Shown: positions 1 to 64,000 of the stretch, in pieces
Numbering within the stretch: the first letter of the stretch is position 1
Layout: every line of letters begins with the position of its first letter
Origin: Deltaproteobacteria bacterium
GTDB taxonomy: Bacteria > Desulfobacterota > Deferrimicrobia > Deferrimicrobiales > Deferrimicrobiaceae
DNA: 64,000 nt
Direction: 5' to 3'
Assembly (NCBI GenBank): GCA_021815305.1
Contig: JAKAHC010000002.1
Location: 124,001 to 188,000, forward strand
The notes under the pieces: model-generated
What the model saw: the letters and a program-made list of their open reading frames with translations, nothing else
The model's database searches: none
Told to the model about the DNA's origin: nothing
Made by a program: the position numbers and the translations under genes

Positions 1-965
<965 letters not shown>

Positions 966-1000
966 CAGTCCGCAAGGGACAAGATACCGGGAGGCACAGA

Positions 1001-5188
<4,188 letters not shown>

Positions 5189-5210
5189 GCGGGAAAATGA
5201 GAGAAAATCA

Positions 5211-5239
5211 TTGACAAGAGATTATAGGATTGATATAAG
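5211..5239 (+). promoter_or_regulatory. Sigma-70 promoter of the str operon
   Basis: A perfect -35 hexamer TTGACA (5211-5216) is separated by 17 bases from TATAAG (5234-5239), which matches the consensus -10 at five of six positions. The 20 bases before it are A-rich (GGGAAAATGAGAGAAAATCA), like an UP element. It sits in the 105-base gap between rpoC and rpsL, the usual place for a promoter driving rpsL-rpsG-fusA-tuf. Transcription would start near 5246, leaving a leader of about 48 bases. I saw no terminator for rpoC in this gap. Confidence 0.8.
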
Positions 5240-5293
5240 AAATTCTTTCGTTCGCCAGGGACAGATCCAACGCTGAGGGGGAAGGAATCGGGA

Positions 5294-5665
5294 ATGCCCA
5301 CGATCAACCAGTTGGTCCGGAAAGGGCGCACGGCGATCGTCAATAAGAGCAACTCTCCGGCGCTCGACCGTTGTCCGCAGAAGCGGGGGGTCTGTCTCCG
5401 CGTCTACACGACCACGCCGAAAAAGCCGAACTCCGCCTTGCGGAAAGTGGCGAGGGTGAGGCTCACCAACGGTGTCGAGGTGACGGTATACATTCCCGGC
5501 GAAGGGCATAACCTCCAGGAGCACTCGGTCGTCATGATCCGGGGAGGCCGCGTAAAGGACCTCCCCGGGGTTCGCTATCATATCATTCGTGGGAAGCTGG
5601 ATTCCGTTGGTGTCCAGGACAGACGGAAGTCGCGGTCGAAGTACGGTACAAAGCGACCCAAATAG
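5294..5665 (+). CDS. rpsL: 30S ribosomal protein S12
   Basis: The 123-residue S12 sits at the decoding centre of the 30S subunit and affects translational accuracy. The conserved loop [13 protein letters not shown] carries Lys43. The second loop [12 protein letters not shown] carries Lys88 and Asp89, the latter being the residue that is beta-methylthiolated in many bacteria. Both lysines where streptomycin-resistance changes usually occur are wild type. The ATG at 5294 follows GGGGAAGGAA. It is the first gene of the str operon behind a near-consensus promoter, and a long 164-base gap separates it from rpsG. Confidence 0.98.
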
Positions 5666-5700
5666 CTTCCCGGTTCTCGTAACGGAAGTTCCGACCGGTA

Positions 5701-5780
5701 CCCGGCGTGTCTGCCGGGAAGGGTAAAAAAGCGGCGGTTTTTGTCCCGGTTCAGGGCTTGAATCGGGAACCGGTGTTTTT
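5701..5780 (+). promoter_or_regulatory. Hairpin-rich rpsL-rpsG intercistronic region, possible S7 regulatory site
   Basis: The 164-base gap between rpsL and rpsG holds three potential RNA stems. CCCGGC (5701-5706) pairs with GCCGGG (5713-5718) around a six-base loop. TCCCGGTTCA (5744-5753) pairs with TGAATCGGGA (5759-5768), ten pairs with one G-U and a five-base loop. Overlapping the last, CCGGTTC (5746-5752) can instead pair with GAACCGG (5767-5773), directly before TGTTTTT. The last two are mutually exclusive, and the second resembles a weak intrinsic terminator. In E. coli, S7 represses its operon by binding the rpsL-rpsG spacer, so a similar role is plausible here. That is inference. Confidence 0.4.
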
Positions 5781-5829
5781 CGGCTTTTTTCCATAAGGAC
5801 TGGCGCAATCGATCGAGGAGGTCGTAAGC

Positions 5830-6300
5830 ATGCCCAGGAGAGGGTTCATTTCCAAGCGGGTCGTTCTTCCCGATCCCGTGTACGGCGACGTGCTCGTAGC
5901 GAAGATGATCCACGCGGTCATGCTCCAGGGGAAGGCGCGGGTCGCCGAAAACGTCGTGTACGGGTCTTTGGACATCCTCAAGGAAAAGACCAAGGAAGAT
6001 CCCGTCGCGGTCCTGAAAAAGGCCGTCGAGAACGTCAAGCCCGTGGTGGAGGTCAAGTCCCGTCGAGTGGGCGGCGCAACCTACCAGGTTCCGGTGGAGA
6101 TCCGCCCCGAAAGGCGGCTTTCGCTCTCCATCCGCTGGCTGGTGGGGTACGCGCGCGACCGGGGCGAGAAGACCATGGTCCAGCGCCTTTCCGCGGAACT
6201 CCTCGACGCCTACAACAACCGCGGCACCACGGTCAAGAAGAAGGAAGACACCCACAAGATGGCGGAGGCCAACAAGGCTTTCGCGCATTACCGCTGGTAG
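5830..6300 (+). CDS. rpsG: 30S ribosomal protein S7
   Basis: The 156-residue S7 starts assembly of the 3' domain of 16S rRNA and lines the E site of the 30S head. The start [20 protein letters not shown] and the [17 protein letters not shown] stretch are typical of the family. ATG at 5830 follows GAGGAGG. It lies downstream of the hairpin-rich spacer after rpsL and 34 bases before fusA. Because S7 is the usual autoregulator of the str operon, the spacer is its likely target. Confidence 0.98.
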
Positions 6301-6334
6301 GCCCGCGGGAACGGGATCGGGAAAGGAACAACTC

Positions 6335-8416
6335 GTGTCCAGAGTCACCCCGCTCGATAGAACCCGGAACATCGGGATCATGGCCCATATAGATGCCGGG
6401 AAAACGACGACCACCGAGCGGATCCTGTACTACACGGGCGTATCGCACAAGATGGGCGAGGTGCACGAAGGCACTGCGACGATGGACTGGATGGAGCAGG
6501 AGCAGGAACGTGGGATCACGATCACGTCCGCGGCGACGACCTGCTTCTGGCGGGACCACCGCGTGAACATCATCGACACGCCCGGACACGTGGATTTCAC
6601 GATCGAGGTGGAGCGCTCCCTCCGCGTGCTCGACGGCGCGGTCGCCGTCTTCTGCGCCGTCGGGGGCGTGGAGCCCCAGTCGGAAACCGTGTGGAGGCAG
6701 GCGGACAAATACCGGGTGCCCCGCATCGCCATGGTGAACAAGATGGACCGCACCGGCGCCGATTTCGATCGCGTGGTCCGGATGATGAAGGAGCGCCTCG
6801 CGGCGAATCCCGTCCCCATCCAGCTCCCCCTGGGGAAAGAGGACGGCTTCCGGGGAGTCGTCGACCTGGTGCGGATGAAGGCGGTGGTCTGGGAAGAGGA
6901 CACTCTCGGCGCGAAGTTCCACGAGGAGCCCGTCCCCGCGGAAATGACGGACGCCGTCTCCTCGGCGCGGGAAAAGCTCTGCGAAGCGGTGGCCGACGTC
7001 AACGACAAGCTTCTCGAGAAGTACCTCCTCGGAGAGGAGATCGAGGTCGCGGAGATGGCCGCCGCCATCCGCCAGGCCACGGTGGCGAACAAGATCACCC
7101 CCGTCGTCTGCGGGACGGCGTTCCGGAACAAGGGGGTCCAGCCGCTCCTCGATGCGGTGGTCGATTACCTTCCTTCCCCGCTGGACATCCCGCCGGTGGT
7201 GGGCACCGATCCCCACGGAAGCGCGGAGGCGGAGCGCAGCGCCTCCGACGATCAGCCGTTTGCCGCCCTCGCTTTCAAGATCATGAACGACCCGTTCGTG
7301 GGGCACCTCACCTTCATCCGCGTCTATTCGGGGATGCTCAACTCCGGCGACCACGTCTACAATTCCACCCGGCAGAAGAAGGAACGCATCGGCAGGCTCC
7401 TCAAGATGCACGCCAACAAGCGGGAGGAGATCAAGACCGTCTATGCCGGCGACATCGCCGCGGTGGTGGGCCTCAAGACGGCCTACACGGGCGACACGCT
7501 GTGCGACCAGGAGCGCGAAATCATCCTCGAATCGATCCAGGCTCCCGAGCCCGTCATCGCCATCGCGATCGAGCCCAAGACGAAGGCCGACCAGGAGAGG
7601 CTCGGCTTTTCCATGCAGAAGCTGATGATGGAGGATCCCTCCTTCCAGGTCCGCAACGACGAGGAAACCGGCCAGACTCTCATCTCCGGGATGGGGGAGC
7701 TCCACCTCGAGATCATCGTCGACCGCCTGCTCCGGGAATTCAAGGTGGAGGCCAACGTGGGGAAACCCCAGGTCGCCTACCGCGAGACCATCACCCGGCA
7801 GGCCAGACAGGAGGGCCGCTACGTACGCCAGACGGGCGGACGCGGCCAGTACGGCCACGTGTGGATCACCGTGGAACCGGCGGAAAAGGGGAAGGGGTTC
7901 GAATTCGTCAACAAGATCGTCGGAGGCACCGTCCCGAAGGAGTACATCCCCGCCGTGGGGAAGGGGATCGCGGAGGCGGCCGAAGGCGGCGTGATCGCCG
8001 GCTATCCCGTGGTCGACGTGAAGGTGACCCTTCTCGACGGTTCCTACCACGAGGTCGACTCTTCGGAGATGGCCTTCAAGATCGCGGGTTCCATGGCATT
8101 CAAGGCGGCATGCCAGAATGCCGGGCCCATATTGCTCGAGCCTGTCATGGCGGTCGAGGTCGTGTGTCCCGAGGAGTTCATGGGGGACGTCATCGGTGAT
8201 CTGAGCTCCCGCCGCGGAAGAATCCAGAACATCGAGGCGCGGGGAAACACGCAGGTGATCGCCGCCCATGTTCCGCTCGCGCACATGTTCGGTTACGCCA
8301 CGGACATGCGGTCGAAAACCCAGGGCCGCGCCACCTACACGATGCAGTTCGACCATTACGAGCCGGCCCCCCAGTCCGTCAGTGAGGAAGTAATCGCCAA
8401 GGTGAAGGGCGCGTAA
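6335..8416 (+). CDS. fusA: Elongation factor G
   Basis: The 693-residue EF-G is the GTPase that drives mRNA-tRNA translocation on the ribosome. The G domain shows G1 AHIDAGKTT (residues 17-25), the switch region containing [12 protein letters not shown]3 DTPGH (81-85) and G4 NKMD (135-138). Domains II to V follow, including [10 protein letters not shown] of domain IV and the C-terminal LSSRRGRIQ. The start is GTG at 6335 behind GGGAAAGGAA. It is the third gene of the str operon, 34 bases after rpsG and 41 before tuf. Length is standard, and no second copy is seen in this window. Confidence 0.98.
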
Positions 8417-8457
8417 CGTGTCGGGATACAAGCTACCCGCGGGGAGGAGGCTGGCAC

Positions 8458-9657
8458 ATGTCCAAGCAGAAGTTTGAGCGTACGAAGCCGCACGTGAACG
8501 TAGGCACGATCGGTCACGTGGATCACGGCAAGACGACGTTGACGGCGGCGATCACGAAGGTGCTGGCGTCGCGCGGGATGGCGGAGTTCGTGGCGTTCGA
8601 TCAGATCGACAAGGCTCCGGAGGAGCGGGAGCGCGGGATCACGATCGCCACGGCGCACGTGGAGTACCAGACCAAGACGCGTCATTACGCTCACGTGGAT
8701 TGTCCGGGTCATGCCGACTACATCAAGAACATGATCACGGGTGCGGCGCAGATGGACGGTGCGATCCTTGTGGTATCGGCGGCGGACGGTCCGATGCCTC
8801 AGACGCGGGAGCACATTTTGCTGGCGCGCCAGGTGGGGGTTCCGTACATCGTGGTGTTCATGAACAAGGTGGACATGGTGGACGATCCGGAGTTGCTGGA
8901 CCTGGTGGAGTTGGAGGTCCGGGAGTTGTTGAGCAAGTACGAGTTTCCCGGGGACGCCACTCCGATCATTCGGGGTGCGGCGTTGAAGGCTCTGGAGTGC
9001 GGGTGCGGGAAGGACGATTGCGCCTCGTGCAAGTGCATCTACGATCTGATGGGTGCGGTGGACGGTTACATTCCCACTCCGGAGCGTGCGATCGACAAGC
9101 CGTTTCTGATGGCGGTGGAGGACGTGTTTTCGATATCCGGTCGCGGGACGGTGGTGACGGGCCGCGTGGAGCGCGGGGTGGTGAAGGTTGGGGACGAGGT
9201 GGAGATCATCGGGTTGCGGGACACGCAGAAGACGGTGGCCACGGGCGTGGAGATGTTCCGCAAGTTGCTGGATCAGGGTCAGGCCGGGGACAACATCGGG
9301 GTGTTGCTGCGGGGGACGAAGAAGGACGAGGTGGAGCGCGGGCAGGTGTTGGCGAAGCCGGGCTCGATCACTCCGCACAAGAAGTTCAAGGCCTCCGCGT
9401 ACATTTTGACGAAAGAGGAGGGGGGTCGTCACACGCCGTTTTTCAACGGGTACCGTCCGCAGTTTTATTTTCGGACGACGGACGTGACGGGGGTGGCGAC
9501 GCTTCCGGAGGGTGTGGAGATGGTGATGCCGGGGGACAACATCGCGATGTCGGTGGAGCTGATCACCCCGGTGGCGATGGAGAAGGAGCTGCGGTTCGCG
9601 ATCCGCGAGGGCGGGCGCACGGTGGGCGCCGGCGTCGTCTCGGAAATCCTCGAGTAG
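8458..9657 (+). CDS. tuf: Elongation factor Tu with a five-cysteine insert
   Basis: The 399-residue EF-Tu delivers aminoacyl-tRNA to the ribosome. Visible are G1 GHVDHGKT (19-26), the switch region [17 protein letters not shown]3 DCPGH (81-85) and G4 NKVD (136-139), followed by the two barrel domains and [18 protein letters not shown]. Two things are odd. First, the loop after ALKALE, where E. coli has GDAEWEAK, is about five residues longer and reads [13 protein letters not shown], with Cys181, 183, 188, 191 and 193. Second, codon use differs from all neighbours up to about 9540, with mostly GTG for Val, many TTG for Leu and many GCG for Ala; the last 40 codons look like the rest of the cluster. 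It starts at ATG 8458 behind GGGGAGGAGG. Confidence 0.97.
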
Positions 9658-9688
9658 CGGAAAAGACAGGCGAAGGGGGGGTACCTGC

Positions 9689-10003
9689 GTGGTGATCGAG
9701 CACCAGAAGATACGGATCCGTTTGAAAGCCTTCGATGCCAGGCTGCTGGACAAGGCTACCGGCGAGATCGTGGAGAAGGCGCGGCAGACGGGGGCCAAGG
9801 TCGCGGGTCCCATCCCCCTACCGACCAAGATCGAGCGGTTCACGGTCAACCGCTCCCCGCACGTGGACAAGAAGAGCAGGGAGCAGTTCGAGATCCGCAC
9901 CCACAAGCGGTTGCTGGACATCCACGAACCGCCCGGCGCGACGATCGATGCGCTGATGAAACTCGATCTGCCGGCGGGAGTGGAAGTGGAGATCAAGCTC
10001 TGA
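9689..10003 (+). CDS. rpsJ: 30S ribosomal protein S10
   Basis: S10 (104 residues) belongs to the 30S head and, with NusB, to the antitermination complex. Conserved stretches are [45 protein letters not shown] and HKRLLDI. The start is GTG at 9689, eight bases after a run of eight G; the next codon is also GTG and could be used. It opens the S10 operon gene order, but only 31 bases separate it from tuf and I see no promoter or terminator there, so it is probably read through from the str operon. Confidence 0.97.
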
Positions 10004-10047
10004 GCGACAGGAAGACAACGACCGAGAACGGAAGCAGGTGTGAAACC

Positions 10048-10686
10048 ATGACGACCGGAATATTGGGCAAAAAGCTTGGCATGGCCCAGGTGTTCGACAC
10101 GCAGGGGAGAGTCATACCCGTTACCGTGATCGAGGCCGGGCCTTGCACCGTGATCCAGAGGAAAACCGCGCAGAACGACGGGTACGACGCCGTTCAGATC
10201 GGCTTCCAGCAGATGCGGGCCCACAGGGTCGGGAAGCCCATGCTGGGGCATTTTCAGAAGGCCGGCAAGGGCGCTTTCCGCGCCCTCCAGGAGATCCGGC
10301 TCGAGGGGAGCGATCCCCTGGAAGTCGGCTCCGAGATCAAGGTGGACATCTTCAAGGAAGGCGACGTCGTGGACGTCATGGGGCATACCAAGGGACGCGG
10401 CTTCGCCGGAGTCATCAAGCGCTGGAACTTCAAGGGGGGGCGCGCGACCCACGGGTCCATGTTCCACAGGGCTCCCGGCTCCATCGGTGCGTCGGCATAC
10501 CCTTCCCGCGTCATCAAGAACATGAAGATGGCGGGGCACCTGGGCAACGAGCGGGTTACGATCCTCAACCTCAGGGTCGTCGGGGTGCAGCCCGAGAAAA
10601 ACCTTCTCCTTGTCCGGGGAGCCGTGCCGGGCGCGAAGAACAGCCTGGTCTACGTACGCCCGGCCGTCAAGAAGCAGGGCAACTAG
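10048..10686 (+). CDS. rplC: 50S ribosomal protein L3
   Basis: The 212-residue L3 binds 23S rRNA near the peptidyl-transferase centre and is an early assembly protein. The start [16 protein letters not shown] is diagnostic, and the long central extension contains [16 protein letters not shown] and [16 protein letters not shown]. The C-terminal half includes [18 protein letters not shown] at 10048 lies 44 bases after rpsJ, and rplD follows after six bases. Length is normal. Confidence 0.98.
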
Positions 10687-10692
10687 AGGAGC

Positions 10693-11322
10693 ATGGACAT
10701 GACAACCGTGGAGATCGTGGACAAGGAGCGGAAGGCGGCCGGCACCGCGGACCTTCCCGACGCCGTTTTCGGAGCGCAGGTCAAGATCCACCTGTTGCAC
10801 CACGTCGTGACCGCACAGCTCGCCGGAAGGCGGGCGGGGACCCACGAGACGAAGACCCGGAGCGACGTGTCCGGGGGCGGGAAAAAGCCGTTCCGGCAAA
10901 AGGGCACGGGCCGCGCCCGGATGGGCACCAGCCGTTCGCCTCTCCTGCGGGGCGGCGGCACCGTGTTCGGGCCTCATCCCCGCAAATACGCGATCAAGGT
11001 CAACCGCAAGGAAGTGAGAGCGGCCCTGTGTTCCGCGCTCAGCGCAAAGGCGAAGGACAACAAGATCGTGCTGGTCGACGATCTCTCCCTTCCGGCGCCG
11101 AAGACGAAGGAGTTCCTGAAGGTGGCGGCGGCGCTCGGGTTGACCGAAGCGCTGCTCGTCGTCGAAGGGGAGCCCGAAAACCTCGCGCTGGGAATTCGGA
11201 ACCTGAAATCCTTCAAGACGCTCCCGGTAAAGGCCCTCAACGTGTACGACGTGCTGTCCTACGACCAGCTCGTGATGACGCGCACGGCTCTCGAGAAAAT
11301 CAGCGAGGTGCTGGGGAAATGA
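10693..11322 (+). CDS. rplD: 50S ribosomal protein L4
   Basis: L4 (209 residues) lines the peptide exit tunnel and in gamma-proteobacteria represses the S10 operon. The tunnel-loop signature is visible as [36 protein letters not shown] and [15 protein letters not shown] at 10693 follows AGAGGAG; a second in-frame ATG two codons later is possible. The stop overlaps the rplW start (ATGA), implying translational coupling. No E. coli-type S10 leader is present upstream, so L4 autoregulation cannot be inferred. Confidence 0.98.
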
Positions 11323-11606
11323 ACCTCTCCGACGTCATCAAGAGGCCGTTGATCACGGAAAAGGCGACCTCCCTCAAGGGGGAGTCCAATTCCGTTCTTT
11401 TCGCCGTCGACCCCAGGGCCAACAAGAAAGAGGTCCGGGAGGCGGTCGAGAAGATGTTCCGGGTGAAGGTCCTGGACGTGCGGACCATGAACGTCGCCGG
11501 CAAGGTGAAGCGGCGCGGGAGGACGCTTGGGCTGCGACCGGGATGGAAGAAGGCCGTGGTCACCCTGAAAGAGGGCGACAAGATCGAGTTTTTCGAGGGC
11601 GTCTGA
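11319..11606 (+). CDS. rplW: 50S ribosomal protein L23
   Basis: L23 (95 residues) sits at the tunnel exit and docks trigger factor and SRP. The family features [35 protein letters not shown] and [20 protein letters not shown] are clear. The ATG at 11319 overlaps the rplD stop by four bases (ATGA). The much longer open frame that contains it runs back through rplC and rplD out of frame and is not coding there. Confidence 0.97.
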
Positions 11607-11647
11607 CGGGCGCACCGGCGGACGTCTTTTTTCAAGGAGAGGCTACG

Positions 11648-12472
11648 ATGGGAATCCGCAAGTACAAGCCGACTTCCCCCGGTCGCCGGGGCATGACGGT
11701 CCTCACCACGGAGGACCTCACGGCGAAACAGCCCGAGCGCGGGCTCACCGAGAGTCTCCCCCGCACGGGGGGGAGGAACAACCTCGGCGAGATCACCGTG
11801 TGGCACCGCGGGGGGGGGCACAAGCGAAAGTACCGGGTCATCGACTTCAAAAGGAACAAGAAGGACATCCCGGCGGTGGTCGCCGCGTTGGAGTACGATC
11901 CGAACCGGTCGGCGCGGATCGCCCTCCTTCATTACGCGGACGGGGAGAAGCGGTATATCCTGTCTCCCGTGGGTCTGTCCGTGGGCGACACCGTTGTGGC
12001 CGGCGCCGGTGCCGACATCAAGCCCGGGAATGCGCTCCCCATCCGGAACATCCCCGTGGGTACGCTCGTCCACAACATCGAACTCAAGGCGGGAAAAGGC
12101 GGGCAGATCGCCCGTTCCGCGGGGACCGTTGCGCAGATCCTCGCGAAGGAAGGGCAGTACGCGCACCTCCGTCTCGCATCCGGAGAGGTGCGGCTCGTCT
12201 TCATGGAGTGCATGGCGACGGTGGGTCAGGTCGGCAACGTGGAACACGAAAAGGTTTCGCTGGGCAAGGCCGGGCGCAGCCGCTGGAAGGGGATCCGGCC
12301 GACCGTGCGAGGCGTCGCCATGAACCCCGTCGATCACCCGCTGGGCGGGGGCGAAGGCAGGTCTTCCGGCGGAAGGCACCCCTGCACCCCGTGGGGGAAG
12401 CCCACGAAGGGGTACAAGACCCGGAAGAACCCGTCAACGGACAAGTACATCGTCAAGCGACGCAGCAAATAA
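11648..12472 (+). CDS. rplB: 50S ribosomal protein L2
   Basis: L2 (274 residues) is a primary 23S rRNA-binding protein needed for subunit joining and peptidyl-transfer activity. It has the N-terminal [15 protein letters not shown] and the signature [20 protein letters not shown] with its conserved histidine, then [21 protein letters not shown] at 11648 is preceded by AAGGAGAGG. The open frame extends upstream through the rplW end, but that part has no family similarity. It lies 41 bases after rplW and 20 before rpsS. Confidence 0.98.
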
Positions 12473-12492
12473 CGGGAAAAGGGGCTCCTGAC

Positions 12493-12774
12493 GTGGCGAG
12501 ATCCATCAAAAAGGGACCGTACGTAGAGGAAGGGCTGGCGCGGAAAGTGCGCAAGGCCGTGGAAACGGGGGACAAGAAGGTCATAAAGACCTGGTCCCGC
12601 CGGTCGACCATCATCCCCGAGATGGTGGGGTACACTTTCGCGGTGCATAACGGACGCAAGTTCATGCCGGTCTTCGTCACGGAAAACATGGTGGGGCACA
12701 AGATGGGTGAGTTCTCCCCAACGCGGACGTTCCACGGCCACTCGGGCGACCGCAAGGCCAAGGTAAAGAAGTAA
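12493..12774 (+). CDS. rpsS: 30S ribosomal protein S19
   Basis: S19 (93 residues) pairs with S13 in the 30S head next to the A and P sites. Family features are [12 protein letters not shown] at the N-terminus, [14 protein letters not shown] and the C-terminal [16 protein letters not shown]. The start is GTG at 12493. It sits in the fixed order rplB-rpsS-rplV with gaps of 20 and 22 bases. Confidence 0.97.
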
Positions 12775-12796
12775 GAGCGGGGAAGGAGAGCAGGGG

Positions 12797-13129
12797 ATGG
12801 AAGCAACCGCGACGGCGAAGTTCATGCGCGTCTCTCCGAGGAAGGCGCGCCTCGTGGTGGACCTGATCCGGGGAAAGAAGATCTCCGATGCCCGGACGAT
12901 CCTCTCACTGGCGAAAAAGGCGTCCGCCGTGACCGTGAAGAAGGTCCTCGACTCGGCGGTGGCCAACGCGGGCCAGACCGGCGTCATCGACGTGGACACC
13001 CTGTACGTCAAGAGCGCATACGTGAACGTCGGCGCATCCCAGAAACGTTTCCGGCCCGCGCCGATGGGTCGCGCGCACAAGTACAAACGGCGGACCAGTC
13101 ACATAACCATCGTGGTCGACGAGGCCTGA
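12797..13129 (+). CDS. rplV: 50S ribosomal protein L22
   Basis: L22 (110 residues) reaches into the exit tunnel through its beta hairpin, visible here as [21 protein letters not shown]. The start [20 protein letters not shown] is typical. ATG at 12797 follows GGAAGGAGAG. Gap to rpsC is 32 bases. Length and sequence are standard, with no change at the hairpin that would suggest macrolide resistance. Confidence 0.97.
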
Positions 13130-13161
13130 CGCGACAGGCGGAATCATTCAGGAGGCGGATC

Positions 13162-13821
13162 TTGGGACAGAAGACACACCCGTACGGTTTTCGGCTGGGC
13201 ATCATCAGGAGCTGGCGCTCCCGCTGGTATTCCGAAAAGGAGTATGCGCCGCAACTCCAGGAGGATCTGCGGATACGCGCCTACGTCAAGAATCGCCTGA
13301 ACCACGCGGGGGTATCCTCCATCGAGATCGAGCGCCGGAGCAACCGGATCAACATCCTCCTCGCCACTGCTCGCCCGGGGATCGTCATCGGGAAGAAGGG
13401 CGCGGAAATCGAGAACCTCAAAAAGGAGCTCTCCAGGCTCACTCCGAGGGAAGTTTCGGTCAACATCATCGAGATCCGGCGGCCCGAAACCGACGCGCAG
13501 CTGACCGCGGAGAACGTGGCGATGCAGCTCGAGCGCAGAGTGGCGTTCCGCCGCGCGATGAAGAAAACGGTGCTCTCGTCGATGAAGCTGGGCGCCAAGG
13601 GCATCAAGATCCAGGTCGCCGGGCGCCTCGGAGGCGCGGAGATGGCCCGGACGGAATGGTACCGCGAGGGGCGCGTTCCCCTGCACACCCTCCGTGCGGA
13701 CATCGACTACGGGTTCGCGCAGGCGCGAACGACCTACGGCATCATAGGGGTCAAGGTGTGGATCTACAAGGGCGAGGTGCTCCCCCAGGCTCCCGCCTCC
13801 GCCCCGGCAATCAACGAATAG
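13162..13821 (+). CDS. rpsC: 30S ribosomal protein S3
   Basis: S3 (219 residues) lines the mRNA entry channel and has helicase-like function with S4 and S5. The start [13 protein letters not shown] is diagnostic. The KH domain loop is [15 protein letters not shown] with GKKG at 77-80, and [31 protein letters not shown] follows in the C-terminal domain. Initiation is at TTG 13162, eight bases after AGGAGG, with no ATG near. The C-terminal tail is short. Confidence 0.97.
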
Positions 13822-13836
13822 GAGAACTTTACAACG

Positions 13837-14247
13837 ATGCTCGCCCCCAAGAGGGTAAAGTTCCGGAAAATGATGAAAGGCCGACGGCGCGGGAAGGCGC
13901 AGGCGGGGAACACGTTGAACTTCGGCGACTACGGCGTGAAGGCCGCCACGGCCGGATGGATCACTTCCCGGCAGATCGAGGCCGCCCGCGTCGCGATGAC
14001 GCGTTTCGTGAAGCGCGGCGGAAAAATCTGGATCCGCATCTTCCCGGACAAGCCCATCACGAAGAAACCGGCGGAAACCCGCATGGGAAAAGGGAAAGGG
14101 GCGCCGGAGGAGTGGGTCTGCGTCATTCTTCCGGGAAGGGTTCTCTACGAGATCGAGGGTGTCGACGAAACCACCGCCCGGGAGGCGTTCCGGCTGGCGG
14201 GACACAAGCTGCCGATCCAGACGAAATTCCTGTCCAGAGAGGCGTGA
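13837..14247 (+). CDS. rplP: 50S ribosomal protein L16
   Basis: L16 (136 residues) helps position the A-site tRNA on the 50S subunit. Recognisable features are [66 protein letters not shown] and the C-terminal [14 protein letters not shown] at 13837 follows rpsC after 15 bases. The next gene, rpmC, begins seven bases after the stop. Confidence 0.98.
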
Positions 14248-14254
14248 GGCGGGC

Positions 14255-14455
14255 ATGAGAAAAAAGGACTTGCAGGACATGGCGCAGGAGGAACTCCAGC
14301 ACAGGGAGCGCGAGCTGCGGGAGGAGATCTTCCACCTGAGGATGAAACGCACGGCGTCCTCCCTCGACAACAAGATGCTGATCCGAAACCGGCGCAGGGA
14401 TCTGGCCCGCGTGGTCACGTTCCTGCGCTCGAAGACGGAAGGAAAGGTCAACTGA
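14255..14455 (+). CDS. rpmC: 50S ribosomal protein L29
   Basis: L29 (66 residues) is a two-helix protein beside L23 at the tunnel exit. Typical features are [15 protein letters not shown], the helix ending in [13 protein letters not shown] and the C-terminal [15 protein letters not shown] at 14255 follows GAGGCGGGC. It is separated from rpsQ by a single base, so the two are probably translationally coupled. Confidence 0.96.
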
Positions 14456-14456
14456 C

Positions 14457-14738
14457 ATGACGGCGGACATCGGGAAGGAACCTGCGGGGAAGAGGAAGCG
14501 CAAGGTCGGGACGGTGATCAGCGACAAGATGGACAAGACGGTGGTCGTGCGCGTGGAGCGCCTGGTCCCGCATCCCGTCTACAAGAAATACGTGAAACGT
14601 CGCGTCAACCACAAGGCGCACGACGAGAAGAACGAGTGCCTGGTCGGCGACCGCGTGGAAATCGTGGAAACCCGGCCTTTGAGCAAGGATAAGCGGTGGC
14701 GTGTCTACCGGCTGATCGAGAGGCCCGCAGTACGGTAG
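14457..14738 (+). CDS. rpsQ: 30S ribosomal protein S17
   Basis: S17 (93 residues) is an OB-fold primary binder of the 16S rRNA 5' domain. Its signature is [20 protein letters not shown] followed by [10 protein letters not shown] and [18 protein letters not shown]. The N-terminus is about ten residues longer than in E. coli ([15 protein letters not shown]), a basic extension. ATG at 14457 starts one base after the rpmC stop. Confidence 0.97.
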
Positions 14739-14769
14739 CGGCAAATCCCCGTAGCGGAGTGGAAACGTC

Positions 14770-15138
14770 ATGATCCAGATGCAGACCATGCTCGACGCGG
14801 CCGACAACTCCGGCGCGAAGCGTCTTTGCTGCATAAAGGTGCTCGGCGGAAGCCGGCGCAGGTATGCCACCGTGGGAGACATCATCGTCGTCAGCGTCAA
14901 GGAGGCGATCCCCCACGGCAAGGTGAAGAAGGGGGACGTCTACAAGGCGGTCGTCGTGCGGACCGTCAAGGAGGTCGGACGGGCCGACGGCAGCTACCTC
15001 CGGTTCGACCAGAACTCTGCCGTTCTCATCAACCCGCAGGGCGAACCGGTCGGGACCCGTATTTTCGGTCCCGTAGCACGCGAGCTGCGCGCCAGGAAAT
15101 TCATGAAGATCATCTCCCTGGCGCCTGAAGTCCTGTGA
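14770..15138 (+). CDS. rplN: 50S ribosomal protein L14
   Basis: L14 (122 residues, the standard length) lies at the subunit interface beside L19 and is contacted by RsfS. Characteristic are [32 protein letters not shown] and the C-terminal [16 protein letters not shown] at 14770 follows GGAGTGG. It begins the part classically called the spc operon, but no promoter is visible in the 31-base gap after rpsQ. Confidence 0.98.
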
Positions 15139-15152
15139 GAGGGGAAGCGGCC

Positions 15153-15494
15153 ATGGAGGCGGCGAAGCGAGTGCACATCCGCAAGAACGACATCGTCAAG
15201 GTGATCGCCGGCAGGGAGAAGGGAAAGGTCGGCCGCGTCCTCAAGGTGGACCGGGAGAAGGGCCGGATCTTCGTCGAGAAGATCAACATGGTGAAGCGCC
15301 ACATGAAACCGGGAAAGACCAATCCCCAGGGAGGGATCGTGGAGAAGGAGGCGGCGCTGGCCTTCTCCAACGTGCTCATCATGTGCGACAAGTGCAACAA
15401 GCCCACCCGGATCGGGATGCAGATCGACGGTGCGGGGAAGCGTTACCGCGTTTGCAGGCATTGCAAGGACGTCCTGGAGACGAAGAAAAGATAG
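15153..15494 (+). CDS. rplX: 50S ribosomal protein L24
   Basis: L24 (113 residues) starts assembly of 23S rRNA domain I. The KOW motif NDIVKVIAGREKGKVGRVLKV is at the N-terminus. The C-terminus carries a CxxC pair twice, CDKC and CRHC, suggesting a zinc ribbon as in many non-enteric L24 proteins. I chose ATG 15153 because GAGGGGAAG stands six bases upstream; an in-frame GTG at 15135 overlapping rplN would add six residues without a good ribosome-binding site. Confidence 0.96.
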   Translation: MEAAKRVHIRKNDIVKVIAGREKGKVGRVLKVDREKGRIFVEKINMVKRHMKPGKTNPQGGIVEKEAALAFSNVLIMCDKCNKPTRIGMQIDGAGKRYRVCRHCKDVLETKKR

Positions 15495-15540
15495 GCGCTT
15501 GAGGATACCTCCGCCCGAGGGCGGATGGGGGTGATCGGAA

Positions 15541-16080
15541 ATGCCGAGATTGCAGGATCATTACAGGCAGGATGTCGTTCCCCGGCTGAAGGAGAAGTTC
15601 GGCTACGGAAACGCCATGCAGGTCCCGCGGCTGACGAAGGTCATAGTGAACATGGGACTGGGCGACGCGATCGAGAACATCAAGGTGCTCGATTCCGCCG
15701 TCGAGGAGATCGCCGTGATCACGGGGCAAAAACCCGTCATCACCAAGGCGCGTAAAAGCATCGCGAACTTCAAGCTGCGCGCAGGCGTTCCCATCGGCGT
15801 GATGGTCACGCTTCGCAGGGACCAGATGTACTATTTCCTCGACAAGCTGCTGGCGATCGCGCTGCCCCGCGTGCGGGACTTCAAAGGGGTTTCTCCGAAG
15901 GGGTTCGACGGGCGGGGGAATTACACCCTCGGTGTGAAGGAGCAGATCATCTTCCCCGAGGTGAATTACGACAAGATCGACAAGATCCGCGGCATGAACA
16001 TCACCATCGTAACCACGGCGCGTACCGACGAGGAAGGGCTGGAACTGCTGAGGCTCCTGGGGATGCCCTTCCGGGCGTAA
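15541..16080 (+). CDS. rplE: 50S ribosomal protein L5
   Basis: L5 (179 residues, as in E. coli) binds 5S rRNA and contacts the P-site tRNA. Key stretches are [52 protein letters not shown] and [18 protein letters not shown] at 15541 follows a 46-base gap holding GGGGGTGATC just upstream. The order L24-L5-S14 is the standard spc order. Confidence 0.98.
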
Positions 16081-16109
16081 CACGCGAGCGGAAGAGAGGA
16101 GATCTGACG

Positions 16110-16295
16110 TTGGCGAAGAAATCGATCATGGCCAAGGCCAAACGGACGCCGAAGTTCAAGGTCCGGAAATACAACCGGTGCCCGCGTTGCGGCAGGCCGC
16201 GCGCCTTCTACCGGAAGTTCCAGCTTTGCCGGATCTGCCTGCGGGAACTCGCTCTTCGCGGCGAGCTCCCCGGCGTGGTCAAGGCGAGCTGGTAG
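16110..16295 (+). CDS. rpsN: 30S ribosomal protein S14, zinc-binding type
   Basis: This 61-residue S14 is the short zinc-binding (C+, type Z) form of the 30S head protein. The ribbon cysteines are Cys24 and Cys27 in RCPRCGRPR and Cys40 and Cys43 in LCRICLREL. The C-terminal [11 protein letters not shown] is conserved. It starts at TTG 16110; GAGGAGATC lies upstream. Organisms with this form often carry a cysteine-free paralogue elsewhere under Zur, but none is in this window. Confidence 0.96.
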
Positions 16296-16304
16296 GGGGG
16301 GACA

Positions 16305-16703
16305 ATGGCGATCAACGACCACATATCGAATTTGTTGACCCGTCTTCGGAACGCCCAGACGGCGCGCTTCGAGCAGCTTGAGATCCCTGCGACGAGCGTT
16401 TTGCAGCACATCGTGCAGATTTTGAAGGAAGAGGGTTTCATCAAGGGGTACCGGGTGGTCACCGAGCAGAATGCGAGCCGGCTGCGTATCGCTCTGCGCA
16501 CCACCCCGGAATCGGGATACGCGATCAAGGGGATCCGCCGGGTCAGCAGGCCCGGACGGCGGGTCTATGTCGGGAAGGACGACATCCCCACCGTCAAGAA
16601 CGGGTTCGGCGTCGCCATCATCTCCACATCGAAGGGCGTCATGACGGGGGAGAAGGCGAAGAAGCTTTCGATAGGAGGCGAGCTGCTCTGCGAGGTCTGG
16701 TAG
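16305..16703 (+). CDS. rpsH: 30S ribosomal protein S8
   Basis: S8 (132 residues) binds the central domain of 16S rRNA and is the translational repressor of the spc operon in E. coli. The start MAINDHISNLLTRLRNAQ and the C-terminal KNGFGVAIISTSKGVMTGEKAKK are diagnostic, with GGELLCEVW at the end. ATG at 16305 follows GGGGGGAC, nine bases after rpsN. Confidence 0.98.
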   Translation: MAINDHISNLLTRLRNAQTARFEQLEIPATSVLQHIVQILKEEGFIKGYRVVTEQNASRLRIALRTTPESGYAIKGIRRVSRPGRRVYVGKDDIPTVKNGFGVAIISTSKGVMTGEKAKKLSIGGELLCEVW

Positions 16704-16741
16704 GAGGAGCGGCAGGGTCCTTTCCACGGAGGAGCGAAGCG

Positions 16742-17275
16742 ATGTCGAGAATAGGAAAGAAACCGGTGGCGATCCCATCCGGCGTGAAAGTCGAAGTAGG
16801 GGGCGGTGCCGTGACCGTCACCGGCAAGAAAGGGACCATAACGCGTCCCATTCCCGGCAAGGTTTCCGTGGTCGTCGCCGACGGATCGGCTACCGTCTCC
16901 CTCGACGACGAGGGCGCGAGAAACCTCTACGGGATGTACAGGACGATCCTGTCGAACATGGTGCGGGGTGTGACGGAGGGATTCACGAAGACCCTCGAGA
17001 TCGTCGGCGTGGGGTACAAGGCGGAGGCCAAGCCGGGATCGCTCCAGCTCGCTTTGGGATATTCGCATCCCGTCGTGTTCCCTCTTCCTCCCGGCGTCAC
17101 CGCGGAGGTGGAGTCCAACACGGTCGTCAAGGTCAGCGGAACCGACAAGGAGCTGGTGGGCGAGACCGCGGCCCGCATCCGCATGCTGCGCCGCCCGGAC
17201 GTGTACAAGAACAAGGGGATCCGCTACCGCGGCGAGCGCCTGATAAAGAAAGTCGGCAAGGCCGCGGGCAAGTAA
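16742..17275 (+). CDS. rplF: 50S ribosomal protein L6
   Basis: L6 (177 residues) sits at the base of the L7/L12 stalk near the factor-binding site. Visible are [17 protein letters not shown], the linker region [21 protein letters not shown] and the conserved C-terminal [17 protein letters not shown] at 16742 follows GGAGGAGCGAAGCG. It lies 38 bases after rpsH and 43 before rplR. Confidence 0.98.
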
Positions 17276-17318
17276 CGAAAAATCGCGCAATCCTTATCAG
17301 GACGGGGACCGGAACGCC

Positions 17319-17687
17319 ATGAGCCAGAAGAACCAGCGGGAAACCGCACGAGAGAACCGGAAGGCCAGGATCCGCAAGCGCATCTTCGGGACGGAGCAGC
17401 GCCCGCGTTTGTCGGTCTTCCGGAGCGCCAAACACATTTACGCGCAGCTGGTGGTGGACTCCACGGGCTCCACCATCCTCGCGGCATCGACTCTCTCCCC
17501 CGAAATCCGCGGGGAAATCGGCGAACTCGACAAGAGCGACGCGGCGAAAAAGGTCGGCCGGTTGATCGGGAAGATGGCGATCGAGAAGAACATTCACCGG
17601 GTGGTCTTCGACCGGAACGGGTTCCTCTACCATGGTCGCGTGAGGGCGCTGGCGGACGGGGCCCGCGAGTCCGGGCTGGAATTCTGA
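17319..17687 (+). CDS. rplR: 50S ribosomal protein L18
   Basis: L18 (122 residues) carries 5S rRNA with L5 into the 50S subunit. The N-terminal basic region is followed by [18 protein letters not shown] and [14 protein letters not shown], then [23 protein letters not shown], all typical. ATG at 17319. The stop abuts an in-frame ATG of the next frame, but rpsE more probably starts 39 bases later. Confidence 0.97.
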
Positions 17688-17726
17688 ATGAAAAGTACAC
17701 ATTCGCGAGGGCACGGGGAGGAAGGC

Positions 17727-18227
17727 TTGAAAAGAGTGAATCCGGAAGGGCTGGATCTGAAGGACCGTGTGGTGCACATCAGCAGGGTCGCCAAGGTCGT
17801 GAAGGGCGGCCGCCGCTTCTCCTTCAGCGCGGTGGTGGTCATCGGAGACGGCACCGGGCACGTGGGAACCGGCCTGGGCAAAGCGAACGAGGTCCCCGAC
17901 GCCATACGCAAGGCAGTGCAGAACGCCCGGCGTTCGCTGATCGAGGTGCCTCTGGTGGAGGGGACGATCCCCCACGAGGTGGTGGGAGAGTTCGGCGCCA
18001 GCAAGGTCGTCATCCGGCCCGCATCCCCGGGAACCGGCGTGATCGCCGGAGGCGGGGTCCGCGCGGTCATCGAATCGAGCGGCATTTCGAATATCCTTAC
18101 GAAATCGCTCGGCAGCAACAACCCGCACAACCTCGTGAAGGCGGCCATCGACGGGCTTGCCCAACTGAGGACCTCCGAGCAGATCGCCGGAGCGCGGGGA
18201 CTGAAAGAGGAAGAGGCGACGGCATGA
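17727..18227 (+). CDS. rpsE: 30S ribosomal protein S5
   Basis: S5 (166 residues from this start) shapes the mRNA entry channel and affects fidelity. The dsRBD-like part shows [20 protein letters not shown] and [18 protein letters not shown]; the C-terminal part shows [16 protein letters not shown] and [14 protein letters not shown] placed the start at TTG 17727 because GGGGAGGAAGG ends only a few bases before it and the length equals the family norm. The ATG at 17688, directly after the rplR stop, has no Shine-Dalgarno and would add 13 residues. The stop overlaps rpmD by four bases. Confidence 0.96.
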
Positions 18228-18418
18228 TCGGACAACTGCGCATCACTCTGGTGAGGGGATTGAGCGGTCAGAAGGAGTACCATCGGAAGGTGGTCCGCGG
18301 GCTCGGGCTCACGAGGACGAACCGTTCCGTGATGCGGCAGGATACTCCGGAAATCCGCGGTATGGTCGAGAAGGTCAACTTCCTCGTCCGGATGGAAAAG
18401 ATCGGGGAGACGCCATGA
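18224..18418 (+). CDS. rpmD: 50S ribosomal protein L30
   Basis: L30 (64 residues) is a small 50S protein binding 23S rRNA domain II. The sequence [27 protein letters not shown] is not fully quoted here but its core [23 protein letters not shown] is the family signature, followed by [12 protein letters not shown]. It is embedded between rpsE and rplO with four-base ATGA overlaps on both sides, so the three are likely translationally coupled. Confidence 0.96.
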
Positions 18419-18852
18419 AGCTTTCGGAACTTCGCCCGCGGGAAGGGGCGAAAAGCGCGAAGAAGCGCATCGGGCGCGGTGAATCTTCGGGGCAGGGAAA
18501 AACCGCCGGCAAGGGCCACAAGGGGTTGCGCGCGCGCAGCGGCGGGGGGACGAAACCTGGGTACGAAGGCGGCCAGATGCCGCTCCAGAGGCGGCTTCCC
18601 AAGCGCGGTTTCACCAACGTGTTCCGGGAAGAATGGGCCATCGTCAACGTCAAGGACCTGAACCGTTTCGAAGCGGGTTCGGTCGTCGACCTCGATGCCC
18701 TTCGGAGCGAAGGGCTGGTCAAGGGACCGGCATCGGGCGTCAAGCTCCTCGGGGACGGAGAGGTGACCCGGAAGCTCGCGGTCAAGGTGGATCGAGCAAG
18801 CAAGGGAGCCATCCTGAAGGTCCAGGCCGCCGGCGGGACCGTGGAGGTCTGA
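18415..18852 (+). CDS. rplO: 50S ribosomal protein L15
   Basis: L15 (145 residues) is a late 50S assembly protein. The glycine-rich basic N-terminus includes AKKRIGRGESSGQGKTAGKG and GGGTKPGYEGGQMPLQRRLP, which thread through rRNA. The C-terminal domain contains VKLLGDGEVTRKLAVKVDRAS. ATG at 18415 overlaps the rpmD stop by four bases. secY follows after four bases. Confidence 0.97.
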   Translation: MKLSELRPREGAKSAKKRIGRGESSGQGKTAGKGHKGLRARSGGGTKPGYEGGQMPLQRRLPKRGFTNVFREEWAIVNVKDLNRFEAGSVVDLDALRSEGLVKGPASGVKLLGDGEVTRKLAVKVDRASKGAILKVQAAGGTVEV

Positions 18853-18856
18853 TACA

Positions 18857-20167
18857 TTGCTCAACGGTTTCCAGAACATCACGCGGGTCCCGGAGCTGAA
18901 ACGACGCCTCCTCGTAACGGCGTTCTTCCTCATCGTATACCGCATCGGGATCCACATCCCCACACCGGGGATAGACACCCAGGCCCTCAGCGCCGTGTTC
19001 GCCGGGCAGGCGGGGACCCTCTTCGGACTGATCGACATGTTTTCCGGGGGGGCGCTCCAGCGCTTCTCCATTTTCACTCTCGGGATCATGCCGTACATCA
19101 GCGCCTCGATCATCCTCCAGCTGCTGACCGTGGTCATTCCGCAGCTCGAGAAGCTTTCCAAGGAAGGGGAGCTGGGGCGCCGGAAGATCACCCAGTACAC
19201 GCGGTACGGGACGATTCTCCTGTCCCTCATCCAGGGAACGGGGATCGCCGTGGGTCTGGAAAGCGTCACGGCGGGAGGAGGGGGCTCCATCGTCTATCAC
19301 CCCGGCTGGGCGTTCCGCCTCATGACGGTCCTCACCCTGACCTCGGGAACCGCGTTCCTCATGTGGCTGGGAGAGCAGATCACGGAGCGGGGCATCGGCA
19401 ACGGGATCTCCCTGATCATCTTCACCGGGATCGTCGCCCGTTTCCCGAGCGGCATGATCCGTACGGTGACCCTCATCCGGACGGGGGAAATGAACATCTT
19501 CTCCGGGTTGTTTCTCCTTGCGCTCATGATCGCCGTGGTCGGCGTCATCATCTACTTCGAACGGGCCCACCGGCGGATCCCCGTCCAGTACGCGCGGCGG
19601 ATCGTGGGTAGGCGGGTGTACGGCGGTCAGAGTACCCATCTGCCCCTCAAGGTGAACACCGCAGGCGTCATCCCGCCGATCTTCGCATCCTCGATCCTCC
19701 TGTTTCCCGCGACGATCGCGAATTTCATCAAGCATCCGATCACGAAGAGCATTTCCGACATGCTCACCCCCGGGAGCGTTCCCTACGAAACCCTCTACGT
19801 GGTGTTCATCATCTTCTTCTGCTATTTCTACACCGCCGTTACCTTCAACCCCGTAGACGTCGCGGACAACATGAAGAAGTACGGAGGGTTCGTCCCCGGC
19901 ATCCGGCCCGGGAAGAAGACCGCGGAGTACATCGACAAGATCCTGACCCGTATCACCCTGGGGGGCGCCCTCTACGTGTCCGTCATCTGCGTGCTTCCCA
20001 GCATCCTCATCTCCCGCTTCAACGTCCCCTTCTACTTCGGGGGTACGGGACTCCTGATCGTCGTCGGAGTGGCGATGGACACGATCCAGCAGATCGAGTC
20101 GCACCTGATCACGCGACACTACGAAGGGTTCCTGAAGAAAGGCCAATCCAAGGGGAGGAGAGGATAG
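18857..20167 (+). CDS. secY: Protein translocase subunit SecY
   Basis: The 436-residue SecY forms the protein-conducting channel of the Sec translocon in the inner membrane. About ten hydrophobic segments are apparent. Signature parts are [12 protein letters not shown] after TM1 with the plug region following, the [15 protein letters not shown] stretch of TM2, the cytosolic loop [13 protein letters not shown], and [15 protein letters not shown] in TM7. The C-terminal tail [19 protein letters not shown] is conserved. It starts at TTG 18857, four bases after rplO. adk follows after four bases, the common secY-adk-map-infA order. Confidence 0.97.
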
Positions 20168-20171
20168 GGCG

Positions 20172-20816
20172 ATGATGGGGATCATCTTGCTCGGTCCTCC
20201 CGGCGCGGGGAAGGGCACGCAGGCGAAGAAACTCACCGAGGCGTTCTCCATCCCGCAGATCTCCACCGGGGACATGCTTCGCGAGGCGGTGAAAGCCGGC
20301 ACGGAACTGGGGAAAAGGGCGAAATCGTTCATGGACGCGGGAGGGTTGGTCCCCGACGAGGTCGTCATCGGAATCGTCAAGGAAAGACTTTCCGCGCCCG
20401 ATTGCGGAGAGGGTTTCATCCTGGACGGGTTCCCCCGGACGATTCCCCAGGCGGAGGCGCTCGACCGGGTGACAGGGGAGCTGGGGAAGGAGATCCGGTT
20501 CGTCCTCTCCCTCGATGTCGACCGGAAGGAGCTCATGGAGCGCCTTTGCGGGCGGCGCACCTGCACGGCATGCGGCGCCATGTACCACGTCGCGTTCCAC
20601 CCCCCCAAGGCGCCCGGGAAATGCGACAAGTGCGGCGGACCGCTGATCCAGCGGGACGACGACAAGGAAGAGACGATCAAGAACCGGCTGGTCAACTACA
20701 ACAAGGCGACCGCGCCGCTGCTCGACTACTACAAGGGAACGGGGAAGATCCGAACGGTCATGGCGTCCGGGGAGATCGATGCCATCTACGCCAGCATCGT
20801 GAAGATCCTGCAGTAG
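20172..20816 (+). CDS. adk: Adenylate kinase, zinc-lid type
   Basis: Adenylate kinase (214 residues) interconverts ATP plus AMP and two ADP in the cytosol. The P-loop is [13 protein letters not shown] (8-20). The AMP-binding region includes [10 protein letters not shown], and [10 protein letters not shown] (81-90) precedes the lid. The LID domain has Cys131, Cys134, Cys151 and Cys154, so it binds zinc structurally, unlike the E. coli enzyme. The start is two ATG codons at 20172 and 20175; either works. It is four bases after secY and three before map. Confidence 0.97.
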
Positions 20817-20819
20817 CGC

Positions 20820-21584
20820 ATGATCATCGTGAAGTCGCCTCAAGAAGTCGAGGCGATGCGGCATGCAGGCGCCATCGTAGGGCAGTTCTTTGAGGAAGTG
20901 CGGGACCTGATCCGGCCCGGCGTCACCACCTGGTCGCTCGAGGAGTTCGCCGACCGGTTTATCGCCCGCCACGGGGTGAGGAGCGCCTTCAAGGGGTACA
21001 TGGGATACCCCGCCCACCTGTGCACCTCCATCAACGAGGAGGTGGTCCACGGAATTCCGTCGAGGGAGCGCGCGGTAAGGGAAGGCGACCTTCTGAGCAT
21101 CGATTTCGGTGTCGTCCGGGACGGATTCTACGGGGACTCGGCGTTTACCTTCCCCGTGGGGAAGACGGACGAACTCTCGGCGAGGCTTCTGTCGGCGACC
21201 CGGCGTTCCCTGGCGGCCGCGATCCAGGAGGCCCGGCCGGGAAACCGCCTGGGGGACATTTCGGCTGCCGTCCAGGCGACCGCGGAATCGGCGGGATTTT
21301 CCGTGGTGCGGGATTTCGTCGGGCACGGCATCGGAAGGTCGATGCACGAAGAACCCCAGGTGCCGAACTTCGGGAAACGGGGGACAGGCCCCAAACTGAC
21401 GCCCGGCATGATTCTGGCGATCGAGCCGATGGTGAACGCGGGTGGGTTCGGCGTGGAAGTTCTTGCGGATGGATGGACGGTGGTAACCCGTGACAGGAGC
21501 CGTTCCGCCCATTTCGAACACACGGTGGCGATTACGGCGGAAGGTTTCCGTATTTTGAGTCTTCCTTTAGGCAATATAGGGTAA
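20820..21584 (+). CDS. map: Methionine aminopeptidase, type I
   Basis: The 254-residue enzyme removes the initiator methionine from nascent proteins. The pita-bread metalloprotease residues are all in place: His78 (VVHGIP), metal ligands Asp95 (SIDFG), Asp106 (YGDSAFTF), His169 (GHGIG), Glu202 (AIEPM) and Glu233 (FEHTV). No N-terminal zinc-finger extension is present, so it is the short bacterial class. ATG at 20820 lies three bases after the adk stop. infA follows after 23 bases. Confidence 0.97.
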
Positions 21585-21607
21585 GGCTCCGTAAAGCAAA
21601 GGGGATT

Positions 21608-21826
21608 ATGTCAAAGGAAGAGGCGATTGAAATCGAAGGGACCGTGATCGAGCCGCTCCCGAACGCCATGTTCCGCGTGGAGCTCGACAACAAGATGAAG
21701 GTGCTCGCTCATATATCGGGGAAGATGCGGATGCACTTCATCAAGATCCTTCCGGGAGATCGCGTGACCGTGCAGTTGACGCCATACGACCTGACCCGGG
21801 GGCGGATCACCTACCGATCGAAGTAA
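21608..21826 (+). CDS. infA: Translation initiation factor IF-1
   Basis: IF-1 (72 residues) blocks the A site during initiation. It is a single OB fold with the family features [39 protein letters not shown] and the C-terminal [16 protein letters not shown] at 21608 follows AAAGGGG. The stretch before it (21545-21600) is less GC-rich than its surroundings but I could not make a convincing promoter from it. Spacing to rpmJ is 12 bases. Confidence 0.97.
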
Positions 21827-21838
21827 AAGGGGAAGAAG

Positions 21839-21952
21839 ATGAAAGTCAGGCCATCGGTGCGAAAGATCTGCGCCAAGTGCAAGGTCGTCCGGCGGAAAGG
21901 CGTCGTCCGGATCATTTGCGAGAACCCGAAGCACAAGCAGCGGCAGGGATAG
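21839..21952 (+). CDS. rpmJ: 50S ribosomal protein L36
   Basis: L36 is a 37-residue zinc-ribbon protein. It reads [19 protein letters not shown] at the N-terminus and ends NPKHKQRQG. The zinc ligands Cys11, Cys14, Cys27 and His32 are intact, so this is the zinc-binding C+ form. ATG at 21839 is preceded by AAAGGGGAAG. The gene lies between infA and rpsM as in most bacteria with this cluster, and a 52-base gap follows. Confidence 0.96.
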
Positions 21953-22004
21953 CGCCAACGACGGCTCACCGCCGGATTCGCCCGCGAGGGCAAGGAGGAT
22001 ACGC

Positions 22005-22388
22005 TTGGCACGCATAGCTGGAGTCGACATTCCGAAGACCAAGAAGATCGGGACCGCCCTCACGTATATCTACGGGATCGGCCCCGCGGCCGCCGTGCGG
22101 ATCCTCGAGGAGGCGCGCGTCTCGCCGGACCTGCGCACGAACACGCTCACCGAGGATCAGGTGGCGCGGATCCGCGACGTCATCGACGCGAACTACCGCG
22201 TCGAGGGGGACCTGCGCAAGGAAATCTCCATGAACATCAAACGCCTGATGGACCTGGGTTCCTACCGGGGCTTGAGGCACCGCAAGGGGTTGCCCGCGCG
22301 GGGACAGCGCACGCACACGAACGCGCGTACCAGAAAAGGACCCAGGAAGGGCGCCGTCGCGAAAAAGAAGGAAGCCACGAAGAAGTAG
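22005..22388 (+). CDS. rpsM: 30S ribosomal protein S13
   Basis: S13 (127 residues) bridges the 30S head to the 50S subunit and contacts P-site tRNA through its basic tail. The start [20 protein letters not shown] is diagnostic, as are the H2TH-like [16 protein letters not shown] and [21 protein letters not shown]. The C-terminus ends in alternating lysines. Initiation is at TTG 22005 behind AAGGAGG. It heads the classical alpha operon order rpsM-rpsK-rpsD-rpoA-rplQ. Confidence 0.98.
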
Positions 22389-22441
22389 GTAGCGTCTTCG
22401 GATAAGCGAGAACCCCCGCCGCGGGCGGGTGCGGAGGAACG

Positions 22442-22831
22442 ATGGCAACGCCGAAAAAGAAAGGGAAGAGGAAGGTCCGCAGGAACGTGCCGGTGGGGGT
22501 AGCCCACATCCAGGCGACCTTCAACAACACGATCATCACGATCACGGACCCGGACGGGAACACCCTGGCGTGGGCGAGTTCGGGGGCCAAGGGATTCAAG
22601 GGGTCACGGAAGAGCACCCCTTTCGCCGCGACCGTCGCCGCCGAAGACGTGGCGAAGAAGGCGATGGAATGCGGGGTGAACACGGTGACCGTGCACATCA
22701 AGGGGCCCGGTTCCGGCCGGGAAGCCGCGTTGCGGACCCTGCAGGCCGCGGGCTTGAAGATCAATTATATCCGGGACGTGACGCCCATCCCGCACAACGG
22801 TTGCCGGCCGCCGAAGCGGCGGCGCGTGTGA
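22442..22831 (+). CDS. rpsK: 30S ribosomal protein S11
   Basis: S11 (129 residues) forms part of the 30S platform near the mRNA exit. The basic N-terminus is followed by [41 protein letters not shown] and the C-terminal [17 protein letters not shown], all family signatures. ATG at 22442 lies 53 bases after rpsM behind GGAGGAACG. Confidence 0.98.
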
Positions 22832-22867
22832 CAGGCGCAACCCCAGGAAACAAGGAGGAAATCTTCT

Positions 22868-23494
22868 TTGGCAAGGTATCGTGAGGCCGTCTGCAGGCTG
22901 TGTCGTCGGGAAGGAGTCGAACTCTACCTCAAGGGGGACCGCTGCTTCACCGACAAGTGCGCCATCAAGCGGCGGGGGTATCCCCCGGGGCAGCACGGAC
23001 AGCGCCGCCCCAAACACAGCGACTACGGGGTCCAGCTGCGGGAGAAACAGAAGGCGAAGAGGATCTACGGACTCCTGGAGCGCCAGTTCCGCACCTATTT
23101 CGACAAGGCCGACCGGATGAAGGGGAAAACGGGCGACAACCTGTTGATCCTCCTCGAGCGGCGGCTGGACAGCGTCGTCTACAAGCTCGGTTTCGGCCAG
23201 ACCCGGCGGGAGAGCCGGCAGATCGTGCGGCACGGGCACTTCCTGGTGAACGGACGGAAGGTCAACATTCCGTCGTTCCTCGTCCGGTCCGGGGATACCG
23301 TCGAGCTCTCCGAGAAGAGTCGAAAGATCCCCAACGTCAACGAGGCGCTGGACGCCGTTGTCCGGAAGGGGATCCCGTCCTGGCTCGAACTGGACAGGGA
23401 CAAATACCGTGGGGTCGTCAAGGTCCTGCCGACGCGCGCCGACATCCAGGAGCCGATCCAGGAACAGTTGATCGTCGAGCTCTATTCGAAGTAA
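22868..23494 (+). CDS. rpsD: 30S ribosomal protein S4, zinc-binding type
   Basis: S4 (208 residues) nucleates 30S body assembly, helps unwind mRNA and represses the alpha operon in E. coli. The N-terminus keeps four zinc-ligand cysteines, Cys9, Cys12, Cys26 and Cys31, so it is the C+ form. The S4 RNA-binding domain appears as [20 protein letters not shown] and [17 protein letters not shown]. The start is TTG at 22868 behind AAGGAGGAAA. It sits 30 bases before rpoA. Confidence 0.98.
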
Positions 23495-23524
23495 ACCTCT
23501 TTGGGGCCAGGAGAAGGGGGTCGC

Positions 23525-24532
23525 ATGTTTCAGAGAAATTGGAAGCAGCTCATAAAACCGCGCCGGATCGAAGTCCAGACCGATACGGCGACGTACAATT
23601 ACGGGAAGTTCGTGGCGGAACCGCTGGAACGGGGTTTCGGGACCACCTTGGGGAATGCCCTTCGAAGGGTCCTCCTCTCGTCGTTGCAGGGAGGCGGCAT
23701 CACCTCCGTTCGCATCGATGGGGTGCAGCATGAATTCTCCACGATGGTCGGAGTGGTAGAGGACGTGACGGACATCGTCCTCAACCTCAAGGAGATCCGG
23801 TTGCGGATGCACTCTCCGGAACCCCGCACCCTCACTCTGGCGGCGAAGGGGCCAGGCAGGGTCAAGGCATCCGACATCTCCCCGGACCCCATGGTGGAGA
23901 TCCTGAACCGGGATCACCACATCGCGGAACTGTCGGACAACGCCTCGCTCAGGATGGAGATGACCGTCCGCATGGGGAAGGGATACGTTTCGGCGGAACG
24001 GAACCTCGAGGAGAACGCGCCGATCGGCACGATCCCCATCGACGCCATCTTCTCACCGATCCGCAAGGTGAACTTCACGGTGACGAACGCGCGCGTGGGG
24101 CAGCAGACCGACTACGACCGCCTGACGGTGGAAGTCTGGACGGACGGGTCCGTTTTGCCGGCGGACGCCGTGGCCTACGCGGCGAAGATCCTGAAGGACC
24201 AGCTGACGGTCTTCATCAACTTCGACGACGAGGCCGAGATGCCCGACGAGCCCGCAAGGCTCGACGAGGCTTCCGGCAACGAGAACCTCTACAAGCCGGT
24301 CGAGGAGCTCGAGCTCTCCGTCCGCGCGTACAACTGCCTGAAAAACGCCGACATCAAGTACATCGGCGAGCTTGTGCAGAGAAGCGAACAGGAGATGCTG
24401 AAGACCAAGAACTTCGGAAAAAAGAGCCTGAACGAGATCAAGGAGGTCCTGGTGGGAATGGGGCTCTCCCTGGGGATGAAGGTGGACGGCTTCTCCCCGG
24501 AGAAGTACAGCCCTCCGAGGACCGAGGACTGA
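23525..24532 (+). CDS. rpoA: RNA polymerase subunit alpha
   Basis: Alpha (335 residues) dimerises to assemble RNA polymerase and its C-terminal domain contacts UP elements and activators. The N-terminal domain shows [20 protein letters not shown] and [11 protein letters not shown]-like [10 protein letters not shown]. The C-terminal domain, from about residue 255, contains [17 protein letters not shown] and the helix-hairpin-helix part [18 protein letters not shown] at 23525 follows AGAAGGGGG; the frame is open 24 bases further up but without a good site. It follows rpsD after 30 bases. Confidence 0.98.
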
Positions 24533-24558
24533 TCAACTGAACAATACGAGGATTCCCT

Positions 24559-25107
24559 ATGCGCCACTCCATGGACCATCGCAAGCTGGGTAGAAACCCC
24601 TCGCACCGGAAAGCTCTGCTGCGGAACATGATGAACTCCCTCGTCCTGTCCGAGCGGATCGAGACCACGGTCCCGAAAGCGAAAGAACTCCGGCGACTGG
24701 CCGATCGGCTGGTCACCCTGGGGAAGCGGGGGACGTTGCACGCGCGCCGCAGGGCCTTCGCTCTTCTGAGCGACAAGGAGACCACCGACAAGCTCTTCGC
24801 GACCCTGGCGGGGAGATTCGTCGGGAGGGAGGGAGGTTACACCCGCATCGTCCGCACGGGGTACCGGGTAGGCGACGGAGCCGAGCTCGCGATCCTCGAG
24901 TACCTGCCGGCCGAAGAGAAAAAGGCCGCGGCCAAGGGAAAGAGGAAAGCCCCGGTGAAAAAAGGAGCGGAAAAGCCCGCCGCCGGGAAGAAAAGCGCGG
25001 TACCGGGGGAGAAGAAAAAGACCAAGGCCCCGACATCCCGGGAAAAGGAAACCGAAAGGAAAGCCCCGAGATCCCCGCGCAAGAAAGTCGGGGAAAAGAG
25101 CAAGTAA
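24559..25107 (+). CDS. rplQ: 50S ribosomal protein L17 with long basic tail
   Basis: L17 lies near the tunnel exit of the 50S subunit. The core, residues 1 to about 117, is canonical: [37 protein letters not shown], a middle region and [23 protein letters not shown]. The protein then continues for about 65 residues of low-complexity sequence rich in Lys (20), Arg (5), Ala, Pro and Glu, giving 182 residues against roughly 120 for the usual family member. The tail is in frame, uses ordinary local codons and ends at TAA before the terminator. Its role is unknown; a disordered rRNA-binding extension is a reasonable guess. It closes the ribosomal block. Confidence 0.96.
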
Positions 25108-25141
25108 ACCGCAACCCGCATGGTATCGCCGGGAAACCGGG

Positions 25142-25171
25142 AAACGGCCCTTCCACCGGGCCGTTTTTTTT
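25142..25171 (+). terminator. Rho-independent terminator after rplQ
   Basis: AAACGGCCC (25142-25150) and GGGCCGTTT (25158-25166) form a nine-pair stem around the loop TTCCACC, and the 3' arm runs into eight T residues (25164-25171). It stands 35 bases after the rplQ stop and just before the fur promoter. It is the only strong intrinsic terminator between rpoC and this point, so it likely ends the whole str-S10-spc-alpha transcript. Confidence 0.92.
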
Positions 25172-25192
25172 GGCCCGGGATTCGCTTCCCGC

Positions 25193-25221
25193 TTGACCGC
25201 CGCGGCTATGGGCGTTACTAT
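25193..25221 (+). promoter_or_regulatory. Sigma-70 promoter of the fur-feoB operon
   Basis: TTGACC (25193-25198) and TACTAT (25216-25221) are spaced by 17 bases, matching five of six and four of six consensus positions. It lies between the rplQ terminator and fur. The -10 end overlaps the Fur-box-like palindrome, so repression by Fur would follow directly from geometry. The predicted transcription start is near 25228. Confidence 0.65.
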
Positions 25222-25236
25222 GAAAGTGAATTTCAT
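25220..25236 (+). promoter_or_regulatory. Candidate Fur operator
   Basis: ATGAAA (25220-25225), GTGAA and TTTCAT (25231-25236) form a perfect six-base inverted repeat. The 15-mer 25221-25235 agrees with the Fur core TGATAATNATTATCA at ten of the fourteen defined positions. It covers the end of the -10 hexamer and the predicted transcription start of the operon encoding Fur itself and the ferrous iron transporter, which is where a Fur repressor site is expected. Confidence 0.6.
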
Positions 25237-25260
25237 GATCAGGAGCGGAACTTCCCCCGA

Positions 25261-25713
25261 TTGGTGGAACGTCTCTTACAGCGGATCGATCGCGAGATCC
25301 TGGCGGCCGGCGGGAAGCGCAGCCGGTGCCGCGCGGTGGTCATGGAGCATTTTTTCCGGGCGGGGCACCACCTCACCGTGGAGGAGCTGACTCGGAACGT
25401 GCGCACTGCGTTCCCCGGGATCGGCGGCGTCACGGTATACCGTACGCTGAAGCTATTGGCGAGGATGGGGTACGCCAAGGAGCTCGACTTCGGAGAAGGC
25501 ACCCGGCGTTACGAAAGCAACCTGTCTTCCCACCACGATCACCTCGTCTGCAGGGAGTGCGGAGCCGTCATCGAGTTTCAGGACCCGCGCATCGAGAGAC
25601 TGCAGGAACTCGTAACGCGCCGGCACGGGTTCCGCCCCGCGGCGCATCGCCTCGAAATCTACGGGTGCTGCAGGGATTGCGCCGCCGGGGGCGGCAGGGC
25701 GGGGAAGCGGTGA
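25261..25713 (+). CDS. fur: Fur-family ferric uptake regulator
   Basis: This is a Fur-family metal-responsive repressor of about 150 residues. The winged helix-turn-helix contains [18 protein letters not shown] and the recognition helix [19 protein letters not shown]. The dimerisation domain has the histidine cluster HHDHLVC and two CxxC pairs, Cys97/Cys100 and Cys137/Cys140, typical structural zinc ligands. The start is uncertain. The frame is open up through the terminator, but the only initiator codons downstream of the promoter are TTG 25261 and GTG 25264, with AGGAG 15 bases or more upstream. The stop overlaps feoB (GTGA), so it probably senses iron and controls its own uptake operon. 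Zur or PerR specificity cannot be excluded from sequence alone. Confidence 0.88.
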
Positions 25714-27689
25714 ATCCCGCGCCGGCAGTCAAAGCACCCGGGTCCCCGGCCGGTACCGTCATCCTCGTGGGAAACCCCAATGTCGGGAAAAGCGTGGTGT
25801 TCGGCGCGCTCACCGGACGGTATGTGAACGTTTCGAATTACCCCGGGACGACCGTGGAGATCGCCCGCGGGGAGGCGCGGGACCGCGGACATGTCTACGA
25901 GGTGATCGACACTCCCGGAGTCTATTCTCTTCTCCCGATGTCCGAGGACGAGCGCGTCACCCGGGACATCCTCATGAGGGAAGAGGGGGCCCGGGTCCTC
26001 CACGTGTGCGATGCGAAGAACATGCGACGGTCCCTCATGATCACGCTTCAACTCGCGGAGATGGAGGTCCACTTCGCGATCGCCGTCAACATGGCCGACG
26101 AAGCCCGCGAACAGGGTGTGATGCCGAGGCTGGATTCCCTCGAGGGGATACTGGGTGTCCCCGCCGTTCCGACGGTGGCGGTCCGGAAGAAGGGGACCGA
26201 CCGGCTTCTCTCCCTGTTGGACCGCCTCCCGGTTTCCACCGTCCGCCTCCATTACGGGGAGAACATCGAGGCGGCCGCTGCGGGGATGGAGCGCCTGCTC
26301 CCCGCAAGGACTCCCGTCGGGAAAAGGGCGCTGGCCCTCATGCTCCTGTGCGGAGATGACTCCCTGACTCCGTGGATCGCGGAGAACGTGCCCCCGGCGC
26401 GGATCCGGGAAATGAACGACCTGCGGAACCGTCTGGCCGAGGAGACGCGGGGAGAGATCGCCTACAGGGTGAACCAAACCCGTCTTGCCTGGATCGATCG
26501 CCTCCTGGCGGAGATGGGGGTCGAACCGTCCGCCCCGGCCGGAAGGGACTACGCGCAGGCATTCGGCCGGTACGCCATGGATCCCGTATACGGCATCCCC
26601 ATTCTTCTCTTCGTCCTCTTTCTCGCGTACGAATTCGTAGGGGTGTTCGGCGCCGGATTCCTGGTCGACCTGCTGCAGAGGAAGCTCTTCAACGAGTGGG
26701 TCGTCCCGGCGGTCGCCTGGGGCGCCGACCGGGCGATTCCCTGGCGCATTGCGCGGGACTTCCTGGTGGGCCCTTACGGCATGGTCTCCATGGCGCTGTC
26801 GTACGCGGTTGCGATCGTCCTGCCGATCGTCGGCACGTTTTTCCTCGGGTTCGGAATCCTGGAGGATTCGGGGTATCTCCCGCGGCTCGCCGTGATGGTG
26901 GACCGCATCTTCAAGAAGATCGGATGCAACGGGAAAGCGGTCCTCCCGATGGTCCTGGGTCTGGGATGCGACACGATGGCGACCCTGACCACGAGGATCC
27001 TCGACACGCGGAAGGAGCGCGTGATCGTCACGCTGCTTCTCGCGCTGGGGATCCCGTGCTCCGCGCAGCTGGGGGTCATCCTGGGGATGCTTGCCTCCAT
27101 CGGGGCGGCGGCCACGGTCACCTGGCTTCTCCTCATGGTGGGCATCATCTTCCTGGTGGGGTACCTCGCGGCGAAAGTGATTCCCGGGGAGTCCTCCGAT
27201 TTCATCATGGAGATCCCCCCCATCCGCTGGCCCCAGTTCGGCAATCTCGCCGTCAAGACGATGGCACGCATCGAGTGGTACCTGCGCGAGGCCGTCCCCC
27301 TGTTCCTCCTGGGGACCTTCATCCTGTTTGCCGCGGACCGGTTGGGATGGCTCCTGTGGCTCCAGCGCGCGGGCTCCCCGCTCGTGGTGAAGATGCTGGA
27401 CCTTCCCCCCAAGACCACGGAGGCGTTCCTGATCGGTTTTCTCCGGCGGGATTACGGAGCCGCCGGGCTCTACAGCATGGCGAAGGCCGGCATGCTTACG
27501 CACCTCCAGGTCCTGGTAAGCCTGGTCACCATCACCCTTTTCATCCCTTGCCTCGCCAACCTTCTCGTGATCATCAAGGAGCACGGCGGCAAGGTGGCCG
27601 CGGGGATGGCCCTTTTCATCTTTCCCTTCGCCCTCCTCGTAGGCGCCGCGCTTTCCGCCGCCGCCCGCCGGTTGGGGATCCACTTTTAA
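25710..27689 (+). CDS. feoB: Ferrous iron transporter FeoB
   Basis: FeoB (659 residues) imports Fe(II) across the inner membrane. The N-terminal G domain has G1 GNPNVGKS (21-28), the switch I NYPGTT (43-48), G3 DTPG (67-70) and G4 NMAD (127-130). The membrane half, from about residue 290, has two Gate-type regions, with LGLGCDTMATLTTRIL and GIPCSAQLGVILGMLAS as the conserved core including the cysteine. It is shorter than the E. coli protein and has a compact linker. GTG at 25710 overlaps the fur stop. The conserved small partners downstream are a Cys-rich protein and FeoA, the latter fused to a regulator. Confidence 0.96.
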   Translation: MNPAPAVKAPGSPAGTVILVGNPNVGKSVVFGALTGRYVNVSNYPGTTVEIARGEARDRGHVYEVIDTPGVYSLLPMSEDERVTRDILMREEGARVLHVCDAKNMRRSLMITLQLAEMEVHFAIAVNMADEAREQGVMPRLDSLEGILGVPAVPTVAVRKKGTDRLLSLLDRLPVSTVRLHYGENIEAAAAGMERLLPARTPVGKRALALMLLCGDDSLTPWIAENVPPARIREMNDLRNRLAEETRGEIAYRVNQTRLAWIDRLLAEMGVEPSAPAGRDYAQAFGRYAMDPVYGIPILLFVLFLAYEFVGVFGAGFLVDLLQRKLFNEWVVPAVAWGADRAIPWRIARDFLVGPYGMVSMALSYAVAIVLPIVGTFFLGFGILEDSGYLPRLAVMVDRIFKKIGCNGKAVLPMVLGLGCDTMATLTTRILDTRKERVIVTLLLALGIPCSAQLGVILGMLASIGAAATVTWLLLMVGIIFLVGYLAAKVIPGESSDFIMEIPPIRWPQFGNLAVKTMARIEWYLREAVPLFLLGTFILFAADRLGWLLWLQRAGSPLVVKMLDLPPKTTEAFLIGFLRRDYGAAGLYSMAKAGMLTHLQVLVSLVTITLFIPCLANLLVIIKEHGGKVAAGMALFIFPFALLVGAALSAAARRLGIHF

Positions 27690-27708
27690 GGGGCAAGGAG
27701 GGAATCCC

Positions 27709-27897
27709 TTGAAGATCCGGTGCCCGCTGTGCCAGTACGAAATCGATCCCTCGGACGCCGGTTGCCGAACCGGCTGCCCGATGGGGAAGAGCTGCACTCT
27801 TGTCTGCTGCCCAAGATGCCGGTACTCTTTTCCCATGCCGGAGTCCAAGGTGGTCAACTTTCTGAGATCCCTTCTTCCGAGAGGAAACAGGAAATGA
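27709..27897 (+). CDS. Small cysteine-rich protein of the feo operon
   Basis: This 62-residue protein has eight cysteines: Cys5 and Cys8 in a CPLC pair, Cys19, Cys23, Cys29, Cys33, Cys34 and Cys37, so half a dozen or more possible metal ligands in the first 37 residues. The rest is basic and amphipathic. There is no membrane segment or signal peptide. TTG at 27709 follows the strong site AAGGAGGG, and the stop overlaps the next ATG by four bases, which argues that it is translated. Position between feoB and a DtxR-FeoA regulator suggests iron binding, delivery to FeoB or metal sensing. I do not recognise a named family; a zinc-ribbon fold is the alternative. Confidence 0.75.
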   Translation: MKIRCPLCQYEIDPSDAGCRTGCPMGKSCTLVCCPRCRYSFPMPESKVVNFLRSLLPRGNRK

Positions 27898-28541
27898 CGG
27901 AACACGGGCAGGACGAGATCCTCGAGCTCCTTTGGACTCTTTGGGAAGACGGAAAATCGAAGCGGGAGGAGCTGCTGCGCGCGACGGCGGAAGACCGCCC
28001 CGAGGTTCTCCTGGACGAACTCCTCGCATCGGGCCACGCCGATGCGTCCGGGGATGACATCCGCCTCACAAGAAGCGGAGAGGAACGCGCCCGCGGGATC
28101 ATCCGCCGCCACCGGCTGGCGGAAGTGCTGTTCCACAACCTGTTCGACCTCGACAATGTGCAGCTGGAAAGCAGCGCGTGCCAGTTCGAGCACATCCTGT
28201 CGGAGCCGGTCGTGGAGAGCGTTTGCACGTTCCTCGGGCACCCCCCGGTCTGCCCGCATGGACGGAAGATCCCGAGGGGAGAATGCTGCGACCGGATCCG
28301 CACGGAGATCCAGCCCCTGGTCATGCGCCTGTCCGACGCCACTCTGGGGGCAACGGTGCGGATCGTGTTCATCACACCCAAGTCCCGGACGCGCCTGGAA
28401 AAGCTGTCCGCCCTCGGGATCGTCCCCGGAAGCAGGCTCCGCCTCCTGCAGCGGAACCCGTCCTACGTTCTCCAGATCGGGCAGACCACGATCGCCGTGG
28501 ACAAGGACATCACGGATGAGATATTCGTCAAGCATACGTAG
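27894..28541 (+). CDS. DtxR-family metal regulator with C-terminal FeoA domain
   Basis: This 215-residue protein fuses a DtxR/IdeR/MntR-type repressor to a FeoA domain. The winged helix (about 8-70) is followed by a dimerisation domain with the metal-ligand pattern ACQFEH (Cys96, Glu99, His100) and HPPVCPHGRKIP (His116 to about 127). Residues about 147-213 form the SH3-like FeoA domain, LGIVPGSRLRLLQRNP then the final DITDEIFVKH. FeoA normally supports FeoB, so here the partner is covalently linked to a regulator. It overlaps the Cys-rich gene by four bases and the next gene by 26. It likely senses Fe(II) or Mn(II); which is not decidable here. Confidence 0.88.
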   Translation: MTEHGQDEILELLWTLWEDGKSKREELLRATAEDRPEVLLDELLASGHADASGDDIRLTRSGEERARGIIRRHRLAEVLFHNLFDLDNVQLESSACQFEHILSEPVVESVCTFLGHPPVCPHGRKIPRGECCDRIRTEIQPLVMRLSDATLGATVRIVFITPKSRTRLEKLSALGIVPGSRLRLLQRNPSYVLQIGQTTIAVDKDITDEIFVKHT

Positions 28542-29772
28542 CGGGGTCGCCCTCCTCCTTTGCGCCGTACTGCCGTGGCAATGGTTCTTCCCGGGGATCA
28601 GCGGAGCGGGCGGGGGTCCTCCGGAGGACGTTCTCCTTCTGAAATACGCGGCCCCGGACATCCCCGAGGCGGCGGGCCGGGAAATCCTTGCCCCGATCCA
28701 GGGATGGATGGAGAAAGAGTTGTCCGTGCGATTCGTTTCCACGCCTTCGGAACAACCGGTTTCCGCCGAAGGCCGCACGCCGTACCCTCTTCCGGAAGAC
28801 GATACCCTGCGGCGGATCTCGGAGGGGATATCCGATGCGGCCCGCAGGATGGAGATGGTGGAGTACGCGGAGGCGCTCCTGCTTCTCGACGAGGCGGAGC
28901 GGGACGCCCGCGCCTGCCGCTTCACGGAGGCGACGAGGCCTCTGCTGGCCGAGATCTTCCTGCGGAAGGGGATCCTCGACCTTTGGAAGGGAAACCTTTC
29001 GGGAGCGGAAGACCACTTCTCCCGGTCAAGGGCTCTGCGGCCCGGGTTTACCCCGGATCCCGCCCTGTTTTCCCCGCAGTTCCTGACCGTCTGGGATGCG
29101 GCGCGAAGCCGACCGGCGCCCGAAGCCGAACTTCTGGTGCAATCCCTGCCGCCCGGTGCCGGGATCTCCGTCGACGGAGAGCGCAGGGGCGTGACGCCCG
29201 CCAGGATCCATCCAGGGAAACCCGGTCCTGTGACGCTGCGCCTGTCGCTTGACGGATACAGGGACGCGGAAATCACGGGCCAATGGCTGCCCGGAGACAA
29301 GGAGATCCTTTCCTTCACGTTGCAGGGCGACCGCATCGCACGGCTGGGAACCCTCCTCTCCGGGGCAAGCCGGGAGAAAGGGGAAGGTTCCGGGGGCCTG
29401 CTGCGGGAGATCGTAAACGGCTCTGGCGCCAAGCGCGTCGCGATCGTCGCCATCGAAAAGCGGGCCGGAGGGGAAGGGTACGTCGCGAGAATTTACACGG
29501 CCGGACCGGGAAGCGGTGATCTGGCGATGCTCGGGGAAACGGAAATTCCGCCGGGAGACGCGGGGGCCAGGGCGGCGGGCCGCTTTGCGGCGGGGAAACT
29601 CCTCGCGGCGGGATGGCCGAAAACGGAGGGGCGGGAGGCTGCCGGGAGGCCGTGGTACAATTCATGGTGGTTCTGGGCCGCAGTGATCGCCACCGCGGGG
29701 ATTGCCGCGGTGGCCGCAGGAGGCGGCGGTTCCAGCAGTCCGTCCGGAAGCACCGTGGCGGTGAATTTCTGA
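28516..29772 (+). CDS. PEGA-domain envelope protein, exported and probably membrane-anchored
   Basis: This 418-residue protein begins MRYSSSIRSGVALLLCAVLP, a signal peptide or anchor. Residues about 90-190 look like helical TPR-like repeats with many Ala and Leu. A PEGA domain at about 204-270 contains QSLPPGAGISVDGERRGVTP and LDGYRD. The C-terminus is a tail anchor: WWFWAAVIATAGIAAVAAG followed by a Gly/Ser-rich stretch ending AVNF. The ATG at 28516 overlaps the upstream regulator by 26 bases and is preceded by AAGGACATCACGG. PEGA proteins are common in the envelope of Geobacter-like bacteria and their functions are mostly unknown. A start at GTG downstream would remove the signal peptide, so I prefer 28516. 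Confidence 0.7.
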   Translation: MRYSSSIRSGVALLLCAVLPWQWFFPGISGAGGGPPEDVLLLKYAAPDIPEAAGREILAPIQGWMEKELSVRFVSTPSEQPVSAEGRTPYPLPEDDTLRRISEGISDAARRMEMVEYAEALLLLDEAERDARACRFTEATRPLLAEIFLRKGILDLWKGNLSGAEDHFSRSRALRPGFTPDPALFSPQFLTVWDAARSRPAPEAELLVQSLPPGAGISVDGERRGVTPARIHPGKPGPVTLRLSLDGYRDAEITGQWLPGDKEILSFTLQGDRIARLGTLLSGASREKGEGSGGLLREIVNGSGAKRVAIVAIEKRAGGEGYVARIYTAGPGSGDLAMLGETEIPPGDAGARAAGRFAAGKLLAAGWPKTEGREAAGRPWYNSWWFWAAVIATAGIAAVAAGGGGSSSPSGSTVAVNF

Positions 29773-29801
29773 CCATCGGGATGGCGCCGGGGAAAAGGGA
29801 G

Positions 29802-30149
29802 ATGGTCGCGAAGGAAACATACCCGCGGAGGCACCGCCTTCCGCTCCTGATCGGCGTTGCGCTGGTGGCCGTGGCGGTCCTGATCTCGCTGTTCCGGGAC
29901 ATGGGCGTGGTCGGAACCTGGAAGCTCCGGAACACGGAGCGGCAGCTCCGCGCCGAAGTCGAAAAGCTCCGGCAGGAGAACGCCCTTCTGAAACGCAAGG
30001 TGGAAGATCTGCGAAGCAACCCGGCGGCCATCGAGGAAGAGGCCAGAAGGATCGGGCTGATCAAGGACAAGGAAAAAGTGATCGTCGTCCCCCCCCAGCG
30101 GAATGCCGGACCCCAGCCCTCGGCAAAACCCGACGCGCATCACCCGTAG
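29802..30149 (+). CDS. FtsB/DivIC-like septum formation initiator protein
   Basis: This 115-residue protein has a short cytosolic N-terminus, one membrane helix (about residues 13-31, LPLLIGVALVAVAVLISLF) and a periplasmic coiled coil with the Leu/Lys/Glu heptads TERQLRAEVEKLRQENALLK. It then has AIEEEARRIGLIKDKEKVIV, the motif typical of DivIC/FtsB. It would join the FtsQ-FtsL-FtsB divisome complex. I chose ATG 29802 because GGAAAAGGGAG stands just before it; ATG 29781 would add seven residues without a site. The C-terminal 20 residues are Pro-rich and overlap the next gene's start. Confidence 0.8.
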   Translation: MVAKETYPRRHRLPLLIGVALVAVAVLISLFRDMGVVGTWKLRNTERQLRAEVEKLRQENALLKRKVEDLRSNPAAIEEEARRIGLIKDKEKVIVVPPQRNAGPQPSAKPDAHHP

Positions 30150-32235
30150 GGATTGGCCGGGGATCCTCGCCCCGCCATACCTGCTCTTCCTGCTTTTCTT
30201 CCAAAGCCGGGCCGGGCGCGTCCCTTTCCTTTTCCTGGCCGGCCTCGGTTTTCTCGCGTTCGCGTGCGCCCTGGGATCCTACCTCCTCGCGCGTCGCGAT
30301 TCCGACATCCTCCCGCGTCGCGGGTTCCTGATGGTCTGGGGCGGCGTCGCCGCCATGGAACTCCACGCGTTCGTCCCGTCCGTGGGCAGGAGCCGCGCCG
30401 TTCCCGCGGCGTTGTTCTTCGGGATCGGCTACGCTCTCCCCGCGATCTGCTCGGTCCCGCTCATCCTCGGCACCGGCGCGTGGCTCGTGGCGATCACGCG
30501 GCCCGCAGGCTGGTTCGCGGAGGAGGTATATTCCGTAGCGGCGATGGCGATGCTCGCGGGAGGAGCGGGAATCGCCGTCCGGAGAGGAATCCGGCGAAAA
30601 CCCCGGGAGGGGGACGGGATGCGGGACGCGATCCGACGAAGCCGCTCCATGATCCTTCCGTGGGAGGAGCCGAACCCCGGCGGGAAGCGGTCCTCCGGAG
30701 ACGCCACCCAGGACTCCATCCTGCTCCGCCGGGATCAGGAATTGAAGGAAGGTGTGCTGAGAGCGCTGGAATCGCTGCCTCCGCTGATCAACGCGGCGCA
30801 CGTCGGATACCTCGCTTCCCCCGGGACGCCGGGGAAGGCCGCGCACGAGGGGTTTCTCGTAAGCCGGGGCGAAAAGAACCCACGGGAATTTTCCGTACCC
30901 GACACGTATGTGCCGGTCAGGGAAACCGCCGTCTTCGTTCGCCCGTTTTTCGAAGACGGCCCCGAGGCGGGGAGATATGCCCCGTGGGGGAAAGTATCCG
31001 GAACCCTTCCCACGGGGATCGCCGCGGTCCCTGTGTTCCGGGAAGGGGTCGTGGAGGGGGCGATCCTCGCCATCCGCGAGGAGGAAGGGCCGTGGAGGGA
31101 ACCCGTTCTCCCCCTCCTGGAGCTGACCGCGTACTTCGTCGGAAGGGAAATCGAGCGGGTGCGGACGCTTCACCGGGAAGAGCGATATCTCCTCCGGGAG
31201 GATTGGTACCACCAGATGGTCCGGAACATGGCGCAGGTAGGGACGGACGATAACCGCGACGCGGACGGACCTCTGCCGACGCGGCGGGAGAGGGTTTACG
31301 CGGAAGCGGTGGCGCAGGTGCGGCGGCAGGTGGGTGCGGACCGCGTGCTGCTGGTCGGTTCGAGCGACGACGGACAGAAGGGGTGGATCACCTGGGAGGA
31401 GACGGAGGAGGGAACCCGCAGGTCCGATCGGGCGGAACTTCTGGGGGGTTCATACGTGGGGTGGGTGATCCGCACCGGGACGCAGCGCATCTTCACCGGG
31501 ACGCAGGGCCCTCCTCGGAGCCAGGGGGTGCTGCCTCCCGCCTGGGAACGCTCCGGGGAAACCTCCCATCTCGTCCTCCCCGTGTCGGGAAGCGGAGGAT
31601 TCCGGGGCGCGGTGGTATGCGTCTCCGGTGGCGAGCGGCGGTTCCTGCGACAGCACGCGGAGGTCGTCCGGGACATCACGGAAGTGATGCAGATGGGACT
31701 CTCCCACGCCGGGCACCTCGAAACGCTCGCGCGGAAAGCCTCAACGGACGGACTTACGGGGCTGTTGAACCGGAGGGCCTTCCTCGAAAAGCTCTCCGAG
31801 GAACTGACGCGGTTGGACGGACGCCATCCGTGTGCCGTGGTCATGCTGGACGTGGACCATTTCAAGCGGATCAACGACTCGTACGGGCATCCTTTCGGCG
31901 ACGAGGTCCTGCGGAAGATCGCCGGTGTTCTGGGAAAGGCGGTACGAAGAGGAGACGCGGCGGGACGGTACGGGGGCGAGGAATTCGTGCTGTACCTCCA
32001 TATGGCGGACCCCTCCTATGCAGGGGAAGCCGCGGAGCGGTTCCGCCGGATGATCCGGCAGATCCGATTCCTGCACCAGGGGCACGAAGTCGTCGTAACG
32101 GCTTCCCTGGGCGCGGCATGCGCGCCGCTGCATGGCAATACCGCCGAGGAACTCATAAAGCGGGCCGACGAGGCGCTCTATCTTTCCAAGCAGGGAGGCA
32201 GGGACCGGGTGACGGTCTGGTCAGCCACGCGTTGA
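30103..32235 (+). CDS. Membrane GAF-GGDEF diguanylate cyclase
   Basis: This 710-residue protein has four or five hydrophobic segments in residues about 20-165, two GAF-like segments in about 210-370 and 400-540, and a C-terminal GGDEF domain. The active site reads RYGGEEFVLYL, Gly624 to Phe628, and RxxD (RRGD) lies five residues upstream, so it should make cyclic di-GMP and be product-inhibited at its I-site. TDGLTGLLNRRAF and LDVDHFKRINDSYGHPFGDE are also present. ATG 30103 lies inside the last 47 bases of the division gene and its ribosome-binding site is weak, so coupling is likely. The ligand of the sensory part is unknown. Confidence 0.88.
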   Translation: MPDPSPRQNPTRITRRDWPGILAPPYLLFLLFFQSRAGRVPFLFLAGLGFLAFACALGSYLLARRDSDILPRRGFLMVWGGVAAMELHAFVPSVGRSRAVPAALFFGIGYALPAICSVPLILGTGAWLVAITRPAGWFAEEVYSVAAMAMLAGGAGIAVRRGIRRKPREGDGMRDAIRRSRSMILPWEEPNPGGKRSSGDATQDSILLRRDQELKEGVLRALESLPPLINAAHVGYLASPGTPGKAAHEGFLVSRGEKNPREFSVPDTYVPVRETAVFVRPFFEDGPEAGRYAPWGKVSGTLPTGIAAVPVFREGVVEGAILAIREEEGPWREPVLPLLELTAYFVGREIERVRTLHREERYLLREDWYHQMVRNMAQVGTDDNRDADGPLPTRRERVYAEAVAQVRRQVGADRVLLVGSSDDGQKGWITWEETEEGTRRSDRAELLGGSYVGWVIRTGTQRIFTGTQGPPRSQGVLPPAWERSGETSHLVLPVSGSGGFRGAVVCVSGGERRFLRQHAEVVRDITEVMQMGLSHAGHLETLARKASTDGLTGLLNRRAFLEKLSEELTRLDGRHPCAVVMLDVDHFKRINDSYGHPFGDEVLRKIAGVLGKAVRRGDAAGRYGGEEFVLYLHMADPSYAGEAAERFRRMIRQIRFLHQGHEVVVTASLGAACAPLHGNTAEELIKRADEALYLSKQGGRDRVTVWSATR

Positions 32236-32260
32236 CGCCTCCGGTGCGTAGGGATAAACT
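32232..32260 (+). promoter_or_regulatory. Sigma-70 promoter upstream of argS
   Basis: TTGACG (32232-32237) and TAAACT (32255-32260) are 17 bases apart, five of six and four of six matches. The -35 overlaps the stop codon of the diguanylate cyclase gene. The region is AT-richer than its surroundings. It would start the transcript of argS, the SPOR gene and probably the trp genes. Confidence 0.55.
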
Positions 32261-32296
32261 AACCACTTTATTACCGATTTCCCTTCGAGGCTCCGA

Positions 32297-33961
32297 TTGG
32301 ACGTACGGCAGATCGTGTATTCCCTTGTCGCCTCCGGGGTAGGGAGGAAGCTTCAGGAATGGGGCGCGGAAGCGGAGATCCTCTTTTCTCTGGAGATTCC
32401 TCGGCAGGAGGCCCACGGAGATTTCTCCACCAACGCGGCGATGCAGGTGGCAAGGCACCTGGGGAAAAAGCCCCGGAAGATCGCCGAGGAACTCGTAACC
32501 GCTTTCCGGAAAGAGGATCGCGACGGAAGGCTCGCCTCGCTCACCATTGCGGGGCCCGGGTTCATCAACATCGTCCTCTCGGAATCCACCTGGCGCGAGG
32601 TGCTCGCCCTGGCCCTTGCGAAAGGCGACCGTTTCGGCGCATCCCCCCTGGGGGAGGCCAGGAGAGTGCATATCGAGTTCGTCTCCGCCAACCCGACCGG
32701 CCCCCTGCACGTGGGGCATGGAAGGGGAGCGGCCGTCGGCGACGCGCTGGCGAGAATCCTCGAGTTCACGGGGCATACCGTGATCCGCGAGTATTACGTC
32801 AACGACGTGGGCAATCAGATGGACAACCTCGGGCGGTCGCTCCTTGCCCGCTACCGCACCGAATGCGGCCGGCGCACCGAACTGCCGGAGGACGCGTACC
32901 GCGGCGAGTACATGGTCGAACTTGCCCGGGGGCTGCGCAACGAGGTTGGGGACCGGTACGCGGATTCTCCGGAGGACGAGGTCCTTCCCCTCTTCCGGAA
33001 AGAGGCCGGGGAGAGGATTCTCGCCGGGATCCGGGAAGACCTCGAGAGTTTCCGCGTCCGGTTTGACCGCTGGTTTCCCGAACAGGAACTCCACGGGAAA
33101 GGAGAGGTGCGGGCCGCCATAGCGGAACTGCGGGAGCGCGGGCATCTGTACGAGTCCGACGGAGCCCTGTTTTTCCGCAGCGAGGCGCTGGGAGACGAGA
33201 AAGACCGCGTCCTCGTGCGCGCCGACGGCCGCACGACGTACTTCGCGGCCGACGTCGCCTACCACAGGCACAAACTGCGGGGGGGATACGCCCGGATCGT
33301 GGACATATGGGGGGCGGACCACCACGGTTATGCGCCGCGGGTACGCGCCGCGTTGCGAGGGCTGGGCGAGGATACGGACCGGCTCACCATCCTCCTGGTG
33401 CAGTTCGTCACACTGATCCGGGAAGGGAAACCGGTCCAGATGTCGACCCGGTCGGGGGAATTCACCACCCTCCGGGAAGTTCTGGACGAGGTCGGGGCGG
33501 ATGCCGCGCGGTTTTTCTACCTGCTGCGCAGTTACCACACCCACCTGGAATTCGACCTGACGCTCGCGAAGACGCAGACGCGGAACAACCCCGTCTACTA
33601 TATCCAGTACGTGCACGCCAGGATCTGCAGCATTTTCCGCGAGGCCGAAGCGAGGGGAGAGCCCCTCGCGGCCCATCCCCCCCTCTCGATTCTCACGCTC
33701 CCCGAAGAGGTTCGCCTGATGAAGGCGGTGGCCCGTTTCCCGGACGTCGTCGCGGAAAGCGCGAGGACCATGGAACCTCACCGGATTCCCTTCTACCTCC
33801 TGGAGGTGGCCGATCTGTTCCATGCGTTCTACCACCAGCACCGGTTTCTCGGAGAGACCCCCGAGCGTACGCAGGCCCGACTCGCGCTGGCCGCCGCCGT
33901 CAGGACGGTGGTAGGAAGCGGCCTTTCCCTGATCGGGGTGGCCGCTCCGGAGCGGATGTGA
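32297..33961 (+). CDS. argS: Arginyl-tRNA synthetase
   Basis: ArgRS (554 residues) charges tRNA-Arg. The class I signature is ANPTGPLHVGHGRGAAVGD with the HIGH-like HVGH at 138-141. The KMSKS position reads QMSTRSG, the usual relaxed form for ArgRS. The N-terminal Add1 domain contains EAHGDFSTNAA, and the C-terminal anticodon-binding domain begins after residue 430 with MKAVARFPDVV. The start is TTG 32297 with CGAGG six bases upstream, and no other initiator lies nearby. A strong candidate promoter precedes it. The stop overlaps the SPOR gene (GTGA). Confidence 0.97.
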   Translation: MDVRQIVYSLVASGVGRKLQEWGAEAEILFSLEIPRQEAHGDFSTNAAMQVARHLGKKPRKIAEELVTAFRKEDRDGRLASLTIAGPGFINIVLSESTWREVLALALAKGDRFGASPLGEARRVHIEFVSANPTGPLHVGHGRGAAVGDALARILEFTGHTVIREYYVNDVGNQMDNLGRSLLARYRTECGRRTELPEDAYRGEYMVELARGLRNEVGDRYADSPEDEVLPLFRKEAGERILAGIREDLESFRVRFDRWFPEQELHGKGEVRAAIAELRERGHLYESDGALFFRSEALGDEKDRVLVRADGRTTYFAADVAYHRHKLRGGYARIVDIWGADHHGYAPRVRAALRGLGEDTDRLTILLVQFVTLIREGKPVQMSTRSGEFTTLREVLDEVGADAARFFYLLRSYHTHLEFDLTLAKTQTRNNPVYYIQYVHARICSIFREAEARGEPLAAHPPLSILTLPEEVRLMKAVARFPDVVAESARTMEPHRIPFYLLEVADLFHAFYHQHRFLGETPERTQARLALAAAVRTVVGSGLSLIGVAAPERM

Positions 33962-34632
33962 AAACCGTGCGCTACAAGGGGGGACCGCGGAGGGGAGATC
34001 CCGACCGGCACTCCTTCGCCTTCTTCGCGGTGGGCGCGATGGTGGTCATCGCCGTCGCGTTCTTCCTCGGTCTTCAGGTCGGGCGCGTCGTCGAGAAGAA
34101 CGCGACGACGGGCCGGCGCACGGAAATCGGCCCCGCGCGGGGAACGCATGGGGACAACAGCGATCCCCGGGGCGCCCCGGCGTCGGACATCCGGAAGGAG
34201 ATCTCCTCCTTCTCGGAGGATGCCGTGAAGATCCCCGCGGTGCCTCCCGCCGCCGTCTTGCCCAGCGCGAGGGAGGAATTGCGTAAGACCGAGGCGAGCG
34301 CTACGGCTCCCGAGGCGCTTTCCCGGAAGGATCCTCCTCCCCGGTTGCTCGACAGGAGCGAGGGAACGGGAAATGCCGGCGCACAGGTTTCCGTGGGCGG
34401 CAGGTTCACCCTTCAGGCGGGGGCGATGAAACGCCGGGGGACGGCGGATGCTCTCAGGAACCGCCTGGAGAAGGCCGGGTACAAGGCGAAGGTGGTCCGG
34501 GCGGTGAGCCGGACCCGGGGCGAAATTTATCGTGTCCGCGTCGGCCCCTTTCGGACGCGGGAAGCGGCATCCCGGGCAAGGAAAGGGATTCGGGCGGAAT
34601 TGAAGATCGATGTCTTTCTCCTGCAGGGATAA
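33958..34632 (+). CDS. SPOR-domain membrane protein
   Basis: This 224-residue protein has a short cytosolic N-terminus, one membrane helix (about residues 19-41), a long Pro/Ala/Glu-rich periplasmic linker, and a C-terminal SPOR domain at about 149-224 with RFTLQAGAMKRRGTADALR, then EIYRVRVGPFRTREAASRAR. SPOR domains bind denuded glycan strands at the division septum, as in FtsN and DedD. GTG at 33958 overlaps the argS stop. In many Proteobacteria a dedD-like gene lies near folC and trp, so this may be its local equivalent moved in front of trpE. Confidence 0.85.
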   Translation: MKTVRYKGGPRRGDPDRHSFAFFAVGAMVVIAVAFFLGLQVGRVVEKNATTGRRTEIGPARGTHGDNSDPRGAPASDIRKEISSFSEDAVKIPAVPPAAVLPSAREELRKTEASATAPEALSRKDPPPRLLDRSEGTGNAGAQVSVGGRFTLQAGAMKRRGTADALRNRLEKAGYKAKVVRAVSRTRGEIYRVRVGPFRTREAASRARKGIRAELKIDVFLLQG

Positions 34633-34641
34633 GGGGGCAAC

Positions 34642-36129
34642 GTGATCTCTCCCGATCGAGAGAGCTTCTTCAACCAGGCCGGTACGGGCGCACTGATCCC
34701 CGTCTGGAGCGAGTTCCAGGCGGACCTTGAAACGCCCGTGTCCGCGTATCTCAAGATCTCCGCGAACTTCCCCACCGACCATTTTCTCCTGGAAAGCGTG
34801 GAAGGAGGGGAGAAATGGGCACGGTACTCCTTCATCGGCTTCGACCCGCACCTGCAGTTCTCGGCGGACGCAAAAGAGATCACGATCCGGAAGGGAGGCG
34901 AGAAGTCGACCCGCCCCGTCACCGGGGATCCGCTGGAGTCGCTTGCGGAGATCCTGCGGGAGATCCGCTACCGGCCGGCGCCTGGGCTCCCCCGCCTCTC
35001 GGGGGGCGCCGTCGGGTACATCGGCTACGACTACGTCCGGTACCTGGAGAACATGGGGGGGCGCCTCCCGCTGACCGCCTTCCCGGACGCGATGTTTCTC
35101 TTCCCGTCCCGCCTCGTGATCTTCGACAATGTGAGGCACACGATCCTCATCGTCGCGCATGCCGAAATCCGTGGAGCGGAAGACCCCGGGGCGGCATACC
35201 GGCGTGCGATCGAAGCGATCGAAGAGGTCCGGGGAATCCTGAGGGCCCCGCTGTCCTGGTCCGACGTTCCCGAGGGAGAGGACGGGGATCGCCCGCGCTT
35301 CGAGATGACCCGGGAAGAGTTCCTTACGGCGGTGCGAAAGGCGAAAGAGCACATCCGGAACGGGGACATCATCCAGGCGGTCCTTTCCAACCGTGCGACC
35401 GTGAAGACGGGAAGGACGCCCGCCGAGGTGTACCGGGTCCTCCGGGCGCTCAACCCCTCTCCGTACATGTACCTCCTGCGGATGGGGGACCTGTCCGTGG
35501 TAGGCTCGTCGCCGGAGATCCTTGTGCGTCTCGAGGGGGACGTCATCCAGCTGCGGCCGATCGCGGGCACACGCCCCAGGGGAGGCAGCGCGGAGGAGGA
35601 TCGGCGCCTGGAAGCCGAGCTTCTCTCCGACCCCAAGGAGATCGCGGAACACGTGATGCTCGTGGACCTTGGCCGGAACGATGTCGGCCGGGTGGCCGAG
35701 TGGGGTTCGGTGAAGGCGGATGAACTGATGGTCGTGGAGCGCTACTCGCATGTCATGCATATCGTCTCGAACGTGACCGGCAGGCTTCGCAAGGGGCTTA
35801 CCGCATTCGACGTCCTCCGTGCGGCCTTCCCTGCGGGGACGGTTTCCGGCGCGCCGAAGGTTCGGGCGATGCAGATCATCTCGACGCTGGAGCCGTTCCG
35901 CCGGGGAACCTACGCGGGTGCGGTGGGATATTTCGACCTGCAGGGGAGCATGGACTTCTGCATCGCCATCCGCACGATCGTGATGTCGGGGGGCGAAGCC
36001 ATGATCCAGGCCGGAGCGGGGATCGTCGCGGATTCCGATCCGGCCCGGGAATGGGAGGAGATCCGGGACAAGGCGAGGATCCTTTTCCGCGCGGTCGGCG
36101 TCGCTCCGGATGGAGGGGGCGTTCCGTGA
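34642..36129 (+). CDS. trpE: Anthranilate synthase component I
   Basis: TrpE (495 residues) converts chorismate to anthranilate with TrpG ammonia. The tryptophan-feedback motif LLES is at 49-52. The catalytic domain shows [41 protein letters not shown] and [23 protein letters not shown] at 34642 follows AAGGGGGC after only nine bases from the SPOR gene. No attenuator or Trp-rich leader peptide is visible. The stop overlaps trpGD (GTGA). It opens a complete trp pathway operon. Confidence 0.97.
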
Positions 36130-37748
36130 TCGCCGTCGTCGACAACTACGATTCCTTCACGTACAACCTCGTGCAGTACCTGTGCGAGCTCGGGGCGGAG
36201 GTATCGGTTTTCCGGAACGACGCGGTTTCCGTGGAAGAGCTGGCACGTCGTGCGCCCAAAGGCCTGGTGATCTCCCCGGGGCCGGGAGGGCCCGACGACG
36301 CGGGGATCTCCCTCGACGCCATCCGCTATTTCCAGGACCGCCTTCCCATACTGGGGGTGTGCCTGGGGCACCAGTGCATCGGGCAGGCTTTCGGGGGACG
36401 CGTGGTCCACGCCCAGGCGCTGATGCACGGGAAGACCTCCCGGATCCGCCACAACGGGAAGGGGATCTTCTCCATGATCGAGAATCCCATGGTCGCGACC
36501 CGATACCACTCCCTCGCGGTCGACCGGTCCGCCCTTCCCGCGGAGCTTGAGGTGTGCGCGGAGGCGGAAGACGGCGAGGTGATGGGGGTGCGACACATCG
36601 AAAAGCCCGTTTTCGGCGTCCAGTTCCACCCGGAATCCATCCTGACCCAGTCCGGGATGCGGATCCTGGAGAATTTCCTCTCTCTCATCGACCCCTCCCA
36701 GCCCGTGCTTCGGGAATTCGGAAACATCCGGGAAGCGATCTCCGCGGTGTCCGCAAGGAAAAACCTTTCCGCGGACGGCATGCGGGATGCGATGCGGATG
36801 ATCATGGGAGGGGAAGCCACGCCCTCGCAGATCGCCTCCTTCCTGTCCTGCCTCTCGATGAAAGGGGAGACGATCACGGAAATCGCCGCCGCGGCCGCGG
36901 TGATGCGACAGAGGGCCACGAGGATCGTCCCCCCGCCGGGAAAGGACGTGCTCGATACCTGCGGCACGGGCGGGGACCGGGCGGGAACGTTCAATATCTC
37001 CACGACCGTGGCGTTCGTCGCCGCGGGGGCGGGAATCCCGGTGGCCAAGCACGGGAACCGCTCGGTGACGAGCCGGTCGGGGAGCGCGGATGTGCTGGAG
37101 GCGCTGGGGATGGACCTCAACGCGGACCCCTCGAGGATCCAGCGGGCACTCGACGAGGCGGGGATCACCTTCATGTTCGCCCCGAAGTTCCACGCGGCGA
37201 TGAAATACGCCATCGGTCCCCGGCGCGAGATCGCCATCCGCACGATCTTCAACATCCTCGGTCCGATCAGCAACCCTGCCGGGGTCCGCTGCCAGGTGAT
37301 CGGGGTGTTCAGCGAGGAACTGGGGGAAACCTACGCGCGTGTGCTCGCGGAGACCGGGCACCGGCGGGCTTTCGTGGTCCACGGGACCGACGGTCTGGAC
37401 GAGGTTTCCCTCTCCGCGCCGACCATCGTGTGGGACGTCCGCGAAGGGAAGGTGAAGCGGTTCCTCTTCGATCCGCGGTCGGCGGGTTTCGAATACGCCT
37501 CGATCTCCTCCCTCAAGGGAGGGGACGCGGGAGCGAACGCGACGATTCTTCGCAACATCCTCTCCGGGACCCCCGGCCCCATGCGGCAGGCGGTTCTCCT
37601 GAACGCCGCTTTCGCCATCGTCGCCGGAGGAATGGCCGAGGATATCCGGGAAGGCGTCCGCGCGGCGACCGGATCGATCGACTCCGGCGCCGCGAAGGAA
37701 AAGCTCCGATCCTTCCTGACGATCCTCGGGCGGACCTCGTGCGCATGA
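36126..37748 (+). CDS. trpGD: TrpG-TrpD fusion: glutamine amidotransferase and anthranilate phosphoribosyltransferase
   Basis: The 540-residue protein joins two activities. Residues 1 to about 190 are TrpG, a class I amidotransferase with Cys79 in GVCLGHQ and the His168/Glu170 pair in FHPES. Residues from about 200 are TrpD, with DTCGTGGD (277-284), [25 protein letters not shown] and [11 protein letters not shown]. The fusion matches the E. coli arrangement. GTG at 36126 overlaps trpE and the stop overlaps trpC (ATGA), which suggests stoichiometric translation. It provides ammonia to TrpE and then adds phosphoribosyl to anthranilate. Confidence 0.96.
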
Positions 37749-38530
37749 CCGCGATGGCCTTTTGCCTCGATCGGATCGTGGATGATGTGCGTGAGGAACT
37801 CTCCCTGAGGAAAGGCCGGGTTTCGATGGCGGAACTCCTCGAAAGGGAAGATCGCCGCGGTCCGGGGAAGGATCTCCTCGGGACCTTGCCGGACGGTCCC
37901 GGCATCATCGCCGAGATCAAGCGGGCGTCGCCTTCGAGGGGGTGGATACGGAAGGGCCTCGACGCCGCCGCCATGGGCCGGGTCTACCTGGAAGGGGGGG
38001 CATGGGCGATCTCGGTGCTCACGGAGGCGCGCCGCTTCGGGGGATCCCTTTCGGACCTCGAAACGGTCAGGGAGGCGTGCCCCGATGCGCGGTTGCTGCG
38101 GAAAGATTTCCTCCTGGACGAGTACATGCTTGCGGAATCCCGGGCTTGCGGGGCCGACATGGCGCTCCTCATGGTCAGCGTGCTCGGAGATCGGACCGTC
38201 GGCATGGTGGACCTGGCGAGGAAACACCGGCTCGAACCGCTGGTGGAAGTGCACGACGCTTCGGAACTCGCGATCGCCGCGCGGTCGACGGCGCGCCTGA
38301 TCGGGATCAACAACCGCAACCTGGGGGACTTGACCGTCGACTTGTCCACCTCGTCGCGGCTTTTGCCCCTCCTTCCCCCGGGGGCGGTGGCGGTCGTGGA
38401 AAGCGGAATCACCGGGCCGGAACCGGTGGCGCGTTTCCACGGGATGGGAGCCAGGCTGTTCCTGGTGGGAGAATCGCTGATGGACAGCCCGAACCCCGCT
38501 GACACGATGCGAAGGTATGTGGGAAAATGA
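37745..38530 (+). CDS. trpC: Indole-3-glycerol phosphate synthase
   Basis: TrpC (261 residues) closes the indole ring in tryptophan synthesis. It is a TIM barrel with [13 protein letters not shown] (Glu57, Lys59), [38 protein letters not shown] and VVESGI as active-site and phosphate-binding strands. ATG at 37745 overlaps the trpGD stop. Unlike E. coli it is not fused to TrpF, which is a separate gene at 39934. A 31-base gap with AGGAGCC precedes the next gene. Confidence 0.97.
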
Positions 38531-38561
38531 GCGGGAAAACCCCGTATAAGGAGCCGATGAG

Positions 38562-39920
38562 ATGCAGGTGAAAATCCTACTGAAAGACTCGGAAATCCCG
38601 AAGACCTGGTACAACGTCATGGCGGACATGCCCACGCCCCCGGCTCCCGTGCTCCACCCGGGGACCGGAAAACCGGTGGGGCCGGACGACCTGGCGCCGC
38701 TCTTTCCCATGCCGCTGATCGAGCAGGAAGTTTCCCGGCAGAGGGAAATCCCCATTCCGGATGAAGTCCGCAGGATCTACGCCCTTTGGCGCCCGACGCC
38801 GATGTTCCGCGCCCTGCGGCTGGAGGAGGCGATCGGGACGAAGTCGAGGATCTATTACAAATACGAGGGCGTAAGCCCGGCGGGCAGCCACAAGCCGAAC
38901 ACCGCCATCCCCCAGGCGTACTACAACAAGATGTCGGGGAGGAAGCGGATCGCAACCGAGACGGGGGCCGGACAGTGGGGATCCGCCATGGCCATGGGGG
39001 GCTGCTTCTTCGGGCTGGAAGTGAAGGTCTACATGGTGAAGGTCAGCTACGACCAGAAGCCGTACCGGCGCATGCTCATGGAGTCGTACGGTGCGAAGGT
39101 CGTTCCGTCCCCCAGCCCCGACACCAACGCCGGGCGGGGCATCCTGTCGCAGGACCCGAAATCGCCCGGCTCGCTCGGCATCGCCATCAGCGAGGCCGTG
39201 GAGGATGCGGCATCCCGGGAAGACACGAGCTACTCCCTGGGGTCGGTCCTGAACCACGTCTGCCTCCACCAGACCGTCATCGGGCTGGAGGCGCAGGAGC
39301 AGATGAAGCTGGCCAACGATTATCCGGACGTCGTCATCGCCTGCTGCGGCGGCGGAAGCAATCTCGCCGGCATCGGGTTTCCCTTCCTGCGCGACAAGAT
39401 CAGCGGCGGGAAGAACCCCCGGGTGGTGGCGGTGGAACCGTCCTCCTGTCCGACCCTGACCAAAGGGATCTACGCCTATGATTTCGGGGACACGGCGAGG
39501 CTCACGCCGCTCCTGAAGATGTACACCCTCGGGCACGACTTCGTGCCGCCGGGAATCCACGCCGGCGGCCTGCGGTACCACGGCGACTCGGCCCTGGTGA
39601 GCCAGCTCTACAACGAGCGGTTGCTGGAAGCGCAGGCGTACGGTCAGACGTCGGTGTTCACGAGCGCGGTGATCTTCACCCGGACCGAGGGGCTTCTTCC
39701 CGCGCCCGAGTCGTCCCACGCGATCCACGCCGCGATCATGGAGGCCAAGCGGGCGGACGAGGAAGGCACGCGGAAGACCATCCTCTTCAATCTGAGCGGC
39801 CACGGGTTCTTCGACCTGTCCGCATACGAGGATTTCCAGAACGGCCGGCTGGTGGATTACGAGCACCCGGAGGGAAAGATCGCCGAGGCTCTGGATCGGC
39901 TGCCGAAGGTCGAGGCGTAG
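38562..39920 (+). CDS. TrpB2-type tryptophan synthase beta chain
   Basis: This 452-residue PLP enzyme belongs to the long TrpB2 class, seen in archaea and many bacteria beside ordinary TrpB. The Schiff-base lysine is Lys111 in GSHKPNTA. The catalytic segment reads ETGAGQWG where TrpB1 has ETGAGQHG. TrpB2-specific parts include the N-terminal extension [22 protein letters not shown] and [15 protein letters not shown]. Canonical TrpB follows two genes on. TrpB2 converts indole plus serine to tryptophan and often works without TrpA, so it may salvage indole. ATG at 38562 follows AGGAGCCGATGAG. Confidence 0.93.
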
Positions 39921-39933
39921 ACGAGAGACAAGG

Positions 39934-40596
39934 ATGTTCCGCATCAAGATCTGCGGGGTTACGACCCCGTCGGACGCCCTGCACGCGGTTGCGTGCGGAG
40001 CGGACGCGATCGGGATCAACTGTTACGTGGGTTCCCCACGGTTCGTCCCGGAGGAGTCCGCCCGGAAGATCGTGGGGGCGGTCGGGGGAAGGGCCGAGGT
40101 CGTGGCCGTGTTCGTCAACGAGACGCCGGAGGCGATCGAAGCCCTCTGCGCACGGCTGGGAATCGGAACGGTCCAACTTCACGGAGACGAGCCGGAAGGG
40201 GTGGCCGCGCGGCTCAAGGTCCGGCGCATCAAGGCGATCCACGCTTCGAACACGCCGGATCCGGAAAGATTCGCTTCCTACCCTTGCGAGGCGTTCCTTC
40301 TGGATTCCGGTGGGCGGTCGGAGTACGGGGGAACGGGCCGGGAGCTCCCCTGGGGGGAACTCCCGGAGCGGTTCGGCCGCCTGCTCGCGGCGCCGGGCAG
40401 TCGCGGCTCCGGGAAGACGTGGATCCTTGCGGGGGGACTCACGCCGGGGAACGTGGGTCGCGCCATCGCGATGGTCTTCCCCTCCGCCGTGGACGTGGCA
40501 TCCGGGGTGGAATCGTCCCCGGGCAGGAAAGATCCGGCGAAGGTCGCCTCCTTCATCGAGAACGCGAAAGCGGGGTTCCGGCTTGCAGGAGCGTAA
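39934..40596 (+). CDS. trpF: Phosphoribosylanthranilate isomerase
   Basis: TrpF (220 residues) isomerises phosphoribosylanthranilate. The general base is Cys7 in IKICGVT, and the general acid Asp124 lies in FLLDSGG. Other strands are [10 protein letters not shown] and [19 protein letters not shown] at 39934 lies 13 bases after trpB2 with GAGAGACAAGG upstream. It is close to trpB, whose start is uncertain. Confidence 0.95.
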
Positions 40597-40606
40597 GTCG
40601 TACAGG

Positions 40607-41791
40607 ATGCCCGACCGGGAAGGGCACTTCGGGGCCTTCGGGGGACGGTACGTCGCGGAAACCCTGATGTCGGCCCTCATCGGACTGGAAACGGCGTACC
40701 GCGCCGCCAGGCGCGCCCCCTCCTTCCGGAACGAACTCCAGACGATGCTTCGCGACTACGCCGGGAGGCCCACGCCCCTGTATTACGCGGCGCGTCTGAC
40801 CGAGAAGGCGCGCGGGGCGAAGATCTACATCAAACGCGAGGACCTCGCCCACACCGGATCGCACAAGATCAACAATACCCTCGGGCAGGGGCTTCTCGCA
40901 CTCCGAATGGGGAAGCGGAGGGTCATCGCCGAGACGGGGGCGGGGCAGCACGGCGTTGCGACGGCCACCGTGTGCGCGAAGATGGGGGTTTCCTGCGAAG
41001 TATACATGGGAGAGGAGGACGTCCGCAGGCAGGCGCTGAACGTCTTCCGGATGCGTCTCCTGGGCGCCCGCGTGAACCCCGTGACTTCCGGAAGCCGAAC
41101 CCTGAAGGATGCCATGAACGAGGCGCTCCGCGACTGGGTGACCAACGTGCGGAACACTTACTACCTTCTCGGTTCGACGGCGGGGCCGCACCCGTACCCG
41201 GAGATGGTACGGGATTTCCAATCCGTCATCGGAAGGGAGGCCGCGCGGCAGTTCCGCAAGGCGGAAGGGGGGGCGCCGGCGGCGGTCGTCGCGTGCGTGG
41301 GGGGCGGAAGCAACGCGATGGGAATCTTCACTCCCTTCATCCCCGACCCCGGGGTGCGCCTGTACGGCGTGGAGGCGGGGGGGTTGGGCCTCGCGTCCGG
41401 CAAGCACGGCGCGACCCTGTCCCGGGGAAGGATCGGCGTGCTTCACGGAAGCAAATCGTATCTTCTGCAGGACGCACACGGCCAGATCCTCGAGGCGCAC
41501 TCGATCTCCGCGGGGCTGGACTATCCGGGCGTGGGGCCGGAACACGCGTGGCTGAAGGAATCCGGGCGGGCCACCTACGTTTCCGTCGACGATGCCCAGG
41601 CGCTGGAGGCGTTCGACGCGCTCTCCCGGCTCGAGGGAATCCAGCCGGCGCTGGAGTCTTCCCACGCCGTCGCCTACGCGCTGGTTCTCGCGCGGCGCAT
41701 GCGCCGTTCCGAGACCGTCCTTCTCAACCTCTCCGGCAGGGGAGACAAGGACATGGGAATCCTCATGGAACGGAAGGAGGCGGGATCGTGA
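40607..41791 (+). CDS. trpB: Tryptophan synthase beta chain (TrpB1)
   Basis: TrpB (394 residues) makes tryptophan from indole and serine in the alpha-beta complex. It has [15 protein letters not shown], the PLP lysine Lys87 in HTGSHKINN, the catalytic [20 protein letters not shown] and [14 protein letters not shown] at 40607 is an ordinary start, but the in-frame TTG 40583 would give [11 protein letters not shown], like the Geobacter N-terminus KTYALPD, and cannot be ruled out. AGGAG lies 15 bases before the ATG. The stop overlaps trpA (GTGA), consistent with TrpB1 being the partner of TrpA. Confidence 0.96.
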
Positions 41792-42582
41792 CGGCGATCG
41801 ACGCCGCCTTCCGGAGGCTCCGCGCGGAAAGGCAAAAAGGGCTTGTGGTGTACCTCACCGCGGGGGACCCGACCCCCGCCGCGTCCCTTTCCTACCTGCG
41901 CGCGGCGGCCGACGCGGGTGCGGACCTCGTGGAGGTGGGAGTTCCCTTTTCCGACCCGACTGCGGACGGCCCCACCATCGAAGCCGCATCGCGCCGGGCC
42001 CTGTCTGCGGGGATGAGCGTGGCGAGGTCTCTGGAACTGGTCCGCGCGTTCCGGAAGACGCACCGGACGCCCGTGGTCCTGTTCGGTTACTACAACCCCT
42101 TCTTCCGTTACGGGATCCCCGGTCTTTGCGCGGATGCCCGCTCCGCGGGCGTGGACGGATTCCTCGTGGTCGACCTTCCCCTCGAAGAAACCGGGGAGGC
42201 GGTCCCGGCGATGCGGAGTGCGGGGCTGGACTGGATTCCCCTCGTAGCGCCCACCACCGGCGCAAAGAGAGTCCGGGCGATCCAGCGGGCGGGATCGGGC
42301 TTCCTGTACCTGATCTCCGTGACCGGGGTTACCGGCGTTCGGGAGACCCTTCCCCGGGGGATGGCGGCATGGGCCCGGGATGTCCGGGAAACGGCGCGCC
42401 TTCCGGTCGCCGTGGGGTTCGGAATCTCCTCCCCGGAAATGGCGAGAAAGGCGACGCGTCACGCCGACGCCGCTGTGGTGGGGAGCGCCTGCGTCAAGAT
42501 CGTCGAAAGGAACGGCCGCGCACCCCGTGGGCCCGCGGAGCTTTCCCGGTTCGTAACGTCCCTCAAATCGGCGATGAGGTGA
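41788..42582 (+). CDS. trpA: Tryptophan synthase alpha chain
   Basis: TrpA (264 residues) splits indole-3-glycerol phosphate and channels indole to TrpB. The catalytic Glu49 and Asp60 lie in [17 protein letters not shown]. Loop 6 is [11 protein letters not shown] and the phosphate-binding part is VGFGISSPE followed by [13 protein letters not shown] at 41788 overlaps trpB, so the two are probably translated one to one. accD begins seven bases after the stop, although its start is separated by no promoter. Confidence 0.97.
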
Positions 42583-42589
42583 CCATGCC

Positions 42590-43438
42590 ATGGCGATTCG
42601 ACTGTTCCGGAAGAAGGACGAGAGCGACAAGAAGATCAAGATCCCGGAGGGGATGTGGATCAAGTGCGACGCCTGCCTCGAGATCATCTACAAGCCCGAG
42701 GTGGAGCGCAACCTGAACGTCTGCCCCAAGTGCGTCTACCACTTCCGGATCCCCGCAACGGAGCGGATCCGCGCCGTGACGGACGAAGGGACCTTCGCCG
42801 AGTTCGCCGATGACATGGAATCGGTGGACGTGCTGAACTTCGTCGACACCAAGAAGTACGTTGACCGGCTGAAGGAGGCGAAGAAAAAGACCGGACGCAA
42901 GGAAGCCGTGATCGTGGGGAAAGGGAAGATCAACGGGATCGACATCGTCCTTTCCGTCCTGGACTTCGAGTTCCAGGGTGGTTCGATGGGCAGCGTGGTG
43001 GGAGAGAAGGTGGCGATGGCGGCGGAAACGGCCTTGGAGTCGCATCTCCCCCTGGTCGTGTTCAGCGCGTCGGGAGGGGCGAGGATGCAGGAAGGGACCC
43101 TCTCCCTGATGCAGATGGCGAAGACCGGCGCCGCCCTCGCCCGTTTGTCCGATGCCCGCCTCCCGTACATCAGCGTGCTCACCGACCCCACGACCGGAGG
43201 CGTCGCCGCCAGTTTCGCCATGCTGGGAGACGTCATCATCTCCGAACCGGGCGCCTTGGTGGGGTTCGCCGGGCCCCGCGTCATCGAGCAGACGATAAAG
43301 CAGAAGCTTCCCGAAGGATTCCAGCGCGCGGAGTTCCTGCTCGAGCACGGCATGGTCGACATGATCGTCGAGCGGAGCCGGCTGAAGGCGACGCTGACGC
43401 AGATTCTCCGGTACCTCTCGGGTCACGGGGATCGATGA
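42590..43438 (+). CDS. accD: Acetyl-CoA carboxylase carboxyltransferase subunit beta
   Basis: AccD (282 residues) is the beta half of the carboxyltransferase that makes malonyl-CoA for fatty acid synthesis. The N-terminal zinc ribbon has Cys26, Cys29, Cys45 and Cys48. The crotonase-like domain has [38 protein letters not shown] and [20 protein letters not shown] at 42590 is used; an ATG at 42585 is out of frame. The stop overlaps folC (ATGA), the same accD-folC pairing as in E. coli. The partner gene accA is not in the window. Confidence 0.97.
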
Positions 43439-44700
43439 CGGGAGCGGCGGGTCCGTCCGGACCGGAAGCCGTCCGACCGGGCCTCGGAAGGATCCGCAGG
43501 GCGCTCGCCCGGGCCGGCCACCCCGAGAGGGGGTTCCGCGCCATTCATATAGCGGGTACGAACGGGAAGGGGTCCACCGCCTGCTTCATCGAGACCATGC
43601 TGCGCGTGCTTTCGGACCGGCGCGTGGGGCTTTTCACCTCGCCGCACCTGATCTCCCCCGAGGAGCGGATCCGCATCGACGGCAGGAAGATCCCGAAGGG
43701 GTGCCTCCGTGCCGGTTTCCGATCCGCCGGGGACCCGCTTACCTATTTCGAGAGGATGACCTGGGTCGCCTGCGACTGGTTTCGGCGGAAAAAGGTCGGG
43801 ATCGCCGTCATGGAGACGGGGCTCGGCGGCCGATGGGACGCGACCAACGCCTGCCGCTCGTCGGTGTCCGTAATCACCACGGTGGGGTACGACCACATGG
43901 AGTGGCTCGGAGGCACCCTCGGGCGGATCGCGGCGGAAAAGGCGGGGATCCTCCGGAAGGGGATTCCCCTGGTTGTGGGACGGTTGCGCCCGGCCGCCCG
44001 GTCGGTCGTGTTGCGTCGCGCCCGTCGCCTCGGATGTTCCACCTGGGAGATGGGCCGCGATTTCGACTGGGAGGAAAACGGGGAAGGGGCGATACGGGTC
44101 ATCCTTCCCGGTCTGCGGATCGACGATGTCCGTCCCGCTTTGACCGGTCGTTTCCAGTGGGATAACGCGGCGATCGCGCTGGCCGCCGCGTGGAGATGGG
44201 CAGCCATCGAAGGGATCTGCCGGAGCCGGTTCGCGGAGGTTGCGAAGAGAGCCGTGAGGGAAGCCCGCTGGCCCGGGAGGTTTTGCCGGCTTCCGCTTCG
44301 GCGAAACGCCGGAGCCTGGGTGGACGGGGGCCACAACCCCGAGGCGGCGCGGGCGGTGGCGAGGGAAATCCGGGAATCCCCCCCATGGGGAAAGGGGAAA
44401 CGCATCGTCGCCCTGTGGAGCATGCTGGCCGACAAGGACGCGGCGGGCTATCTTCGGGAGCTGTCGTGCGTTCTCGCCGCCGCCGTGGTCTACCCGATGT
44501 CCCACGAAAGGGCATCGGATGCGGGGGCGCTGGCGCGCCGCTGCGAAGACGCCGGGATTCGACACGTTGTCGCGGGCGGCTTCCGGGAGGGGTGGGTCCT
44601 GGCGCGTCGTCTCGCCGGACCGGGGGGAGTGGTCCTTGTGTGCGGATCGCTTGTCGCCGTCGGTGAGGCTTACCGCCATCGTGTGGGGATGGTCCCGTGA
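43435..44700 (+). CDS. folC: Folylpolyglutamate/dihydrofolate synthase
   Basis: FolC (421 residues) adds glutamate to folates and may make dihydrofolate. The Mur-ligase P-loop is [14 protein letters not shown] with Gly41 to Ser47. [32 protein letters not shown] and [11 protein letters not shown] are the other family motifs. ATG at 43435 overlaps accD and the GTGA at the end overlaps lptD. It is about average in length. MurC-type ligases are excluded by the FolC-specific SPHL motif. Confidence 0.95.
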
Positions 44701-46850
44701 AACGAATCCCCCTCGTTTTCGCCGAGGTGGCGGTGCTGCTCGCGCTTTGCGGCTCCCTCGAAGGGGCGGAACTGCGTTTCCCCCTCGCACCGAAGATGCC
44801 GGAGAGCCAGATCCCCGGTTCCCAGTTGACCGCACCGGTCCACCTCAACGCCGATTCCCTGACGTACGACGACAACACGGGGGTGACCGAGGCGAAAGGC
44901 AACGTGGAACTCGTCATAAGGAACCGGACGATGCGGGCGGACCGCATCCGCTACGACGCGTGGACGGGAGAGGCGGACCTCGAGGGGAAGGTCAGGTACA
45001 AGGACCCGGACGAGGAGTTCGCCTTCGACCGGATCACGATCAACCTCGGCACGGAGACCGGGATCCTCTACAACGGCACGATATTGATCCGCAGCAGCAG
45101 GTACCTCATCTCCAGCAGGAAGGTCGAGAAGACGGGGAAGGAAACCTTCCTGATCGATAAAGGATCCTTCACTACCTGCCCGTGCGACCCCGAGCCGGAC
45201 TGGAAGTTCGAGGTCCGGCGTTCCCGCGTCACTCTCGACCAGTACGCCTACGGAAGGGACATCACGTTCCGGATACGGGGCGTACCGGTCCTCTGGCTCC
45301 CGTATGGGGCCTTCCCGGTAAAACTGACGCGCCAGAGCGGGCTCCTGCTTCCGAATTTCTCCAGCAGCCGCTCCAAGGGATACACGGTGGAGATCCCGTA
45401 CTATCGTGTCCTGAATCGTTGGAGCGACGCGACGCTGTCCGTGGAGACGATGAGCCGGCGAGGCTACCGCCCGGAGCTCGAGTACCGGTTCGTCCTGAAC
45501 CCCGATTCGGAAGGGACGATCCGCGGCACGTGGTTCCATGACAAAAGCGTGAACCGGGACCGGTGGCGCGCCTACGGGGAAAACATCTTCCGGTCCGGAC
45601 GCTGGACGGCAAACGCCATGCTGGAGCTGCCCTCCGACAACGTGTACTACCTCGACCTCGTGGACCAGGACAACCTGCGATCCGGCCGGGATGCGCGGTC
45701 CGAGGGGTTCGTCGGGTCCGCCGGAGAGGAAACGGCGCAGGCGATCTCGGTAACCTGGAACAAGGACCTCCAGGGGATCCCCGGAGACAACACGGTGCAG
45801 CGTCTCCCCGAATATACGGCCACCCTTCTTCCCCGGTCGGTGATCTTTCCGGGCCTCGACCTCTCCGGCGTGTTTTCGGCCACGAATTTCTATCGAAGGG
45901 AAGGCATCGACGAGGTCCGGGGGAGGGGATTCGCGCAACTCTCCCGGACGCTGTTCCTTTACCCGTCGATCACGATGACACCCTACCTTTTCGCCGACAT
46001 TTTGGAAACGCGGTTCGAACGGTCTCCCGGTTCCCGGGAGATCTCCGGCCGGTTCATCCCCGGAGGAGGGGCGGCGCTCTCCACCGATGCCCGGAGGGAC
46101 TATCTCTTCCGGGGAGCCGGCTTCGTCCACGCGGTAGGCACATCCCTCGGGTACCGGTACGTGCCGAAGGTCGGCCAGGAAGACCTCCCCGTCACCGACC
46201 GGTGGTCCCGGCTGGCGCCGCAAAGCCAGTTCGTCCTCGCAACCTCGCAGCGATTTCTGGAGGTGAAGGACGGAGCTTCCCCCAGGGAACTCGCATCGCT
46301 GTACGTCGAATGGGCGTACGATGTGGGAGGGAAGGATCCGTCCGGGTCCCCGTACGTGGATCCCCTCTCTCCTCTGGTCCGATCGCTTCGCGACCAGATC
46401 GATACCGGTGCGGGGCGGACGCCCCGGAGGGAATCCGCCGTCTCGGACGTTTACGGCAAGCTCTCCCTGACTCCCCCCGGCCGCTGGACGTTCCAGGGGG
46501 AGATGCTCTTCGACCCCGTGGAGACGAACTTCACCATGGGGGCCGTCAGTTCCGAATGGAAGAAGGACCACGACAACCGCGTCCTCGCCGAGTACAGGGT
46601 ATCCCGCGACCTTGCGGAGGACGTCCACGGCCTCATCGTCTGGAAACCTCTGCGATCCGTCCGGCTGCAGACGGAGGCGAACTACTCCGTGAGGAACCGG
46701 TCCCTGACGGACGGCTCCGCGGGGATGAGCGTGTTCCCGAAGAGTGACTGCTGGAATATCGGTTTCGTCGTCGAGAGGAAGAGCCAGCCCACGGACACGA
46801 GCGTGAAACTCACGTTCGGCCTCCGGGGGATGGGATCCATGGGGAACTGA
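44697..46850 (+). CDS. lptD: LPS-assembly protein LptD
   Basis: LptD (717 residues) is the outer-membrane barrel that inserts LPS with LptE. The signal peptide is about residues 1-24, [20 protein letters not shown]. The N-terminal jellyroll (about 46-170) has HLNADSLTYDDNTGVTEAKG and an LptA/OstA_N-like fold, followed by TCPCDPEPDW with two cysteines, then a Tyr- and Arg-rich beta barrel with VPVLWLPYGAFPVK. GTG at 44697 overlaps folC. It shows that the cell has an LPS outer membrane. LptA, B, C are not nearby. Confidence 0.92.
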   Translation: MKRIPLVFAEVAVLLALCGSLEGAELRFPLAPKMPESQIPGSQLTAPVHLNADSLTYDDNTGVTEAKGNVELVIRNRTMRADRIRYDAWTGEADLEGKVRYKDPDEEFAFDRITINLGTETGILYNGTILIRSSRYLISSRKVEKTGKETFLIDKGSFTTCPCDPEPDWKFEVRRSRVTLDQYAYGRDITFRIRGVPVLWLPYGAFPVKLTRQSGLLLPNFSSSRSKGYTVEIPYYRVLNRWSDATLSVETMSRRGYRPELEYRFVLNPDSEGTIRGTWFHDKSVNRDRWRAYGENIFRSGRWTANAMLELPSDNVYYLDLVDQDNLRSGRDARSEGFVGSAGEETAQAISVTWNKDLQGIPGDNTVQRLPEYTATLLPRSVIFPGLDLSGVFSATNFYRREGIDEVRGRGFAQLSRTLFLYPSITMTPYLFADILETRFERSPGSREISGRFIPGGGAALSTDARRDYLFRGAGFVHAVGTSLGYRYVPKVGQEDLPVTDRWSRLAPQSQFVLATSQRFLEVKDGASPRELASLYVEWAYDVGGKDPSGSPYVDPLSPLVRSLRDQIDTGAGRTPRRESAVSDVYGKLSLTPPGRWTFQGEMLFDPVETNFTMGAVSSEWKKDHDNRVLAEYRVSRDLAEDVHGLIVWKPLRSVRLQTEANYSVRNRSLTDGSAGMSVFPKSDCWNIGFVVERKSQPTDTSVKLTFGLRGMGSMGN

Positions 46851-46857
46851 GGAGGTT

Positions 46858-47721
46858 ATGGAGAGGATCTTCATCACCGGGGGGCGGGGCCTCCTGGGGC
46901 GAGAGATCGCGGCGGCTTTCCGCAGCGCCGGGGAGGTGCGGATCACCGACCGGGAGGAGTGCGACATCGTCGATCTCGATGCGTGCCGCCGGGAGATCTC
47001 CGCATTCGGGCCGGACGTGGTGATCCACTGCGCAGCCTATACTGCGGTGGATCTCGCGGAGAAAGAGGCCGCCGCCGCGCGGGAGGCGAACGCAACGGGC
47101 ACGCGGAACGTCGCCAGGGTCTGCAAGGAGCTGGGGGCGCTGCTCACGACCTTCGGGACCGACTATGTTTTCGACGGGAGGATCGGAAGGCCGTACGTCG
47201 AGGGCGATGCGCCGAACCCCCTGTCCGAGTACGGAAGGAGCAAGCTGGAGGCGGAGGAAGCGCTCCGCGAGGAGGGCGTCTCCCACCTGCTGGTCCGCAC
47301 CCAGTGGCTGTACGGCGCGGGGGGAAAGAACTTCATCCGGACCATACTGGCGAAAGCCGGCGGCGGCGAGACGTTGCGCGTGGCGTCGGACCAGACCGGA
47401 TGTCCCACATACGCGAAGGACCTGGCCGAGGCGGTCTTGAGGCTTCTTTCGGCGGACGCCCGCGGGACCGTCCATTTTTCCAACGAGGGGGAGACGACCT
47501 GGTACGGGCTCGCGCGCTACGTGTTGGACCTTTCCCCCTTTTGCGCGGCGGTCCTGGTGCCGGCGAGGAGCCGCGACCTTCCCTATCCGGCGCAACGGCC
47601 CGCCTACGCGCCTCTGTGCAAGGAGAAATATCGCAGGATCACGGGGGTTTCCCCGAGGCATTGGCGGGATGCCGTACGGGAATATCTGGAAGCCGAACGC
47701 AACGGGGGGGTGCCGCGATGA
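46858..47721 (+). CDS. rfbD: dTDP-4-dehydrorhamnose reductase
   Basis: RmlD (287 residues) makes dTDP-L-rhamnose in the last step of the nucleotide-sugar pathway. The NAD(P)-binding motif GGRGLLGRE is at 8-16. ADYVF-like GTDYVFDGRIGRPYVEGD and the catalytic Tyr125/Lys129 in YGRSK are visible, with the substrate loop RTQWLYG. ATG at 46858 follows GAGGAGG. The ATGA overlap with the next gene suggests coupling. rfbA, B and C are absent from the window, so the pathway would be encoded elsewhere. Confidence 0.9.
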   Translation: MERIFITGGRGLLGREIAAAFRSAGEVRITDREECDIVDLDACRREISAFGPDVVIHCAAYTAVDLAEKEAAAAREANATGTRNVARVCKELGALLTTFGTDYVFDGRIGRPYVEGDAPNPLSEYGRSKLEAEEALREEGVSHLLVRTQWLYGAGGKNFIRTILAKAGGGETLRVASDQTGCPTYAKDLAEAVLRLLSADARGTVHFSNEGETTWYGLARYVLDLSPFCAAVLVPARSRDLPYPAQRPAYAPLCKEKYRRITGVSPRHWRDAVREYLEAERNGGVPR

Positions 47722-48656
47722 GGATTCTCGTGACAGGGGGCGCGGGGTTTATCGGTTCCCACGTCGCGCAGGCGTACGTGGACGCAGGCCACGAGGTGGC
47801 CGTCCTGGACAACCTGTCCTCCGGCAGGAAGGAGAATGTCCCGGAGGGGGCGCGTTTCGTGTTCGGAGACGCGGGATCGGAAACCGCGCTGGAGGCGATC
47901 CGCACCTTCCGGCCCGAGGTGCTGAACCATCACGCGGCGCAGATCAACGTTCGGAAATCGGTGGCGGACCCCCTCTTCGACGCCAGGGAGAACATCCTGG
48001 CGACCCTGGGATTGCTGGAGGCCGCCCGCCGGAGCGGAGTGAGAAAAATCCTTTTCTCCTCCTCGGGCGGAGCGGGATACGGCGAGCAGGAGGAGTTCCC
48101 CGCGGACGAGAAACACCCGCTTCGACCGGTATCCCCTTACGGAGCGGCGAAGATCTCGGTGGAACTGTACCTGCATTTCTACAGGGTGCAGTACGGACTG
48201 GAGTACACGGCGCTCCGGTACTCGAACGTGTACGGTCCGCGGCAGGATCCCCACGGCGAGGCGGGGGTCGTGGCGATCTTCTGCGAGCGGCTTCTCAAAG
48301 GCCAGCCGGCGGTCATCAACGGGGACGGCGAACAGACGCGGGACTACGTGTACGTCGGGGACGTCGTCCGCGCCAACCTCGCGGCGCTGTCGCGGGGGGA
48401 CGGACTCTCCATCAACGTCGGAACGGGGATCGAGACGGACGTGAACCACCTCTTCCGGAAGATCCGGGAACTGGCCGGCAGCCGGCAGGAGGAGATCCAC
48501 GGCCCGGCGATGCCGGGGGAGCAGCGCCGGTCGGTCATCGAAAACCGGTTGGCCTCCTGCGAACTGGGGTGGTATCCTGAAAGTTCACTGGACGACGGGC
48601 TCGCCCTCACGCTGGCGTACTTCCGGGAAAAAGTGAAAACTTCGGGCAGTTGGTAG
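47718..48656 (+). CDS. NAD-dependent sugar epimerase/dehydratase, UDP-glucose 4-epimerase-like
   Basis: This 312-residue extended SDR enzyme has the Rossmann motif GGAGFIGS (7-14) and the catalytic pair Tyr141/Lys145 in YGAAK. The usual SSAAVYG motif before it reads SSSGGAGYG at 114-122, an uncommon variation beside the catalytic Ser/Thr. [12 protein letters not shown] and [11 protein letters not shown] follow, as in GalE-like proteins. ATG at 47718 overlaps rfbD. Position next to rfbD and lptD suggests cell-surface polysaccharide, but the substrate cannot be told. A start of lepA at TTG 48650 would overlap its end. Confidence 0.88.
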
Positions 48657-48658
48657 GC

Positions 48659-50458
48659 ATGCGCATAGAAAACATCCGCAATTTTTCCATCATCGCCCAC
48701 ATCGATCATGGAAAATCCACGCTGGCCGACCGCCTCCTCGAGCTGACAGGCACCCTCACCGAGCGGGAAAAAGTGGACCAGTTCCTGGACAAGATGGAGC
48801 TGGAGCGGGAACGCGGAATCACCATCAAGGCACAGACCGTCCGGATGCGTTACCGGGCGGAGGACGGAAAGGAGTACACGCTCAACCTGATCGACACGCC
48901 GGGACATGTCGACTTCTCGTACGAGGTGTCAAGAAGCCTTTGCGCCTGCGAGGGGGCGATCCTGGTCGTCGACTCCTCCCAGGGAGTGGAGGCGCAGACG
49001 CTGGCGAACGTGTACATGGCCCTCGACCAGGATCTGGAGATCCTGCCGGTGCTGAACAAGATCGACCTCCCCAACGCGGAACCCGAGCGCGTCCGGCAGG
49101 AGATCGAGGACGTCATCGGACTCGACACCGCGGGGATCCTTTCCGTGAGCGCGAAGAAGGGCACCGGCGTGCCGGAGCTCCTGGAGAGGATCGTCCGCCA
49201 GGTTCCCCCTCCCCAGGGGGACCCGGACGCTCCGGCGAAGGCGCTGATGATCGACTCCTGGTTCGACAACTACGTCGGCGTGGTGGTCCTCGCGCGGGTC
49301 TTCGAAGGGAGGATCGTCCCGGGACAGCGGATCGCTTTCATGTCGACCGGGAACGCCTTCGAGGTGCAGAAGGTGGGCGTCTTCGCCCCCCATCCCCTGG
49401 AGGTGGAGGAACTGGGGACCGGGATGGTCGGGTTCGTCATCGCCAACATCAAGGAGTTGACCGAAACCAAGGTGGGCGACACGATCACGGACGCGCGGAT
49501 CCCCGCAGCCACACCGCTGCCGGGGTTCAAGGTCGTGCGCCCCATGGTTTTCGCGGGGGTCTACCCCGTCGCATCCGACCAGTACGGACAATTGCGGACG
49601 GCCATCGAAAAGCTCCGCCTCAACGACTCCTCGTTCACGGCGGAGCCGGAGAACTCGGTGGCGTTGGGATTCGGGTTCCGTTGCGGGTTTCTGGGCCTCC
49701 TCCACATGGAGATCATCCAGGAAAGGCTGGAGCGCGAATACGGCGTGGAGCTCATCACCACAGCCCCCACCGTGGGCTACCGGGCGGTGAAGAAGGACGG
49801 AGGGGTGGTCGAGGTGGACAGCCCGGCCCGGTTGCCGGAGCCCCTGGAGCTTCTGCACATCGAGGAGCCGATGATCCTGGCGACGATCCACCTTCCGACG
49901 GAATATCTTGGCGGGGTCCTCAAGCTCTGCGAGGAGCGGCGCGGCATCCAGCGGCAGATGAAGTTCTCCTCCGTGAACCGCGTGATCCTGGAGTACGAAC
50001 TGCCTCTCAACGAAATCGTCCTGGATTTCTACGACAAGCTGAAGACCGCCTCCAGGGGATACGCCTCGATGGACTACGAGTTCCACCATTTCCAGCGGTC
50101 GGACCTGGTCAAGCTCGACATCCTCCTCAACGGGGACAAGGTGGACGCCCTTTCGCTGATCGTGCACCGCGACAGCGCCTACCCCAAGGGGCGCGAGGTC
50201 GCGGAACGGCTCCGAAAGCTGATCCCCCGCCAGATGTTCGAAGTGGTCATCCAGGCCGCCATCGGATCCAAGGTCATCGCGCGCGAGTCGGTCAAGGCGA
50301 TTCGCAAGAACGTGCTGGCCAAGTGCTACGGGGGGGACATCACCAGGAAACGGAAACTCCTCGAGAAGCAGAAGGAAGGGAAACGGCGGATGAAGCAGGT
50401 GGGAACCGTCGAAATCCCGCAGGAGGCTTTCCTGTCGATCCTGAAGGTCAAGGAATAG
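48659..50458 (+). CDS. lepA: Elongation factor 4 (LepA)
   Basis: LepA (599 residues, as in E. coli) is a ribosome-associated GTPase. The G domain has G1 AHIDHGKST (13-21) and the switch region [15 protein letters not shown], then [12 protein letters not shown] and [19 protein letters not shown]. The C-terminal domain has the LepA-specific [14 protein letters not shown] and [35 protein letters not shown] at 48659 gives the family start; TTG 48650 would overlap the epimerase. It lies in the classic lepA-lepB pair. Confidence 0.97.
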
Positions 50459-50469
50459 AGGAGGAAGCC

Positions 50470-51135
50470 ATGCCGCTGATGACGGCCGCGCCTGCCGGGA
50501 AAAAGGGGAAGGCCCGGGAATACTTCGAGGCTTTCGGCGTCGCCCTCGTGATCGCGCTGATCGTCCGCACGCTGTTCTTCCAGGCGTTCAAGATCCCCTC
50601 CGGATCCATGGAGAACACCCTTCTGGTGGGGGACCATATCTTCGTCAACAAGTTCATCTACGGATACCATGTGCCGTTCACGAGGGGGCGCATCCTCGAG
50701 TTCACCACGCCGAAGCGCGGAGACATCATCGTGTTCGTCTTCCCCGAGGACCCGAGCAAGGACTTCATCAAGCGGGTCATCGGCGTTCCCGGCGATGTCG
50801 TGGAGATCCGTCGGAAAACGGTCTACGTCGACGGGATTGCCCTGAAAGAACCCTATGTGCATTACGCCGACAAGGCGGAAGCGGACAGCTTCCAGCGGCC
50901 GCGGGACGACATGGCGCCCATCCGCGTGCCGCCGGGGAAGCTCTTCGTGATGGGGGACAACCGGGACCGCTCTTACGACTCGCGCTACTGGGGATTCGTG
51001 GACATGGACGAGGTCATCGGAAAGGCGTTCATCATTTACTTCTCCATCGACTGGAACAAGGGCGGCGGCTGGTCGGACCTCTGGCTCTGGCCCGAGATGG
51101 TCCGCTGGGACCGCATCGGGCGCATATTGCATTGA
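50470..51135 (+). CDS. lepB: Signal peptidase I
   Basis: LepB (221 residues) cleaves signal peptides in the periplasmic face of the inner membrane. One membrane helix (about residues 20-38, AFGVALVIALIVRTLFFQA) is followed by the Ser46 nucleophile in PSGSMENTL and the Lys101 general base in DFIKRVIGVPGD. GDNRDRSYDSRYWG is the family signature near the C-terminus. ATG at 50470 follows GAGGAAGCC. It lies 11 bases after lepA and is the last gene before the pyrimidine promoter; no terminator is visible after its stop. Confidence 0.96.
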   Translation: MPLMTAAPAGKKGKAREYFEAFGVALVIALIVRTLFFQAFKIPSGSMENTLLVGDHIFVNKFIYGYHVPFTRGRILEFTTPKRGDIIVFVFPEDPSKDFIKRVIGVPGDVVEIRRKTVYVDGIALKEPYVHYADKAEADSFQRPRDDMAPIRVPPGKLFVMGDNRDRSYDSRYWGFVDMDEVIGKAFIIYFSIDWNKGGGWSDLWLWPEMVRWDRIGRILH

Positions 51136-51151
51136 ACCCCTTCGCGGCCCA

Positions 51152-51180
51152 TTGACGCGGGGGGGCGATCGGCGTAGGAT
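51152..51180 (+). promoter_or_regulatory. Sigma-70 promoter of the pyrimidine operon
   Basis: TTGACG (51152-51157) and TAGGAT (51175-51180) are separated by 17 bases. The predicted start near 51187 is just three bases before the PyrR-binding stem (51190), a normal placement for a PyrR leader. It is 16 bases after the lepB stop. Confidence 0.7.
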
Positions 51181-51189
51181 CGCATACAG

Positions 51190-51222
51190 CCTTTTAAGCT
51201 AATCCCGTGAGGTTAGCAAAGG
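51190..51222 (+). promoter_or_regulatory. PyrR-binding RNA loop
   Basis: The leader contains AATCCCGTGAGGTT (51201-51214), which matches the PyrR-binding consensus ARUCCNGNGAGGYU at every position. It lies in a stem-loop: CCTTT (51190-51194) pairs with AAAGG (51218-51222), and GCTAA (51198-51202) with TTAGC (51213-51217), with the loop bases between. PyrR bound with UMP would stabilise it and favour termination. The gene downstream is pyrR, which supports the assignment. Confidence 0.9.
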
Positions 51223-51330
51223 ATGACCCTTATACGCACCCGCACCGAAGCCGTGCCTCTCCGCAACGCCGGAGAGGCTTTTTTTTGCGCCCGGCGACGT
51301 CCCACCGCGACGAGAGGTCTGAAACCATGA
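51223..51330 (+). CDS. Possible 35-codon leader ORF in the pyr leader
   Basis: An ATG at 51223 directly follows the 3' arm of the PyrR stem and opens a 35-residue frame starting MTLIRTRTEAVPLRNAGEAFF. It reads through the attenuator terminator and stops with TGA at 51328-51330, overlapping the pyrR ATG (51327) as ATGA. Its AGG sits in the PyrR outer stem, so PyrR binding could hide it. The spacing to ATG is almost nil, so the site is poor. It could be a regulatory peptide or chance. I report it as uncertain. Confidence 0.3.
   Translation: MTLIRTRTEAVPLRNAGEAFFCARRRPTATRGLKP
51255..51286 (+). terminator. Attenuator terminator before pyrR
   Basis: GCCTCTCCG (51255-51263) pairs with CGGAGAGGC (51270-51278) around the loop CAACGC, and eight T follow (51279-51286). 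It lies between the PyrR loop and the pyrR start, the position of the attenuator in PyrR-controlled operons. In low UMP, transcription should read through. I could not find a clear competing antiterminator by eye. Confidence 0.85.
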
Positions 51331-51884
51331 AAAAACCCGGAGTGAAGACCATCCTCGACGGCAAAGGCGTGGAACGCGTTCTCTCCCGTCTGACCCACGA
51401 GATCCTGGAAAAGAACCGCGGCGCGTCCGAGATCGTCCTCGTCGGGATCGCGTCCGGCGGCATTCCCCTGTCCCAGTTGATCCGGAAGAAAATCCTGGCG
51501 ATCGAGGGGGTGGAGGTTCCCACGGGGTTCGTGGACATCTCCATGTACCGGGACGATCTCGCCAGGGCGGGGTACCAGACCCGCCTCAAGCGGACCGAGG
51601 TCCCGTTCTCCATCGACGAGCGGAAAGTGATCCTCGTCGACGATGTCCTCTTCACGGGAAGGACGATCCGTGCCGCCATGGACGCGCTGATGGACTTCGG
51701 CCGCCCCCGGAACATCCAGCTCGCCGTTCTGATCGATCGGGGGCACCGGGAGCTTCCGATCCGGGCCGACTACGTCGGGAGAAACGTGCCGACCTCGCAT
51801 TCGGAAACCGTCCGAGTCCTCATCGAAGGGGACACCGAGGAGTGGAAAGTGGTCCTCACGGAAGAACCGGGGAAGGGGGAGTAA
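51327..51884 (+). CDS. pyrR: PyrR bifunctional pyrimidine operon regulator
   Basis: PyrR (185 residues) binds the leader RNA with UMP or UTP to promote termination, and has uracil phosphoribosyltransferase activity. The PRPP-binding motif VILVDDVLFTGRT is at 101-113, and the C-terminal region has HRELPIRADYVGRNVPTS. ATG at 51327 is nine bases after GAGAGG and overlaps the leader ORF stop. The frame is open further up to 51207, but that would include the terminator and PyrR loop. pyrB follows after three bases. Confidence 0.95.
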   Translation: MKKPGVKTILDGKGVERVLSRLTHEILEKNRGASEIVLVGIASGGIPLSQLIRKKILAIEGVEVPTGFVDISMYRDDLARAGYQTRLKRTEVPFSIDERKVILVDDVLFTGRTIRAAMDALMDFGRPRNIQLAVLIDRGHRELPIRADYVGRNVPTSHSETVRVLIEGDTEEWKVVLTEEPGKGE

Positions 51885-51887
51885 CGC

Positions 51888-52820
51888 ATGGAATGGCGGC
51901 GCAGGCATGTCCTCGGGCTGTACGACTTCCGGCCGGAGGAGATCGAATTCGTCGTCGACACGGCGCGTTCGATGGAGGAGGTACTGACCCGGGACATCAA
52001 GAAGGTCCCGGCGCTGCGGGGGAAAACGGTGGTCAACCTGTTCTTCGAGGCGAGCACGCGGACCCGGACCTCCTTCGAGATGGCCGGCAAGCGTCTCTCC
52101 GCGGACGTGGTGAACTTCAGTTCCTCCACCTCGAGCATCACCAAGGGGGAGACTCTCCTGGACACGGCCCGGAATATCGAGGCGATGAAGCCGAGCGTCA
52201 TCGTGATCCGGCACGCGGCCTCCGGGGCGCCCCATTTCCTCTCCCGCCATGTCTCCTGCTCGATCGTCAACGCAGGGGACGGGGCGAACGAGCACCCGAC
52301 CCAGGGGTTGCTCGACCTGTACACGATCCTCAAGGCGAAAGGAAGCGTGGCAGGGCGGAAAATCGCCATCGTGGGGGACATCCTGCACAGCCGGGTCGTC
52401 CGTTCGGACCTGCACTCGCTGGGAAAGATGGGAGCGAAACTGTGGCTCTGCGGGCCGGCGACCCTCCTTCCGCGGGAAATGGGCCGCACGGGCGCTACGC
52501 TGACCTGCGACATTCGGGAGGCGGTGAAGGACGCCGACGTGGTGATCATGCTCAGGATTCAACTGGAAAGGCAAAAAACTGCATATTTCCCATCACTTAG
52601 AGAGTATTCCAGAATGTACGGCTTGAACCGCTCGGTCTTTTCCCTGGCCAAGGAGGACGCCGTCATCATGCACCCCGGGCCGATCAACCGGGGCATAGAA
52701 CTGTCCGACGACCTTGCCGATTGCGGAAACTCCCTGGTGCTTCGACAGGTAGAGTCCGGCGTTGCGGTCCGGATGGCCATCCTCTACCTGCTCGCGGGAG
52801 GTTCCCATGCTGCTCATTGA
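51888..52820 (+). CDS. pyrB: Aspartate carbamoyltransferase catalytic subunit
   Basis: PyrB (310 residues) joins carbamoyl phosphate and aspartate in the first committed step of pyrimidine synthesis. The phosphate loop is [13 protein letters not shown] with Ser56 to Arg60. [12 protein letters not shown] and [10 protein letters not shown] are the other ligand motifs. No regulatory PyrI is nearby. A 60-base stretch (52561-52620) encoding part of [19 protein letters not shown] is only about 38 per cent GC and uses AT-ending codons, including two AGA, unlike the rest of the gene. ATG at 51888 lies three bases after pyrR. Confidence 0.96.
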
Positions 52821-54108
52821 AGGCGGAAGGGTGATCGACCCGAAATCGCGGCGCGACGAGACGGGAAGCCTTCTCCTGTCGGACGGCAAGGTGAAGGAGT
52901 TTCTGCCGGGCGATCCCCCGAAGGGGTTTGCCGGAGAGGTGATCCACGCCGGGGGGAAGTGGGTCGTCCCGGGACTGATCGACATGCACGTCCACCTGCG
53001 CGAGCCCGGATACGAGTGGAAGGAGGATATCCGAAGCGGTACGGCCGCCGCCGCCGGCGGCGGCTTCACCTCCGTCGCCTGCATGGCGAATACGAAACCC
53101 GTGAACGACCATCCGGAGATCACGCGCCACATCCTGGAGAAGGCCCGCAGGGACGGGGCCGCCAACGTATTTCCCGTTGCCGCGGTGACCCTCGGGCTGG
53201 AAGGCAAGGAGATGGTGAATTTCTCCGAACTCGCCGAGGCGGGAGCGGTGGCGTTCTCGGACGACGGGAAGCCCGTGGCAAGCCCGCTGCTGATGCGGCG
53301 CGCGCTGGAATACGCACGGCCCTTCGGTTTCCTTATCCTGGTCCACCCGGAGGACCACGATCTGGCCGAGGGGGGATCCGCCCACGAGGGGTGGACCGCG
53401 CAGAAGCTCGGGATCCCGGGGATCCCCGCCGTTGCCGAGGAAGTCGCCATCGCACGGGACATCCTGCTCGCCCGCCAGACCGGGGGAAGGCTGCACCTGC
53501 AGCACATAAGCACCCGGATGGGCGTGGACCTTCTGCGGATGGCGAAACGGGCCGGCCTGAACGTAACGGGAGAGACCGCGCCGCAATACTTCACGCTGAC
53601 GGACGCCGCCCTGGAAGGGTACGACACGAACGCGAAGATGAACCCGCCGCTTCGCGACGAGGACGACCGGATGGCGATCCTCGAGGGGATCCAGGACGGC
53701 ACGATCGACGCCGTGGCATGCGACCATGCGCCGCACGAGGAATATGTAAAGAGGTGCGAATTCGTCGCCGCGGCCAACGGGATCATCGGCCTGCAGAGTT
53801 CCCTTGCCCTGACGCTCGCCTTGCTGGCCGGCGGGAAAGTCGCCCCCGCACGGGTCGTCGACCTCCTGAGCGCGGCGCCCGCGCGGATCCTCTCCCTGAA
53901 AGGAAAAGGGTCGCTTGCCCCGGGGGCGGACGCGGACGTTACCGTGATCGATCCTGACCGGGAGTGGACCTTCGGGCCGGAGGAGATCCTCTCCAAGTCG
54001 CGGAACAGCCCGTTCCTTGGGTGGAAATTCCGCGGCCGGGCGGTCGCCACGATCTGCGGGGGTTCCGTCCGTCACTCCACCCTGCCGGGAGTCTCCTCGC
54101 ATGCGTGA
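52807..54108 (+). CDS. pyrC: Dihydroorotase, class I
   Basis: PyrC (433 residues) cyclises carbamoyl aspartate to dihydroorotate. The metal-binding HxH is His61/His63 in [10 protein letters not shown], with [10 protein letters not shown]-like [13 protein letters not shown] after it. The later metal-binding [10 protein letters not shown] is also clear. The length is typical of the long class I enzymes, not of E. coli PyrC. ATG at 52807 overlaps pyrB by 14 bases and follows GCGGGAGG. It overlaps carA by eight bases. Confidence 0.95.
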
Positions 54109-55249
54109 GAGGAAGGCGGTCCTCGCCCTCGCCGACGGCACGGTCCACGAGGGCGCCTCCTTCGGGTACGAAGGAGAGTGTTCCGGCGAGGTCGTCTTCA
54201 ACACGGGCATGACCGGATACCAGGAAGTGCTCACCGATCCCTCCTACAAGGGGCAGATCGTCACCATGACGTACCCGGAGATCGGGAACACCGGGATCAA
54301 CCCGGAAGACGTGGAATCCAACCGCCCCTGGGTAGAGGGTTTCGTCGTCCGGGAGATGTGGGGTCTTCCTTCGAACTGGCGCCACGTGGAGTCCCTGGAC
54401 GCGTATCTGCGGCGGTACCATATCTGCGGCATCGCCGGAGTGGACACCCGTGCGATCACGCGGCGCCTCCGGGACGGCGGATCCCAGATGGCGGTCCTGT
54501 CGGCGACCGATCTCGATCCGGAACGTCTCGTCCGCAAGGCGAAGGATCTGCCTTCCATCGTGGGACGGGACCTCGTGAAGGAGGTCACCGCCGACCGTCC
54601 CGCACACTGGGACGCGGGAGACTGGGATCTTGAGAAAGGGTACCTTCCCGCCTCCCGGTACCGGGCGGAGTTTTGCCGGGTGCCGCGCATCGTCGCGGTG
54701 GATTTCGGCATCAAGCGGAATATTCTGCGGATGATGGTGAGCCACGGCTTCGACGTGACCGTCGTTCCCGCAAGCGCCTCGGCGGAAGAGATCCTCGCGC
54801 ACTCCCCCGACGGGGTCTTCCTTTCGAACGGCCCGGGGGATCCCGAAGGGGTTCCGTACGCCGTGCGGACCGTCGGGGAACTGCTGGGCAGGCTCCCCAT
54901 GTTCGGCATTTGCCTCGGGCACCAGATCATGGGGTTGGCGCTCGGGGGGAAGACCTTCAAGCTGAAATTCGGCCATCACGGGTGCAACCAGCCGGTGAAG
55001 GACCTCGCCACGGGGAGGGTGGAGATCTCGAGCCAGAACCACAACTTCTCCGTCGACCCGGATTCGCTGGGCGGCGCGGCACGGATCACTCACGTGAACC
55101 TGAACGACGGCACGGTCGAGGGGCTGTCCGTCCCGTCGATGCGCTGCTTCTCCGTGCAGTACCACCCCGAGGCATCGCCGGGGCCGCACGACTCGCGCTA
55201 CCTGTTCACGCGCTTCTACCGGTACCTGACGGGGGATGAGGAACTGTGA
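54101..55249 (+). CDS. carA: Carbamoyl-phosphate synthase small subunit
   Basis: CarA (382 residues) hydrolyses glutamine to supply ammonia to CarB. The N-terminal domain has [21 protein letters not shown] and [12 protein letters not shown]. The amidotransferase nucleophile is in [10 protein letters not shown], with [15 protein letters not shown] carrying the His/Glu pair. The ATG at 54101 lies inside the pyrC end. Normally carB follows directly, but here a radical SAM gene separates them. Confidence 0.96.
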
Positions 55250-55345
55250 GGTCGCGCGGGGGGAGGCAAAGCGGCCGCAACGCGGAGCCCGGGACGCGGG
55301 TGGGATCTCCCCACGGATCGTACGGCAGGAGGAAGGACCTGTAAG
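55250..55345 (+). other. 96-base spacer between carA and the radical SAM gene
   Basis: I see no gene or clear promoter here. GTGGG and CCCAC around ATCTC (within 55300-55320) could form a short hairpin without a T-tract. GGAGGAAGG near 55328-55336 is the ribosome-binding site of the next gene. The stretch is very GC-rich and unlike the other promoter regions. Confidence 0.5.
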
Positions 55346-56266
55346 GTGCAGGCGCTTTCAGAGGACATTCTCGGCGCGAATCCGGCAGGAAGGGAAGGAA
55401 TGTCCTCCGCCCGCCGCGCGAACGGGATTCTTTCGGCTTGTCGCTTGTGCCCGCGGGCGTGCGGCGTGGACCGCCTCTCGGGGGAGCGCGGCCACTGCGG
55501 AGCGGCAGGGGTCGCCCGCGTTGCGGCGGTTACGCTCCACCACGGCGAGGAGCCGCCGATCTCCGGGACACGGGGGTCGGGGACGGTCTTCTTCAGCCAT
55601 TGCAACATGAACTGCATCTTCTGCCAGAACTACCCCATCAGCCAGTTCGGCAACGGACGGGACATGGGCGCATCCCGTCTGGCGGAGGAACTGCTCCGTC
55701 TCCAGGGGAAAGGAGCGCACAACGTCAACTTCGTGACGCCCACCTCCCATGTTCCGCACATCGTGGAGGCGGTCCTGACCGCGCGGGGCATGGGGTTTTC
55801 GATTCCCGTCGTCTACAACACCAACGGGTACGACTCGGCGGAAGCGCTCTCCCTCCTCGACGGGGTCGTCGACATCTACCTTCCGGACGCCAAATACCGC
55901 TCGGAGCGCCTCGCGCGGGATCTCTCCGGCACCCCGGATTACGTCCCCCGCAACGACGCGGCCATAGCGGAGATGCGTCGGCAGGTGGGATTCCTCGCCG
56001 TCGGGAAGGACGGGATCGCCGCACGGGGGCTCCTGGTCCGCCACCTCGTCCTGCCCGGCAGGGTGGGAGAGACGGAGGCGGTGCTGGAACACCTCCTGTC
56101 CGCATACGGATCGGACCTTCCCCTGTCCCTGATGGGGCAATATTTCCCCGCGTACAAGGCGGGGGAAACGCCGGGTTTCGACAGGAAGCTTGCGAACGGG
56201 GAGTACCGCCGCGCCGTCGCCGCCGCCGAGCGGCTGGGTTTCCGAAACGTTTTCATACAGGAGTGA
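55346..56266 (+). CDS. PflX-like radical SAM protein
   Basis: This 306-residue protein looks like the PflX/COG1313 group, annotated as a pyruvate formate-lyase activator homologue of unknown target. The radical SAM cluster is Cys86, Cys90 and Cys93 in [14 protein letters not shown] Cys-rich N-terminus (Cys32, Cys35, Cys39, Cys51, in CRLCPRACG and GHCG) may hold a second cluster. [12 protein letters not shown] and NTNGYDS are typical. GTG 55346 follows GGAGGAAGG nine bases upstream; ATG 55400 is a fallback. It is inserted between carA and carB in the pyrimidine operon, which may be chance or signify a link. The real substrate is not known. Confidence 0.85.
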
Positions 56267-56268
56267 TC

Positions 56269-59200
56269 GTGCCCAAGCGTACCGACCTGAAAAAGATCAT
56301 GCTCATCGGATCCGGCCCGATCATCATCGGGCAGGCGTGCGAGTTCGACTACTCCGGGACCCAGGCGTGCAAGGCCCTGCGGGAGGAAGGATACACGGTC
56401 GTCCTCGTCAACAGCAACCCCGCAACGATCATGACGGACACGGAGCTCGCCGACCGGACCTACATCGAGCCGATCACTCCGGAGATCGTCGCGAAGATCA
56501 TCGAGAGGGAACGTCCTGACGCGCTTCTCCCGACGATCGGCGGGCAGACGGGCCTGAATATCGCCGTTTCCCTCCACGAGATGGGGGTCCTGCAGAAGTA
56601 CGGCGTGGAACTCATCGGGGCGAACTTCGAGGCCATACAGAAGGCGGAAGACCGCGATCTGTTCCGGAAGGCGATGGAGAAGCTCGGCCTCACCGTGCCG
56701 CGCTCCGCCTACATCCGCTCCCTCGAGGAGGCCCTCCAGATCATCGCCGGCATCGGGTATCCGGCCATCATCCGGCCGTCCTTCACCCTCGGGGGAACGG
56801 GGGCCGGGATCGCCTACAACCGCGAGGAGTACGAGGAGGCGATCCGCTGGGCGCTGGACGCCTCCCCGAAACGCACCGTCCTCGTGGAGCAGTCGGTGAT
56901 CGGATGGAAGGAGTTCGAGCTCGAGGTCATGCGGGACCTCGCCGACAACGTGGTCATCATCTGTTCCATCGAAAACCTCGACCCGATGGGAGTGCACACG
57001 GGGGATTCGATCACCGTCGCCCCCGCGCAGACTCTGACCGACAAGGAGTACCAGTTGATGCGCAACGCCGCGTTGCGCATCATCCGGGAGATCGGCGTTG
57101 ACACCGGAGGGAGCAACATCCAGTTCGCCGTTCACCCGGAGACCGGGGAAATGGCGGTCATCGAGATGAACCCGCGCGTTTCGCGCTCCTCCGCGCTGGC
57201 CTCCAAGGCGACCGGTTTCCCCATCGCCAAGATCGCCGCCAAGCTCGCGGTGGGGTACACGCTCGACGAGATCCGAAACGACATCACTAAGGAGACGCCT
57301 GCCTCCTTCGAACCCACCATCGACTACGTGGTGACGAAAATCCCCCGGTTCACGTTCGAGAAGTTTCCCCAGACCGAGGACGTTCTCGGGACCCAGATGA
57401 AGTCGGTGGGGGAGGTGATGGCGATCGGGAGGACCTTCAAGGAATCCCTGCAGAAAGCGTTGCGTTCGCTGGAGACGGGCGTATACGGGTTCGAGGAGGT
57501 CCTCCCCCCCCCGGAAGACGGCGATCGCCCGTCGCGCCGGAAAACGATCGAGGAAAAGCTGCGCAAGCCCAACTCACAGCGTCTTCTCTACATCGGAGAG
57601 GCGTTCCGGGACGGCTGGAGCGCCCTGGAGATCCGCGGTCTGACGGGGATCGATCCGTGGTTCCTCGAGAACATCCGGCAGATCATCGCGATGGAAGGGG
57701 AGATCCGGGCACGCGCAGCGTCGATCCGTTCCGTGGATGCGGAGAGCGTCGCGGAAAAAGCGGCCTTCTGGCGGAAGGCCAAGGAGAGCGGCTTTTCCGA
57801 CCGGCGCCTGGCGAAACTGCTGGGGGCGGCGGAAGACGACGTCCGCCGGATGCGGATCGCGGCGGGGGTCTCGGCGGTGTTCAAGCGGGTCGACACCTGC
57901 GGCGCGGAGTTCGTGGCCCACACCCCTTACCTCTACTCCACGTACGAACGGGAAAACGAGTGCATGCCCACCGCCCGGAGAAAAGTGGTGATCCTGGGGG
58001 GGGGGCCGAACCGCATCGGACAGGGGATCGAGTTCGACTATTGCTGCGTCCACGGGGTCTTCGCCCTTCGAGAGGAAGGGTTCGAGACGATCATGGTGAA
58101 CTGCAACCCCGAAACCGTCTCCACGGACTACGACACCTCCGACCGCCTCTACTTCGAGCCCCTGACGAAGGAAGACGTCCTCGCCATCCTCGAGGACGAG
58201 AAACCCGAGGGAGTGATCGTGCAGTTCGGCGGCCAGACCCCCCTGAAGCTCTCCGTTCCCCTCGAAAGGGAGGGGGTGAGGATCCTCGGAACCTCGCCGG
58301 ACAGCATCGACCGCGCCGAGGACCGGGAGCGCTTTTCGGAGATGCTCGACAGGCTCCGGTTGCGGCAGCCGCCGAACGGCATCGCACGCTCCATGGCGGA
58401 GGCCGTGGGGATCGCGGAGCGCATCGGGTATCCCGTGCTTTTGCGCCCCTCCTACGTTCTCGGCGGCCGTGCGATGGAGATCGTCCACGACGAAGCGGGA
58501 TTGCGGAAATACCTCACCCACGCCGTGGTCGCCTCGGAGGCGCGCCCCGTGCTGGTCGACCGGTTCCTCGAGGACGCCATCGAGATCGACGTGGATGCGA
58601 TCTCCGACGGGGCGACCGTCGTGATCGGCGGGATCATGGAGCACATCGAGGAGGCGGGCGTCCATTCGGGGGACTCCGCGTGCTCCCTTCCTCCGCACTC
58701 GATCCCGAAGGAGACCATCGCGGAGATCGCAAGGCAGACGCGGGAGCTGGCGAAGGAGCTCTCCGTCGTCGGGCTGATGAACGTGCAGTTCGCGATCCAG
58801 AAAGGGCAGATCTTCATCCTGGAAGTCAATCCGCGCGCCTCCCGCACGGTCCCGTTCGTGAGCAAGGCGATCGGCGTCCCGCTGGCGAAGCTCGCCGCGA
58901 AGGTGATGGCGGGGAGGCGGCTTGCCGACCTGGGGTTCACCTCGGAAATCGTTCCGGGGCACATCTGCGTGAAGGAGGCGGTCTTCCCGTTCATCAAGTT
59001 CCCCGACGTCGACACCCTTCTCGGCCCGGAGATGAAGTCGACCGGAGAGGTGATGGGAATCGACCGGAAGTTCGGCACCGCCTTCGCAAAGGCGCAGATC
59101 GCGGCGGGCATGAACCTGCCTCTCTCCGGAAAAGTCTTCATCAGCGTGAGGGACGAGGACAAGGCCGGGTTGCTCGCCCCCGCCCGTCTTCTGCACCGGT

Positions 59201-59550
59201 CTGGTTTTTCCATCGTGGCCACGCGCGGGACGGCGGCGTACCTCACGGACCGCGGCGTCCCCTCCGAGGCGGTGATGAAGATCAACGAGGGACGTCCCCA
59301 TGTCGCGGACCTTATCAAGAACGGCGAGATCGCGCTGGTGATCAATACCCCTCTCGGGGCGCAGTCGAAAGCGGATTCCTACTACATCCGGCGCACGGCG
59401 CTGATCTACAACATCCCGTATTTCACGACCCTCGCCGCAGCCCGGGCCGCGTCGCTCGCCATCTCGGACCTGATCCGGGACGAACTTTCCGTGCAGAGCC
59501 TGCAGGAGTACCACGAGACTGCGCGGAAAGACGCCCACGGGGTGCGGTGA
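56269..59550 (+). CDS. carB: Carbamoyl-phosphate synthase large subunit
   Basis: CarB (1093 residues) makes carbamoyl phosphate from ammonia, bicarbonate and two ATP. Two homologous ATP-grasp halves are visible. The first begins with [20 protein letters not shown], the second with [21 protein letters not shown] near residue 580. Ligand motifs include [26 protein letters not shown]. The C-terminal MGS-like allosteric domain (about 950-1093) contains [12 protein letters not shown] and binds UMP in related enzymes. GTG at 56269 follows AGGAG six bases away. The stop overlaps recG (GTGA). Confidence 0.97.
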
Positions 59551-61634
59551 CCGCGCAGCATCCCATCCAGTTCGTGAAGGGCGTGGGGCCACGCATCGCC
59601 GGGAAACTTGCCGCCCGCGGGATCCTGACGGTGCAGGACGCGCTCTACTTCTTCCCCAGAGGATATGAGGACCGCAGGAGCGTTATTCCCATCCGGGCGC
59701 TGGCCCCGGGGCAGAACGTTCCCGTGAGGGGGAAGGTCCTTTCCGTACAGGGGGGGGAACCGGGATACCGGGGGCCGAAGGTCCTGACGGTCACGATTGC
59801 GGACGGAACCGGCAGGATCGTCGCCAAGTGGTTCCGGTTCCATCCTTCTCTTGCCGAGCGGTTCCGCGTGGGCAAGACGGTGACATTGTGCGGCGCGGCG
59901 CGATGGTTCCGGTTTCTTCCGGAAATGCACCACCCCGAGATCCTCTCCGAGGAGGACGAGGCGGACCCGATCCATTTCGGCCGGATCGTCCCCGTCTACC
60001 CGGAGGTGGCGGGGGTTCCCGCGAAGCTCCTGCGGAGGATCCAGTGGGAGGTCGTCCACCGCCACGCGGACACGGAACAGGAATGTTTTCCCGGGTGGAT
60101 TCTGGAAAGGGCGGGAGTCCCGCCCCTCCGGGAGTCGCTGGCCGCCATCCACTTTCCGCAGGACGACGCGGACGCCGCCAGGTTCCGCGACTTTTCCTCG
60201 CCGCAGCAGATGCGGCTGGTCTTCGGAGAAATCTTTTCCCTGCAGTGGGCGATCGCCGTGCGGCGAGCGGGAATGGAACGGGAAAGATCGACCCCGCTGC
60301 CCTGGGACCGGGAGATCGTGGAGGAGATCAAGCGCCGGCTCCCTTTCCGGCTGACCGAAGCGCAGAGACGGGTGGTCAACGAGATCCTGAAGGACCTGGG
60401 GAATCCTCACCCCATGCACCGGCTGCTCCAGGGGGACGTCGGCAGCGGGAAGACGATCGTGGCGTGGATCGCCTCGATGGTCGCCTGGAGGCATGGTGTG
60501 CAGACCGCCGTGATGGCCCCGACGGAGATCCTCGCCGAGCAGCACCACCAGCGGTTCGCCGCGCTCTCCGAGGGTTTGCCCGTGCGGATGACCCTCCTGT
60601 CCGCCGCGCTGCCGCCGAAGGACCGGGAGGAGGCGCGGAAGAGGATCCGTGCGGGGGATGCGGACATCGCCATAGGGACGCACGCCCTCCTGCAGGAGAG
60701 CGTGGAATTCCGCAACCTCGCTTTGGGCATCATCGACGAGCAGCATCGGTTCGGTGTGCTGCAGAGGGCCGCCCTGCGGAACAAGGCGAGATCCTCCCCC
60801 CACCTCCTCGTCATGACCGCCACACCTATCCCGAGGACCCTCGCCATCACTCTTTACGGGGATCTCGACGTCTCCGTCATCGACCAGATGCCCCACGGGA
60901 GGCTTCCCGTCCGGACGAGGGTCGTGGAGGAACGGGAGCGACAATGGGTCTTCGAAGAGATCCGGGGAGAGCTTTCCCGCGGGGGAAGGTGCTATATCGT
61001 GCTTCCCCTGGTGGAGGAGTCGGAGAGGACGGATCTGAGGGACGCCACCAGGACGGCCGAGCGCATGAGGGAGACTTTTCCCGAAACGGGCGTGGGTCTG
61101 CTGCACGGCCGCATGAAAGCGGAAGAGAAGGAATCCGTGATGCGGCGGTTCAAGGGGGGGGCTCTCGGGATCCTGGTTTCCACCACCGTCGTCGAGGTGG
61201 GAGTCGACGTGCCGGAGGCCACCATCATGGTGATCGAACACGCCGATCGTTTCGGTTTGTCCCAGCTCCACCAGTTGCGGGGCAGGGTGGGACGGGGAAC
61301 CAGACCGTCCGCATGCTACCTGATGGTGAGAGAGGAGCAGGGGGAGGATGCGAGAACCCGCCTCGCGATCATGGAGGAATCTACCGACGGGTTCCGGATT
61401 GCGGAGGCGGACCTCAAACTCCGGGGCCCGGGAGACTTCGCCGGGGTGCGGCAATCGGGGATCCCCGACCTCGTGTTCGCCGACCTCGTCCGGGATGCCG
61501 GCATGCTGCGCGTCGCCAGGGAGATCGTCGCCGATCTGTACCGGAGGGATCCGGGCCTCGGCGCCCCGGAGCATGATGGGATCCGCCGCTTTCTCGCCCG
61601 CAGGGAAGCCGCTTCGTCCCGCGCCATGGAATAA
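59547..61634 (+). CDS. recG: ATP-dependent DNA helicase RecG
   Basis: RecG (695 residues, as in E. coli) reverses stalled forks and resolves Holliday junctions. The N-terminal wedge/OB domain starts with [20 protein letters not shown]. Helicase motif I is [14 protein letters not shown], the Walker B box is DEQHRFG, and motif VI is QLRGRVGRG. The C-terminal RecG-specific [16 protein letters not shown] is intact. GTG at 59547 overlaps carB and so it is likely translated from the same mRNA. It is a frequent neighbour of carB in related genomes, but its function is separate. Confidence 0.96.
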
Positions 61635-61642
61635 CCGGTGGG

Positions 61643-61672
61643 TTGCCAAACAGCCGGGAATTCCATTAAAGT
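61643..61672 (+). promoter_or_regulatory. Weak promoter candidate before the aminotransferase
   Basis: The 67-base gap after recG is AT-richer than its surroundings. TTGCCA (61643-61648) and TAAAGT (61667-61672), with an 18-base spacer, are the best match to a sigma-70 promoter, four of six each. The support is weaker than at the other four promoters. An AGGAG ribosome-binding site follows at 61691-61695. Confidence 0.3.
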
Positions 61673-61701
61673 ATTTCTTTTATCCTTTACAGGAGATCCT
61701 C

Positions 61702-62898
61702 ATGGAAGAGTTCCGGAGAATCCAACGGTTGCCGCCTTATGTTTTCGCCGTGGTCACGGATCTGAAGTCGAAGATGCGACGCGCAGGCGAGGACATCATC
61801 GACCTCGGCATGGGGAACCCCGACCTTCCCACGCCGAAACACATCGTCGAAAAACTGATCGAGGCGGCCCGCAACCCGAGGAACCACAGATACTCCGCCT
61901 CCCGCGGGATCCCGAAGCTGCGGCTGGCCATCTGCAACTGGTACAAGCGGAAGTACGGAGTGGATCTCGACCCCGACACCGAGACGATCGCCACGATCGG
62001 GGCGAAGGAGGGGCTGTCCCATCTGGTCCTGGCCACCATGGGGCCCGGCGACATCGCCCTGGTCCCCAGCCCGACCTATCCCATTCATACCTACTCGGTG
62101 ATCATCGCAGGCGCGGACGTGCGGTCCATCTCGCTCACCCGCGGGGGCGAAGACTTTCTGGAACGGGTCGAACGCGCAATGAAGACGCTTTGGCCGCGCC
62201 CGAAAATGATGATCCTTTCCTTCCCCCACAACCCGACCACCGAAGTGGTGGACCTTGAGTTTTTCAAGCGGGTCGTCGCCTTCGCGAAGGAGAACGAGAT
62301 CCTCGTCGTCCACGACCTGGCCTACGCGGACCTCGTCTTCGACGGGTACAAGGCCCCCTCCATCCTGCAGGTCCCCGGCGCGAAGGACGTTGCGGTCGAG
62401 CTGTATTCCATGTCCAAGGGGTACTCGATGCCCGGCTGGCGGGTCGGGTTCGTCGTGGGAAACCGGCGGATGGTGGGCGCTCTCACCCGCATCAAGAGCT
62501 ACCTCGATTACGGGATGTTCCAGGCCATCCAGATCGCCGCCACGGTCGCGCTCAACGGGCCGCACCGCGTAGTGGAAGAGGCGGTCGAGGTGTACCGCAA
62601 ACGCCGGGACTGCCTCGTCGACGGCTTCGCCCGCATCGGGTGGGAGTTCGAAAAGCCCAAAGGGACGATGTTCGTCTGGGCGCCAGTACCGGAGGCTTTC
62701 AAAACGCTGGACTCCCTCGAGTTCTCGAAACACCTTCTCACGCACGCGAAGGTCGCGGTATCGCCCGGAATCGGGTTCGGGGAGCACGGCGAGGGGTTCG
62801 TCCGTTTCGCCCTGGTGGAGAACGAGCACCGCATCCGCCAGGCGATCCGGGGAGTCAAGGCGATGTTCCAGGCGCCGGCCCGGACGCGCGCGAAATGA
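61702..62898 (+). CDS. Class I aminotransferase, AlaC/aspartate aminotransferase-like
   Basis: This 398-residue PLP enzyme belongs to the class I aminotransferase group near AlaC and Asp[26 protein letters not shown], the PLP lysine in [15 protein letters not shown] and the C-terminal [16 protein letters not shown] are typical. ATG at 61702 follows AGGAGATCCTC. The stop overlaps hom (ATGA). As homoserine dehydrogenase is downstream, it may make aspartate or provide amino groups for threonine and methionine, but alanine synthesis is just as possible. Confidence 0.9.
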
Positions 62899-64000
62899 AC
62901 GGCGTCCTCAAGGAGATCGGCGTCGGGGTCGTCGGCTTCGGAACCGTCGGCACCGGAACGGTCAAGCTTCTCATCGAGAACGCGGAACAGCTGCGGAAGC
63001 GGGTGGGAATCCCGGTTCGTCTCGTGCGCGTCGGCGACAACGACCTTGGGCGGGATCGCGGAATCCGCCTCGCGGAAGGTGTGCTCGTCGGCGACGGGAT
63101 GAAAGTGGCGCGAGACCCGTCCGTCCACATTCTCGTCGAACTGGTCGGGGGCACGGGAGCGGCGAAGGACTTTCTCCTCGAAGCCGTGAGGAACGGGAAA
63201 TCCGTCGTGACGGCGAACAAGGCGCTCCTCGCGGAATGCGGCCCGGAAATCGAAAGGGCGGTCCTGGATGCCGGCGTGGACATCGGTTTCGAGGCAAGCG
63301 TCGGAGGCGGCATCCCGATCATCCGCACCCTCCGGGAAGGTTTGGCGGCCAACCGGATCCGGGGCATCTTCGGGATCATCAACGGGACGTGCAACTACAT
63401 CCTCTCGCGCATGACGAAAGAGGGAAAGCCTTTCGCGGAAGTGCTCGCGGAGGCCCAGAAGGCGGGCCTGGCGGAAGCCGACCCGTCCTTCGACGTGGAC
63501 GGGATCGACACCGCGCACAAGCTGGCGATCCTGGTCTGGCTCGCCACCGGCGGCCACGTCCCCCCGAAGGAGATCTTCGTCGAGGGGATACGGGACGTTT
63601 CCCCGGAGGACATCGCCTTCGCCAGGGAGTTCGGGTACACCATCAAGCTTCTGGCGATCGCCAAGGAAAACGGGACGGGGATCGAGGTGCGGGTCCACCC
63701 CACGATGATCCCCTCGCACTATCTCCTGTCCACCGTCGACGGGGCGTTCAACGCGATCTACGTGAAGGGCGATTTCGTCGGGTCCTCGCTCTCCTACGGC
63801 CAGGGGGCGGGGATGCTCCCCACGGCGTCGGCGGTGGTGAGCGACATCATCGAGATCTCCCGGAACCTGCGCCGCGGCTCGAGCGGGAGGATCCCGCCGA
63901 GCGGATTCTTCCTGGCCGACCCCGCGGCACGGATCGATGTGGCTCCCTTCCACCAGGTCTACAGCGAGTATTACCTCCGGATCCGGGTGGTGGACAAGCC
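62895..64000 (+). CDS. hom: Homoserine dehydrogenase (cut by window end)
   Basis: The visible 368 residues are the N-terminal and catalytic parts of homoserine dehydrogenase, which reduces aspartate semialdehyde to homoserine. The NAD(P)-binding site is [13 protein letters not shown], and [15 protein letters not shown] and [15 protein letters not shown] are the catalytic motifs. The ATG at 62895 overlaps the aminotransferase stop. The gene continues beyond 64000, where an ACT domain, which senses threonine, would be expected; this cannot be seen. There is no aspartokinase fused at the front. Confidence 0.95.

Follow-up and report, generated by a model that had tools for sequence, protein, structure and literature searches.

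Between the ferrous-iron transporter gene feoB and a regulator gene, the 64-kb window (the whole stretch of DNA analysed, 64,000 nucleotides) encodes a small cysteine-rich protein. What is this protein, and does it belong to the Feo system, as the earlier note suggested when it called it a possible unnamed part of that system? We refer to the protein and its family as X. The gene order is fur-feoB-X-ideR-like, behind a Fur box.

The X gene and its operon

The X frame (27709-27897, + strand; coding part 27709-27894, stop codon to 27897) starts with TTG and encodes 62 residues. Its translation bears out the claim of eight cysteines in residues 5-37 (Cys5, 8, 19, 23, 29, 33, 34 and 37). A strong ribosome-binding site, also claimed, is present as AAGGAGGG (27695-27702, +), 6 nt 5' of the TTG. 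X is soluble: its highest 19-residue Kyte-Doolittle mean is 0.48, against 2.49 in FeoB, and we agree with the earlier note that it has no membrane helix. The description of the gene as "fully coupled" to its neighbours holds downstream, where the ATG of the regulator (27894) overlaps the X stop codon by 4 nt (ATGA), but is slightly strong upstream, where 19 nt separate X from the feoB stop codon (ending at 27689). Hence, X is coupled to the regulator gene and lies close behind feoB.

The operon is preceded by a sigma-70-like promoter (TTGACC-17-TACTAT, 25193-25221, +), found with a consensus scan that gave two matches in the region for 0.4 expected. Its -10 element is overlapped by a Fur box, ATGAAAGTGAATTTCAT (25220-25236, +), with two mismatches to the published delta-proteobacterial consensus WTGAAAATNATTTTCAW that served as query (PMC545781). 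This is the single match to the consensus in the window, where 0.12 would be expected by chance. The overlap of box and promoter probably places the entire fur-feoB-X-ideR operon under Fur control. The fur gene (25261-25713, +; PF01475, E 1.3e-32) lies in a frame open from 25120, and the position of the promoter and Fur box makes the TTG at 25261 its likely start. The feoB gene (25710-27689, +; 659 aa) was assigned with TIGR00437 (above cut-off), PF02421, PF07670, PF07664 and a FeoB tree; its product is by far the strongest FeoB_N match in the genome and the only FeoB_C match (1/1). A 1264-aa open frame on the opposite strand (25659-29453, -), running across feoB and its neighbours, is probably an artefact of GC-rich sequence.

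The regulator (27894-28541, +) is an IdeR/DtxR-family protein (PF02742, E 4e-23) with a C-terminal FeoA/SH3 domain (PF04023, E 7.7e-14), which confirms the FeoA-fused regulator announced earlier; it matches IdeR and DtxR structures with E-values down to 5e-13. Proteins of the IdeR/DtxR family usually have a FeoA-like SH3 domain as their third domain. The FeoA domain of the regulator is the only one above cut-off in the genome, whose assembly is 97% complete, so that an overlooked feoA elsewhere is possible. The regulator also carries a Cys/His stretch, VCPHGRKIPRGECC (28245-28295), in the segment that joins its metal-binding domain to the SH3 domain; the cysteines of this stretch are absent from the best IdeR structure match.

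The locus resembles the feoB1-R loci of Geobacter and Desulfuromonas, which combine a Fur box, fur, feoB and a downstream "R"; in these genera, the Fur-box table of PMC545781 shows such boxes ahead of fur and of "feoB1 - R". According to PMC2700814, Geobacter feoB-1 adjoins fur and belongs to a separate FeoB group whose substrate specificity is unassigned. The available parts of both papers make no mention of a small gene after feoB1. We found no description of the X family in the open-licence literature, which is not proof of its absence.

X is present in 23 of the 24 genomes of the same family (Deferrimicrobiaceae), and the sole genome without it is 61% complete. In all 190 pairs of close relatives pN was lower than pS (mean pN 0.15, mean pS 0.66), and by this measure X is under purifying selection. 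Since it is kept in nearly all these genomes with pN < pS in every pair, X is not a chance open reading frame.

Spread, sequence and structure of the X family

The X profile matched 57 of 296 genomes of the phylum, one of which (L106) was later rejected; both L106 and L173 gave weak matches without FeoB and were discarded as members on their sequence. One scan of a genome collection contributed 67 X loci, nearly all metagenome-assembled. The scan used alignment A4, because alignment A3 was too divergent for genome contigs; A4 biases the scan towards LxCCPxCxY members, and the share of members with Cys33 is therefore inflated. The distinct relatives number 106, and their record titles span more than a dozen phyla. 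X loci occur in records titled Thermodesulfobacteriota/Deltaproteobacteria, Verrucomicrobia, Chloroflexi, Bipolaricaulota, Calditrichota, Nitrospinae, KSB1, Omnitrophota, Latescibacterota, Eisenbacteria, Dadabacteria, Rhodothermales and Bacillota, and in one archaeal bin, all names being those of the records, some of which may be misassigned. One record titled Actinomycetota (L139) holds a close relative of the window protein. A search of plasmid records returned no match to X.

A comparison of 26 diverse members shows no variation at seven cysteines (5, 8, 19, 23, 29, 34 and 37), Pro35 and Tyr39, and a 62-row alignment retains the same set minus Cys19. The first pair forms a knuckle, C5-P-L-C8 (27721-27732, +). 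It is followed by the middle cysteines 19, 23 and 29 (CRTGCPMGKSC, 27763-27795, +) and by a second knuckle, C33-C34-P-R-C37-R-Y39 (27805-27825, +), in which Cys33 varies outside the branch of the window protein. The protein ends in a basic amphipathic tail, PESKVVNFLRSLLPRGNRK (27838-27894, +). Across the family this tail has a mean hydrophobic moment of 0.50, compared with 0.32 for shuffled tails (123 members, duplicates kept), and it is positively charged in 103 of 103 separate, i.e., unfused, members (duplicates kept).

In the libraries searched the family is without a name, as far as profile comparison can tell. The window protein had no Pfam-A match above the curated cut-off and no NCBIfam match; Zn_ribbon_4, for example, scored 15.8 bits (cut-off 30.3). 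Across the 26 members, the Pfam matches to the cysteine part were weak and generic, of zinc-finger or rubredoxin-like type. The best of RUBY_RBDX (PF21349) had an E-value of 6.5e-6 in one member, for which no bit score was shown; in two members this profile scored 15.2 and 15.0 bits (cut-off 26.5), and neither it nor rubredoxin matched the window protein. X might then be a generic zinc-ribbon protein, in the operon by chance and with a role unrelated to iron, since it weakly matches many zinc-ribbon Pfam models. Yet, a clear match to a known zinc-ribbon family, which by the earlier note would have refuted its suggestion, was not obtained: wherever a curated cut-off was displayed for a member, the zinc-ribbon matches stayed below it. 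The reading is contradicted by the feoB linkage (105 of 106 relatives) and the repeated FeoA fusions detailed below. We consider it very improbable.

Three known protein families come closest to X. The PF12669 proteins are likewise small, rich in cysteines, encoded directly after feoB and of unknown function (PMC8749426), but they are membrane proteins, whereas X is soluble with another cysteine pattern. PF12669 had no match at E ≤ 1 in the window protein, nor in three further members scanned, while as a control in the same scan it scored 34.6 bits in the protein after the canonical feoB of locus L216; X accompanies another part of the FeoB tree. FeoC (PF09012) is also a small cytosolic Feo accessory with a cysteine motif in most species. 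It is however a winged-helix protein with its cysteines near the C terminus, whereas those of X occupy the N-terminal two thirds. PF09012 gave no match at E ≤ 1 in the window protein and is absent from the 25 families listed for the 26 members, in agreement with the earlier exclusion of a FeoC-like winged helix. Rubredoxin and the rubredoxin-like domain of rubrerythrin (PF21349) share with X two CxxC knuckles and a CPxCxY signature, but X has extra conserved cysteines between the knuckles and a constant Feo context.

AlphaFold modelled the single X protein with moderate confidence (pLDDT 65), and a fold search with this model returned nothing significant. Profile and fold searches of the PDB gave weak zinc-finger, ribbon and rubredoxin resemblances. 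A fusion of X to FeoA, described below, was modelled with a confident FeoA half (pLDDT ~95), a helix and a low-confidence linker. The models place short strands around the cysteine knuckles, in an overall arrangement that is uncertain (pTM 0.46 and 0.52).

Linkage to feoB and FeoA, and the FeoB tree

The earlier note asked whether relatives of X always follow feoB. With duplicates removed, feoB lies directly upstream in 105 of the 106 distinct relatives, contrary to the lack of relatives near feoB that the note had named as a refutation. A FeoA/SH3 domain is encoded 3' of X or fused to it in 104, and the other two loci end 21 and 140 nt from contig ends. The X cysteine domain forms the N-terminal half of a FeoA protein in 20 of the 106, where the FeoA half matches PF04023 (E 6.8e-15 and 2.3e-10). 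These 20 fusions lack the DtxR part and all but one still follow feoB. The sole exception among the 106 is a fusion in an Anaerolineaceae bin (L146), which has no feoB and whose upstream gene encodes an EPTP/cohesin-dockerin protein. We rejected fusions of X to FeoB itself: the long frames seen in several genomes arise from reading feoB out of frame.

These data bear on whether X might instead be a co-regulator of the IdeR-like protein, i.e., a zinc ribbon modulating its DNA binding and linked to feoB only through the operon. The overlap of the X stop codon with the regulator start, and the presence of a regulator downstream of nearly all unfused members, would fit such a role. On the other hand, 20 members are joined to FeoA without any DtxR part, all but one behind feoB, and FeoB and FeoA are what the arrangements have in common. 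We therefore find a co-regulator unlikely. On the gene arrangements compared, the common denominator is FeoB, the cysteine domain and a FeoA/SH3 domain, and the DtxR part is dispensable.

The association of X with feoB is thus established by genomic comparison, and its context is that of a Feo component. X has very probably been overlooked as a component of a bacterial system for ferrous-iron uptake, because the family is widespread, adjoins FeoB almost everywhere and is sometimes fused to FeoA. The feoB linkage, the FeoA fusions and the lack of a naming Pfam or NCBIfam model support the earlier suggestion of an unnamed Feo part.

In a midpoint-rooted tree of a sample of FeoBs, one side holds every X-bearing FeoB and is separate from the 24 sampled canonical FeoBs (support 0.998). 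The latter mostly have feoA upstream, and X was found at none of their loci (0/24). The X-bearing side (support 0.94) includes two loci without X; the inner node uniting the X-bearing groups is weakly supported (0.25), and at least three X-less groups lie on this side. The X-FeoA fusions are scattered over several separate places of the tree. In the same branch, 10 sampled loci have FeoB-DtxR clusters without X, and two more have the regulator upstream; a three-frame reading of the gap between FeoB and regulator in X-less loci revealed no divergent X. Hence, X is not strictly essential there. Loci L200 and L206 encode an X-side FeoB with the DtxR-FeoA regulator upstream rather than downstream, and lack X. 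At locus L207, a FeoB of a different type is followed by another soluble cysteine-rich frame (56 aa, 8 Cys, no Pfam match), which overlaps the FeoB stop codon by 4 nt and is possibly a second unnamed FeoB partner.

A candidate role for X

Two observations on known Feo proteins are relevant to the function of X. In Bacteroides fragilis, FeoA binds the G domain of FeoB in a nucleotide-dependent manner and stabilises the GTP form (PMC8980893). In some species FeoC is needed for FeoB, or protects it (PMC8749426). Together with the common denominator of the X loci, they lead us to propose that X may be a metal-stabilised adaptor for SH3 docking. Our main reading is that X is a metal-binding accessory subunit that docks a FeoA-type SH3 domain onto X-type FeoBs, in a role like that of FeoC; we give it a probability of roughly 0.55. 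We infer the metal binding, the contacts with FeoB and the SH3 domain, the effect on transport and the mechanism.

X would then be an accessory subunit of a distinct, fur-linked FeoB group of the FeoB-1-like type. Its N-terminal ~40 residues would form a metal-stabilised ribbon, in which C5-C8 and C34-C37 would be a pair of knuckles of the rubredoxin or zinc-ribbon kind that together bind one metal ion, and C19, C23 and C29 (with C33 in the branch of the window protein) would make up a second cluster. Docking would occur through the basic amphipathic helix at the C terminus. X would hold the FeoA-type SH3 domain against cytosolic FeoB and so tune GTP-driven Fe(II) uptake, like FeoC. The SH3 domain would be supplied here by the third domain of the IdeR-like regulator, and in other phyla by the FeoA fused to the cysteine domain.

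The cysteines could serve another purpose. X might be a cytosolic iron receiver or redox sensor, its cysteines taking up Fe(II) or an Fe-S cluster as iron exits FeoB; it would either hand iron or report to the IdeR-like regulator, or shut FeoB upon oxidation. Seven conserved cysteines exceed the needs of one zinc site, the knuckles are rubredoxin-like (by the weak RUBY_RBDX matches, best E 6.5e-6, and the rubredoxins among the weak PDB matches), the gene lies between the importer and the iron sensor, and FeoC of Escherichia coli carries a [4Fe-4S] cluster (PMC8749426). Yet, structural zinc fits the same knuckles equally well, and the fusions join the cysteine domain to FeoA without a sensor domain. 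We regard this role as a tentative possibility.

The docking subunit has a bolder variant, in which X physically bridges importer and regulator by binding FeoB as well as the SH3 domain that the IdeR-like regulator carries. We think this doubtful. If true, the regulator would double as a FeoA subunit and iron import would be read out directly at the transporter; the fusions of X to FeoA seen in other phyla would then represent a version that lacks the DNA-binding part.

Feo is a widespread route for ferrous iron uptake, and what its small cytosolic partners do is a matter of debate. That a soluble cysteine-rich partner occurs in many phyla, accompanies one part of the FeoB tree and has been fused to FeoA repeatedly suggests joint action of X and FeoA-type SH3 domains. 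The fur-feoB-X-ideR operon offers a defined setting for asking whether a regulator that senses iron is also a subunit of the transporter.
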